Part shown: one piece after another, positions 1-64,000 of the stretch | How positions within the stretch are numbered: position 1 is the stretch's first letter | Layout: each line of letters opens with the position of its first letter | Assembly (NCBI GenBank): GCA_009746045.1 | Contig: RPFO01000027.1 | Location: forward strand, 2,118,202 to 2,182,201 | Direction: 5' to 3' | Source: Mesostigma viride | Taxonomy: Eukaryota > Streptophyta > Mesostigmatophyceae > Mesostigmatales > Mesostigmataceae | DNA length: 64,000 nucleotides | The notes under the pieces: model-generated | What the model was told of the DNA's origin: nothing | Database searches by the model: none | What the model saw: only the letters and a program-made list of their open reading frames with translations | Translations under genes and position numbers: made by a program

Positions 1-944
1 CCTGCAGCGCATGATCCGCCACCACCTCGGCTATTACGTGGACGACGGGCTGCCGCAGGAGTGACGGAGGCAAGTGCAACCCGTTGGGCCCCGGCTGCCA
101 CTCCATCTGATGACCAGACGGCTGTGCTTGCTTCCGTCGCTGCATGTGGCTGCCTGTGTCTCCATGAAGCGCTGCTCCAGTACCTGTGGTCTCACTATCC
201 AGTACCCTTGCTATCTCACTATCTACTGAACCTCCCTCGCCCACTCGTTCTCTAACCAGCACATTCCCTATGTCACCCGAAACCTCCCTAGTCGCATGCC
301 CTCCAACCGTCTTCTCCCCTGAAGCCACATTACGTTTGTGGTCCGGCGCTGATGTCAGCCGGGGTGACAACGACGGTGATGTCAGGAACTGGGTCCAGCC
401 CTGGGCGTCCCCCGAACGGCCCTCCCCATCAGGCATAAGTCTGGCATCTGTGTCTCCAGAAATACGTCCTCCTGAATGCTGCCCTCCTTGCCCTGCTCGT
501 TTATCTCCTTCTTTACTACCCCCCCCCTCTTGCACTCCTCCTCCTGCCTCTTCTCGCACCCTCACTGCTTCTCCTCCTCCATCGCTTCCTTGTTGTCCGC
601 TTCCGCCTGCTCCTGCTGTAGCAGCAGTGACAGCGGCCGCGGCGGCTGGTGAAGGGGCACTGGCAGAGGCGTTGCTGGGTGATGGAGAAGAGGATGGCCC
701 GTGGATGGCCCCTTCCCCCTGCCCACGCACCTGTGCACGAGCGGCTGCACAAGCAGGAGCACGCCTACTGGTGGACAGCGGTGCGGCTAGCGCGGCAGCA
801 TTAGCGTGCCATGCCAGGTCGCACACCTGGTGGCCATCTAGCTTCTCGTACACACCGTCGGATGCCAGGATAAGGAACATCGGCGCGTCGCCAGGTGTCA
901 GCTCCACCCAGCCCATCAGCTCAGGCTCCGCAATGACGCCCTTG
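1..944 (-). other. PP2C last visible exon (AEPE / ASDG block and 250-residue insertion)
   Basis: The acceptor CCAG (945-948) follows a pyrimidine tract of about 35 nt. The frame stays open to base 1. It starts KGVIAEPELMGWVELTPGD and MFLILASDGVYEKLDG, with the catalytic Asp of the SDG motif. Then come about 250 Ala/Gly/Ser-rich residues with no recognised domain, and finally VVHVIAEVVADHAL, which fits the last PP2C helix. The stop codon is outside the window. Confidence 0.85.
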
Positions 945-3900
945 CTGGGAGGGCCGGGGTGGGGCGGGGTAGGGTGGGATGGGGAGGGATAAAAAGCCAT
1001 AGTCACTAAGCAGTATGACACTATGATAGGACATCAGCATTGAATATGCAGCATCAGGATATCAGTGTATGAATATCCTATATACCGTAGTGGTCAAAAT
1101 CACTTTGCGTCTAACTACTTTGCGAATCGACCTCGCAAACTGCTATTAATGGGCTTCATTTTGGGTCGCAAAGTTCAAAAGTTACCGCGCCGCGCCCGCG
1201 CCGCGCCGGGCCTTTAGAGCCCAAGTTACGATACTTGGCCAGCGAACGCGTCGCGCCACAATTTTCGCGCCCTGTCATTTGAAAGGTTTCTTCAAGAAAC
1301 TTCACGCAAAGGCTTGTGCACACTGCACGGTGTGACTCGTGAGGCACGATGGCAGCTAGACTTTCAATACATTCTGAGCTACTGCCGGCCTGCAAGGCCA
1401 TAGGGTGTAAACTACAGGTCCAGTCATCCTTATGGCTAATGCTACAAGACTCCACACCGACTAACATGCATGACCGCGTGAGTTAATAAATCCTCACGGT
1501 ATTTAATGAAGTAATATACCATTAGTGCTTGCAATTGTCTCCTTGATACCATTAGTGCTATCAGTGAACTGAAAGAGACAACCAGCCGGCGCAGGCCAAG
1601 TTAGTGAGACACATTAGCCACTGACCCTAAACAAGTCGACCGGCTCGCAAACCTAAAACTTTGCCTTCATTTTGGGTCGCAAACTTTAAATTTCACCTTG
1701 TTTTGGGGTCGCAAAGTAGTTAGACGCAATGTGATTTTGACCACTACGGTACTAATTTAGCAATGTCACGCATCCGGCACTATCCAGGGCATCGCGACTT
1801 CCCCGCCAATCCAGAAAGGCTGGGAATTACTGAACGCCAATACGAAAGAAGAGGACCTACTGACCACCAACCCGCGCGAAGCGCCCAGCGAGCGAAGCGA
1901 GCTGCGCTTCAGCGCACAGCGAGCGCAGCGAGCGGCCAGCGAAGCGAGCACCGTACTGTTCAGCGGGCAGCGAGCGAAGCGAGCACCGTACTGTTCAGCG
2001 GGCAGCCAGCGAAGCGAGCACCGTTCTGTTCAGCGGGCCGCGAGCGAAGCGAGCACCGTTCTGTTCAGCGGGTGGCGAGCGAAGCGAGCACCGTACGGGC
2101 TACTACAAACTACGCGTAGCAGGCAGCGGGCAGCGGGCAGCAGCGGGCAGCGGGCAGCGGGCAGCGGGCAGCGGGCAGCGGGCAGCGGGCAGCGGGCAGC
2201 GGGCAGTCCCTCTACTGCTGCCCAAAAGGTCTCTCTACCGCCCAAAAGTGACTTTGGTTGGGCTGGGCGGAGCCAGCGGGTCCCACTAGTTTTTATATAT
2301 TTTTATACTATTTCATATATTTTTATGTTATTATCAGAGGACCAGTTGCAGAGGTAGGATTAGCATTAAGAGTGTGATTGCTGTCACTTGTCACTTGCCA
2401 CTACCCAAAGTCAATCAAGTCACTATGGGAGCTCATACAGTGATCAACGAATGATTCAGCAACTCGTCGCCAGCTCCTTGTCAGCGCTATGCCTTCCCTT
2501 GCAGGCATTGCATCCAGAATCGCGTCACAACAGCGAACAGCCGCACAGTGAACCGTGCTATGAACACTCATCCACGCATGCTCGCAAATCATGGAGAGAG
2601 AGCAACAGCCAGTTATTGGGCCGCCAGGTGCATCCTCACAGCGACAGCATGGGAGGTGACTACTGCGAAGTATGACGCCAGCATAAATATTACAAAGTAT
2701 GACGCCAGCATAAATATTACGAAGTATGACGCCAGTGTTATAGTAGTATTGAAACGCATCTATCGGACATCTATCGTGGTCGTGCGCTACATTGGACCTG
2801 TGCTATGCATTGGAACCACCCAATACGATATTCTTACCGGATTGTTCTATGTTGTGGGTGACAGTTATAGAAGCACCAGTTTATGCAAGACAGGCATCAT
2901 AGCAGCTGCAAGTTACAGGCAGCTGCTCATCCACATAAGAAACGGCCAAACTAGATTCTTCTTCTAATAAATTTAGTAATCAAATCTGAATGTCACCATA
3001 AAGAAAGAAAGTCGGACGATCGATCGCACTCCAAACAGGCAGGTCGCTGATGTTGGACATCGCCTACTCTAGGTTGTTATTGTTGTCCACTATACCAGAG
3101 GGGCACCGCGCCTATTGAACAGCAGGTTGCGGATGGTAGCGGCACCCAGTCAGCATAAGGAGTCGGGAAAGAGAACGTCCTCGCGCCACTTGAATGGCAG
3201 GTCGCCGATCTTTAACGCCACTGGACAGCGGGAGGAAAGGGAAAGAGAACGCTCTCGTACCTTTTGAAGGGCAGGTCGCCGATCGCCCTTGTAACCGTCA
3301 GCTCCCCCTCCACCCGCAGCGTGCCGCTGACATCTGTCACCGTCCCCCCCGCCGCCTCCACCCTGGCCCTCTCCCTGGGCCGTTGCGGCGTGTGGTCACG
3401 CGTCAGCTGCGTCGCCTGCGGCCGACGATCCCAAGCCCAGCGGTGGGATTACATCAGCGGTGGGTTTACACCGGCGATGGGTTTGCAGTCAGCGGTGAGT
3501 TTACACCAGCCAATACTATGAGTATATCTCGTGACCAGGCAAGTCACATAGTAGTTGGTAATTCTAGCCAGCCAACAGGCCGTTGTGTAGCAAGAAAATC
3601 TTCAGCCACGCAGCTAGGTATGGTGCATGGTACCTACCACAAAACGGATGTGCAGCAAATGCGTGAGTACGCACTGCATGAATAGGTCCTCGATGAGAGG
3701 CTGAGAGGTCCATACCTAGAATCCCACCCTATCAATGGGTCCTCGATTACAAATTGATAGGTCCATACCTAGAATCCCAACCTGTGGGCAGCAACGAGTG
3801 CATCTGCATGAATAGGTCCTCGATAAGAGGTTGATAGGTCCATACCTAGAACCCCGCCCTGTGGGCAGCAATGAGTGCATGCACATCGTGCACGTACGGA

Positions 3901-6900
3901 TCATAAGTCTTGCCTGGAATTGCCCTGGAGGGTACGGCGACAGCATGCCCGCCTCTGCTGCCCGCCGCCTCGCCCGCTCGGACAGTCGGTGCGAGGATCG
4001 CGCCAGGTCGTGTCGTCTCAAGGATGAGTTCATGTCTGCTGACAAGGACATGCCCAGGTATTATGAAGAAACTCAAGAAAGAGAGCCCGCGCCCCCCCCC
4101 CCCCCCGCCGCGGACCCGTCCCAGACACCACCCCCACCAGCATACCCACCGCGGGCAGGACATGAACAGGCAAAGGGTTGTGAACATGTGGGGCAGGAAA
4201 TAGCGAAACGTGGAACGCAACGTGTTACCAACTCAGAAGAAATAGGCAAGGAAACCTGCTACCGAGACAACGGACCAACTTGATACTATGAGATATGATG
4301 GGTGCGGGTACAGCAAGGATGGATGCGGGTATAGCAAAGGATGGGTGCGGGTATAGCAAGGATGGGTGCGGGTATAGCAAAGGATGGGTGCGGGTATAGC
4401 AAGGATGGATGCGGGTACAGCAAGGATGGATGCGGGTATAACATGTGTGGCTATACCTATCCCTGCCAACTGAGCTAACATGGACCCATCAAAATCCCTT
4501 CCTCTTTCTATTCTTTCCCTCCCTGGCCCCCCCTCGCATTTTCTTCCAGAGCTTACACCACTGGCGTGCTGATGCTTGGTAGCTCACCCAGCCGAAGGTT
4601 CACCCATGCCTTATAGCAGGTGCTTAATTGTAGGCACATACACAACGTCTCACCATTTGCGTGTAAGACACCTGCCCGTCACCACGCTGTATTCGTACAG
4701 AGAAACCCACGGGACGATGCATGGATACGTTACATACAACCCCATTCCTAACTCTGATGACCACTTTTATGCCCTGACTCTCATGCCTTCCCACCTGCCG
4801 ACATCCCCACGTCCTCCGGCAACACCGACAACACCCGCGCAGATTGCTCGGCACCAGACTTCTTCATCGGCATGACGGATGCATCCATAAGCGTGACCGA
4901 TTCGTTGGCCGCAAATGGCCGCGGCGTGACATGGCACAGCAGCACCCGCGAGTCGCCCACGTTGGCGACCAGCAGCCAGGGACCCACCAGCACCGCCAGC
5001 ACCGCGGTGGAGCCGTCGGGCGCGCCGAAGGGTGCCGCCACATCCTGAAGATGTGGACGCAGACGCAAGGCGGCCACACGATGCGAGGAGGGCGAGCAAA
5101 GCGCATCCCGGATTCCAGCAGCAACTGAGTGATATGGCAACCGTTTGTTAAATACCCGGATGCCATCTTGTGAGAGGGGAGGAGGGCATGCACACAGCGC
5201 GGGGAGGAGGGCGAGCAAGGCTGGGAGGAGGGCGGACACCGGATGCCGGCTTGTGAGAGTGCTCTGTGACCTCCCCACGGATGCACCAGGAAGGATAGTC
5301 CCCCCTGTGAATACATAATCCATTCATTTAATGAATTACTTGTTAAGAAACTAAATAAGATGTGATAAGGATAGTCCCCCCGGGCTCCCCCTGTGATAAC
5401 AACATCCCCCCCTGTGGCACGCATGCGGATACCGATACCCAACCAACCAAGCAAGCAGCAGTGCAAGCCTCACCTGCGCAAAGCGGGCGTCGGTTACATG
5501 AACCATACGTCTTTTCTCCACATGCACGTTTTTCAGAAAACAATTATAGCAAGCCGCATCTGTGCAAACCGGGCGTCAATCATCTGCAAACATACCTGTC
5601 CTTCCCCTTCATTCACGTTGGCCAGTAAACAGTTAGTCATGAGCCTCACCTGCACAAACCTGGCATCCGTCACCAGAAACGCCTCCCGCAGCGCTCCGGC
5701 CACCTGCGCACGGAACCAACGCGGACAGCTGGCGCCACACTCCTCGCCCGCGCGGTCCGTGCGGCCCACTGTGCAGTCCATGGGGTGCATGGGGTGCATG
5801 CATGTGTCCGCTTCTGCTGAGCTGGCGCCGCGTCCAACGTCCATCACGCGGTTGGGCACACCCATTCGCTGGCGCACGCGCGTGGACACGTTGGCGGAGC
5901 TGGCATCCTTCCCAGTGTCCCAAGTACGGATGGGCACGCCGGCAGCCCCGTCCTCCAGCGATTGCGTCTGTATCGGCACCTCCGACTCTTCGCGGGTAAG
6001 CATGTGCTCGGTCAGCCAATCGAGCACAGCAGCAGCGGGTCCCTGCTCCTTGCCAGTCTCGATTCGCCCAGTCTCCACGCGCTGTCGCCCCATCCCCGCT
6101 GCTGGCACACGGTCTCGCAACGAATCTTCCCCTGTGCTGGAATCTTCCCCTGCAATGGAATCTTCCCCTGCATTGGAATACTTTCCTGCACCGGCTGCAA
6201 CCGCCTCATCCCCTGAGCCACCCCTCACTGCACTGGCGCCATTCAAACTCATGGCGCCCTTTGATTCTGGTTCCTCCCCATCGCCGCCATCGGTCGTCCC
6301 CGCCACGTGGCACACCCCCCTCACCAGCCGCTGGCATAAGAGGGAGTGGAAAATCTCGTGCAGGTGGTTGGCCACATATGAGCTGGCGCGCTCCCCAAAG
6401 TGGCCGTCGTACACCGCATACAGGTGGATAGGGGGGAAGGGGCCGAGCGGGGCCACGTTACCGCTGCCTGCGTCGGGGCGGTGGACCCCCGCGCACCATG
6501 AATCTGCGACGCGCGTGCCACGGAGAAAGAGATGACGATTATTCGGACAGGTGTCCATTAGGCCAAAAAAAAATGACGAAAGTTGAATCACGCCGTCACA
6601 TTTACGACGCAATAGTTTGATAATGGAAGTCCAACGGCAGCAAGAATGATTAAAGGAATTTTTCAGCGAGGCGAATAACCGCCACACGATAAATTGCTCA
6701 AAATTACGCCCTGCAAAATTCCGCGCTGCACGTACGAGGGGAATGTGCTTGACTGTCGGTCATGCACATGGCGCGGTCTTCCATGGTCCGGCGCCGCCCT
6801 TGTCTGCTGGCCACGCCACATAGGCAGCTGTCCGACGCTTCGTCGATACCTTCGAGGCCGCTTGGCGAGCATTTCCCTGCCGCGATGCCAACCTGCAGCA

Positions 6901-7003
6901 GGATGACCATTGCTGGCATGGCCAGAAAAACACGCTGCTTCATGATGGGAGTTCCCATACCTTCGATGGCCGTGTACAGCAGCTTATATGGACCGGTGCC
7001 CAT
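1..7003 (-). CDS. PP2C-family Ser/Thr protein phosphatase, six exons, C-terminus beyond the left edge
   Basis: Metal-dependent PPM/PP2C phosphatase. Exons: 7003-6736, 6503-5650, 5044-4795, 4038-3914, 3415-3261, 944-<1; phases 1,0,1,0,2 agree at every junction. Motifs in order (residues from ATG 7003): hydrophobic signal or anchor segment ~21-43, GRRRTMEDR ~69-77, AVYDGHFG ~119, ALREAFLVTDARF ~357, DGSTAVLAVL and NVGDSRVLL ~382-405, QLTRDH ~503, TRAIGDLPFK ~542, VIAEPEL ~554, LILASDGVYEKL ~570, then AEVVADHAL at the edge, where the GS.DN motif should follow outside. Two large insertions split the fold: ~200 residues after the YDGH helix (acidic GEDS repeats) and ~250 Ser/Gly/Ala-rich residues after ASDG. 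ATG 7003 is the first in frame; ATG 6958 or 6943 would give a cleaner signal peptide. Exon 4 is supported mainly by phase and borders. Family sure; substrate unknown. Confidence 0.88.
1085..1749. mobile_element. MITE-like element with ~40-bp terminal inverted repeats, TA target site
   Basis: The left end 1085-1124 (CCGTAGTGGTCAAAATCAC...) is matched almost perfectly by the reverse complement of 1710-1749. Both ends are flanked by TA (1083-1084, 1750-1751), as in Tc1/mariner-type elements. Internal sub-repeats 'cattttgggtcgcaaa' occur near both ends. No transposase; non-autonomous. Confidence 0.85.
1752..2292 (-). repeat. R repeat family, copy 1 (GC-rich, heptamer core)
   Basis: Same family as the copies near 20.45 kb and 36.2-36.6 kb, in opposite orientation. 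One end is CTAATTTAGCAA...GGCATCGCG, the other GGCTGGGCGGAGCCAGCGGG. The core has diverged ~35-bp units with 'agcgaagcgagcaccgt' and a run of about 12 (GGGCAGC) heptamers around 2120-2205. No credible protein; probably a non-autonomous repeat. Confidence 0.7.
2667..2740. repeat. 27-bp tandem repeat, ~2.7 copies
   Basis: Unit AAGTATGACGCCAGCATAAA plus 7 more bases, repeated head to tail inside the PP2C intron. Confidence 0.8.
3041..3284 (-). repeat. tandem degenerate copies of the exon 5 / donor junction (~74-bp period)
   Basis: The exon 5 end (GATCGGCGACCTGCC..TTCAA at 3284-3265) and its following intron bases recur at 3210-3165 with 74-bp spacing. Weaker copies lie near 3130 and 3045. The copy at 3210 has lost the GT donor (TTCAAGTGGC). 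Confidence 0.7.
3261..3415 (-). other. PP2C exon 5 (LTRDH ... RAIGD)
   Basis: Encodes ATQLTRDHTPQRPRERARVE, then AAGG and LTVTRAIGDLPFK, the most recognisable PP2C block in the window. The donor is AAAAG|GTACGAG after 3261, phase 2. Degenerate copies of its 3' end and donor continue into the intron. Confidence 0.88.
3685..3875. repeat. tandem repeat within the PP2C intron, 3 copies
   Basis: 'ataggtcctcgat' and 'ggtccatacctagaa' blocks recur three times, with 'gtgggcagcaa.gagtgcat' in two of them. Lies just downstream of exon 4 in gene orientation. Confidence 0.75.
3914..4038 (-). other. PP2C exon 4 (tentative, GC-AG intron follows)
   Basis: A 125-nt open segment starts after TGTCAG and ends at CAG|GCAAGA, a good non-canonical GC donor. 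Entering in phase 1 and leaving in phase 0, it joins exons 3 and 5 in frame. The peptide is Arg-rich (SERARRRAAEAG) and loosely resembles the RERARVEAAGG of exon 5. A direct exon 3 to exon 5 splice would need another donor, so the exon is plausible but not proved. Confidence 0.5.
4290..4441. repeat. minisatellite, ~22-23-bp unit, about 7 copies
   Basis: Unit GGATGGGTGCGGGTATAGCA, repeated with small variants between exons 3 and 4 of the PP2C gene. Confidence 0.88.
4795..5044 (-). other. PP2C exon 3 (GSTAV / VGDSR core)
   Basis: Acceptor CTTCAG before 5044 and donor CAG|GTGGGA after 4795. It encodes DGSTAVLAVLVGPWLLVANV and GDSRVLLC, the central beta-strands of the PP2C fold. The downstream part has no family motif and is probably an insertion. 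Confidence 0.8.
5464..5672 (-). repeat. three tandem copies of the exon 2 / donor junction (~88-bp period)
   Basis: The exon end encoding (T)DARF.Q followed by GTGAGG occurs at 5650 (used donor), 5560 (donor changed to ATGCGG) and 5474 (intact CAG|GTGAGG). Spacings are 90 and 86 bp. Confidence 0.8.
5650..6503 (-). other. PP2C exon 2 (YDGH motif plus long insertion)
   Basis: The acceptor CGCAG at 6504-6508 follows a T-rich stretch. The donor is CAG|GTGAGG after 5650. The exon has AVYDGHFGERASSYVANHL, then a variable acidic insertion with GEDS repeats around 6130-6180, then ALREAFLVTDARF. In ordinary PP2Cs these two motifs lie a few tens of residues apart, so the insertion is long. Confidence 0.8.
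6736..7003 (-). other. PP2C exon 1 (signal segment and first metal-binding motif)
   Basis: Carries a basic-then-hydrophobic N-terminus and the GRRRTMEDR motif typical of the first PP2C strand. The donor after 6736 reads C|GTACGT. It ends in phase 1, which matches exon 2 starting at 6503. No TATA box or other promoter element upstream was convincing. Confidence 0.75.
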
Positions 7004-7486
7004 CTTTTTCACCCCTCCATCCCATTTTGCATTGCCACAAACGTCGGCAGGCACGGACGCCTACCCATCGCCGTTCACTTGATGTTTCATGGCCACCACG
7101 TGAACACGAAGGCCGTTGAACGTTTGACCAGAGATACGCAATCCATTACGCAACAAAATCTTTCTTTGCGCAATTATGTAGCCAATTCTGCATCCAAATC
7201 GGTTCTACTGCTCACGCCTCCGATGCCCGATGCGGCCATCGCGGGGAGCCAAGTCAGTAATCAGCGGACCAAGTACATTATTGCTGGGTTTCATGTTGCT
7301 GTCATCTTGCACACATGCCGTGGATGCTGACGTGGCACTGGACCGGAGCGCACGTGGTCCAAAAGGGCATGCTGTGCGACGAGAGAAAGTTGGCGGGAAA
7401 AGGAACCCGGCGTCACAAGTCACAACAGTCTCAAGGACGAAGCCACGCGAACAGGAGGAAAAAATTGTGTCGAGAGTGAGAAAACA
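7004..7486. other. upstream region of the PP2C gene, with a possible divergent exon
   Basis: Probable 5' flank and promoter of the PP2C gene. On the plus strand an ATG at 7230 opens a frame of about 85 codons before it runs into LINE sequence at 7487. Its start (GPSTLLLGFMLLSSCTHA) looks like a signal peptide. No homology recognised, so it may be a first exon of a divergent gene cut by the LINE, or chance. Confidence 0.25.
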
Positions 7487-8603
7487 ATGTTTGCCACAAA
7501 GTTTTACTTTATTTTCGGGGAAATGGGTATATTTTATTAGCCAATTATGGACCAAAGAGGTGAGAGGGGAAATGAGTATCAGCGAATCCTAATTAAGGTG
7601 GGCACACACACGTGTGGCGGTGACAGGTGAAAGGCTATTAGGGCGCGTTATTAGACCAGGGAAGCCATTGGACCTGAGTAATGTCGCCATGAGGCATACT
7701 GGTGAATACCCGATTACGGCCCAGTAGATCATGAAAAAGCTGGAGCGGGCTGGGCTTGTCGTTATTGGGCCCTGGGTCCCACACCCTGTGTTGTTCCTGA
7801 GCTAACAGCCAGTAGCGGCGCATAGCCGCATTCCATAGGTATACAAAGCGCCGGGCTACGCCGCCGCGGGTATACTCCTCGCGGACATTAAAGACTGTCT
7901 CGTTGCGTATGGTCCAGATCGCGTATAGCATAGTAGTGCGTAGCCATATCCATTCTGCTTGGGAAACTGAAAGCTCGGTCCCTGGTGTGCCAGCAATACC
8001 GAAAATGATGGCACGCACGCTAATTGGGAGATTGGGTGGCGATGCCGTCCATGCGGCCCAGATGTTAATGAGCCACGTCCAAACCCCTGGGAGATTACAG
8101 AAAAGGAACCTGTGCTCAATGGTTTCACTAGGGTGCGTGCACAGGCATGATGCATCATGACCAAAACGCTCGTGGAGCGTAGCGCAGACCCCTATCGCCC
8201 TATGCATCAAAAGATGTTGTACATCAGTGGCCCTGCGGTCCACGAGAGGGTGGTCTACCGCCAGGGTAATCATCTTAACCCAAGTGTAGCCCGGCCAATG
8301 TATTCCCCAGCGGGCTCGGCCCGGATGGGGCTGATGGTACGTATGCAACAAGATATCATAACCCCAATCTGCGGTGTACTCAAAGATACATTTGCTGGTT
8401 CTGATGTCCCCCTTGGTTAAGACCCATCCAAATTCAACCGGGTCCAGATGTAGTAGATCGAGCCGTGTGTTGCCCACGTGTAGCCATGTAATGCTCTCAA
8501 CCGGGGATAATGGGTCCGGCTGGATCATGCAAGATCTTGGCACAGACCATGGGACTACGCGTATGCGGTGACACTGGGAAGATGGCGTGTACGCATATAA
8601 GGT

Positions 8604-8986
8604 AGTTATGCAACACGAAGCTTGGAATGCTTGGGCACTGCCAAATGGCGAGTGTGTGCGTGAACGACGAGACACCTTGGCATTAGGATAATGTGGCACA
8701 TATACTGCTGGCCAGCCGTCAACTATGGCTGGCCAGACTTTGCGTAAGTTAAACTAACTTACTGATCCTGGACGGACTAACCTATCAGTTACAACCTGAT
8801 CTAGTCAGTCCTAACATGACAACTACAGTCCCGGTACTGAGGTACCGGCTCATCACATACTGAGTACAGCCACGTGCATGTCCATGCCACGACTACTCTA
8901 GTCCAGCACCGTCCCAGTACCCAATTGGGCACCGGCGGTGCTGGCACGTGTCCACTTAGGCTACAGGCGGGAGACTTAGACTAACT
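8604..8986 (-). repeat. 3' LTR of element A
   Basis: 383 bp; on the minus strand starts AGTTAGTC and ends CATAACT (AGTTA...TAACT, not TG...CA). The adjoining polypurine tract reads AAAGTGGG on the minus strand. Confidence 0.9.
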
Positions 8987-9371
8987 CCCACTTTAAAGTT
9001 TTCTTTGGGTTTCAACAGAAACACACATAGCCATTAAATGGACGCAGCCATTCCCAATGCCTTAAAAAAACTGTCAGATAACCTACTAGGACCCAAAGGT
9101 CACCTCACACATGTACAAGAGATGCATTAAAAAGGCCCCATGTCTCAAGCATGGTTTCTTAACTGAGTGAGATGGGTGCTCCAGGCCCCAGCATGTCATG
9201 GTCATCCAAACAAGTGTCTCACAAAATTTTATTCAAGAAATAACACATTCATCATGTCCCAACTTTCTAGACCAGTGCTTCTCACTGTCAGAAAACTACC
9301 CAGCTGCCACTGCAGCCTTTCAGCTGCAGTATTAGGCAGGGGGTCATGGGCTAACATGTACAATGTGCCAG

Positions 9372-12300
9372 TCACTTCAGACTGTAACCAGGGTTCATCA
9401 ACCCATACAAGACCTGGTATTGTGGTCCTGCTGCTTGTGGCACCTTGGTCAGTGCATCTGCAGCATTGTCTTTGTCCCTGACGTGGGCTTTAGACTCCAG
9501 GTACTTGCATTCCTGTTTTAGCACAATCCAATCCAGGTCCGAGTGTACAGCCAAAGGATTGGCAAGGAAAGAGATGATAGATTGAGAGTCAGTCAGCAAA
9601 TGTGCTTTCACTCCTGCAGAGCTACCAGCCTGGTGTTGAAGCCAGACCAGCAAGTGATTGAGATACCTTGCATGCAAGACAGAAGATACCACAGCCCTGC
9701 ATTCAGCTACATTGCTACTCACAGCTTTCCTCTTGTGCAATCTACTGAACCAGGAGACTAGTGACTTCTTCCCACCTTGGTTATGCAGGAAAAACAATCC
9801 AGCCTCTCTGGCTTGAACCTTGGTAACTACCCTGGACTCCATTGAACTATCCATCATGCACGTGATGTGAATGGGAGTAAACAGGTCCAGTGAGTGAAGC
9901 ATCAAAGGTGGACCATCATGCAACAACTGCTTGATTGCCCGTGCTCCTACCTCCTGTAGTACCTCATCATCTACCCTGCTCACAAAAGCCAGGTGGGGTG
10001 CACATGTAGCACATAGCCAACCAAGCTTGCCTCTAATGGTAGGGCACATGTCAGGGGTGATGTGAACAGGCAGGACATCCAGACAAGACTTAATGTATTC
10101 AGCAGAGGCCTGCATGGAACAAACCCAGCTGCCCTGCTGCTGCAGCAACTCAAGCATCATGCCACAGAACTTGACTGGCTCCTTGCCCAGCTCTAGCTGC
10201 TTGCCAATCTCAAAACTGGCAGACACCTGAGCTATGAAAGCATCCACTGCAGCTCTAGGACCTGAGATTAACTGATCATCCCCATGCCAGACAAACATCA
10301 TCATTCCATCAGGGTGTGGGATGACAAACAAGCAAGGGTCAATGTCATCATAGGTGGCCCCTAGCTTCATGAATACCTCCTGTGCAGACAGCCTAAAAAT
10401 TTTTGGAGCTGACTGCAACCCTTCAACCCCCAGGTTTGGCCTCAACAAGGGTTGAACAATATCCCTGTGCCACACCTTAGGAGTATTCACCACGTATACC
10501 TGACCTCTCCAGACCTGCTGTGCTATGGCAGGGTCCCCCTTTAGAAAGGCTCTTTTGATATCTGTGGCTTTACACACATAATCCTTCCCTGTATTAAGCT
10601 GATGCAAAAACAAGGAAAGCAACACCTTGAGAGACGTTTGCTGAATACCAGGAGTATAAAGCTCAGCCTCTGTCAGCTCTGTAGAGCCCCTGAACTCAGT
10701 GACACATGGCCTAGCATGGAAAATGGGTGGTCCCCCATCAGCCTGAGGTTTATGCTTGCACACAAACTTTAACCTTAGCTTCTTGGCTCCAGCTGGCATA
10801 GCATCAAGAGGAGTCACAGGTGGTGTGTGTGTGGGACTACGTGCATCTGGAACAACCCACTCCTCCCTGGCTTTGGTAAAAGCCTCAAGCCACTTAAGAA
10901 ACCCAATCTGCGTCTGGCAGTCCCGTACAATATCATCATAGGACAGGGGAGACATGGATGCAACATCCCATCTACCAAGCCCAAACGCTGAAGGGTGTAG
11001 CTTTTGAGAGTGTATGAGGTCCTCCACACACGGTTCCTGACCTGGGAGGTACTTGGGCTTAACTGCATTGATGGCAGCATCCAACCCAGTGCTAATCTGG
11101 CTCAAAGGGATTTTAAAATGATCTAGAGGCACCTGTCCTACCCCTGCCACACTCAACCTCCCAGCTGAGATGACAACACCAGGGTAAGATACAAAAGGTT
11201 CCCCTAACAGGGCATTCCCTGAGTAACCCTCAACCACCTGAAATGGAGTGGGCATACCCAAGATTTGAATGCTCACCTGACCTTTGACCTGCATTTTGGT
11301 TTTGCCTGAAAAATCTGACACTCTAGCCCATGGTGAGGCCTTCATTTTCAGACCAGATACAGCTTCTGCACTGATGATACTCACCTGTGCTTGGGTGTCT
11401 ACAGCCAAAATACTAGGATCTTGACCTGCATCCCCTACAGCATTGACCTGTGCTGTACCTGTTGCCACAACTGCTTTAGTGTTGTGTGCCTTGTGCAAGG
11501 CCTTAAGAATCTCAGCAAATGACTTCCTGGGAACGACAGGATCTGCTCTATTTTGTGACTCCTCCAGGTGTGAGGGAGGTGCTACCTGCTGCTCACCCTG
11601 TGCACCGTCCTCCTGCCCAGGTGGACTATTGGGTTGTAGTGGGGCTGCACTACTGAGGAACACAGGAGCTTCTACTGTGGTACTAGTGCTTGCATCAATG
11701 ACGTCCTTAGCCAATTCATTGGGTGAGATCAATCCACCAGACTCCTGCTCTGAATCCATGTCCAAGAATTCTACCCCTGACACGTCTGCCAGTGGTGGGT
11801 AATAAAGCTTGAGTCTATGCTTGCTGACCACACGCTCTCTGTCATGTTGTATAGTGACTGCAGTCCCTTCTTCATGAATTTTGGTGACTACAGCTGGACC
11901 GTGCCATCTGGCAGAGTGTGCTCTTCCTCTGTCACCCTCTCTGAAAAACAACACATGGTCCCCCACTTCAAACACAGGCCTGGCATTATTTTTGTCTTTC
12001 TTTGCCAGCAACTTGGCTAAGTGCTGCCTTTGTGTGTTGTAGTGAGTGTGTACCTCTGAAGCATAGCTGCCTGACTGAAGGCCAGTTGGGGTGATTTCCC
12101 CAAAAGGTGAGGACATTATTGGTTTGGCGTTTAGCTGGGTAGTCACCCCTGCTGCCCAAGATGCCCTGTCAGCATAGCTACCAGAGTCAGCCAACCTGGA
12201 TGGCATTTTTCTTATCACATCCCTGATGGCTCTCATGGTACGTTCTACCAACCCCTGACGTTCATGATCTTGAGCCCCAGACACTTCTATCTTGGGCAGG

Positions 12301-13115
12301 TCATTCCTGTCCTGGATGCAGAGAAACTGCTGATCCAGCATTACTTTTTCAATGGGGTGAAAACGTGCCAAGGCTATCTGTAAAGCTCTGTGCAGCTGCT
12401 CTTTATCCATCCCAGGCAGGGGCTCCACTACCACAAACCTTGACCAGGCATCCTTTATGACTAGGTAGTATACCGTGTCCTTCACCACGTGTATAACATC
12501 CCCAACCAGTTTGCCTCTAGCCAGTGGTGGTGTGGCCACATGCCATTTTCTGGGCTTAGGAGCATATAGCTGACATTGCTCACAGTGCTTACGTACGTGC
12601 CTGCACATCTGTTCCAGATCATGGCCTTGTATTTTATTGGCTAGCCTTTCAGCCACAGCCTCATGGCCCATAACCTTGTGCAGTTGCTCTGCTAGAGCAC
12701 CATACGTGATTACCTTTTCTGCTGCTGCACTAAGTGAAGCTATGGTGGGGTCACGCATCATGTGTGACAGTGTCATGTCATATGCCACTTCCCAATCCAC
12801 ATCATCACACTCAGGCAACACTTGGCAGACAGAAGGTAACAGGAAACCATTTGTGAAAAATGGTGAGGGTAGCTTACAGGAGTCACCCTGCTCTGCCGCC
12901 CCCGCGCGGTTGTAGCGCCCTGGCGTGGTCTTGTTGTGCCTGGGTGCCGTGCAGCGCGCTCCTGCTGCAATGGGGTGACGTGTTTTCCAGCATCCAGGAC
13001 AAACATCAACGTCAGAACCATAGTCGGGTTTGCCTTTCCAGCAGTCATCTTTTAGATGCCCCTTACAAAGGCACCTAGTACAATGTTTGGTGGGGTCATG
13101 AAGAAGCCTCCCACG
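9372..13115 (-). CDS. Pol of element A: zinc knuckle, integrase, protease, RT, RNase H
   Basis: Open from 13115 to the stop at 9372. Order: CCHC knuckle CTRCLCKGHLKDDC; integrase with HHCC (GHEAVAERL...CRHVRKHCEQC) and DDE candidates GDVIHV, MLDQQF, ERQGLVERTMRA; a GPY/F-like module (FEVGDHVLFF..WHGPAVVTKI..HRLKLYYPP); an aspartic protease (ILAVDTQAQVSII..ALLGEPFVS); copia-type RT (CKATDIKRAFLKG..FVWHGDDQLISG); RNase H (MMDSSMES..AECRAVV..LTDSQS..NAADALTK). The protease lies after integrase, whereas copia elements have it before. The RT box is GDD instead of VDD. Catalytic residues seem present, so this part may be intact. Confidence 0.9.
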   Translation of the reverse strand, partial: RGRLLHDPTKHCTRCLCKGHLKDDCWKGKPDYGSDVDVCPGCWKTRHPIAAGARCTAPRHNKTTPGRYNRAGAAEQGDSCKLPSPFFTNGFLLPSVCQVLPECDDVDWEVAYDMTLSHMMRDPTIASLSAAAEKVITYGALAEQLHKVMGHEAVAERLANKIQGHDLEQMCRHVRKHCEQCQLYAPKPRKWHVATPPLARGKLVGDVIHVVKDTVYYLVIKDAWSRFVVVEPLPGMDKEQLHRALQIALARFHPIEKVMLDQQFLCIQDRNDLPKIEVSGAQDHERQGLVERTMRAIRDVIRKMPSRLADSGSYADRASWAAGVTTQLNAKPIMSSPFGEITPTGLQSGSYASEVHTHYNTQRQHLAKLLAKKDKNNARPVFEVGDHVLFFREGDRGRAHSARWHGPAVVTKIHEEGTAVTIQHDRERVVSKHRLKLYYPPLADVSGVEFLDMDSEQESGGLISPNELAKDVIDASTSTTVEAPVFLSSAAPLQPNSPPGQEDGAQGEQQVAPPSHLEESQNRADPVVPRKSFAEILKALHKAHNTKAVVATGTAQVNAVGDAGQDPSILAVDTQAQVSIISAEAVSGLKMKASPWARVSDFSGKTKMQVKGQVSIQILGMPTPFQVVEGYSGNALLGEPFVSYPGVVISAGRLSVAGVGQVPLDHFKIPLSQISTGLDAAINAVKPKYLPGQEPCVEDLIHSQKLHPSAFGLGRWDVASMSPLSYDDIVRDCQTQIGFLKWLEAFTKAREEWVVPDARSPTHTPPVTPLDAMPAGAKKLRLKFVCKHKPQADGGPPIFHARPCVTEFRGSTELTEAELYTPGIQQTSLKVLLSLFLHQLNTGKDYVCKATDIKRAFLKGDPAIAQQVWRGQVYVVNTPKVWHRDIVQPLLRPNLGVEGLQSAPKIFRLSAQEVFMKLGATYDDIDPCLFVIPHPDGMMMFVWHGDDQLISGPRAAVDAFIAQVSASFEIGKQLELGKEPVKFCGMMLELLQQQGSWVCSMQASAEYIKSCLDVLPVHITPDMCPTIRGKLGWLCATCAPHLAFVSRVDDEVLQEVGARAIKQLLHDGPPLMLHSLDLFTPIHITCMMDSSMESRVVTKVQAREAGLFFLHNQGGKKSLVSWFSRLHKRKAVSSNVAECRAVVSSVLHARYLNHLLVWLQHQAGSSAGVKAHLLTDSQSIISFLANPLAVHSDLDWIVLKQECKYLESKAHVRDKDNAADALTKVPQAAGPQYQVLYGLMNPGYSLK

Positions 13116-14849
13116 GTCCTTAATTTAGGACTTTGTCCTAAATTAAGGACCAATTTACTATAACCGAGGTACCGGGGGGGGGGTCACTATATGGACCGTA
13201 CCCCATGTGGACCGTACCCGGCATGATGTACCCGACCCGTGGTACCGGCACATGGTACCCGGATTCCGTACCCGGGTACCGGGTATAATGGCGGGAAAGT
13301 AGGTACCTCGACCAAAAATATAACCGATTTTGGAGCGAAAAAGTGGGTGCGGGAATGATCTGAGGTGGATATGGCGACCTGACAATCGTGGCCGGCGTTT
13401 TCACGTGCGTTTATCATTTCGGGCGCCCAGTAGCAAAAACGAAAGGTCGTTAGTTATGCTTAAAGGCTGTGAAATTTTCTGCGCAAGTTTTTATGTGTAG
13501 CGCTGTAGCACAGCGGCACAACACAAATGGGTCGCAGATCGCCTGCTCGCGGAGGGTCGATTTTGGCACAAACATGTTAGTGTATTAGCAATGGTGGTGC
13601 GAATCAAGCCAGGAAATTTTTGTGGACGATTTTGATTATAGTCTGGAGTTTATAAACGGAGTATTTGACATGGGAGCGCCTGGGCCGTGATATTCTTGCC
13701 CGATTTCCATTGTCGACCATGTTTTAGGGACGTTCAGGCTGGGCAGCGAGCGCACCTTATAGGTCTTCACTTTCGGTATTTCTTGGACCTAGAACGCAGC
13801 ACAAGCGTGGTTTATATCATTTTCGAACCGGTTGGCCAGCTTTGGTGCGCTCAGCTCTCGGAAAGCTGACCTCGCTGCGGATTTCAGCGACTTTTTTGCA
13901 ACCATCTGGAATGAGGCGACGTAAGTAGCAGGTACGTGCCGGGGTGCCCTAGATCATGAGTGTAACTGGCAACGCTGTCGTGGTGTTTTGAGTCAGTAAG
14001 CTATGCCTAAAAAGAGGGGACGCTCTCTGTGCACATAACTGTCACACATAGTTGGTTTACGTCATACAATTTTTTACGTCTCTATCTTCGTCGTCCGCTG
14101 CAGCTAAAACACACATGCGTAAGAGCAGTTTTACTCATGTGTTAGTTATAAACCATGGTCCTATGGCCTGCAGTTGTTCAGGGTGTTCTCAGACAGTATA
14201 TACAATATGGTTTAGGTGTTACATGCACCCTGAATTCGCTCACAAAGCGTTGCATGTTAGCACAACGTTGTTCTGTAACTTGATTTGGCTGCATTCATGT
14301 GTTAGTTGCAATGCAAATGCAATGTTTTTTCATCGCTGGGTGGTGGCCAGCATGTCCGTGATGTCAAAGAAGGCTTGGCATATGCTTAGAGAAAGTTTAC
14401 CGCAAGGGGTGGGCCATGTTCAAGCCGGGCAACCTCAGCAACCATGCAACCGTATATTGCATTACCTGCACCATCTGTGACACCGTGAAGCACGCGTATA
14501 TATAGAGGCAGCCACAGCAGGGTATGGCCTTGTTATACGCTGCCCCGCCATCCCAAGGCCTCGTAGGGTCCCCTAGCGCTTGTAAGATGCTCAAGGGACC
14601 GTGTGGATAGCATGGTCATGCGTTGACACTAATTGGTCCTATTGGTCCTAAATTCTCATTTTGACCAAATTCGCGGTTTGAGGCCTGCCATGGGCCAGGG
14701 TCCATTCAGGCACTAAATGTAATTATTTGAACCCAGGTTTTTGTCCAAAATTCAAAAAGTGTGTTATCTGTCAGTGGTAAAAATGCCAGGGTCAAAATTT
14801 GATGTTTGCACATATATTTTTTAATTCAAACTGGTCCTAAAATAAGGAC
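13116..14849. mobile_element. insertion D: 1.7 kb element with hairpin ends
   Basis: It separates the Gag tail of element A from its zinc knuckle; element B lacks it. Ends are GTCCTTAATTTAGGAC (13116-13131) and GTCCTAAAATAAGGAC (14834-14849), inverted with one mismatch. The left end continues as a perfect 16-bp stem with a TTT loop (13116-13150). No target duplication and no transposase seen. A GTACC-rich palindromic cluster lies at 13160-13290. ORFs inside (such as 14052-14480) are not recognisable. Confidence 0.7.
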
Positions 14850-15734
14850 TTTTCTTGGGAACCTCTTGTCCCCCCCTGCTGGCTTAGCACCCCCTGGCTT
14901 GCTAGCTCCCCCATTTTGTTTTCTGTTTTTATTGTTATTGTTCTTTCCCCCCCCCTTGTTTCCACCCCCCCCACTTTTGTTGTTTTTGTTTTTATCACCC
15001 CCCATTACCGCCTTTACCTGGGCTACCAGCGACTGCATCTGCTTCTTGGAGAGCCCCGTACCTGAGGCTTCCTCCCCCTTTACCTGCTTCACCTTTCCAT
15101 CCTTGGCTGCAGCAGCAAACGGCTCTAGGCATTGCTGCACATAGGCCATTGCCTTTCTGAAGTCCTCCCACTTATCCTTCAGACCTGCCAGGATTACTGA
15201 CAGGGTGGTAGGGTCCAGTTCTGCCTTTTGTAGCCATAGGTGTACTAGGTACTTGGCATTGAGCTTCTTCAGCTCCTCATCCCCTCTATGTACATGACAT
15301 ATTTTTTGTTGTCACTCACATAGTCACGCTTATTGACCTTATAGGCCTCTATCCACTGGAAGCCCTTAAGCACTTCTAAGTGCTCCCCCGTGGTAACAAG
15401 TGCCCTAAGATCAACCATGAACTGCGCCCACAACACATTTTCTGCCACGTCTACCCCGCTGCTGGCACGCTTTTGGTACAATTGTACCAACTGCTGGATA
15501 GGCTTGGCAGATTGATGGATGGGTGTGGACGCACGTAGAGAGGAAAACCAATCACGGACATTATCACTAGCGTATGCATGTGACAACTTAAACAACCACT
15601 CCCTAGCTTCGTCCTGGGTATGGCCCTCTGGCAAACCCGGAAACACTAGCTTATCCTCTTTCTTTTTTGGATCAAACCTGGGCCTATTCAAGGCCATGTT
15701 GGAGGTTGTGGTCGCTCCCGCAGGCGGCTGCTGC

Positions 15735-15772
<38 letters not shown>

Positions 15773-17374
15773 CTGCCGCTCACCGCCCTCGTGCCGTGTT
15801 GGTGCAGACTCCTGGGTGCCGTGTCCTACCCCGCCCTGGTTGCCCCCCTCGTCGCCATCCGCCCCCTCATCCCTCCTACGCTTTGGCTGCGGTGCGCATG
15901 CCTCTGCCTGCGCCCTGCGCTTGACCGGCTTCAGCGATGCCACCAGCCTGCTGACGGTGTCGGCCAACCTCCCCTGCTCGTCGGGAGACAGCGGGTGGTC
16001 GCCTTCCAGCATGGCCTGCGCCAGCTGAAGCTGCTCGATGATGTCTTCCCTGTTGGACAGGTTAGACGGCCCAGCTGCACCAGGCTGCCTGTAAACACGC
16101 GTGCGTGCGGCAGTGCCATCACGGTTGGTGATGGTCTTCTTGGGCTGCGACAAATAATAAAACATTTGGCTTGCAGAAACATCATCATCCGCACCAAGGC
16201 CAAACTCGGCTCTCACCGCTTCACCAAGCGGTCCCCTCACCGCTGTCTTACGTGCATGCTTGATCATGCGTCGTCGCTGCTTCAGGATACGCCCCTCCAT
16301 CCTGCCCACGTTGGCTTCCCACCGTGCCAGCGAGCGTCGGTAACGCTCCTGCGCCTCCTGCCTGCCAGGCGCCTCCATCTCAGCCATGCGCTGCAACTTC
16401 ATTGCCTGCGCCTTTTTCCATACCCTGAGCTCGCGGACCATCCTGTCCCGGCGCACCTGGGTGATCGACATTTTGAGCTTGATACGCTCCGCCAGCGCAA
16501 CCTGCTTCTCCCGCTCCGCCTGCTCGCGCTCCTTCTTGGCCTCTGCCGCGGCCCTCCGCGCCTGCCGACGGAGCTTGTCGGCTGTGAATGTCTCCATGCG
16601 CTTCTGCGCTTCACGCTCGATCCGCGCCACCATTGCCGGGGTCATGAGGATCTCGTCCTCAGCAGATGCCCCCGATGGACCTGTCAAAGAGAACTCCGAC
16701 TCCTGATGCACACCTAGGTGTACCTTCGGCTCCCGAGACCGACGCAGACTCTTAAAACATGCAAGGTCCCCCCGACGCATCACCTCAAACTGCTCCTCGC
16801 CAGAAGCCACCTCGCTGCGAAACAACGCCCGGCGCACGTTCTCAGCATCCGCCCTCTGCTGGGCACGAGCACGTGCGTGTGTGTCCGCGCGCCGAAACTC
16901 CCTCTCCTCGCGCTCAGCCATTGCCCTGGCAAAGCCTTCGTCTGCTGCCACCTGCCGAGAACGGACGTCGTCCTGCTCCTCGGCTGAGGAACCCGGCTGC
17001 AACCCATACAGCTCCATGGACTCCTCCTCTGCAGGAGGTGCAGAAGGTCCCGCCCCCGCCGCTGCCGCTGTCGGGGCGTAGGGAGGACCCCTCGGCCTGT
17101 TCACCACAGGCGTGGATCCCCTCCCCTGCGGATACAGGGGCACTCGCAGCACAACACTGCTATAAGAACCATCGGACCAGTGGCCCGATGAGGACGTCCC
17201 GGACGTCGACGGGTCAGCCTCCATAGACTGATTGAAGCTCCTAGCCGCCCGCTCAATCTCAGCCTGGGCGGCGAGCTCCGAGTCCGACGTCCCTGACGAC
17301 GAAGACGTCGGACTGCTGGATCGGCTCCTGGGGTACATTGGAGCCTTACCCTTGTTAGCATTTGGGTTAGACAT
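14850..17374 (-). pseudogene. Gag of element A (one frameshift)
   Basis: Starts at ATG 17374 (MSNPNANKGKAPM). A Ser/Pro-rich N-terminus is followed by Arg/Glu-rich coiled-coil-like stretches (about 15.9-16.9 kb), a polyglutamine run of about 16 (15733-15778) and a retrotransposon Gag core (WLFKLSHAYASDNVRDWFSS; KGFQWIEAYKVNKRDYV). The frame breaks near 15279, where a G-run is one base shorter than in element B. It resumes as KKLNAKYLVHLWLQKAELD and ends in a Lys/Asn/Gly-rich tail where D is inserted. The zinc knuckle lies beyond D. About 840 residues, long for a copia Gag. Confidence 0.85.
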
Positions 17375-17479
17375 TTTTCGAAAAAGATGGGGTGTAGAAA
17401 ATGAAGGTTTTTTCGAAATGCGCGTTTTGCACGCTCGTCGTTCTGCTCTCGTGTGTATGTTTTTGGAGTTTTTAATGCA

Positions 17480-17858
17480 AGTTATGCAACACGAAGCTTG
17501 GAATGCTTGGGCACTGCCAAATGGCGAGTGTGTGCGTGAACGACGAGACACCTTGGCATTAGGATAATGTGGCACATATACTGCTGGCCAGCCGTCAACT
17601 ATGGCTGGCCAGACTTTGCGTAAGTTAAACTAACTTACTGATCCTGGACGGACTAACCTATCAGTTACAACCTGATCTAGTCAGTCCTAACATGACAACT
17701 ACAGTCCCGGTACTGAGGTACCGGCTCATCACATACTGAGTACAGCCACGTGTCCATGCCACGACTACTCTAGTCCAGCACCGTCCCAGTACCCAATTGG
17801 GCACCGGCGGTGCTGGCACGTGTCCACTTAGGCTACAGGCGGGAGACTTAGACTAACT
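17480..17858 (-). repeat. 5' LTR of element A
   Basis: 379 bp, matching 8604-8986. The internal region after it reads TGCATTAAAAACTCC on the minus strand; I cannot assign this primer site to a particular tRNA. Confidence 0.9.
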
Positions 17859-19754
17859 AAGGTGGATAGATGATACAGACACCCATTGTGGCCAGAAATA
17901 GCTTCCAGCAGTTGTAGTTGGAGCCCATCATGTGGCAGAACCGTCACGACTAAACCCTTGCACGCAGGCGTGACTCCGTCGGCGTAGAAGCTAACCCAGT
18001 CGCCGGTTATAATTGGCTTGCGTGGGGCAGTCATCAATGCATGCCACGCAGCTGGTATCGCACTTATAAGGGTTTGCCACGCTTGCAGGGAGGGCATGTG
18101 GGAGACCCAAGTGCTGACCTCGTCGTAGCTGAGCCGTCGATACGTAGCGCCGTGCCCCAGGTAGAGGTCCAGCACCCTGACAATCGGCGGTGACGCGCGC
18201 AGAAAGCCATCATACGGGTTGTGTCCGTGGAGAGCGCCGAGGGGCTTGTTAGTAGCGTCTGTGATTAAGTCATTAAAAAAGAGTGGCTGCCGTGCCACCT
18301 CCTCTCGAGTAGTAGGAAAGACTAGGCGACCCGGCTTGAGCTTATTGTAACCTGTCCATATGCGCTGCCAGTACCATGGGAGTCCTTTGTACGAAATAAG
18401 GGTGCTGCCCAGTATTCCCGCCCCCACTTGCCACGAGGTGCCACTAGCATGGGTGGAAAGAGAGGCTAGCGTTTCACGTGCAAGCATGCAGCCAGGGTGT
18501 GTGTTAACTCCCATAAAAACGGATATCACTTGTTTAGCATACAGCGACCACAGACGCCATTGTATGTTGTGGAGCCCGAGGCCCCCGTGCACCCATGACA
18601 TGAAGGACATCTCTCTGTTGATCCATCCGTGTACCGTGTGGGAGATTAAGCCTTTCTGTTTCCAGACAAAATTGCTGCCAAGGCGTTGGATGAGCTGTGT
18701 GGTGGCATCATTGGGTGGGTGTGCTTGGCAATAATACAAGACCTTAGAGAACAACAGTTGGTTGACGATCAGGGTTCGCCCTCGTAGGCTCATGCGGTGG
18801 ACGGCCCCCCAGCGCCCTGCGGTAAGGAGAACGCCTGCAAGCTTGCCCACGTGGTTGGTTTCATCATACATGAAAGAACGTTGTTCAGCCAAGCGTCCCT
18901 CGGGTGTGCATCCGATGGGACAATTGTGCAAAAGGTGGTGATCCCCCGGCTTGACCCAGGTCACAGCCAGGTTGGGGAGGGCGTAGCGTAGGGTGTTGGT
19001 TTTGCCGATATGCAGTCCCGTGGACTTGAGCACATTGCATCGTTGTTGTGTGGCAACAGAATAGGTAGTGATATTATCCATGACAGCATGCACTTCAGGC
19101 AAAGAGATACAAACATTTGTTGTGTCATCCACATAAGCCGTTTGGAATATACCTTTGCCGTTACCTGTCGGGAAGCCCCGAATGCGAGGATCGTTCTGGT
19201 GTAGCCAGTAGAGTCCTGCGTGGGCCAGGAGAAATAGAATAGGGGACATGCAATCTCCTTGTGGTAGCGATCGTGAGCTAGCGCCGGTCGCTGACTTGTG
19301 TCCATCTATTAGTAAATACCATGCCAGGGATTTGATCATACCCATAATGACGGTCATGAGTTGTGGGCCAAATCCTAGTGCGGTTAGAATGTGTTCTAGG
19401 TATTCCCAGCACATACGGTCAAAGGCTTTTTCAAAATCCCAGAACAATATGAAACCCTCTATATCGTCGCGCCAGGCTTTTTCCACAATGTCCATGATGA
19501 GGGTAATGCTGTCGTTGATGTGGAGATTGGCCCTAAAGCCCACTTGCTCCGGACCAATGAGGAAGTCTAGGACGGTGTATAAGCGTCGTTGGATTATTTT
19601 ACTGATGATTTTGTACGCTACCGTAAGGAGACGGATTGGGCGGTAGTTTTTCCATAGAGTCTTGTCTCCTTTTTTGTACAGTAAGATAAGCGCAGATTCA
19701 GCCCATCTGCCGCTCACCTTACCGTGCCGCCAAATTTCAAGAATACTACAAAGA

Positions 19755-19905
19755 ATACTACAAAGTTTTACTTTATTTTCGGGGAAATGGGTATATTTTT
19801 ATTAGCCAATTATGGACCAAAGAGGTGAGAGGGGAAATGAGTATCAGCGAATCCTAAATGAAGGTGGTCACACACGGGTGTGAAGGTCATGACAGGTGAA
19901 GGGCG
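19755..19905 (-). mobile_element. LINE 3' UTR fragment J
   Basis: Nearly the same as 7487-7630 (the 'cggggaaatgggtatatttt' block), same orientation, abutting the truncated 5' end of LINE E across a duplicated 'aagaatactaca'. E probably inserted at the tail of this older copy. Confidence 0.8.
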
Positions 19906-19921
19906 AAGTTTTACTTTATCA

Positions 19922-20379
19922 GGCGGAGCCAATTTTCGGAAGAACCGTTAGGTTCGCCAGAATTGGCGAAGCTTATAAGGCCGTACACGTGAGAAAACAT
20001 AGGAATAGGGGATGAAAATCCGTCAATCCATACATACATACATACATACATACATACTGTTGAGAACTTTTGCGGATGACTGTAGGTGTAAGTTGGCGAT
20101 GCCATGGTAACCGGAGACGTCCGTCCTATAGTCAGCGTAAGTTGGTGCGAGAGGTCCCCAGTTCGATTCCGGTCGGATTCATTTGCAGATCGCGTTTTTC
20201 CGCGTTTTCCGCGGCCCGGCACTGAACGCAAATGGTTTTCACCTTTGCGGAGTGCCTGATCAGAATACATACATCCATACATACATCCATCCATACATAC
20301 GTACATACATCATCCACCGAATTTGTCCCGAATTTGCAAGCATAATAAGGGTGAGGTTCTTCCGAAAATTGGCTCCGCC
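19922..20379. mobile_element. inverted-repeat element K with tRNA-like B-box
   Basis: Perfect 25-bp terminal inverted repeats (19922-19946 GGCGGAGCCAATTTTC..., and 20355-20379). Inside are (CATA)n microsatellites (20028-20058, 20263-20310) and a pol III B-box-like GTTCGATTCC at about 20161. I could not fold a full tRNA. No ORF. Confidence 0.72.
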
Positions 20380-20446
20380 GTAGAGTTTCAACGGGCAAGT
20401 TGCAAACACGCACGTTACTTGATTTCACTCAGACTAGAGTAACCCG

Positions 20447-20898
20447 CTGGCTCCGCCCAGCCAAAAACAGGGTCCCTTTTTTTGGCAGTACTTCGCCCCG
20501 CTGCCCGCTGCCCGCTCACTGCCCGCTGCCCGCTGCCCGCTGCCCGCTGCCCGCTGGAATAGTACGGTGCTCGCTTCGCTCGCGGATTGGTGCGCAGTAC
20601 GCTGCCCGCTGCCCGCTGGAATAGTACGGTGCTCGCTTCGCTGGCGGATTGGTGCGCAGTACGCTGCCCGCTGCCCGCTGGAATAGTACGGCTCGCTTCG
20701 CTCGCTCGCCGTAGGGTGCTCGCTCGCTTCGCTCGCTCGCCGCACGCAGCGCACAGCTCGCTGCGCTCGCTCTGCAGCGAGCTGTGCGCTGCGCGCAGGC
20801 CGCTGGCGCGGCCGCTCGCTCGCTTCGCTCGCTCGCTGGTTGCTTCGCGCGAATTGGTGGTCAGTGATTCCGGTTGGTTTGGATTGGCGGGGTACTCC
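20447..20898 (+). repeat. R repeat family, copy 2 (left part)
   Basis: Begins CCGCTGGCTCCGCCCAGCC, then (GCCCGCT)n, then three ~60-bp units with 'gtgctcgcttcgctcgcgga', a perfect 16-bp hairpin (20749-20764 / 20774-20789), and GATTGGCGGGGTACTCC, where element B is inserted. Its remaining end is at 36171-36226. Confidence 0.75.
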
Positions 20899-21276
20899 AG
20901 TTAGTCTAAGTCTCCCGCCTGTAGCCTAAGTGGACACGTGCCAGCACCGCCGGCGCCCAATTGGGTACTGGGACGGTGCTGGACTAGAGCAGTCGTGGCA
21001 TGGACACGTGGCTGTACTCAGTATGTGATGAGCCGGTACCTCAGTACCGGGACTGTAGTTGTCATGTTAGGACTGACTAGATCAGGTTGTAACTGATAGG
21101 CTAGTCCGTCCAGGATCAGTAAGTTAGTTTAACTTACGCAAAGTCTGGCCAGCCATCGTTGACGGCTGGCCAGCGGTATATGTGCCACATTATCCTAATG
21201 CCAAGATGTCTCGTCGTTCACACACACACGCCATTTGGCAGTGCCCAAGCATTCCAAGCTCAGTGTGTCCATAACT
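20899..21276 (+). repeat. 5' LTR of element B
   Basis: 378 bp, AGTTAGTC...CATAACT; followed by TGCATTAAAAAACTCC. Confidence 0.92.
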
Positions 21277-21382
21277 TGCATTAAAAAACTCCGTAAACAA
21301 TACACACGTGAGAGACGACGAGCGTTCACAGCGTTCATTTCGCGAAAACCCATTCCATTTTTTTACCTACTTTTTGTACCAA

Positions 21383-23945
21383 ATGGCTCCCAAGACTCCC
21401 AACAACAAGGGCAAGGCCCTGATGGGCGCGACTTCCTCGGAGGAGGAGTCGCCATCAGTGACGAAGTACCAGTCGTCTTCGTCGTCCCCGCTGTCTGATG
21501 ACTCGGGGACGTCCGATTCTGACTTGGCGAGCCTGCGCCAGGAAATTCTGGACCGGCAGACCCGGGACGAGACGCACCCGGACGACATCGAGGAGGACGA
21601 CCCGTCGTATAGGGATGTCGTGCAGGAGGTGGTGCGCATTCCATTAATGCGTAGGGTGAGGGGTTCGACGCCGGTAGTGGCTCGTGCACCCCGGGGCCCG
21701 CCATATGCACCATGTGGTGCGGGTCCGGGTGTCACCTCCTCGGGGGAGCAGTCGGGCGGGGAGTCCGACTCGAGCTCTCTCGGGTTGTTCGGGATGCAGC
21801 CCTCATCGGCGGATGAGGCACGCTCGGCTCAGGTGGAGGCCGATGCGGCACTGGCACGTCGCATGGCTGAGCAGGAGTCAGCTGAGGAGAGGAGGCTGGA
21901 CGTGAGGTCACGTGAGCGGGCGGCTCAGATGGAGGATGCTGCGAGGGTCCGAGCGGCCCTGAGGAGGCCGGCCTCGCCGACCTACGAGGTGGTCAGGCGG
22001 GGCGACCTGGCCTGTTTTCAACGTCTTCGCAGGTCCGAGACCATCCCGCGGGAGATCGACGGGGTGCTACAAGAGTCAGAGTTTTCTCTGACGGGCCCGT
22101 CGGCTTCGGACGCTGACGACATGGTGGAGATGACTCCAGCTATGCAGGCGCGCGAGAAGGAGGCCAAGAGGAGGCTGGAGGTCTTCCAGGCGGAGAGGGC
22201 GAAGAAGCAGCGCAGGCGCGAGGCGATTGCGCAGAGGAAGCTGCGCGAGCAGCAAGAGCGCGACAGGGCGGAGGCGCTCGCGGCCAGGATTCGGGTGAAG
22301 ATGTCTCACACCAAGGTGCGGTGTGAGCGTCTCACCCGCGACATGAAGTCCTGGAAATACAGGAAGGTCGCCGAGTTGGCACCACTGCAGGGGCCGGCTC
22401 GTCGGGAAGCCGAGGAGCGCTACCGCAGGAAGCTGGCCATCTGGGAGGCCAGCGTAGGCCGACTGGAGAGGCGTATGCTGAAGCAGCGACGCCGTATGTC
22501 GAAGAACATCAAGAAGGCTGCGGTGAGGGGATGCATGGGGGAGGCGGTAAGAGCTGAATTTGGTTTGATGCCGGATGAGCGCATTTCCACCGAGCAACTG
22601 TACCATTTCTTGTCGCAGCCCACGCATACCATTTCAAACCGAGACGGCACAGCGGCAAGGACCAGGGTGACGCACCGGGGCGAACCCGGTCCAGCGACCT
22701 TGTCGCACCGGGAGGACATCCGGAGGCAACTCCAACTGGCCCAGCAGATGCTGGACGAGGGGCGGGAGCTCACCCCGGCGGAGCATGGCCGCCTAGCAGA
22801 CACGGTGGCGAGGCTGGTGGCCTCGCTGAAGCCAGCAAAGCGAAGGGCACCGGAGGAGGCGTGCCAGCCACAGCAAAAACGCAGGAGGGACGAGAGGGAC
22901 GAGGGGGAGGATGACGGCGAGAGGGGGGGCAACCAGGGCGGGGGAGGACACGGCACCCAGGAGTCTGCACCAACACGGCACGAGGGCGGGGAGCGGCAGC
23001 AGCAGCAGCAGCAACAGCAACAGCAGCAGCAGCAGCAGCAGCCACCAGCAGGAACGACCACAACCTCCAACATGGCCTTGAATAGGCCCAGGTTTGATCC
23101 AAAAAAGAAAGAGGATAAGCTAGTGTTTCCGGGTTTGCCAGAGGGCCATACCCAGGACGAAGCTAGGGAGTGGTTGTTTAAGTTGTCACATGCATACGCT
23201 AGTGATAATGTCCGTGATTGGTTTGCATCCCTACGTGCGTCCACACCCATCCATCAATCTGCCAAGCCTATCCAGCAGTTGGTACAATTGTACCAAAAGC
23301 GTGCCATGCAGCAGCGGGGTAGACGTGGCAGAAAATGTGTTGTGGGCGCAGTTCATGGTTGATCTTAGGGCACTTGTTACCACGGGGGAGCACTTAGAAG
23401 TGCTTAAGGGCTTCCAGTGGATAGAAGCGTATAAGGTCAATAAGCGTGACTATGTGAGTGACAACAAAAAGTATGTCATGTACATAGAGGGGGATGAGGA
23501 GCTGAAGAAGCTCAATGCCAAGTACCTAGTACACCTATGGCTACAAAAGGCAGAACTGGACCCTACCACCCTGTCAGTCATACTGGCAGGTCTGAAGGAT
23601 AAGTGGGAGGACTTCAGGAAGGCAATGGCCTATGTGCAGCAATGCCTAGAGCCGTTTGCTGCTGCAGCCAAGGATGTAAAGGTGAAGCAGGTAAAGGGGG
23701 AGGAAGCCTCAGGTACGGGGCTCTCCAAGAAGCAGATGCAGTCGCTGGTAGCCCAGGTAAAGGCGGTAATGGGGGGAGATAAAAACAAAAACAACAAAAG
23801 TGGGGGAGGTGGAAACAAGGGGGGGGGGAAGAACAATAACAATAAAAACAGAAAACAAAGTGGGGGAGCTAGCAAGCCAGGGGGCGCTAAGCCAGCAGGG
23901 GGGGACAAGAGGTTACCTCGTGACCCCACCAAACATTGCACTAGC
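21383..23945 (+). pseudogene. Gag of element B (frameshifted)
   Basis: ATG 21383 (MAPKTPNNKGKALM). Layout as in A: Ser/Asp-rich N-terminus, Arg/Glu-rich helices, polyglutamine run (22996-23041), Gag core. The frame breaks near 23315 at a 4-bp insertion relative to A (GTGCC|ATGC|AGC) and continues in another frame through WIEAYKVNKRDYVSDNKKY to a Lys/Asn/Gly-rich tail. A second 4-bp insertion (CTAG near 23942) disrupts the zinc knuckle at CT(S)*. The N-terminal half diverges from A more than the core does. Confidence 0.85.
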
Positions 23946-24955
23946 TAGGTGCCTTTGTAAGGGGCACCTAAAAGATGATTGCTGGAAGGGCAAACCCGAC
24001 TATGGTTCTGACGTTGATGTTTGTCCTGGATGCTGGAAAACACGTCACCCCATTGCAGCAGGAGCGCGCTGTACGGCTCCCAGGCACAACAAGAACACGC
24101 CAGGGCGCTACAACCGCGCGGGGGCGGCAGAACAGGGAGACTCCTGTAAGCTACCCTCACCATTTTTCACAAATGGTCTCCTGTTACCTTCTGTCTGCCA
24201 AGTGTTGCCTGAGTGTGATGATGTGGATTGGGAAGTGGCATATGACATGACACTGTCACACATGATGCGTGACCCCACCATAGCTTCCCTTAGTGCAGCA
24301 GCAGAAAAGGTAATCACGTATGGTGCTCTAGCAGAGCAACTGCACAAGGTTATGGGCCATGAGGCTGTGGCTGAAAGGCTAGCCAATAAAATACAAGGCC
24401 ATGATCTGGAACAGATGTGCAGGCACGTACGTAAGCACTGTGAGCAATGTCAGCTATATGCTCCTAAGCCCAGAAAATGGCATGTGGCCACACCACCACT
24501 GGCTAGAGGCAAACTGGTTGGGGATGTTATACACGTGGTGAAGGACACGGTATACTACCTAGTCATAAAGGATGCCTGGTCAAGGTTTGTGGTAGTGGAG
24601 CCCCTGCCTGGGATGGATAAAGAGCAGCTGCACAGAGCTTTACAGATAGCCTTGGCACGTTTTCACCCCATTGAAAAAGTCATGCTGGATCAGCAGTTTC
24701 TCTGCATCCAGGACAGGAATGACCTGCCCAAGATAGAAGTGTCTGGGGCTCAAGATCATGAACGTCAGGGGTTGGTAGAACGTACCATGAGAGCCATCAG
24801 GGATGTGATAAGAAAAATGCCATCCAGGTTGGCTGACTCTGGTAGCTATGCTGACAGGGCATCTTGGGCAGCAGGGGTGACTACCCAGCTAAACGCCAAA
24901 CCAATAATGTCCTCACCTTTTGGGGAAATCACCCCAACTGGCCTTCAGTCAGGCA

Positions 24956-25475
24956 AGTTATGGCACTCGTGCAAATGGATGCGAACGTGTGTTTGATTAT
25001 GCAATGGCTGGCATATATCAATCCATGCAAGCTTGCCAAGCTGGATTGCATGGGCACGTAGGTTAGGGTAACCTAGCTATCCTGTACTAGTGCTAACCAA
25101 TGAGGTGCTGGCTCCGTCCAGCTAGATCTACTCCAGCTAGGACTGATACGATGCCCACAGGCACGACTGCCTAACAGCACTACGTGGATGGTCCTGGACC
25201 TCCCCTAGGACCTCCGTACAGGACTAGCACTGCAACCACCTTGTGGTCTGCATCACAGCTCATAAACCCTACCACGTGAATACCCACGTGCGTGTGCCCT
25301 ACATATCTCAGTGCTAATATCTAGCACCCACGTGCCCAATATGGCACGTGCGGATCTAAACCCTAGTAGAGATATGTCCAGTGTACTACACCACCGTCCA
25401 TGTCCGTATCCCACTTGGGAGACGGGGACAACGCCACGTGTACTGATAGTCTAGGCCTGAAGCCCTAGAATAACT
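24956..25475 (-). repeat. 3' LTR of element C
   Basis: 520 bp. The adjoining polypurine stretch on the minus strand reads AGTAATAATGGG before AGTTATTC. Many CACGTG-type palindromes inside. Confidence 0.9.
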
Positions 25476-25849
25476 CCCATTATTACTTTTCTTTGGGGAG
25501 TGAGGGGAAGACTCTTCCCACAACCCACTCATATGCCAACCACTACTGATAAGCAAGGTTCCCCACAGGGACAACCAGGACACTGAAAGAGATGCATTTA
25601 TAAAAGCGCCCATAGCTCCTCCGTGTTGGATACAACATCCCCACTGGTTGGGTGCCTGTGTTAGGAAAACCATTGTCAGAAAAATATGACCACACGTTTT
25701 ATTGACAAAGAACAAGCCATCAATAAAGGAGGACCCTTCTGACCTCAATCTTTAATGACGCAAAGAGAGTCTTACGGGTGGGACACTTCAGACCCTGCCA
25801 CCCCATGACCACCCTCCTATCTGGTGCTAAATCCCTAGGCTGAGGCACT

Positions 25850-28800
25850 TCACCCTCTGCCGTTATATGGGTTCATCAGCGTGTATAGGACTCTGTACTG
25901 AGGCCCTGCAGCCTGTGGCACTTTTGTGAGTGCATCTGCTGCATTGTCAGGGTCTCGGATGTGAGTCTTGGACTCCAGATAGGTACACTCCTGCTTGAGG
26001 ACAATCCAGTCCAAATCGGTGTGCACAGCCAAGGGGTTGTCCAGGAAAGAGAGAAGGGATTGACTGTCAGTCAGCAGATGGGATTTGACACCAGCATAAC
26101 TACCAGCCTGATGCTGCAACCACACCAGCAGATGGTTCAAGTACCTGGCATGCAACACAGCTGATACCACAGCACGGCATTCTGCTACATTGCTGCTGAC
26201 TGCCTTGCGCTTGTGGAGTCTGCTGAACCAGGAAACCAAAGATTGCTTGCCAGTGGGGTTAGACAACATAAATAGCCTGCCTCTCTGGCTTGTACCTTAG
26301 TGACTACCCGTGACTCCATGGAACTGTCCATCATGCATGTGATGTGGATGGGTTGGAACAGATCCAAGCATGAAGAATAAGGGGAGGGCCATCATGCAAC
26401 ACCTGTTTAATAGCCCTAGACCCTACCTCCATGAGGACATCATCATCCACTCTGCTGACCACTGCCAGGTGAGGAGCACAAGTGGCACACAGCCAACCTA
26501 GCTTACCCCTAATAGTGGGACAGAGATCAGGAGTGATGTCAGAGGGAAGAACATCTTTGCAAGACATGACATACTCAGGGGATGCTTTGAGAGAACACAC
26601 CCACTCCTTCTGCTCCTTAAACAGGTTCAGAATGATGCCACAGAACTTGACAGGATCTTTCCCCAGCTCCAGCTGCTTGCCTAATTCAAAGCTAGCAGAC
26701 ACTTGAGCAATGAAATCCTCCACAGCTGCCCTGGGACCAGTAATGAGCTGATCATCCCCATGCCACACAAACATCATCATACCAGCAGGATGAGGGATGG
26801 TGAAGAAACAAGGGTCAATATCATCATACTGGGCCCCCAGCTTCAGGAAGACCTCTTGGGCAGACAGCCTAAAAATTTTAGGTGCTGACTGAAGCCCTTC
26901 TACCCCCAAGTTAGGCCTTAGATGAGGTTCCTTGATGTCCCCAGACCAGACTTTGGGAGTGTTTACCACATAGACTTGACCCCTCCACACCTTTTGGGCT
27001 ATGTCAGGGTTGCCTTTAAGGAAGGCACGCTTAATGTCAGTGGCTTTACACACGTAGTCCTTACCAGCATTCAGATGGTGAAGGAAAGTGGCCAACAGGA
27101 CCTTAAGAGACGTCTGCTGAATACCAGGGGTATACAGTTCAGCCTCTGTTAGCTCAGTGGAGCCCCTGAACTCCGTGACACAAGGTCTGGCATGAAAAAT
27201 GGGAGGTGTCCCATCTGCCTGGGGTTTATGCTTGCAGACAAACTTCAGTCTGAGCTTTCTGGCCCCTTGTGGCAGTGCCTCAATCGGTGTTACAGGTGGT
27301 ACCTGGGACTTGCTACGTGGATCAGGACAAACCCATTCCTCTCTAGCCCTGTTAAAGGCTTCCATCCATTTCAGAAAACCAATCTGCGTTTGACAGTCTT
27401 TGACCACATCATCATAGGACAAGGGAGACATGGACGCAATGTCCCATCTACCAAGCCCAAACGCAGAGGGGTGTAGCTTCTGAGAATGAATGAGGGAATC
27501 AACACAGGGTTCCTGACCTGGGAGGTATTTTATGTTGACAGCATTGATGGCTGCTTCCAGGCCATCACTGATCTGTGTTAAAGGAATTTTGAAATGGTCC
27601 AGGGTGACCTGCCCCACCCCAGTCACACTCAACCTCCCAGCTGAGATGACTACTCCAGGGTATGAGACAAATGGTTCCCCCAGCAGTGCATTCCCCTTGT
27701 AGCCCTCTACTACCTGGAAGGGAGTGGGCACACCCAGAATGGGAATTAGCACTTGGCCTTTGACTGCCATTTTTGTTTTGCCTGAAAAATCTGACACTCT
27801 AGCCCAGGGCGAGCGTTGCAGACTTAGGCCAGATACAGCTTGTGCACTGATGATGCTCACCTGTGCCTGTGTGTCTACTGCCAGAATACTGGGATCCTGG
27901 TTAGATTCACCCACAGCATTGACTTGTGCTGCACCTGCTGCCATTTGTGCCTTGGCAGTGTGTGCTCTATGTAGAGCTTTTAGAGCCTCAGCAAATTTAT
28001 TCCTGGGGACAACAGGATCTGCTGCTTCCGTGGCTGTTCCTGAGATGAGGGAGGAGCGACCTGCTGCTCATCCAGTGCACGTTCCTCCTGCCCAGTTGGA
28101 CCAGTGGGCTGTGGTGGGGCTGCACCACTGAGGAACACAGGAGCGTCTATGGTTGTGTTGCTTGCATCAGCTATGTCCCTAGCCAATTCACTGGGTGAGA
28201 CCAACCCACCAGACTGAGGCTCTGAATCCATGTCCAAGAATTCTACCCCTGACACGTCTGCCAAAGGAGGGTAATAAAGCTTCAGTCTATGCTTGCCAAC
28301 CATTCGCTCTCTGTGATGCTGAATAGTCACCGTGTCACCTGTTTCTGACAACCTGATGATTTCAGCTGGACCATGCCATCTACCAGAGTGGGCTTTGTTC
28401 CCTTCCCCTCCCTATAGTAGAGTACCTGATCCCCCACTTCAAACACAGGCCTGGCATTACTCTTATCCTTTTTTGCCAGCAACTTGGCCAAGTGTTGCCT
28501 TTGCGTGTTGTAGTGGTCTAGTACCTCCTGAGAGTAGCTACCTGATTGCAGGCCAATTGGTGTGATTTCACCAAAAGGAGAAGACATGAGGGGCTTGGTG
28601 TTCAGAGTTCTGCACACCTCAGCTGCCCACGCTGTCCTATCAGCATAGCTCCCAGACTCTGCTGTCCTGGACTCATTTTTCTTTATGAGGTCCCTGATAG
28701 CACGCATGGTACGTTCAATCATCCCCTGGCGTTCATGATCTTGAGCCCCAGCAATGTCTATCTTGGGCAGATCAGGATAATCTTGTATCCACGTGAACTG

Positions 28801-29715
28801 CTGATCCAGCATTAATTTTTCCTGAGGATGATACCGTGCTAGTGCAATCAGCAGGGCTCTGTGCAGTTGTTCATTGGCCATGCCTGGCAAGGGTTCTATC
28901 ACCACAAACCTAGACCAGGCATCTTTTAGGACCAAGTAATACACCGTGTCCTTCACCAGGTGTATCACATCCCCTACTAGCTTTCCTCTAGCCAGTGGTG
29001 GGGTGGCCACATGCCATCTCTTGGGTTTAGGTGCATGCAGTTGGCACGCTTCACAGTGCTTCCTGACATGCCTGCACATCTGTTCCAGGTCACGGCCATC
29101 AATTTTATTGGCCAGCCTTTCTGCCACTGCCTCATGCCCCATTGCCTTGTGTAGCTGTTGGGCTAACCTGGCATAGGATATAACCTTATCTGCTGCTGCA
29201 TCTAAGGAGGCTATAGTGGGATCTTGGGCCACCTGTGCTAACGTCATGTCATAAGCCAGGTCCCAATCCACTTCCTCACTGTCAGGCAACACAGAGCAAA
29301 TAGAAGGTACACGGCCATTGAGAAACCAGGGTACAGGAGACTTACAGTCGTCCTGAGTGCTGGCTTGTTTGTTGGGGCGCCCCGTTGAGGCTCCCTTCCT
29401 GGGCTTGTTGCAGCGTCCCCCTGCAGGTAACGGGTGGCGGGGCTCCCAGCAACCTGGGCACACATCCACATCAGATCCAAGTTCGGGTTTGCCCTTCCAG
29501 CAATCATCCCTCTCATGCCCCTTGCATGAGCACCTGGTGCAGTACAGGGTGGAGTCATGAGGCTTACCTTTCTGACTAGGCCCCTGGGAGGGCCCTGCCT
29601 TACTGCCTGGGTTCCCCTTTCCCCCCTTGTCTGATTTCCCCTGCTGCTTGGATGACCCCCCTGCCTTCTTACCTTGCTGGGGACCCTTGAACACCGCCTT
29701 GACCTGAGCTACCAC
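25850..29715 (-). pseudogene. Pol of element C: zinc knuckle, integrase, protease, RT, RNase H
   Basis: 29715-28327: CCHC knuckle CTRCSCKGHERDDC, HHCC and integrase core (LMLDQQF, ERQGMIERTMRA). 28351-27980: end of the GPY/F-like module (HRLKLYYPPLADVSG). About 27990-26331: protease (ILAVDTQAQVSII) and RT (ATDIKRAFLKG, HGDDQLITG). 26300-25850: RNase H. Three frame changes. It confirms the integrase-protease-RT order in an independent, diverged family member. Confidence 0.85.
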
Positions 29716-29719
29716 CTCC

Positions 29720-32129
29720 TTGATGAGCTTCTTCCTGCTAGGACCTGCACCGTCCTGACCACCCCCCCTTGGACCTTGTTAACCTTGGGTTCCTTGACAG
29801 TTGAGAAGGGTTCTAGGCTCTGCTGAATGAACAACATGGCCCCCCTAAAATCATCCCACTTGTCTTTAAGGCCAGCCAGCAGAACTGCATTGGTGTTCTT
29901 GTCCAGCTCAGCTTTGGTGAGCCACTGATGGATCAGGTACTTAGAGTTGAGTTTCTTCAACTCCTCGTCCCTGTCTATGTACAGGACAACTGTTTGTTGT
30001 CACGTACGTAGTCAGACTTGTTGACTTTGTACGAGGCCAACCAGTTGAACCCCTTGAGAGCCTGCAGGTGTTCCCCCTTGGTCAACAGCCCTTTTAGGTC
30101 TGCTATGAATTCTGTGAAGATTTGCACCTCCTCTGCCCCAGGTGTGCTGGCCCTCCTCTCATACATCTGAACCATTTGTTTTATGCTAGGTGCAGATTGG
30201 TGGATCGTGTTAGACACCCTGAGAGCAGGAAACCAATCACGGATGTTATCATGGGACCAGAATGTTCTATCTTGAAAAGAAACTCAAGTGCATCCTCCTG
30301 CACAATCCCTCAGCTAGACCTGGGAAGGTAATCCTATCTTCCCTACGGGATGCATCAAACCTGGGTCGCTGTGGTACAGCGACAGCCGCTTGTGGTTGAG
30401 GTTGCTGCTGCTGCTGCTGCTGCTGCGGTTGCTGTTGCTGATGCTGCCGCTGCTGCTGCTGCTGCTGCTGTTGCTGATGCTGTGGCTGCTGCTGCTGCTG
30501 GGTTGCGCTCCAGCGTTGCTGCCGCCCGCCATACCCCCGGTGCTTGCTGGTGCCCCTCCCCCTGGTGCTCCCCCGTCCTTCCCCTCGTCACCATCCTCCT
30601 CTGGATGCGACCGCTGGGGCGTAGACGATGGTCCACACCCCTCCTGCCACTTTCCTTGGCGGACCCGCTTGGCGGCCCTCAGCAGTTGCTCTACTGCCTC
30701 TGCTGCCCGCGCCCGCTTGGTCGGGTTGGCCTCCGCTGCGTCCAGCTCCTGGTGGAGTAGTGCAGCGATGCGGTCCAGCTCCAGGTCCGTGTCGGTCTGC
30801 ACAGTGTGTTTGGGTGTGGGGGGTGGGGGGTGGGGTGTGTCTGCACCAGCGCGAACACGCTCACGCGCGTTTAACAAGGCCGCTCCTCGCTGGGCCCTTG
30901 CTGGCTGCGGGGTGCGCATGAAGTCCATACCGCGTCCTCGGCAGCGGCTCATGTGGCGCCAGACCACGCTCAAACGGATTGCGTCTCCGAATTCTCCCTG
31001 CAGAGCCCAGGTCCTGGCCGCCTCCTGATACCTGCGCAGAGCCCGCTCCTCCTTACGCATGCGCCTGTCTAGGGCACGTGCGTTCCGCCTGCTCTTCCTC
31101 GCCAGCCTGGCCTCCTGCTCCCTCCTCGCCGGGCCCACCATTGCTGCCAGTGCCGCCTCCGACCTCTTCATGGCCGCGTCCAGCCTCGCCTGATGACGCC
31201 GGGTCTTCTCCGTGGCATCGTGCGCCTTCGCACGAAGTCGCCGCAGCTCCCGATGCTGCGCCTCCCTGGCTGCACGCTCCCTAGCCAAACTGTTCTCAGC
31301 CATGGACCGCACCATTGCCCGCTTCGCCTTCCGCTGGCAATGCCTGGTGTACTCTATCTTGGCCAGACGCTCGGCCTCGACCATGGCCGGGTCCATCAAA
31401 ACCAGCTCCTCCCCCGCGCTCCGGGCTGCATTTCCACCGAGGAGTCGGTCTCCTGCAGCACATCCCCAGCCATGCGCCTGAAGGAGCGCGCTGTGCGCCT
31501 GTGCGCAAAGGTGAAGAGCTCGTTCTTCTTGCGGAGAACGTATGGGGGCGCCTCGCGCGCACCTGTCGGCCCCGCGCGCAGACCCGCCCTCGCCACTCGA
31601 TCCCGCTCCAACTGCCGCTCCGCGAGTTCCCGGGCTGTTCTGTCTATCTCAGTCTCTGCCCGCAGCTGAGCCTCGCGCTGAGCCTCCAGCTCGCGCTGCT
31701 GCTCCAGCTCCTTGCGCAGCTGGGCCTCCTGCCGAATGCGCTCTGCCTCGCGGCGGAGCAGCTCTCCCGCTTCTCCCTGTCCTCCGGCAGCTCGAGATCC
31801 ACAGGTCCTCGTCCTCGTCGTAGCCATCCGACGGGATATCCCCCAATACGGCACCACCCTCCCCGGCCCCGTAACCAGCTCGGGTGCCGTGGGCTGCCCT
31901 TCAGCCGGTGGTGCATTGGGACGCCATACATTGTACAGCGGCGGCCTCGCCGCCAGCTGATCCAGGAACCGCGGGTCCTCGTCCGAAGACGAGCGACCAC
32001 TGCCGGCATCGCTGCCAGCGTGATCATTCCTACCCTGCCGGCCCCGCACTGCCGCCCGGTAGTCCAAATCTTCGGACGACGGGGACAGGCTTGACTCCGA
32101 AGAGCCTCACGATCAGAAACGTTCGACAT
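29720..32129 (-). pseudogene. Gag of element C (several frameshifts)
   Basis: ATG 32129 (MSNVSDREAL). Segments in different frames: 32067-31396 (YRAAVRGRQGRNDHAG; long Arg/Glu/Gln-rich helix), 31399-30480 (Arg-rich), a degenerate polyglutamine tract about 30400-30500, 30217-29975 (HQSAPSIKQMVQMYERRA; KGFNWLASYKVNKSDYV) and 29960-29709 (KKLNSKYLIHQWLTKAELD). Gag core clearly homologous to A and B; the N-terminal half is strongly diverged. At least four frame changes. Confidence 0.75.
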
Positions 32130-32178
32130 TTTAAAATGAGAGAGTAGTATAAAAACTGTGAGAGTTTTTATAAATGCA

Positions 32179-32696
32179 AGTTATGGCACTCGTGCAAATG
32201 GATGCGAACGTGTGTTGATTATGCAATGGCTGGCATATCAATCCATGCAAGCTTGCCAAGCTGGATTGCATGGGCACGTAGGTTAGGGTAACCTAGCTAT
32301 CCTGTACTAGTGCTAACCAATGAGGTGCTGGCTCCGTCCAGCTAGATCTACTCCAGCTAGGACTGATACGATGCCCACAGGCACCGGCTGCCTAACAGCA
32401 CTACGTGGATGGTCCTGGACCTCCCCTAGGACCTCCGTACAGGACTAGCACTGCAACCACCTTGTGGTCTGCGTCACAGCTCATAAACCCTACCACGTGA
32501 ATACCCACGTGCGTGTGCCCTACATATCTCAGTGCTAATATCTATCACCCACGTGCCCAATATGGCACGTGCGGATCTAAACCCTAGTAGAGATATGTCC
32601 AGTGTACTACACCACCGTCCATGTCCGTATCCCACTTGGGAGACGGGGACAACGCCACGTGTACTGATAGTCTAGGCCTGAAGTCCTAGAATAACT
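32179..32696 (-). repeat. 5' LTR of element C
   Basis: 518 bp; differs from 24956-25475 by about 4-6 substitutions and a few 1-2-bp indels by eye. Confidence 0.9.
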
Positions 32697-35600
32697 AGGC
32701 AGCTATGCTTCAGAGGTACACACTCACTACAACACACAAAGGCAGCACTTAGCCAAGTTGCTGGCAAAGAAAGACAAAAATAATGCCAGGCCTGTGTTTG
32801 AAGTGGGGGACCATGTGTTGTTTTTCAGAGAGGGTGACAGAGGAAGAGCACACTCTGCCAGATGGCACGGTCCAGCTGTAGTCACCAAAATTCATGAAGA
32901 AGGGACTGCAGTCACTATACAACATGACAGAGAGCGTGTGGTCAGCAAGCATAGACTCAAGCTTTATTACCCACCACTGGCAGACGTGTCAGGGGTAGAA
33001 TTCTTGGACATGGATTCAGAGCAGGAGTCTGGTGGATTGATCTCACCCAATGAATTGGCTAAGGACGTCATTGATGCAAGCACTAGTACCACAGTAGAAG
33101 CTCCTGTGTTCCTCAGTAGTGCAGCCCCACTACAACCCAATAGTCCACCTGGGCAGGAGGACGGTGCACAGGGTGAGCAGCAGGTAGCACCTCCCTCACA
33201 CCTGGAGGAGTCACAAAATAGAGCAGATCCTGTCGTTCCCAGGAAGTCATTTGCTGAGATTCTTAAGGCCTTGCACAAGGCACAGAACACTAAAGCAGTT
33301 GTGTCAACAGGTGCAGCACAAGTAAATGCTGTAGGGGATGCAGGTCAAGATCCTAGTATTTTGGCTGTAGATACCCAAGCACAGGTGAGTATCATCAGTG
33401 CAGCAGCTGTATCTGGTCTGAAAATGAAGGCCTCACCATGGGCTAGAGTGTCAGATTTTTCAGGCAAAACCAAAATGCAGGTCAAAGGTCAGGTGAGCAT
33501 TCAAATCTTGGGTATGCCCACCCCATTTCAGGTGGTTGAGGGTTACTCAGGGAATGCCCTGTTAGGGGAACCTTTTGTATCTTACCCTGGTGTTGTCATC
33601 TCAGCTGGGAGGTTGAGTGTGGCAGGGGTAGGACAGGTGCCTCTAGATCATTTTAAAATCCCTTTGAGCCAGATTAGCACTGGGTTGGATGCTGCCATCA
33701 ATGCAGTTAAGCCCAAGTACCTCCCAGGTCAGGAACCGTGTGTGGAGGACCTCATACACTCTCAAAAGCTACACCCTTCAGCGTTTGGGCTTGGTAGATG
33801 GGATGTTGCATCCATGTCTCCCCTGTCCTATGATGATATTGTACGGGACTGCCAGACGCAGATTGGGTTTCTTAAGTGGCTGGAGGCTTTTACCAAAGCC
33901 AGGGAGGAGTGGGTTGTTCCAGATGCACGTAGTCCCACACACACACCACCTGTGACTCCTCTTGATGCTATGCCAGCTGGAGCCAAGAAGCTAAGGTTAA
34001 AGTTTGTGTGCAAGCATAAACCTCAGGCTGATGGGGGACCACCCATTTTCCATGCTAGGCCATGTGTCACTGAGTTCAGGGGCTCTACAGAGCTGACAGA
34101 GGCTGAGCTTTATACTCCTGGTATTCAGCAAACGTCTCTCAAGGTGTTGCTTTCCTTGTTTTTGCATCAGCTTAATACAGGGAAGGATTATGTGTGTAAA
34201 GCCACAGATATCAAAAGAGCCTTTCTAAAGGGGGACCCTGCCATAGCACAGCAGGTCTGGAGAGGTCAGGTATACGTGGTGAATACTCCTAAGGTGTGGC
34301 ACAGGGATATTGTTCAACCCTTGTTGAGGCCAAACCTGGGGGTTGAAGGGTTGCAGTCAGCTCCAAAAATTTTTAGGCTGTCTGCACAGGAGGTATTCAT
34401 GAAGCTAGGGGCCACCTATGATGACATTGACCCTTGCTTGTTTGTCATACCACACCCTGATGGAATGATGATGTTTGTCTGGCATGGGGATGATCAGTTA
34501 ATCTCAGGTCCTAGAGCTGCAGTGGATGCTTTCATAGCTCAGGTGTCTGCCAGTTTTGAGATTGGCAAGCAGCTAGAGCTGGGCAAGGAGCCAGTCAAGT
34601 TCTGTGGCATGATGCTTGAGTTGCTGCAGCAGCAGGGCAGCTGGGTTTGTTCCATGCAGGCCTCTGCTGAATACATTAAGTCTTGTCTGGATGTCCTGCC
34701 TGTTCACATCACCCCTGACATGTGCCCTACCATTAGAGGCAAGCTTGGTTGGCTATGTGCTACATGTGCACCCCACCTGGCTTTTGTGAGCAGGGTAGAT
34801 GATGAGGTACTACAGGAGGTAGGAGCACGGGCAATCAAGCTAGCAGTTGTTGCATGATGGTCCACCTGTGATGCTTCACTCACTGGACCTGTTTACTCCC
34901 ATTCACATCACGTGCATGATGGATAGTTCAATGGAGTCCAGGGTAGTTACCAAGGTTCAAGCCAGAGAGGCTGGATTGTTTTTCCTGCATAACCAAGGTG
35001 GGAAGAAGTCACTAGTCTCCTGGTTCAGTAGATTGCACAAGAGGAAAGCTGTGAGTAGCAATGTAGCTGAATGCAGGGCTGTGGTATCTTCTGTCTTGCA
35101 TGCAAGGTATCTCAATCACTTGCTGGTCGGGCTTCAACACCAGGCTGGTAGCTCTGCAGGAGTGAAAGCACATTTGCTGACTGACTCTCAATCTATCATC
35201 GATCTCTTTCCTTGCCAATCCTTTGGCTGTACACTCGGACCTGGATTGGATTGTGCTAAAACAGGAATGCAAGTACCTGGAGTCTAAAGCCCACGTCAGG
35301 GACAAAGACAATGCTGCAGATGCACTGACCAAGGTGCCACAAGCAGCAGGACCACAATACCAGGTCTTGTATGGGTTGATGAACCCTGGTTACAGTCTGA
35401 AGTGACTGGCACATTGTACATGTTAGCCCATGACCCCCTGCCTAATACTGCAGCTGAAAGGCTGCAGTGGCAGCTGGGTAGTTTTCTGACAGTGAGAAGC
35501 ACTGGTCTAGAAAGTTGGGACATGATGAATGTGTTATTTATTGAATAAAATTTTGTGAGACACTTGTTTGGATGACCATGACATGCTGGGGGCTGGAGCA

Positions 35601-35792
35601 CCCATCTCACTCAGTTAAGAAACCATGCTTGAGACATGGGGCCTTTTTAATGCATCTCTTGTACATGTGTGAGGTGACCTTTGGGTCCTAGTAGTAGGTT
35701 ATCTGACAGCTTTTTTAAGGCATTGGGAATGGCTGCGTCCATTTGATGGCTATGTGTGTTTCTGTTGAAACCCAAAGAAAACTTAAAGTGGG

Positions 35793-36170
35793 AGTTAGTC
35801 TAAGTCTCCCGCCTGTAGCCTAAGTGGACACGTGCCAGCACCGCCGGCGCCCAATTGGGTACTGGGACGGTGCTGGACTAGAGCAGTCGTGGCATGGACA
35901 CGTGGCTGTACTCAGTATGTGATGAGCCGGTACCTCAGTACCGGGACTGTAGTTGTCATGTTAGGACTGACTAGATCAGGTTGTAACTGATAGGCTAGTC
36001 CGTCCAGGATCCGTAAGTTAGTTTAACTTACGCAAAGTCTGGCCAGCCATCGTTGACGGCTGGCCAGCGGTATATGTGCCACATTATCCTAATGCCAAGG
36101 TGTCTCGTCGTTCACACACACACGCCATTTGGCAGTGCCCAAGCATTCCAAGCTCAGTGTGTCCATAACT
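35793..36170 (+). repeat. 3' LTR of element B
   Basis: 378 bp, matching the 5' LTR; preceded by the polypurine tract AAAGTGGG. Ends CATAACT directly before ACTCC. Confidence 0.92.
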
Positions 36171-36590
36171 ACTCCGCGATGCCTTGGATAGTGCGGGATT
36201 GCGTCAGGTTGCTAAATTAATAAATAGGACTAGTGTCACCCGCTGGCTTCGCCCAGCCAAAAAAAGCACTTTGGGGCGGTTCAGGGCCTGCCCGCCGGCT
36301 GCCCGCTCACTGCGTAGTACGTGGTCCTTCACTGCGCTACGGAGAGGGGAACAGTACGGTGCTCGCTTCGCTGGCGGATTGGTGCGCAGTACGCTGCCCG
36401 CTGCCCGCTGGAATAGTACGGTGCTCGCTTCGCTCGCGGATTGGTGCGCCGTACGGTGCTCGCTCGCTTCGCTCGCTCGCTGGGCGCTTAGCGCGGATTG
36501 GTGGTCAGTGATTCCGGTTGTTTTGGATTGGCGGGGTACTCCGCGATGCCTTGGATAGTGCGGGATTGCGTCAGGTTGCTAAATTAGTAT
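36171..36590 (+). repeat. R repeat family: end of copy 2 and copy 3
   Basis: 36171-36226 is the missing end of copy 2 (GCGATGCCTTGGATAGTGC..GCTAAATTA). From about 36234 a third copy (CCGCTGGCTTCGCCCAGCC ... GGGGTACTCCGCGATGCC) shows the uninterrupted target, so element B can be placed to the base. Confidence 0.75.
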
Positions 36591-38380
36591 ATAGGATAAA
36601 AATAAGTCTCAGTCGGCAGCTGGCCGGCTGCTAGTTACACCACAGGAGTGTGTGAGGTGTGAGCAGTGTGAGCCAATACGGCAATACGGCAATACGGCAA
36701 AACCTCGGCGTATTGCGTATTTCGTATTATACACGTATTATACGCGTATTATACGCCAAGAGCTCAAAAAGTGGTTTTTTGTTCGGAAAAGTGGATTTTC
36801 AATTAGGATAAAATATTCTAAGGTGTATATCCCATGGGCGTGCCTCTCAAAAACTCTAGCTAATGTCTCAATCTTGATGAAAAACAATACAATGCACGTA
36901 GAGGTCGCCGGTAGCCGTTTGACACTCACTTGGTTGTCTCATCAATGGTATGAAGTGTATTTAATTAATTAATTAGTTAATTATCACGTGACTGCGTCAC
37001 GTGGGTGCCAATACAAAGTAGAGGAACCTTCAACCCCTTTACACAATGAGAGGGAGGGAGGGCGCCCTAGCTTCTCTCACTGCCACCGCCCACCAGTCGG
37101 TGGGCAGGCCACATCGAGCGCTCTATCCACATCACGGGGCCGGGGCGCATCACTGTGGGACAACCATTATTAACGATACCAGAGGTAGGCTGAAGCATAG
37201 CTGATGCTGTACAAGAAAGGTGAAGTGGGCTCAACGGGCGTCTGCTAAGGCATAAGCAAATGGCCACGCTGAGCCATGGCTGGGCTATTGTGATTGCGTT
37301 CATGCCACTCTAAACCGTTGAGACTACTCTAAGCCGTTGGGGCTAGATCAGTATACTATGCTCGAGAAATACATGGCAAGTCATGCTATAATGTAAAAGC
37401 TATGTCGATTGCCCTCTTCTAGACAGCTGGCTAGAATCTATTCTGGGGGAGCCCTAGGGGGCGTCGACAGTTTGTTGTTTACATAAAGGTCATGAAGTGT
37501 GATACTCATCCACTGCATGGTATATAGATTGCTAATTGAACTAATTCCTTATTACAACCATGAACTTATTGATAGGTATACGATTCGACCCAAAACCTTG
37601 ATACAGTATGCAATAAAACGTGAACAGGATAGCACATACCAGATCAAAACCGCAGATTAATTACCTTCCTTGCTGGAGCTAGCCGGATGCCCACCTCATC
37701 GATGTAGCTGCGAGCCGCTTTCCTGGCCGTCGTCGCCAATAAAACATGTCAGCAATATATTTTACACATCTATCCGCGTACAAACGTATCGACTTATTTC
37801 CCGCCTAGTAACAGTTAGCACATGCACGGCGACCGACCTGGTCGCTGATCAAACGAGGTTGCTGCACCGAGCATAGGGTCGAGACATATCTGCGCACACC
37901 CAGGCGTTGCCTGGCAATGATTTACGCTGTTTAGGACCTATGGATCATGCCTGCAAAATTGCAGTTCAAAATGTCAAGCCATGCTGAGTCCCATACCAGT
38001 CAGATTTCTGCACCTCCATGGCCGCGGAGGTCAACTATCATATTTATGCAAGTCGGTCTCGTTTTGCCATCGTTTACCCACGCCGTCAACTGGCAGAGAT
38101 GACAAGCGGGACCAACCGTAGGCCCGTACTCCCCAAGTACGGTTCAGGCTGCGTACCTGCCTAGGTCAGCAACGCCAAAACTAGCTCTGGCGCCAAATTC
38201 CGGAGCCGGGCGCCGTATAATACGCGAAAAATACGTATTATGCGCCGTATTTGCGTTGAGAACGCAATACGGCGTATTTCTAGTACGTTAGTACGCCAAA
38301 CCTCGCCGTATTGTATAATACGGCGTATTTACCGTATTATACGGCGTATTGGCGTACGCTGGGTGTGAGGTATTGAGAGT
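36591..38380. repeat. segment bounded by AATACGGCGTATT palindrome clusters
   Basis: 36670-36757 and 38213-38358 are dense in CGTATTATACG / AATACGGCGTATT motifs, with a hairpin at about 38240-38275. Possible flanking GTGTGAG repeat (36664-36670, 38362-38368). The 1.45 kb between has no credible gene; CACGTGAC...GTCACGTG at about 36985-37003 is palindromic. Could be a foldback element; ends unsure. Confidence 0.4.
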
Positions 38381-40597
38381 ACAACCAAGGTGCGTAGCTT
38401 CGCCTTCGGGTTAAACAATTCCAGGCTCAGCTACTGGGTCCACGCGCGCCGGACTGAGCCTCCCGCCTGCTGCCCATGGGCCATTGATGGGCCATGTTGT
38501 CCACGGCGTGGGACAAGTGCACAGCCAAATTCCCTGCGATCACTGTGATTCCTTTTTGCCTGGTACCACTCGCAGATTTGACCGTCAGATATTCGGCCCG
38601 CCAGTCTCAAGTCGTCGGATCTCAGGTTCGAAATAAACTTTTGAAATTTTGGTGGCTTTTGGGAAACTATGGAAAAGTGTCGCATATCCATAGCAATCGA
38701 GTACTCTTGTGTGGGATCCACTATATTCCGCCCCCCACTTTTTAGCTCGAAAATGGGAAGAGCCAAAAAGTTAAAAAAAAAGAGGAGCACATTGGGAAAA
38801 AAAAAATTCCCACGGCAGGACCACACATGCTTTTCAAATAGGCTAAGCAATAACCTCTTCAGTGTTTTTTCAAGGATAAGCATAATCCTCTTCATGGCTT
38901 TTTCAAGGATAAGCCGAATCCTCTTCATAGCTTTTTAAAGGATAAGCTTAATTAATCCTCTTCCAAGTGCTTGATTCTGCAAGCAGCTTGGGTATATCTC
39001 CGGCTCAGGCTGTCCGAACTGAACCCGCCAAGGGTTGTTCGCTCGTTTAAATTAAGTGGAAATGATAGGTGTGGTCCTTGACGGCACCACCACCTTCATG
39101 ACAGGGAGCGCAGCCAGCCGATTATATATTATGAAGATTGCAATAATGCTTTATGATGAAAGCAATGCCCAAACCATTCGTTCCATAACATTTGACAAAT
39201 TACAATGAATGCCGAGTTGTGCTGCCGCAACTGTATAAGAGTAATTAACTACATATCCTTGAGACCCATCGAAATCACCACAGACCGACCATGACGCCAC
39301 TGTGGCGCAACAGTACTGTTTACTTACGTCATAATCTATATCAACTGCGTGACTCTGCGCTCATGTCCCAGTTACTGGCACACTGGCCAACGACCAACCA
39401 GCCCTTTCCCGGGACTGTTCCCGGGTCAGCAGAACGTTTCTCGTCCACAATGCCAACAACATCCCAACCGGATCAAACCACTGTCAATCCTATCAACCAT
39501 CGTCATGGCAACGACATGCAACCACTCACGGGGGCTGCTCCGGTCTGTTCGAGAAGTTTAACCCCATGAAGACAACAAACTAGTTGTGACTCAGGGAGAG
39601 AAACGAGCGAACAACGACCACCATGGCCGCTGCGCTGCTCCTAAATACCTCCAAAAATCCCGGCATCCATGCGCTGTCGCATTTGCCAGCAAGCCGCCTG
39701 ACGTGCAGTTAGACTGCCAGCAAAATGCAGAGCAAGTCAGTTCGACAACCACGTGCGAGCCGGCACACCGCACACTACGATCTGCGTATCTAGCTTTGTC
39801 AGATGGACTGAACATCATTCCGTCTGGACAATACAAAAGATTCATAACTGTCAAATGTCACGCACCGGAATATTGCGCAAGCCACCAAGGCTTTGCGCCC
39901 CAAAGTCTTGCGCCTGAACCTAAGTCAGGTCACCTAAGACTGTCACTCTAGAAATTCAGGCCTTTCCGGCGCGGCGCTCCACACCGGCCCAAGGAACAAA
40001 GCCTGCGGCCTACTGAATCGGAACCAACCAAACGTCGGTAACGATTCCGATTACGGCAACCGCGTAACTTCTTGAGTGCACGGACGTAAATGATCACGGA
40101 CGTGACAAAAGGCGGCGCCCTGCATGGCGCGGTCCTATATATGCGTGACCGTAGATGAATGATCGGACGGTAGAATAGGATGCACAGAAACCCAGCGCGA
40201 GTGGTCTGTCGTCAGGATCCATGTAAACAGCGACGAAAATCGTTGGGGGGCGGGAGGAGAACCCCAAGAAATCGCGGCAGACAACGGGCGCGCTGAACCG
40301 TTGCGGAGGGGTGGCCAAGAAACCGCGGCAGTTACAAAAGGCGCCTGGACTTGTCAGCCTCAGTGGAACTGGTCAACAAGAATATTCTGCCGGCAGCCTG
40401 CTTCTTTGTCCGGGCCTGGACACTTTCTAGATCGGAATCTGTATTGGTTGGCCCACTCTGGTTCCGTGAGACAATCTCTACTAAAATGGCAGCCTGAAGA
40501 TTCAATCATCAGCTCCGGACTGCTCCGGAAGATGGTGGATGAAGATTCTCCCTTGGATTCTCCTTTTTTTTATTTCCGCAAGGCGGTTATTATTTTT
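38381..40597. other. non-coding stretch, no gene recognised
   Basis: Contains four degenerate 33-bp tandem units (about 38831-38963; TTTTTCAAGGATAAGC...CCTCTTCATGGC). Open frames at 38431-38928, 39291-39569 and 39586-39951 show no motif, and the first is mainly the tandem repeat. Nothing else seen. Confidence 0.5.
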
Positions 40598-40680
40598 CGG
40601 GGAAATGGGTATATTTTTTATTAGCCAATTATGGACCAAAGAGGTGAGAGGGGAAATGAGTATCAGCGAATCCTAAATGA
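40598..40680 (-). mobile_element. LINE 3' UTR fragment
   Basis: Matches the 3' UTR of LINE E ('cggggaaatgggtatatttt ... gagtatcagcgaatcctaaatga'). Very short; 5'-truncated copy. Confidence 0.75.
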
Positions 40681-42246
40681 GGCGGATCATAATTCAAGCG
40701 GATCATAATTCAATAATAAGGCGGTTATTATTCAAGCGGATCACTGAACTTCTCACGCGGACAAACAACAGGTAGGTACTGCAACCTGGTTCAAAAACCA
40801 ACTTCCCCGCCTCCCTGGAAACTGAACCCCCGGGGCGGGAATACTGGGCAGCACCCTTATTTCGTACAAAGGACTCCCATGGTACTGGCAGCGCATATGG
40901 ACAGGTTACAATAAGCTCAAGCCGGGTCGCCTAGTCTTTCCTACTACTCGAGAGGAGGTGGCACGGCAGCCACTCTTTTTTAATGACTTAATCACAGACG
41001 CTACTAACAAGCCCCTTGGCACTCTCCACGGACACAACCCGTATGATGGCTTTCTGCGCGCGTCACCGCCGATTGTCAGGGTGCTGGACCTCTACCTGGG
41101 GCACGGCGCTACGTATCGACGGCTCAGCTACGACGAGGTCAGCACTTGGGTCTCCCACATGCCCTCCCTGCAAGCGTGGCAAACTCTTATCAGTGCGATA
41201 CCAGCTGCGTGGCATGCATTGATGACTGCCCCACGCAAGCCAATTATAACCGGCGACTGGGTTAGCTTCTACGCCGACGGAGTCACGCCTGCGTGCAAGG
41301 GTTTAGTCGTGACGGTTCTGCCACATGAGGGGCTCCAACTACAACTGCTGGAAGCTATTTCTGGCCACAGTGGGTGTCTGTATCAACTATCCACCTTATA
41401 TGCGTACACGCCAGCTTCCCAGTGTCACCGCATACGCGTAGTCCCATGGTGTGTGCCAAGATCTTGCATGATCCAGCCGGACCCATTATCCCCGGTTGAG
41501 AGCATTACATGGCTACACGTGGGCAACACACGGCTCGATCTACTACATCTGGACCCGGTTGAATTTGGATGGGTCTTAACCAAGGGGGACATCAGAACCA
41601 GCAAATGTATCTTTGAGTACACCGCAGATTGGGGTTATGATATCTTGTTGCATACGTACCATCAGCCCCATCCGGGCCGAGCCCGCTGGGGAATACATTG
41701 GCCGGGCTACACTTGGGTTAAGATGATTACCCTGGCGGTAGACCACCCTCTCGTGGACCGCAGGGCCACTGATGTACAACATCTTTTGATGCATAGGGCG
41801 ATAGGGGTCTGCGCTACGCTCCACGAGCGTTTTGGTCATGATGCATCATGCCTGTGCACGCACCCTAGTGAAACCATTGAGCACAGGTTTCTTTACTGTA
41901 ATCTCCCTGGGGTTTGGACGTGGCTCATTAACATCTGGGCCGCATGGACGGCATCGCCACCCACTCTCCCAATTAGCGTGCGTACCATCATTTTCGGTAT
42001 TGCTGGCACACCAGGGACCGAGCTTTCAGTTTCCCAAGCAGAATGGATATGGCTACGCACTACTATGCTATACGCGATCTGGACCATACGCAACGAGACA
42101 GTCTTTAAGGTCCGCGAGGAGTATACCCGCGGCGGCGTAGTCCGGCGCTTTATATACCTATGGAATGCGGCTATGCGCCGCTACTGGCTGTTAGCTCAGG
42201 AACAACACAGGGTGTGGGACCCAGGGCCCAATAACGACAAGCCCAG

Positions 42247-44541
42247 TGTTACGTCGCGTAACAATTCGTTGTAGTTACGGACGTAAATTAGGTCTTTTGC
42301 CTCGGTTGTCCCCAGGTTTACGTTTAGGCTCCTACCGGGACATTATTGTCCTCGTAACAGTACTGTGGTACATTGGGTGCCGTTGGGCGCCGCGCCGCGT
42401 ACTTTATTAGTGGTCCTGATCCTGTGGTAGAATGTAGTGGACCAGCGTGCATCAGTAGATGTAGTGGACCAGCGTGCATCTGTAGGCGAGGGCCATGTCG
42501 GCCCGAGCGTGTTGGACCGTTGGTGACCATTTATGCGCGTTCTACCCCTTGTGTGTGTACTCGGCGTGTGTTAAATGAATTAACACATTTAGGCTTGGGT
42601 CACGGCAGTGTAGTTGTGTTTCCTTCCTCTATTCCTGGAGTAAACGGGTTTTGATAAATGGTTGTATGGCGTATTATAGTAACACCTACGTTAACTCGTC
42701 GTCTGTCCCAACTCAGTCCTCACAGGAGGACTGAGTTGACAATTTTCAACCGCGTGTAGCGACTAGGTGGGGGGTCCATCCCAAATGTTTTGATGTGGAT
42801 CTGGGGTGTACTAGATATCATTTTGTTGGCAAAAATACTGCATATGTGAAAACTTGACCCGAACACCTGAAAATTACACGGACGTTGGGCGCCCCTCGCG
42901 AATTTGCATTTTTCGGGATAAGAACGAGTGGGAAAAATTCAATCAAATCCTGGTGCATGAAGAAAAAATATAGGCATGTAAACAACATAGTTCTTGAAGC
43001 GTGGCAAAAAACTGGGCTCCATTTGGCCACTGCAACTGCCTGAAACAATTAAAAAACTCTCAGTCCTCAGGAGAGGAATGGGGCTTTTGCTAACTTTGCT
43101 AGCATGTAAGTGCGGTCATACTACATCACCGTGGCCACCAACCATCCCAATCAACTCATTTCCCTTCAAGCATTACAGGACAACACACTTGCATCATCAT
43201 ACTTCAGGTATATCATGCCTTATCATGTAGTGAGAGCCTATGCATGCATGTAGGGAATGGGCTTGGATACCTACCAACAAAGGGTTATGTTATAAGTGTC
43301 AACCACCAATATAATGGGTAGGTTAAGCATATTTCCATTGTTTCAAACAACAATAGATATGGCTATAACTGTTTTGCCTTGCCATGATGTGGCCAACATA
43401 GTTGCTGGCACATGATGGCAGTGGTTTGTCACCAAGACTTTTCACTCACCCGTAAAAGCTTGAATGCACCCTTGACGCAGCCCGTGGCCACACAATCATG
43501 CAGTATGAACGTAGCAAAAGAATAACTAACATCTATGAAGGTGTTTAAACCTGCACAGCTCCTAAAACCCTGCACAACTACACTGGGTTAAGGCAAATGC
43601 CTGCTAACATCATCTGAAAAGGGGGTTTTAGAGAGGGGCAGGCAACGGTCAAGAAAGAGCATCAAGACTTGAACCTGACAACGCCTCGCAAGCTTAAACT
43701 CATGTACGAACATCAAGGAACGAAGAGGCAACGATTATCCGGCTTTACCTGGCACGGCTGGCGTTACCTTGGCCCAGGCGGTGCCCGCAAAAGTGGCACT
43801 TTGCGGCACATAGACCATGACGTGACAGAATGGTCGAGATCATCAAATCTATACTGTCACTCAATATATTCTAATGCAACTCATGTTAACATGTAGAAAG
43901 AAACCTATCAGCCATTGAAATTGCGCCGGAAAGCAAGCGCAGTAATCAATTCCGTCGACCTGCCTTATCGAGGTTTTTTCCAGCAAGAACAGTGCCGACA
44001 CCGGGTAAATCGCATCCCCGCGAGCTAAAAATTGATTTATATCATCTTTAGGGCATGTTAAATCTATTTACTGAGTTTGGACGGCTAACTCGTCCGCAAA
44101 CGTAAACTGCATGCATGGGCGCGAGCCGCCATGGCTAGGTCGTGCATTTCCGGAACTCGCGTTTCACGTGGAAAAGTACCCTTACCACCTGTACTTTGAC
44201 CGTACAGTTAGCCGCGCATACCAAATCCAAAAAAATCCCAAAAATATGTCCAAGAAAGATCTTTTCACGTAGTATTTGAATAAATTTTGAGAGAATTTTT
44301 TTGTCAAACATTCTGACCGGGGCGAATTTTCTACGAAACCCAAAAACTCGGTCCTCTAGAGAGGACTGAGTTCAACTCAGTCCTCCGTAGAGGACCAGGG
44401 ACAGACGACGAGTTAATGCATTGAGATCAGCTCCGTCACGTTCGTCTTTCGCCAGAGGGTTGAGTAGAGGAGGCCTGACCAGTTTAGGTAGTATCAGGCC
44501 CATTAGAGGTAGAGGTGGAGGTAGATATCCGCGGCGTAACA
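42247..44541 (+). repeat. 5' LTR of element G (contains element H)
   Basis: About 573 bp after removing H and one TTAA. Contains two 23-bp direct copies of GTAGTGGACCAGCGTGCATC. The other LTR differs at about six positions. Confidence 0.9.
42695..44412. mobile_element. element H: TTAA-flanked inverted-repeat transposon (piggyBac-type target)
   Basis: Ends are CTCGTCGTCTGTCCC and its perfect reverse complement, flanked by TTAA (42691-42694, 44413-44416). Subterminal palindromes CTCAGTCCTC..GAGGACTGAG occur at both ends. The 3' LTR of G shows the empty site TTAA. 1718 bp with no recognisable transposase, so non-autonomous. Confidence 0.88.
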
Positions 44542-44553
44542 ATGGTTCCGGAG
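44542..44553 (+). promoter_or_regulatory. probable primer-binding site of element G
   Basis: TGGTTCCGGAGG begins one base after the LTR end; the TGG pairs with a tRNA CCA tail. The tRNA is not identified. Confidence 0.5.
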
Positions 44554-45064
44554 GAACTTCAGTAGGTAGTGAACGAGACGACTATCCCTTGCCACATACA
44601 CCTTTTCAAGACCCCTTCCGCGTCCAGGAACAAGAAGTCGACACTTCCTTGATAGGTAATGGGCGGGTCGCCTTCAAGCTAGGAGAGTAGTGCTGCCCGT
44701 TTCGGGACACGCTCTACCTAGATGCTAGACCTGCTCGCAGCGGATAAATCCTTTCGTAGTTAGCCTGTCCTTCGCCTTGTTTTCCTGCTTACGGTTGTTT
44801 CCTGTCTTAGATAGGGGAGTATTACTGTTCGGAGACGATTAGCGTCGCAGTACCTACACCTTTTTCCTTGTGCTGCTGCTTTATTAGACGGCCGCACCCG
44901 CAGAGTTACGGGTCGCTGTGTTAGGACGAGCGCTGGACTATCCGGTCGCTGACTTAGGACGAGAGCTGGACAATTCCGCCCTCATTCTTCTTTCGGTGAT
45001 CCAGATCGTCTAGCTAAGTCGCCTACCCCTACCCCGTCTAGCTTGACTTCACAAGACCCGCCAG

Positions 45065-45562
45065 GTGAGTTACCATGAATCAACGTCGTGTGTTTACTGC
45101 GCCTTCACATTCATCTAAGTGATAATAGCTTAGCTAAGTATTACGTAGTTATTACCCCTCAATGGTCAGCCATTTTCCTCTCTTGGTCAGATGCTAGGAA
45201 GATAGTGCAAAATCGTACATATAATGTAGTTAGGTATAAGAAATTTGTTACCTTCGAGGAAGCTCAACAATTCCTTATAGACCATAGCGTATCAGATCTA
45301 GGCCTACACGTACGTTCTACTCCTCATGGTCGCCCTCCTGTAGAAGCTCTAGATTTTGCTACCCCTCCTTCGTCTCCCCCTAAGAGGGCTGCATCCTCAT
45401 CTAGCTTAGATACTCCTCTCACCTTAGAATTCGGTTCCCTATCCATTACTGTTGTTAAAAAGGATTGATTTAAATTGTTTCCTTCTTTTAAGCCATTAAA
45501 AGCTTTTTCTTCTCCTTCCTTGCCTTAAATTAGGCCTTGTCCTTTATCCTTGTTGCTTTCAG
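45065..45562 (+). other. probable leader intron of element G
   Basis: The donor CCAG|GTGAGT (45061-45070) is a perfect consensus. The acceptor CCTTGTTGCTTTCAG ends at 45562, 31 bases before the gag ATG. Splicing would remove the hybrid-binding ORF from the gag message, so spliced and unspliced RNAs could encode different products. Inferred from sequence only. Confidence 0.5.
45088..45468 (+). CDS. leader ORF with RNase H1 N-terminal / Cauli_VI-like hybrid-binding domain
   Basis: An open segment of 126 codons with KYYVVITPQWSAIFLSW and RYKKFVTFEEAQQFL: the aromatic, Trp and YKKF.T.EEA pattern of the RNase H1 N-terminal RNA:DNA hybrid-binding domain (also in caulimovirus VI proteins). A Pro/Ser-rich tail and an acidic/hydrophobic end follow. 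There is no in-frame ATG. An ATG at 45075 opens a 15-codon frame that meets TGA one base out of register, so the true start is unclear: frameshift, non-AUG start or assembly error. Likely role is RNA or hybrid binding, by family analogy. Confidence 0.7.
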   Translation: MCLLRLHIHLSDNSLAKYYVVITPQWSAIFLSWSDARKIVQNRTYNVVRYKKFVTFEEAQQFLIDHSVSDLGLHVRSTPHGRPPVEALDFATPPSSPPKRAASSSSLDTPLTLEFGSLSITVVKKD

Positions 45563-46746
45563 TTAGAATTCTGATCATTTACTTAAATAAAGATGGATCC
45601 AGTGGGTGGTAACATGTCGCCTATACCTACCAATACTCCTACTATGAGTAATAATAATAATAATACTAACAACCATAACAACAATCGTGGTAACCGACGG
45701 GACTCACTTGAAACGGTGCACCATCTCACTCCTCAAGGTAATCTTCGTACCTCACCTCCTTCTCCTATTGCTGGTGGTCGCCGTCGTCCCTCACTTACCC
45801 CTCCTACCTATGAACAACGTCAACGTATGCAAGTCAGATTCAGTGATGACCCTTCCCTTACCCTGAACCAGGCCCCTGCCCCTCCTGCAACCTTGGCTCA
45901 ACCCTCCAGCAGGTCCTCACTAACTAACAATGTTTTTAGGCCTCCTTCCCACCCTGTGCCTTCCATGCCTGCTCTTAACACGGGTCGTGCCTCTGCCCCT
46001 GTCGGTCCTTCTGGGCGCCCTAGTGCAGTTCCCTTTTACCCACCTGCTTCCTGGTCCTACCCTGAGACGGCCTATGAGGCAGCCCAGGTCCCTACCCGTG
46101 TGGCTGATTTAGAAGTTAATAGTGATTTCAGCACCATGCCCCTAGATGATAGAAATTATGATCATTTTGCCTATTCCTCTCTTCGTGAGCAATATACTGT
46201 CCCCTTCTCTTATGGGCACCAGCCTGAAACGGTGGCCCCTTCTAGACCCCTACCCAAGACTTTCCCTCTTCCTTCCTTCTATCCCGCGTATGTAGCAGTG
46301 GAAGATAGTGGCCCTATGGGAAAAACTGACTCTTCTAATCCCCCTAAGCCCCCTGCTCTTCCCCTCTTTGCTAACCTTCCCAAGCTGGATGTCAAGTCTA
46401 CCCCTCAACAGTTTTTCACCTTTATCATGTTGCTTACCCAGAACACGGAGTCGTGGCAGAATCATAATAGATGGCGTCTTTCTGATGCTGTATTAGTTCC
46501 TCACTATCTTACAACCTGTATTACTCCTGAGCTTGCTAACCTCATTCAGTGTGAGTCTTTGGCCTCTCATGCCTACCCTAACTCTGTAGCAGAATTGTTT
46601 AAGCGTTTAGAGAACCATTTAGTCCCTCCTGATTCAGATTGGCAGGATAGATTAGCCTTTGGTACCTTGCAGCAGGGTACTAAATCATTTAAGGAGTATA
46701 TGAAAGAGTTTGATGCTCAGATGGTACGAATTAGGGATTTGTCGGG

Positions 46747-47565
46747 TGTTTGGATTGGGGAGAGGAGACTAATGGGTTTTACACAATGCCTTGTGCTTGG
46801 CCTTGCTACCCACACACCTTGCAGGTGCTGAAAGAAAGAGAGGTTGAAGACAATTTACGTGGAAGAATAAATGGCTTTATTAGAATATAATAGTTGGAGA
46901 AGAGCTTGAATGGAGGTTGAATGGAGGTGAAATGGAGGTACCTGCCCTTAGGGGGCAGTTTCCTTTTATACCTTTTAGGCTAGGAAGGATGACATCAGCA
47001 ATGACATCATCACAGAAGCTTGTAGAAACATCCTAGCATATTCCTAGCATATTCCCAGCATATTCTCAGTATATTCCAGGAATATTCCTGGCATATTCTT
47101 AGAACATTCCTAGAACATTCTAGACATGATCCAATGAGCTGGCATAATAGCTAGATGCCAAGTGTCTACGTAATAATGTGCCACATAACATGATTAATAA
47201 AGTGACACATCTCTTCTCCTTGGAGTGACAAGTGTCATGCAATGAGTCTACCCACTTGTCATCATGTAAGTCATAACATGTGTCATCATGAGCTTCCAAC
47301 ACTTGTCAGCTCATGGACCAAACACTTGTCCAATAGGTCATAGCACCACTTGTCAATCAAATACGTGATGCTACTAGGCTGACTCAGGTTACAAGTCATC
47401 CATGTCCAAGTATAGGACTATGGCACATGAATATTGATCAGCTCATTGAGCCCAATCCATCTAGCTTATCAAGCTATCAAATTCCCAGTCCATATGGAAT
47501 AAATCCAACAAGAAATAAATCAGGCTGGGATACATTGTGGCCAGGTGGATATAATATCCCTAACA
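46747..47565 (-). repeat. 3' LTR of element I
   Basis: 819 bp, matching 50470-51289 with about four differences seen. Contains runs of 'catattcc(t/c)agcatattc'. Confidence 0.92.
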
Positions 47566-48718
47566 CCCCCCTTAGCCACATGGGCACAATGCAAAAGATG
47601 TCTGGGTAGGTGGAATCTCAACACCCCCCTTAACCACATGCTCGTAGCATGCCGTCCAGTTGCTAGCATGGTGCAACTGAAAATGAAGATGCCGTCCTCG
47701 TGAAACGCTTGAAGCTCCAACATGCGGTCGTGAGCCGCACTACCGCCACTGATCCGTCCCCCCCCGGCAACGCGAATGAGTGTCCAACCATAGCAGCGAC
47801 GCACTAGCTGCCCATCAATCCTGGATGGCTGATACCCAACCCTTAGTTGGAAAAAGTGCTCTAGATGCTACATTCCCCCCTCACTCAAAGCGGCTGCCCA
47901 TGGACACAATAGGGCCACACAGTCCCACACATATGATACGGCAACACATGCCAACAAAGAAGGTCCCTATGAGCTAACCCAAACGGTATAGAGGTAGGGT
48001 AACGGCAACAACACGTGCTGTACACACACGGAGCAACATAAATATGCCATCTCACGAAATAAATGACACCAACATCACGTTTTACGCCAAATAAACGGGG
48101 TGACTAAACATACATCTAGGCAACAAATGCCACACAAACAAGGTGCAATACAACCTTCAACACAAAACACAGTGGCCATAACAGATAAACGCGCTTCATA
48201 GCAAAGAAAACAGGACGTGCAAAACATTACCGCCACAAAGGCGAACACAAGTAAAGATTACTTCGTCACGATTCACAAATCAGTGCCCGAGAGTAAACAT
48301 TACGTCCGACATTACAGGCTATGCCGAAATGCACAGCCAAATTCGACACAAAGGACGTAAGCATTTGCATACAAGCAATGCTCTCAGCACAAAACAAAAT
48401 AACACACGCGTCACAGGCACTTTAACTTACGAAAACAAGTCGTAGACGACGATACAACGGCGCTTCACTACGCCGCAGACTAGTGCCACAAATAGCGTGC
48501 AAAAACTCTGGATATACACTCCAGGTACGTAGAAAACGTCTCGTGGGAACAATACCAAAATGCGTGGGCCATCGCCACTGAACGCATGGCAAAATAAACA
48601 CATAATTGCTGGAAGAACACAAAGAAAGAACCAGAAAACGCAGGCTTACGGCGCCTCACAATTTCCAGCAAACACGACACAAAAGTCGACATACAAGTTA
48701 ATTTCCCACAGACAAATA
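47566..48718. other. untranslated 3' internal region of element I
   Basis: No coding signal on either strand. It occupies the place where integrase, RT and RNase H would be in a complete copia element. Confidence 0.6.
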
Positions 48719-50386
48719 TTAGGGCAACCTTGAGGAGTGGGGTCTGTGCATCCTGGGCGACAATTTCCAAGGGTCGTTGCAGCTAGCGCAATTGCAAATG
48801 CCATGGCCTGGCCGAACACCGTCAACTGACCGACGTGATGCCTTGGCAGCATTTTGCAGTCGACTTGACCGTTGGTGCTTGACCGCACTTTGGCTGACAG
48901 GTCGCTGTCCACGTCGTTGTCGGCTCGCTCGAGGCCTCGCGCCAGCACCGGACTTGGCAGTCCAGGACTTGGAAAAATTTTGCAGCTTGGTCGATTTCGC
49001 CCTTGCGCCACGAATTTGTTCCCCCTCAGTTAGGCTGGCAGCGTTCATGCGCCGCGCCTTTGGTCTGGTCGCCGGACTTTGGTTACTAGCACCAGTATCA
49101 CCTGGTATGCTGGCGGCGACAACGCGCTCCGCCTGCACTGGGCTGTTCTGGACCGCAGTTTCTGGAAGTACTTCAGCGTCTGACACGGACTTCTCCATTG
49201 CGCTGGAAACTTCTCGAATTGGCGTGAACTTCCACTGGGCCGGCGCAGAGTATATAAAGCCACGCAGTGTGCGAGTAATGCCCAGTAGGCCGCCCCCGAT
49301 CCCGCATACACGGGCAAGCATGGCCAGTATGACCGTTAGGCCCACGGCCAGCCACTCCGCCGCGTGTCCCGAGGCACGTGAGATGCTGCGCTCGCTGCTC
49401 GCCATTTTCTGCCCTTGACAGGCAGCGTCGACGTCCTTGAAGCTCGTCGCCGAAGATTTCAGCTCTGGGATGGCGTCCATCGCTGCGTCCGCACCGCGCG
49501 CGGGCAAAAAGTAGGTGTTATTCCTCGTCACGATGCTGCAGGGCCTGCTGTCCAGCACAGCAACCCGCTTGGCGAGGTCGACGTTGTGGCCATCCTTGAC
49601 GAGCTGGCCGACAGATAAAAGTCGGGTGCTCAGCCTGGGAACGAGCAGCGCGTTTTGGAGGTGCACGTCCGCGTCCTGACCCGGCAGCTTCAGTTTGACA
49701 GTCCCGATGGCTGTCGCCTTCAGTTGGCCGCCTGAGCCGGCGATTTCCCTGTCATGAGGGTGCAGGCACACGAAGTCCGACGGGCATGGCGTCATGTGAC
49801 AGCTCGCTGCAGAATCCAGCACCCAGCTGGTCGGCGCCTTCTTTTCATATTGCGTGAGTGCAGCAGCATCCGACGGCGATGGCGACTCGGCGATGGTGGC
49901 GAAGACGAAGCCGGACGGCTCCGCAGCCTCCTCGGTGATACGCGCCTCGCTGGCACCTGGTGAGTGCTCCTTTCTCGCTTGGTTCCGTCGCGTTGCCTTG
50001 TTCTTGCGTTCTTGCTTCAGCTCCGGATGCTTCTCCCAGCACTGGGTGTCCACGTGCCCGGCCTTCTTGCAGTAATTGCACCGCCTCTTTCCTCCACTTT
50101 TCTTCGTAGTAGTGTGGAAAACCTGGCCGTTAGGGGAGCCCTCCTTCTTTGCTTGAGCAGAACGCCTTCCGTGCAGTAGCTCCTCCGCCTCCAGCAGCGC
50201 AGTCTTGACCTCCTTTAGCGAATCCTCCTCTCCAGTTAGGACCTTGACCAGGTCACAATAGGCCGATGCTAAGGCCTTCAACACAGCCTTGATTTCTTCC
50301 CATTTCCTCAGAGACCGCCCATCAAACGTTGTGATGGACTTGCTTGTTGCCCGGAATTGCTTGTAGCACGCTTCCTTGGTAGCCAT
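48719..50386 (-). CDS. Gag-protease-like protein of element I with a membrane-type segment
   Basis: ATG 50386. A short Gag remnant (TTFDGRSLRKWEEIKAVLKA; EEDSLKEVKTALLEAEELL), a CCHC knuckle CNYCKKAGHVDTQCW, then a copia protease (SWVLDSAASCHMTP; LLSVGQLVKDG). The usual long N-terminal Gag domain is missing. After the protease come a ~20-residue hydrophobic segment (EWLAVGLTVILAMLARVCGI), a second weaker one, and a strongly basic tail. Integrase and RT are absent. Frame intact over 555 codons, suggesting recent expression or selection. Protease Asp-Ser-Ala replaces the common DSG/DTG, as in many copia DS(G/A)A boxes. Confidence 0.85.
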   Translation of the reverse strand: MATKEACYKQFRATSKSITTFDGRSLRKWEEIKAVLKALASAYCDLVKVLTGEEDSLKEVKTALLEAEELLHGRRSAQAKKEGSPNGQVFHTTTKKSGGKRRCNYCKKAGHVDTQCWEKHPELKQERKNKATRRNQARKEHSPGASEARITEEAAEPSGFVFATIAESPSPSDAAALTQYEKKAPTSWVLDSAASCHMTPCPSDFVCLHPHDREIAGSGGQLKATAIGTVKLKLPGQDADVHLQNALLVPRLSTRLLSVGQLVKDGHNVDLAKRVAVLDSRPCSIVTRNNTYFLPARGADAAMDAIPELKSSATSFKDVDAACQGQKMASSERSISRASGHAAEWLAVGLTVILAMLARVCGIGGGLLGITRTLRGFIYSAPAQWKFTPIREVSSAMEKSVSDAEVLPETAVQNSPVQAERVVAASIPGDTGASNQSPATRPKARRMNAASLTEGEQIRGARAKSTKLQNFSKSWTAKSGAGARPRASRQRRGQRPVSQSAVKHQRSSRLQNAAKASRRSVDGVRPGHGICNCASCNDPWKLSPRMHRPHSSRLP

Positions 50387-50469
50387 GGTGTCTTCAGTCG
50401 CCAATGGAACTGGATGTCTCTGGGTTCACAGTGGTCTTCTTGTTCCTCAGTAACAAACCTCCGATACCA

Positions 50470-51289
50470 TGTTTGGATTGGGGAGAGGAGACTAATGGGT
50501 TTTACACAATGCCTTGTGCTTGGCCTTGCTACCCACACACCTTGCAGGTGCTGAAAGAAAGAGAGGTTGAAGACAATTTACGTGGAAGAATAAATGGCTT
50601 TATTAGAATATAATAGTTGGAGAAGAGCTTGAATGGAGGTTGAATGGAGGTGAAATGGAGGTACCTGCCCTTAGGGGGCAGTTTCCTTTTATACCTTTTA
50701 GGCTAGGAAGGATGACATCAGCAATGACATCATCACAGAAGCTTGTAGAAACATCCTAGCATATTCCTAGCATATTCCCAGCATATTCTCAGTATATTCC
50801 AGGAATATTCCTGGCATATTCTTAGAACAATCCTAGAACATTCTAGACATGATCCAATGAGCTGGCATAATAGCTAGATGCCAAGTGTCTACGTAATAAT
50901 GTGCCACATAACATGATTAATAAAGTGACACATCTCTTCTCCTTGGAGTGACAAGTGTCATGCAATGAGTCTACCCACTTGTCATCATGTAAGTCATAAC
51001 ATGTGTCATCATGAGCTTCCAACACTTGTCAGCTCATGGACCAAACACTTGTCCAATAGGCCATAGCACCACTTGTCAATCAAATACGTGATGCTACTAG
51101 GCTGACTCAGGTTACAAGTCATCCATGTCCAAGTATAGGACTATGGCACATGAATATTGATCAGCTCATTGAGCCCAATCCATCTAGCTTATCAACGCTA
51201 TCGAATTCCCAGTCCATATGGAATAAATCCAACAAGAAATAAATCAGGCTGGGATACATTGTGGCCAGGTGGATATAATATCCCTAACA
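50470..51289 (-). repeat. 5' LTR of element I
   Basis: 820 bp; followed on the minus strand directly by TGGTATCGGAGG. Confidence 0.92.
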
Positions 51290-51898
51290 TCGGGTGCAGA
51301 AGTACGTGCTCGCTTCCTCCAAGGCCTCAGTAGACCCTTATTACGTGAAGTCAAGCGCCAGTTCTCTGCCTACCGTTTTACTGATCTGCCCCTCAAGCAT
51401 GTGCGCCAGCATCTCTTGCGTGTAGCAGATTTCTTCACCACTCCTTCTCTTCCTACCCGTTCCCGTATTAATAATATTATCCTTACCCCTGAGGAGGAGA
51501 ACTCCTATGTAGAAGAATTAGATATCTGTGTTACTGACCTTTCAGCCCTTGATGTCTCTCATATCACATGCTATCATTGTAAGGAAGTAGGTAATCTTAA
51601 ACGTGAGTGCCCCAAGTTCCTTTCGGGTGCTCCCCCTCATCCCGACGCTCGCCCTCCTCGTACCCCTCAGCGTGCTCCTATTCGTCCTACTTCAGGACGC
51701 ATTCCCTCAGCTACCCCTAGTAGGCTGAATGCTGTGCAGGCAGGACCCCCAGGGTTCCCCTATGATAATCAGGCTCCCGCACCCTCTTCGCTCCCTCGTG
51801 ACCCTCCAGCAGTGGCTTTTTCGCCAGGGTCTTCTTCGGGGTTAGTTCCTATGGATTTGGGGGGGAGGGGGAACAGTAGGCCTGTCAGCCGGGGGTAA

Positions 51899-52738
51899 CC
51901 TGGACAGGTCCTTAGATAGTACCCCAGATAAAAATTTTTGCCTGCCTGTTTTTATAACCTCTGTAGGAGCTGAATCTTCCCTACCACTACGTGTGCGTCC
52001 TCTTATGTTCTTGAATGGTGGTTTAACCGTCCCTCACACTGTTGTAGACCCCTTCTTGCATGCTGATGAACTTTGAATGTCTCTGTGTTGGTAGATAGCG
52101 GTGCGGCTAGCTCCTTTGTGAGCGAGGCCCTAGTTAGGCGTTTAGGACTAGTCCCTACCCCTCACACCAAACCCGTTACTGTTCATTATGCTGATGGTCG
52201 CACCAGTCATTCCCCGGGTACGGTGTCCCTTCCCATGGTTATACAAGGACGTACTGTCAACCTGACGGCCACTATAGGCCCTATCACTACCGCTGATGTA
52301 TTACTAGGATTAGATTGGCACCAGGATAATAAGATTACTATTAATTATGATACCATGGTCATTTGGTTTCCAGATAGCTCTTACTGGGTACCGGAACGTC
52401 ATTATAGATTGGAAAATTTATCCTTGGTAGATATTACTCCTCCTACACCTGTTGATCCTCCTGTAAGACCTATACCTGAAGTATTAATGTCCAATGATGA
52501 GTTGCGTTCTGAACTAAAGGAATATGGATATTTATTATGTATGTTCCTTCAGTTAGAAGTACAGGAGATACCTATCACTAATAATAGTGTGGATATAGAT
52601 ATAAACACAGTGGATACAATAGGAGTGGGATTTACTGAAAATGAAATAGTAAGATACATGGCTGTGATAGATTCCTCAAAGTTTTTGAAGAAAAGACTCC
52701 TTCTTATCCTCCTCCTCGTTCTGTTTTACACCGTGTAG
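51899..52738 (+). pseudogene. protease region of element G pol
   Basis: A short segment in one frame (VGAESSLPLRVRPLMFLNGG) leads to the main frame at 52073: VLVDSGAASSFVSEALVRRL and ADVLLGLDWHQDNKI, a typical Ty3 aspartic protease (DSGA and LLGLDW). A linker follows to the RT. A frame change separates the two parts around 52070. Confidence 0.85.
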
Positions 52739-53750
52739 TTATCAAGGACGGTGCAGTTCCTACGCACTCTCCGATGTATAGAATGGGCCCTACCGAGTTA
52801 AAGGAACTAAAACAGATTTTAGTGTCATTATTAGAAGCAGGATTGATAGAGCCTAGTAACTCCCCTACTCAGCTGGTGTCCTGTTAGTTCCTAAGCCAAA
52901 TGGCAAGTTTCGCCTAGTTACTGATTATAGGAAGTTGAATGATATTACTGTGAAGTCTAAATACCCTCTACCTCGTATTGATGATATATTTAATAAGGTT
53001 AAAGGTTCCACTTGTTTCACAGTACTGGATTGTGCGGATGGTTTTTGGCAGTTGCGGATAGCTCCTGAGGATTGCCATAAAACCGCCTTTGCTACCCCTT
53101 TTGGTCATTACCAGTTTAGAGTAGCGGCTATGGGACTCTGTAACTCGCCTGCCTCTTTTCAAATGTTAATGAATGAAGTGCTTAGACCTGTTATGGGAAA
53201 TTCTCACCTTCCTCAGGTGTCCTCTGATTTAAAGGATCCTTCCTTCTCCTCTGTTTCTTTATCTGAGCATGACCGTTCTTGTGCTCAAGCTTACTTAGAT
53301 GATATTCTTATTTACTCTCCTGATTTTGAAACGCACCTACGTGATTTAAAGAAAGTATTAGAAATAATGGCTGAAAATTCTTTGTGGGCGCGCCGTGCTA
53401 AAGTTCGTTCGGGTAGGAGTGTCCCATTTTTAGGGCACGTTCTGTCAGATGCCGGGGTCGCTACCGACCCGGATAAAACTAAGTCAATTCAGGAATGGCC
53501 TACTCCTACCGACGTTAAAGGTGTACGTAGTTTTCTAGGAATTGCTTCTTACTATAGGCGTTTTATCCCGCGTTTCGCAACTATAGCAGCCCCTATTAAT
53601 CATTTATTAAAGAAGGATATCCCCTTTGTTTGGAGTAGTGAATGTCAGTCGGCTTTTCAGTGCCTAAAATCCCTACTCCTTTCCCCTCCTGTACTCATCC
53701 TACCGGATACTACTAAACCCTTTGTTGTGGCTACAGATGCTAGTAAGTAG
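52680..53750 (+). pseudogene. reverse transcriptase of element G
   Basis: HSPMYRMGPTELKELKQIL, then a one-base loss near 52868 (C-run), then PLPRIDDIFNKVKGSTCFTV, LDCADGFWQLRI (motif A Asp), FGHYQFRVAAMGLCNSPASF, AYLDDILIYS (YLDD), FLGHVLSDAGV and FLGIASYYRRFIP. An insertion of about 20 residues (53190-53280) lies before the YLDD box. Ends at TAG 53748 caused by a one-base change in ATDASK. Confidence 0.93.
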
Positions 53751-54370
53751 CTATAGGTGGTGTCCTTCTCCAGGATCAGGGTCAGGGCTTACAGCCAATT
53801 GAGTATATCTCTAGGACAATGCTCCCTGCGGAGCGTAACTATCCCGTACACCAGCAGGAACTCTTAGCGGTGGTGTATTGTTGCCACGCGTGGCAGCACT
53901 TTCTTAAAGGTGCTCAATTTGATGTCTGCCTGAATGAACCCTGTGAGCTAGATCCTTATAGGTTAGTTATCCAAACGGATCACCGTCCCCTTACCCATCT
54001 TCTCTCCCAACCCAACCTTACCCCTCGGCAAGCGCGCTGGATGGAATTTTTAGCACAGTTTTCCCCTTTTAAACTTCAGTATGTCAAGGGTGTAGATAAC
54101 ATAGTACCAGATGCACTCTCTCGTCGTGCAGACTATTCCTTTTTCGAGGACCTTGATGTTCTCAATACTACTCTAGTTCCTACTACTATGGGTGTAACCC
54201 CTTATGGTGAACTACCTGATGATGAATCCTATGCCTACCTCTTTCATACAGCTGTTCGCATGCCTGATCTCCTTTCTCACGTAGGACTCTCTCTCCCGTG
54301 TGAGGCCCTTCCCGTGGCCTCGGTGGGGGGGAGGGGAAAAATAAAATTTCTATACCGCTTAGCCATATAG
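53700..54370 (+). pseudogene. RNase H of element G
   Basis: VVATDASK (first Asp), then after the frameshift ERNYPVHQQELLAVVYCC (Glu), VIQTDHRPLTHLL (Asp) and VPDALSR (last Asp). Directly after the RT, as in Ty3 elements. Confidence 0.9.
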
Positions 54371-54399
54371 CGACTAGGTCAGGAAAGTCTTATGAAAAC

Positions 54400-55951
54400 G
54401 TAGTCCCTCTAGGACCTCCCCTTCTCTTTGGCAAGGCGGTAGGAGATCTCTTTAAACCTGTTCTGGATACCTCTGTAGCGATGCCTACCTCTGATCTTGA
54501 ACGCCTTATTAGTAGATTTACGGCCACTGAGCCGGAAGCATTAGCTGCCATTGCTGCACATCCCCAACAATTAGGCAAGCACCCTTGTAAATTTGTAGGT
54601 GGGTTTTTATATGTGCAGATAGCAGATTCTCCCCCTCAATGGCGCCTGTATGTCCCTCCTATCTGTCGCTCCTCCTTGCTCTTTGAGTTGCATGACTTAG
54701 CTGCTCATCAGGGTGGTAAACGGGTACGGGACCTAGTAGCCCGCTCTTATTACTGGCCTTCCCTTTATAAGGATGTAGATGAGTATGTTAGAACTTGTCA
54801 ATCTTGCCAGGAATGAAACCCAATAACGTAGGACAGATAGCAGAACCTAGGACCTTGCCTGACCCCATCATGCCGTGGGATTCTATCATGATGGATTTTG
54901 TAGGACCTTTTAGAAAGAATGATAGGGGCAATGCCCAAATCCTTGTGTTCATAGATCGTTTTACTCGTATGTGCCATCTCGTGCCGTGTCCTTTAGAACT
55001 CACAGCACGTGATTGCGCACGCCTATACCTCAATAATGTATACAGATATCATGGTTTGAGTAGGCAGTTTATTAGTGATAAGGATAAGTTATTTACCTCA
55101 GATTTTTGGCAGCAGTTTTTCGCTGCCATCGGTACCAAGGTTACCTACGGTACTGCCTACCACTCCTCCTCCTCTCATTTAGTAGAGCGTCTTAATAGGG
55201 TAGTAGAAGAAGCGCTTAGGCACTATGTTAATGGCTCGGGAAGTGATTGGGAGGATTATTTATGTTTGGTAGAGTTCTCCCTCAACAATTGTCCCCAAGC
55301 TGCGCATGGATATACGCCCTTCTTCTAGATACTGGTAGACAGCCCTTACCCCTACCTCTCTCTTAGCTAGTCCTCTACGGGACAAGGATGATGTGTCCCG
55401 AGATACTGTAGAAGGTGTACAGTCCTTACTAGATAGAATGAAAACTGCTCATGACCACGCGATCTCAGGGTACCAAAAAGCTCAGTCTAAGTACCTTGCT
55501 AGGTTGCGTGCCTCCTTAGATAGAAGAGCACCTGAGATAGAAATAGGAGATCTAGTATTAGTAGAAGGCCCCCGTGTTGGCCGTTTTGCTCATAAGTTTG
55601 AAGCAGAACTTAAGGTCAAACTTAGGCCCGCCTTCTTAGGACCCTTCCATGTGTTGTCTAGAGTAGGAAATTTCTTATATAAAGTCGATATCCCTACCTC
55701 TTGGCAGACACATTCAAACACCTTCCATAGGAGCCAGCTGAAACTGTACCACCCTAGTACGTTCGCTGGTAGAGCTAGCGCCTGCCCCTTTAGAGCATAA
55801 CCCTGACACTGGGGAAGTAGAAGACGAAGTAGAAAGCATCGTGGCCCATAGAGATATCAAAAAGGGCCGCGGTACCCAGCGTCAGTATAAAGTGAAGTGG
55901 ATGTATGCTCGTAGTGAAGTAGATAAGGTTGGTATACGGAGAGTGAGCTAG
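54400..55951 (+). pseudogene. integrase of element G with GPY/F module and chromodomain-like tail
   Basis: H2C2 finger (FELHDLAAHQGGKRVRDLV..YVRTCQSC, about 54680-54812); catalytic core from 54830 with MMDFVGPF, FISDKDKLFTS and HLVERLNRVVEEAL as D, D, E; frame breaks near 54816 and 55328. 55393-55757 has KLRPAFLGPFHVL and FHRSQLKLYHP (GPY/F module). From about 55800, EVESIVAHRDIKKG and RQYKVKW resemble a chromodomain, stopping at TAG 55951 without the usual Trp-Glu-Pro part. Places G with the chromoviruses. Confidence 0.88.
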
Positions 55952-56041
55952 ATGGGTGTAGTCGCCTGCTGCAGGAATATAAAACCCTGCACAAGCTCTA
56001 GTTGTAGGCTTCTCCTCTCTTATGTTATGTCTGCTGTCGAC

Positions 56042-56076
56042 GGGTGGTTGGTTGTCCCCTCCCCTCCGCAGCCGTC
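56042..56076 (+). promoter_or_regulatory. splice-acceptor-like sequence before the extra ORF of element G
   Basis: TCCCCTCCCCTCCGCAG (56055-56071) is a strong pyrimidine tract plus CAG, ending five bases before the ATG at 56077. It could pair with the leader donor at 45065 to make a subgenomic mRNA. Inference. Confidence 0.45.
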
Positions 56077-58391
56077 ATGTCAGAGCCTACCCCTCCGGCT
56101 GAGAGCCCGCTGCCGTCCCTGCCCCTACCGGACCCTGAGCTGTACTTCGAGGCCCTTCCGGGCCGTTGGGTGTCACGGTCCAGTTTCCGGGTGGCGTCGT
56201 GCATCCGGCCCTCCAGGCCCAGCATGCGGGTTTAGTCAGGGCGGCTCTCTTCGGGGTCACGTGGTACGGTCCTCCCCTGCTGAACCGCACAGCTTGTTTT
56301 GCACGGGTTCGACGATGCCGGCCACTGTTTGCTAGAATGTGGCTCCAGCTGTCCAGCCTGGGACAGATAGCTGCGGTTCTCCAGTGCCCCAGGGTGTTTT
56401 CCTACCTTTCTACCCCTGTGGGCCGCTCCTGCCTACGGGATGTGTTCCCCTGGCTTCCGGCCGAGGGTGATGCGGAAATAGATGAGAACCCCTGCGACCT
56501 TCTACGGGCCGTAGAGTTCATGGAGATAGCAGACCAGACAGCGGGCGTAGGATTGGGCGACCCTACTCCTACGGACGCGCCGGTAGAGGCACAGTATTCC
56601 CTGAGTATTCGGCCTCCCCTGCGGCGTCCTCCTCTTCAGTGTCGGCGCCTTCCCCTGTCCCGTCTTCACCGAGGTCGGTCCTGTGCGCATCGGTGGAGCC
56701 TACCCCTTTGGGCTCTGGTCGTGAGCCTGATCCTCTTTCGGCGACAGTTTCTGCGATGCAGGCGCAGATCCAGTCCCTGACGGCGGCCTTCGGGGCCTTC
56801 ATGGCGGCCCAGGCGCACGCTCCAGCCACGCCAGGTGGGGTGTCTGTGCAGCTGTGCCCCCTTCCCCTTCGGTCGCCTCGACGTCTACGGGTCCGTCTGT
56901 GCGCGAGCCCTCGGCGGCTGCGGTTCCCTCTGTGCTGCGGCTCCTACGCCTTCGGCTACCTCTGCGCCTGCTACTGACGTACCTGCGCCTCGGCGCGAGT
57001 CCGCCGTCCCAGCGGCCGCGCCCGTCGCCGCCGCGTCCGAGCCGCCCACCACGTCAGCGCCGCCCTCGCGGGGTTTCTTCAGCGACCCGGGCGGTCTTCC
57101 CAGGCTTTGGGAGGGCGGTCCTCCGCAGAGGATCCCGGTGCCTGACTGGAGCTTGGACGGTAACCAGTCGTATGCCGGATTGCCTGTCCCCACGGGCCCT
57201 ATTTTCAACATGTGGCCTGGTGGTGCTCCGCCCCCAGAGACCGGCGCGCCAGTTGCGGAGGCGGGTCCGTCGCGACCCCCTGCGGCATCGGGTCCGACGC
57301 GGCCCCCTGTTGTACCGGCGCCGTCTGCGCCTGTGCCGGTTCCTACCCCTTCGTCGGCCCCTGTCCCTTCGGCCCCGCGGTCTTTGGCTGCGGTTGTTCG
57401 GTCCAGTGGCTCTGACCCGCGCGCCACCCGCGCTGCCGATTCCCTTCGGGAGTTGTCAGAGGGCGATCGGGATCGGGCCCCTTCTGTGGTGCATGCGACT
57501 CCGGAGTCGCGCGACACGCCTGTCTTTGGGTATGGTATGTCTGCGCTCGCCTGCCGCCAGTGTGACCTGCCGCGCGCCTCCGCCGAGCTTGCCATTTCGC
57601 CCATGTCCTACGGGTTCTCCCAGGTGTGTCGGGCGCCGCGGGACCGTGGCCTACCAGTTGAGACTGATCGGCCTCCTTTCGACATGGTTATTTTAGCTGA
57701 TCCGGTGTTCCAGGGTGAGATCCTGGTTCGGCGCGTCCTGTATCGCTGGGCTAGGCGCCACAATGACTTGGACACCTACGGCGGGTTCCAGTGGGCTTAC
57801 CCTCCGCCTCTGGGCATTATGGCCTCAGATGCCCTTACGGTAGAGTTTCCTGCGGTGCCGGGTGCCACGTACAGCACGGTCCTTCAGCCCATCCTAGAGT
57901 GGGATGCCCGTCGTCCAGCGCCCATCCCGGGCCAGGGTTTGGACTCTCGGGGTCATCCTCCTCCCCGGGCTAGCGACTACCTCGAGACGTTCGGGTCGCG
58001 ACAGTGTGCCCGTCGGTGGCGCTCCCGTGAGATTCGGCATATCCGGTTGTGGCCGTCCAACGTGGAGCCCCTGGTAGATCTGTTTTTCCCGACGGGTATG
58101 CGCCCTCGGATCCGGTACCATCGCCTGCTCCTGCGGGCTCTCTGCCTGATCGCGGTAGAGCCTTTCCTACGCCTCTTTGCCTGTGGTTTCCTGGACTGGG
58201 CCCGGGGCCAGGTCGTTCTTACGCAGCATAGGTATTACTGGGCCTTCCTGGGTCTTTTTCCTGACGGCGTGTGGGCCGATGTTTTCCTCACTGTAGATAG
58301 GCACGACAATGCTGAGGATGTGTCTCACTACCAGGCGTACCTGGATGTCCTGCTGGCCTCCCGTGGTACCTACCAGACGGATGGCCATTAG
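56077..58391 (+). pseudogene. extra ORF of element G, unknown function, between pol and 3' LTR
   Basis: ATG 56077 (MSEPTPPAESPLPSLPL). The frame changes three times (about 56165, 56600, 56850), after which 1.5 kb is open to the stop at 58389. Joined conceptually it is about 770 residues. Middle: VSAMQAQIQSLTAAFGAFMA, a helix that could be a coiled coil. Then a Pro/Ala/Ser-rich region, and a C-terminal ~300-residue domain rich in Arg, Trp and Tyr (FQGEILVRRVLYRWARRHND; WPSNVEPLVDLFFPTGMRPR). No clear signal peptide, membrane anchor or known domain. Third positions are far richer in GC than in pol of the same element, suggesting separate origin. It sits where env genes sit in retroviruses, but no env features were seen. 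Confidence 0.65.
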
Positions 58392-58747
58392 ATAGAGGGC
58401 CTTAGGCCCGACCTGAGGGTGTTGTCCCTCCGGTATATAGAGTCGCCCTCACGTTCTGGCCAGTTGACTGGTCGTTCTTGGTCCTTGGTGCTGATTTGTT
58501 TACTCTGTGTGTCCTGCCCAGTGCCGTTCCCCCCGGCAAGGACTTTGTTCCAGGCAGTTAGGGGAACCTACCACCAGGCTTGGTGCTGGCTAACCCTACA
58601 CCTCCCGGCGTGGTGGTGGAGACCGTGTGAACTATTGGTGCTTTGTATCTTGGATGGCCTGCCGATTGTGTTGGTGTGTGCTGGGTGCATTAGGTTTCCT
58701 ACCCCTTGTTTTCCTCCCTGTGCGTAGGGAGAGGGCTCCCTACCTTT

Positions 58748-58760
58748 GTGGGGGGGGAGG
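58748..58760 (+). promoter_or_regulatory. polypurine tract of element G
   Basis: GTGGGGGGGGAGG directly before the 3' LTR start TGTTACG. Confidence 0.85.
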
Positions 58761-59331
58761 TGTTACGTCGCGTAACAATTCGTTGTAGTTACGGACGTAA
58801 ATTAGGTCTTTTGCCTCGGTTGTCCCTAGGTTTACGTGTAGCTCCTACCGGGACATTATTGTCCTCGTAACAGTACTGTGGTACATTGGGTGCCGTTGGG
58901 CGCCGCGCCGCGTACTTTACTAGTGGTCCTGATCCTTGGTAGAATGTAGTGGACCAGCGTGCATCAGTAGATGTAGTGGACCAGCGTGCATCTGTAGGCG
59001 AGGGCCATGTCGGCCCGAGCGTGTTGGACCGTTGGTGACCATTTATGCGCGTTCTACCCCTTGTGTGTGTACTCGGCGTGTGTTAAATGAATTAACACAT
59101 TTAGGCTTGGGTCACGGCAGTGTAGTTGTGTTTCCTTCCTCTATTCCTGGAGTAAACGGGTTTTGATAAATGGTTGTATGGCGTATTATAGTAACACCTA
59201 CGTTAATGCATTGAGATCAGCTCCGTCACGTTCGTCTTTCGCCAGAGGGTTGAGTAGAGGAGGCCTGACCAGTTTAGGTAGTATCAGGCCCATTAGAGGT
59301 AGAGGTGGAGGTAGATATCCGCGGCGTAACA
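58761..59331 (+). repeat. 3' LTR of element G
   Basis: 571 bp, TGTTACG...CGTAACA, with an uninterrupted TTAA where H is inserted in the 5' LTR. The same two 23-bp direct copies as in the 5' LTR. Confidence 0.93.
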
Positions 59332-59586
59332 CCCAGCCCGCTCCAGCTTTTTCATGATCTACTGGGCCGTAATCAGGTATTCACCAGTATGCCTCATGGC
59401 GACATTACTCAGGTCCAATGGCTTCCCTGGTCTAATAACGCGCCCTATTAGCCTTTCACCTGTCACCGCCACACGTGTGTGTGCCCACCTTCATTAGGAT
59501 TCGCTGATACTTCCTTTCCCCTCTCACCTCTTTGGTCCATAATTGGCTAATAAAATATACCCATTTCCCCGAAAACTGAACCCCCG

Positions 59587-60600
59587 ACGCAGTCGGGGCA
59601 CGTGTAGGGTGTAGATTCCGTAACGTCTTTATTTCATGTCCATCCATCTACGGACACGATGGTCCGAGAAATGAAAAATTCATCGCTTTGGACCGAATCT
59701 GACCAAATCTCGGGGACAAGTGCTTCAAGGCCACCAACTCCGACGAAATCTACCAGTTCGTACTGGTCCCACTCGGGTCAGTGACACAAGTGCGGCGTGG
59801 GCAACAACAACAGGCAGTGTGGACTGTTTTTTGCCCTGTTTTCGCAATGATAGTAGTATGCAATGATGGCGATGGCGTAACGGCTTGCAAAGCTCTCCAC
59901 TAACACCGCTGTGTAAGGTCCATATCCGGCTTGGATTCAACAACAAACGCATCAATTAGTGACCCCCCCGCGGGACATAGTCGTGCCTTCGCACCTCCTG
60001 ACCTAACTTGCTTGCAACAAAACTACGTACGGTACGTACGTAGTACTCCGAAGAGGCTGACAAGCTTACAAATTTTCCGCCGTGTCGCCGTCTGTACGTG
60101 CTAGAGAAGGTCTACTTAATATGGGCGATCCCAGCAATTATTACCTGTCATGGATTGTATGTAACCCATTGGTTAAAATATATAACATTTGGCCGGCCCT
60201 GCATACAGTATTCTGCTGAGTACTGCGAGTGCACTCAATATGCATGTTGCGGCAAATTTCTGGCTGTGTGCAAACTACCGCCAGTAGTTGCAATCGGTCG
60301 TTTGCGCATGCATTCCGCATATACATCGTGCTGTAGCCTGGAAAGTACGTACGTAGTGTGTGTTTTTTTTATCATGATCACCGCGGGTTGCTATTGTTGT
60401 ACAGTAGTACTTGGCATGTAGCTATCGATTAGTTAGATCCTAGGCTTCGCGATAGCGACCTCTTCGCATTGGGCGGAAGAATGGCGCGTGGCGATCGGTC
60501 AGGGCACCCAGTGGATGCGTGGATAGGTGGTGGCAGTGTGTGGGGCGTGGTTGGGCCAGGTGGCAGTGGGTGGGTGTGGTGGGGGCGGTGGGGGCGTGGG
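59587..60600. other. non-coding, no gene recognised
   Basis: No credible ORF on either strand; a short CGTACGTA-rich palindromic stretch at about 60025-60050. Confidence 0.5.
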
Positions 60601-60615
60601 AAGTGCGTGAGAGTT

Positions 60616-61164
60616 TGGATAGGCTTCTCCGGACGCGGGCATAGAAGGCTATCCACGTATACCCGGTTGGCAGCCGTTCTGGGTGTGCGAGTGTCTTTTT
60701 TTGAAATAGAAGCCTATCCACGACCAACTGGCGGGAGTGGCTGGAGAGGGCGTGCCAATTTCGTTCGATGGGTGGGAGGGGGGTTGAGAGGGCTCGAGTT
60801 TGGATAGGCTTCTTTTGGTATTCTTCGGTTTTAGACAATAAGAGTAAGAATAATATGGGCTATAGGGCCAATATACGGATGCGTATATGGGGTGTAGGGG
60901 GTATACGGGTCAGGGGGCTGGGGAGAATATTGTTGGAAGGGATTGTCAAAAAAGAAGGCACTCCAGAGAAGCCTATCCACGACCAAAGGGCGGGAGGTGC
61001 CGGAGAGGGGTCGCCAAAATCGTTCGATGGGCGGGAGGGGGGTTGAGAGGGTTCGAGTTTGGATAGGCTTCTCTTTCGGACAGGGGTGTATAGTGGGCGG
61101 GCGCGTCGTTTGGCGGGGTGAAGGTGGATAGGCTTCTCCTCGCGAGCGGTTAGAAGGCTATCCA
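60616..61164. repeat. cluster of four hairpin units built on GAAGCCTATCCA / TGGATAGGCTTC
   Basis: Two 40-bp hairpins (60616-60655, 61125-61164) flank two 104-bp units (60709-60812, 60968-61071). The long units share their interior (ACGACCAA..GGCGGGAG; TTCGTTCGATGGG..GGGGTTGAGAGG). Each is bounded by the same 12-13-bp inverted repeat, with one mismatch in the short hairpins. GT-rich spacers. Possibly tiny foldback transposons or a structured repeat. Confidence 0.75.
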
Positions 61165-62230
61165 CGTCGGGAGTGTGCGGTGGGGGGGTGAGTGCGCTGA
61201 CAGGGGGTCGGTTCGGCCCGTCCTAGTCAGACATATTTATTTGCATCCACAGCTCGTTCCTATTTTGCGTTTCTTATATTGTGACGACGTTGTCTTTCTG
61301 GTTCCCGGCGGAACTCTTCATTTCCATGAAAATGTATGTATACTTGTGATCAATCAGACATCATTCGCGGTTTAATCTTTGCGCAGGATATGTGCTTGCA
61401 AATTTAGCATTAACTAGTTGTTGCTATGAATGATATGTATGTCATATCTGTTTTCTGGCCGATGGGTGCAGGAAGTTAACTGCTAAGGGATGGAACCTCA
61501 GCAACCGGCTGCCCTATTGGTTGGTTGCGTGGTGATACTTTGCTTTGGGATCGCCTACGCACCACCAGGCAGTAAGTGGCTTTAATGACGTCTAGTAGTG
61601 AACATCATAGTATTGACTCTCATAATGTAAAAGTGGTATGTATGTATGTATGTAAGTAAGGTGGGGCCAAAACCTTGGAATAATGAGGGCTGGGATTTTG
61701 GAGTTATAACTTACACGTGCCCACGTCAACTTGGTATGTACTGAGGCATTTGGGCCGAGAAATAGGGTAAGGATTAAGGAATCTCCTTCGTGCTCTTTCC
61801 TTTCAATCAATTGTGTTGCCCCCCCCCACCCACCCCCACCCCGCCACCAAATCATTGTCTCCTTCCTTACATGGAACATGCACTACTTTCCTTTATACTA
61901 GTGTATCATCAAAACCTGCCTTGGTATCAGCATGTCAGACATGCATGTGTGTCACTCACCATACAACAACATGTGGCTTCTAGTCCGTCTTCTTTCATGA
62001 TTTTTCCTTCACTCACGATAGTGTTAGGATGCAAGCTGCCCCGCATTGCAATATATGGTGCATGCACTTACAAACGTATCAGTAGCAAGAGAAGGGGAAG
62101 TAACAGGGATGGCCAGGAGCCCTGCAAGGAATGGAAATTGGCGGGTCAGGGGCAGTGGTTGCGACGTTATTCATATCAGAGTGCGCTAAGAGCTGTGTTT
62201 CTATGTACTACTGTTTTTGTTTAAAACTCA
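61165..62230. other. non-coding, no gene recognised
   Basis: Short (GTAT)n at 61636-61660 and a CCCCCACCC run at about 61818. Frames at 61790-62224 show no motif. Confidence 0.5.
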
Positions 62231-63184
62231 TTTCCCCCCCCCCTTCTCCCCTTCTCCCCTTCTCCCCTTCTCCCCTTCTCCCCTTCTCCCCTTCTCCCCT
62301 TCTCCCCTTCTCCCCTTCTCCCCTTCTCCCCTTCTCCCTTCTCCCCTTCTCCCCTTCTCCCCTTCTCCCCTTCTCCCCTTCTCCCCTTCTCCCCTTCTCC
62401 CCTTCTCCCCTTCTCCCCTTCTCCCCTTCTCCCCTTCTCCCCTTCTCCCTTCTTCTCCCCTTCTCCCCTTCTCCCCTTCTCCCCTTCTCCCCTTCTCCCC
62501 TTCTCCCCTTCTCCCCTTCTCCCCTTCTCCCTTCTCCCCTTCTCCCCTTCTCCCCTTCTCCCCTTCTCCCCTTCTCCCCTTCTCCCCTTCTCCCCTTCTC
62601 CCCTTCTCCCCTTCTCCCCTTCTCCCTTCTCCCCTTCTCCCCTTCTCCCCTTCTCCCTTCTCTCTCCCTTCTCCCCTTCTCCCCTTCTCCCTTCTCCCCT
62701 TCTCCCCTTCTCCCCTTCTCCCCTTCTCCCCTTCTCCCCTTCTCCCCTTCTCCCCTTCTCCCCTTCTCCCCTTCTCCCCTTCTCCCCTTCTCCCCTTCTC
62801 CCCTTCTCCCCTTCTCCCCTTCTCCCCTTCTCCCCTTCTCCCCTTCTCCCCTTCTCCCCTTCTCCCCTTCTCCCCTTCTCCCCTTCTCCCCTTCTCCCCT
62901 TCTCCCCTTCTCCCTTCTCCCCTTCTCCCCTTCTCCCTTCTCCCTTCTCCCCTTCTCCCTTCTCCCCTTCTCCCCTTCTCCCTTCTCCCCTTCTCCCCTT
63001 CTCCCCTTCTCCCCTTCTCCCCTTCTCCCCTTCTCCCCTTCTCCCCTTCTCCCTTCTCCCTTCTCCCCTTCTCCCCTTCTCCCCTTCTCCCCTTCTCCCC
63101 TTCTCCCCTTCTCCCCTTCTCCCCTTCTCCCCTTCTCCCCTTCTCCCCTTCTCCCCTTCTCCCCTTCTCCCCTTCTCCCCTTCT
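62231..63184. repeat. satellite block 1: (CCCCTTCT)n
   Basis: 8-bp unit, pure pyrimidine on the plus strand, about 120 units with scattered 7-bp units (CCCTTCT) and one TCTCTCCC irregularity near 62660. No stop codon exists in the repeat in this orientation, which creates a long spurious minus-strand frame. Confidence 0.97.
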
Positions 63185-63840
63185 CACCCTCTCACCCTCT
63201 CACCCTCTCACCCTCTCACCCTCTCACCCTCTCACCCTCTCACCCTCTCACCCTCTCACCCTCTCACCCTCTCACCCTCTCACCCTCTCACCCTCTCACC
63301 CTCTCACCCTCTCACCCTCTCACCCTCTCACCCTCTCACCCTCTCACCCTCTCACCCTCTCACCCTCTCACCCTCTCACCCTCTCACCCTCTCACCCTCT
63401 CACCCTCTCACCCTCTCACCCTCTCACCCTCTCACCCTCTCACCCTCTCACCCTCTCACCCTCTCACCCTCTCACCCTCTCACCCTCTCACCCTCTCACC
63501 CTCTCACCCTCTCACCCTCTCACCCTCTCACCCTCTCACCCTCTCACCCTCTCACCCTCTCACCCTCTCACCCTCTCACCCTCTCACCCTCTCACCCTCT
63601 CACCCTCTCACCCTCTCACCCTCTCACCCTCTCACCCTCTCACCCTCTCACCCTCTCACCCTCTCACCCTCTCACCCTCTCACCCTCTCACCCTCTCACC
63701 CTCTCACCCTCTCACCCTCTCACCTCTCACCCTCTCACCCTCTCACCCTCTCACCCCTCACCCTCTCACCCTCTCACCCTCTCACCCTCTCACCCTCTCA
63801 CCCTCTCACCCTCTCACCCTCTCACCCTCTCACCCTCTCA
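63185..63840. repeat. satellite block 2: (CACCCTCT)n
   Basis: 8-bp unit, about 82 copies, very uniform; short units only near 63720 and 63756. Sharp boundary with block 1. Confidence 0.97.
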
Positions 63841-64000
63841 CCTTCTCACCTTCTCACCTTCTCACCTCCTCACCTTCTCACCTCCTCACCTCCTCACCTC
63901 CTCACCTCCTCACCTCCTCACCTCCTCACCTCCTCACCTCCTCACCTCCTCACCTCCTCACCTCCTCACCTCCTCACCTCCTCACCTCCTCACCTCCTCA
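63841..64000. repeat. satellite block 3: CACCTTCT to (CACCTCCT)n, continuing past the window
   Basis: A few CACCTTCT units mixed with CACCTCCT, then pure CACCTCCT to the edge. Each block's unit differs from the next by one or two bases in a fixed 8-bp register. Confidence 0.97.

Follow-up and report, generated by a model that had tools for sequence, protein, structure and literature searches.

The window analysed here is a stretch of 64,000 nucleotides from the genome of Mesostigma viride, an early-diverging unicellular streptophyte green alga. It contains a Ty3 element (42247-59331, forward strand) inserted in a LINE, with the 5-bp target-site duplication CCCAG at both ends (left 42242-42246, right 59332-59336), as recognised from the uninterrupted LINE sequence at 7750-7754. 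The LTRs start with TGTTAC and finish with GTAACA. The 5′ LTR (42247-44541, +) aligns to the 3′ LTR (58761-59331, +) in two blocks, being split by a DNA transposon (42695-44412) at a duplicated TTAA. The aligned LTR bases were identical at 568 of 571 positions and mismatched at 3; of 7 further gap positions, at least four are due to the TTAA duplication. The inverted ends of the DNA transposon read CTCGTCGTCTGTCCC. A primer binding site (PBS) with TGG at 44543 and, immediately 5′ of the 3′ LTR, a polypurine tract (58750-58760, +; GGGGGGGGAGG) were both read from the sequence.

The gag gene (45593-51898, +) is split by a copia element (46747-51289; target-site duplication TCGGG, LTRs of about 820 bp), and its Pfam matches, Retrotrans_gag (1.4e-4) and a zinc knuckle (0.014), both fall short of Pfam's cut-off. 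The pol gene (52073-56001, +) encodes protease, RT, RNase H, integrase, SH3 and chromodomain, with several frame breaks in the window copy. Its Pfam matches were RVP_2, RVT_1, RT_RNaseH_2, rve and SH3_Tf2-1, in the Ty3 order PR-RT-RH-INT. The chromodomain, frame-broken in the window, was matched at the integrase C-terminus of another copy, L009 (PF00385, Chromo, 1e-8). Judged from other copies, the pol stop corresponds to position 55999-56001, 75 nt 5′ of the ATG of the next gene, the distance being 76 nt in most copies. By the pol domain order, the chromodomain and the LTRs, PBS, polypurine tract and target-site duplication, the element classifies as a multi-copy Ty3 chromovirus of M. viride.

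Between pol and the 3′ LTR, on the same strand, lies a third open reading frame, ORF3 (56077-58391, +), with its ATG at 56077 and its stop at 58391. A sequence-only reading of the window had described it as an ORF of about 770 codons with three frame breaks, in the env position of a Ty3 chromovirus. Both its size and its place were borne out: ORF3 was 762-774 aa long in 11 other copies measured, and the window frame shifts three times relative to the intact relative P0003. Since intact frames exist in other copies, the frame breaks belong to the window copy and not to the family as a whole.

The Mesostigma assembly (440 Mb, 2243 contigs) was searched in six frames with the 301-aa C-terminal domain of ORF3 (57486-58388, +). 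At least 137 matches of 98-100% identity were found, all with zero internal stops, a lower bound on the number of copies as these were scored out of 2234 first-look candidates. Of the 137, 36 had a frame open over 789 codons or more. From these, 20 copies were selected for the length of their frames and so as to sample the whole list of matches, and 8 further loci were read alongside. The open frame covered the ORF3 start in 18 of the 20 copies, being shifted there in L018 and L022, and continued through the region 5′ of the ATG in 15. These 15 copies (L018, L022, L024, L026 and L028 being excluded) made up the dN/dS set, for which pairwise counts were pooled in the style of Nei and Gojobori. 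The dN/dS was 0.055 for the C-terminal domain, 0.18 for the N-terminal part, 0.41 for the Pro-rich part and 0.25 for the piece between, all far below 1. As the copies had been chosen for open frames, the gain of stops is underestimated; the dN/dS of sense codons is not lowered by such a choice as such. For the 42 codons that precede the ATG in frame, some of which also lie within the end of pol, read in a different frame, the value was a near-neutral 0.86. Selection thus acts from the ATG onward and hardly 5′ of it, which places the start of ORF3 at 56077. The element thus has in ORF3 a true third gene: other copies keep it intact, and purifying selection on it sets in at its own ATG.

A host gene fragment or an unrelated insertion limited to the window copy would fit the composition of ORF3, which is unlike that of gag-pol. 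That explanation is practically negligible in view of the purifying selection and the large number of scored matches, and a separate host gene was not found in the protein searches. Moreover, the end of pol lay directly upstream of ORF3 in 13 of the 14 copies examined among the 20 fetched, and by alignment likewise in the 14th, L027.

The divergence between copies was uneven along ORF3. Copies L009 and L019 differed by 1.5-5% where pol ends, by 11-24% over the 5′-most 1.4 kb of ORF3, by 5-8% in the C-terminal domain and by roughly 5-7% in 3′ UTR and LTR. Between L009 and L012 a single 300-bp block of ORF3 was 17% different, flanked by blocks at 7% and 8%. This mosaic, next to pol ends that are nearly the same, suggests recombination between subfamilies within ORF3; uneven substitution rates are an alternative account.

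The leader exon (44542-45064, +) extends from the PBS to a splice donor, CAG|GTGAGT, found exactly where the sequence-only reading had placed it. The sequence CAGGTGAGT is unique in the element and occurs twice in the window. Short stretches were read for 39 genomic leaders (40 scored of 337 candidates, minus the window itself); all kept GTGAGT (36) or GTGCGT (3) after CAG, and none was spliced. Four whole leaders, obtained from 20 stretches chosen by distance, were aligned with that of the window. Two leaders 82-84% identical to the window's carried the donor core AGGTGCGTTA. An ORF in the leader starts 10 bases past the donor, so part of the conservation of the donor may belong to that start.

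The acceptor of ORF3 (56055-56071, +; TCCCCTCCCCTCCGCAG) consists of 13 pyrimidines followed by GCAG and stands five bases 5′ of the ATG, again as had been described. A strict scan for long pyrimidine tracts did not flag it, because a G precedes the CAG, and flagged instead one place, at 50309 in the copia insert. The end of the acceptor, TCCGCAG, was present in all 19 aligned copies, with small changes before it in L023, L026 and L028. Compared with L009, the spacer between pol and ORF3 had 15 differences over 76 positions in L011 and 14 over 76 in L022, none of them in the pyrimidine tract or the CAG. Only 2 of the 15 and 2 of the 14 fell in the last 34 nt (P 0.006 and P 0.010, for a cut chosen after inspection of the alignment and two copies that are related), and the same count in the less diverged L019, L021 and L028 gave P 0.30, 0.55 and 0.046. 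In a further subfamily, the ORF3-side loci kept the CAG in 17 of 17 cases, with an identical 17-mer in 15 and small changes in two. Both donor and acceptor are conserved in diverged subfamilies.

In the proposed single long splice, position 45064 at the end of the leader exon would be linked directly to 56072; the leader ORF, gag and pol would be taken out, and the ATG of ORF3 would come five bases past the junction. The junction, predicted in the sequence-only reading for RNA, was found as one integrated DNA copy with exactly these sites. A degenerate pattern laid over it had 1 match in the 440 Mb, and the reversed pattern, used as control, had 0. In the matching copy (L049, wider L050; also L051) the order is LTR, leader and ORF3 from the base equivalent to 56072, with nothing in between. 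A query of 121 bases across the junction gave 40 matches (scored of 352 candidates): one spanning, 9 leader-only, ending at base 61, and 30 ORF3-only, starting at base 59. The overlap of three bases between the leader-side and the ORF3-side matches arises because CAG is common to both sites. On the leader side, the related copy L052 reads CCAACCAG|GTGCGTTACCATG, that is CCAG|GTGCGT at the donor; on the ORF3 side, L056 reads CCCCTCCGCAG|CCGTCATGG, and the ORF3-side border CTCCGCAG|CCGTCATG. The spliced copy reads CCAACCAG|CCGTCATGG. Over 1040 bases of LTR and leader it shares 97% identity with L052, and its ORF3 part shares 96% with L071.

The spliced copy lacks about the first 20 bases of the LTR, and its ORF3 side ends after about 1165 bases, the 3′ part being absent. 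No 3′ LTR was found in the 8 kb read. Parts of its own ORF3 and leader recur in inverted orientation at its 3′ end (L050, 2949-3226), as would result from a cDNA that folded back or integrated into itself. The copy is likely the footprint of a reverse-transcribed spliced RNA; such an RNA, if it exists, may occasionally be reverse-transcribed. A chance or micro-homology deletion is possible because both borders share CAG, and that it should have fallen at exactly both predicted sites seems much less likely than the copying of a spliced RNA.

Translation of ORF3 from unspliced RNA, by reinitiation or frameshift after pol, would make use of the frame that is open 5′ of the ATG, overlapping the end of pol, in 15 of the 20 fetched copies. 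It is nevertheless quite improbable, given that the ORF3 frame is close to neutral over this upstream stretch, that ORF3 starts 75-76 nt past the pol stop in most copies, and that a spliced copy with the exact sites is present in the genome. A particular case, reinitiation at a TAG-ATG before ORF3, was rejected: pol does not read that TAG in frame and stops only 50 nt downstream of it, and over the stretch the ORF3 frame evolves almost neutrally. Expression of ORF3 by the long splice 45064/56072, on the other hand, is strongly supported by the conserved sites and the spliced copy.

In four copies measured, the N-terminal 210 residues of ORF3 had a pI of 4.4-4.7, the middle contained 18-20% Pro, and the C-terminal domain had a pI of 7.8. 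A Pfam search with five ORF3 proteins returned no family up to E 10, and a sequence search of the PDB returned a single match at chance level (E 0.31). In the protein search, 5 of 3579 candidates matched this domain at E ≤1e-3, all of them Mesostigma (Mesvir1) gene models, the best being 100% identical over the part searched. The N-terminal part matched 2 of 7994 scored candidates, both from Mesostigma. Among viral contigs, 12 stretches fitted one of two ORF3 peptide patterns and none was confirmed. No relative of ORF3 outside Mesostigma was found in these protein and viral-contig searches. Structure prediction, which the sequence-only reading had proposed, was run on the C-terminal domain and the N-terminal part and gave models with pLDDT 33 and 44, respectively, too poor to use.

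A membrane protein of envelope type, spliced like retroviral env and serving in cell-to-cell or extracellular spread, would account for the placement of ORF3 after pol and for a splice from the leader, and a hydrophobic 19-mer, ALCLIAVEPFLRLFACGFL, with a hydropathy of 1.92, lies about 65 residues from the end of ORF3. The sequence-only reading had seen no env hallmarks, which holds for the N-terminus, glycosylation and domain content and needs qualifying for this one segment. The top 19-residue hydropathy in the first 60 or so residues was 0.80-1.07 in the four copies, so that there is no hydrophobic N-terminus, and each copy had 0-1 N-glycosylation motifs. The 19-mer, the sole strongly hydrophobic segment, includes Glu and Arg, which would make it at most one doubtful membrane helix. 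With no Pfam match either, ORF3 is not recognisable as an Env by its sequence features, and an envelope function is very unlikely.

As there are no env features and no usable match of structure or homologue, we infer that ORF3 is an intracellular accessory protein. Its product would be a non-envelope protein working within the cell and would consist of an N-terminal part that is acidic, a short helix with a Pro-rich spacer, and a rigidly conserved C-terminal domain of 301 residues. A role as accessory protein in replication or in the particle is the most likely of the options, at slightly below an even chance. A counter-defence protein made from spliced RNA, functionally like RTBV P4 or the defence suppression by CaMV TAV, is a possible, rather doubtful alternative. 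For RTBV P4, PMC5902531 describes expression from spliced pregenomic RNA and implicates the protein in suppressing plant defences. In agreement with such a function, the N-terminal part and the Pro-rich middle of ORF3 are the most variable between subfamilies. The C-terminal domain, however, is nearly invariant, as a typical arms-race protein is not, and the lack of a Pfam match for ORF3 also counts against it. Taken together, the full picture, in which ORF3, a real third gene, is expressed by the single long splice 45064/56072 and encodes an intracellular, non-envelope protein, is likely.

The ORF in the leader (45075-45468, +) carries an RNase H1 N-terminal (Cauli_VI) domain and is frame-broken in the window copy; in four other copies it is 130-134 aa long. 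The Pfam short name of the domain family, Cauli_VI, points to caulimovirus gene VI. PF01693 was matched at 7.9e-8 in the window and at 8.8e-8 and 1.7e-6 in two other copies, and matches to RNase H1 in the PDB were weak (best E 0.088). Comparisons of subfamilies gave a dN/dS of 0.08-0.22, a sign of purifying selection, with two of the four copies identical there. The leader ORF is thus predicted to encode a conserved hybrid-binding protein of RNase H1 type. A protein search with it gave 1 match of 32 candidates, a 73-aa entry from Alexandrium andersonii (P0006) that is 99% identical and most likely a cross-contamination.

Before gag there is a candidate second acceptor (45543-45562, +; TTTATCCTTGTTGCTTTCAG), which in the four aligned leaders is kept in L044 and L047, has one change in L042 and is altered in L041. 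If it were used, the leader ORF would be spliced out of a gag mRNA as an intron. One genome pattern for a leader-gag spliced DNA copy hit two places, both in unrelated sequence, and this good-looking acceptor therefore remains a candidate. A more elaborate scheme that would resemble the splicing of complex retroviruses may be tentatively considered, one we would regard as unlikely at present, in which one donor and two acceptors yield unspliced RNA for the RNase H1/TAV-like protein, short-spliced RNA for gag-pol and long-spliced RNA for ORF3, the last being a new non-envelope family exchanged as a module between subfamilies.

Athila and Bagy2 are among the plant LTR retrotransposons in which pol is followed by an additional sense-strand ORF (aORF-3S) before the 3′ LTR, and Bagy2 is reported to be spliced (PMC7264820). 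A sense ORF in that location was present across the Mesostigma copies examined, and ORF3 resembles the aORF-3S of Athila and Bagy2 in place, strand and occurrence in many copies. The additional ORFs of that type owe the label env-like to the transmembrane domains that some of them have. ORF3, in contrast, has no convincing transmembrane domain, its host is a green alga and its element a chromovirus. Nor does it match any Pfam family. With retroviral env it shares the arrangement of a donor in the leader and an acceptor just 5′ of the third gene, and it differs in having no env sequence features. Rice tungro bacilliform virus is a pararetrovirus without integrase or LTRs. Its P4 is made from a downstream ORF of a spliced long RNA (PMC5902531), as ORF3 would be, and the likeness of the two lies in this expression layout. 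The TAV/P6 of caulimoviruses, whose functions are described in that article (PMC5902531), is matched by the leader ORF and not by ORF3; the likeness extends to the PF01693 domain only, in a protein of 130-134 aa. The LTR elements of bdelloid rotifers carry varied ORF3s, often non-envelope, which include a GDSL esterase/lipase and a DEDDy exonuclease (PMC5408684), whereas the Mesostigma ORF3 matches nothing. A chromovirus survey assigns env-like ORFs to Athila-like elements, and one of its figure legends contains an additional ORF of unknown function (PMC2864245).

A literature search by title and abstract opening found nothing on a third ORF in Mesostigma elements. The position and the probable expression logic of ORF3 are known from elsewhere; the protein resembles nothing found in the searches, and for this chromovirus and its host no report was found. 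A chromovirus of an early-diverging streptophyte alga has gained a third gene and, seemingly, its splicing, and the protein is no recognisable envelope, an indication that a 3′ gene may come to be spliced to serve functions inside the cell. The exact junction 45064/56072 makes the splicing directly testable in RNA reads, whose collection the Mesostigma genome papers mention (PMC6947507, PMC7027972), with RNA-seq and Iso-seq data described in PMC6947507.

Finally, the sequence-only reading had contrasted the GC-rich third positions of ORF3 with an AT-rich pol and had taken this to suggest capture. The contrast is real, the GC3 being 0.63-0.79 in ORF3 and 0.34-0.46 in gag-pol. The leader ORF had a GC3 of 0.31, and seven other transposon ORFs of the window ranged from 0.47 to 0.72. 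The compositional outlier among the transposon ORFs measured is the AT-rich gag-pol and not ORF3, and the protein searches found no source gene; the composition thus does not argue for capture, which is a possible origin of ORF3. Elsewhere in the window, a long and strongly pyrimidine-rich repeat occupies its end (62240-64000), the last kilobase of which is without any G (GC skew -1.0).
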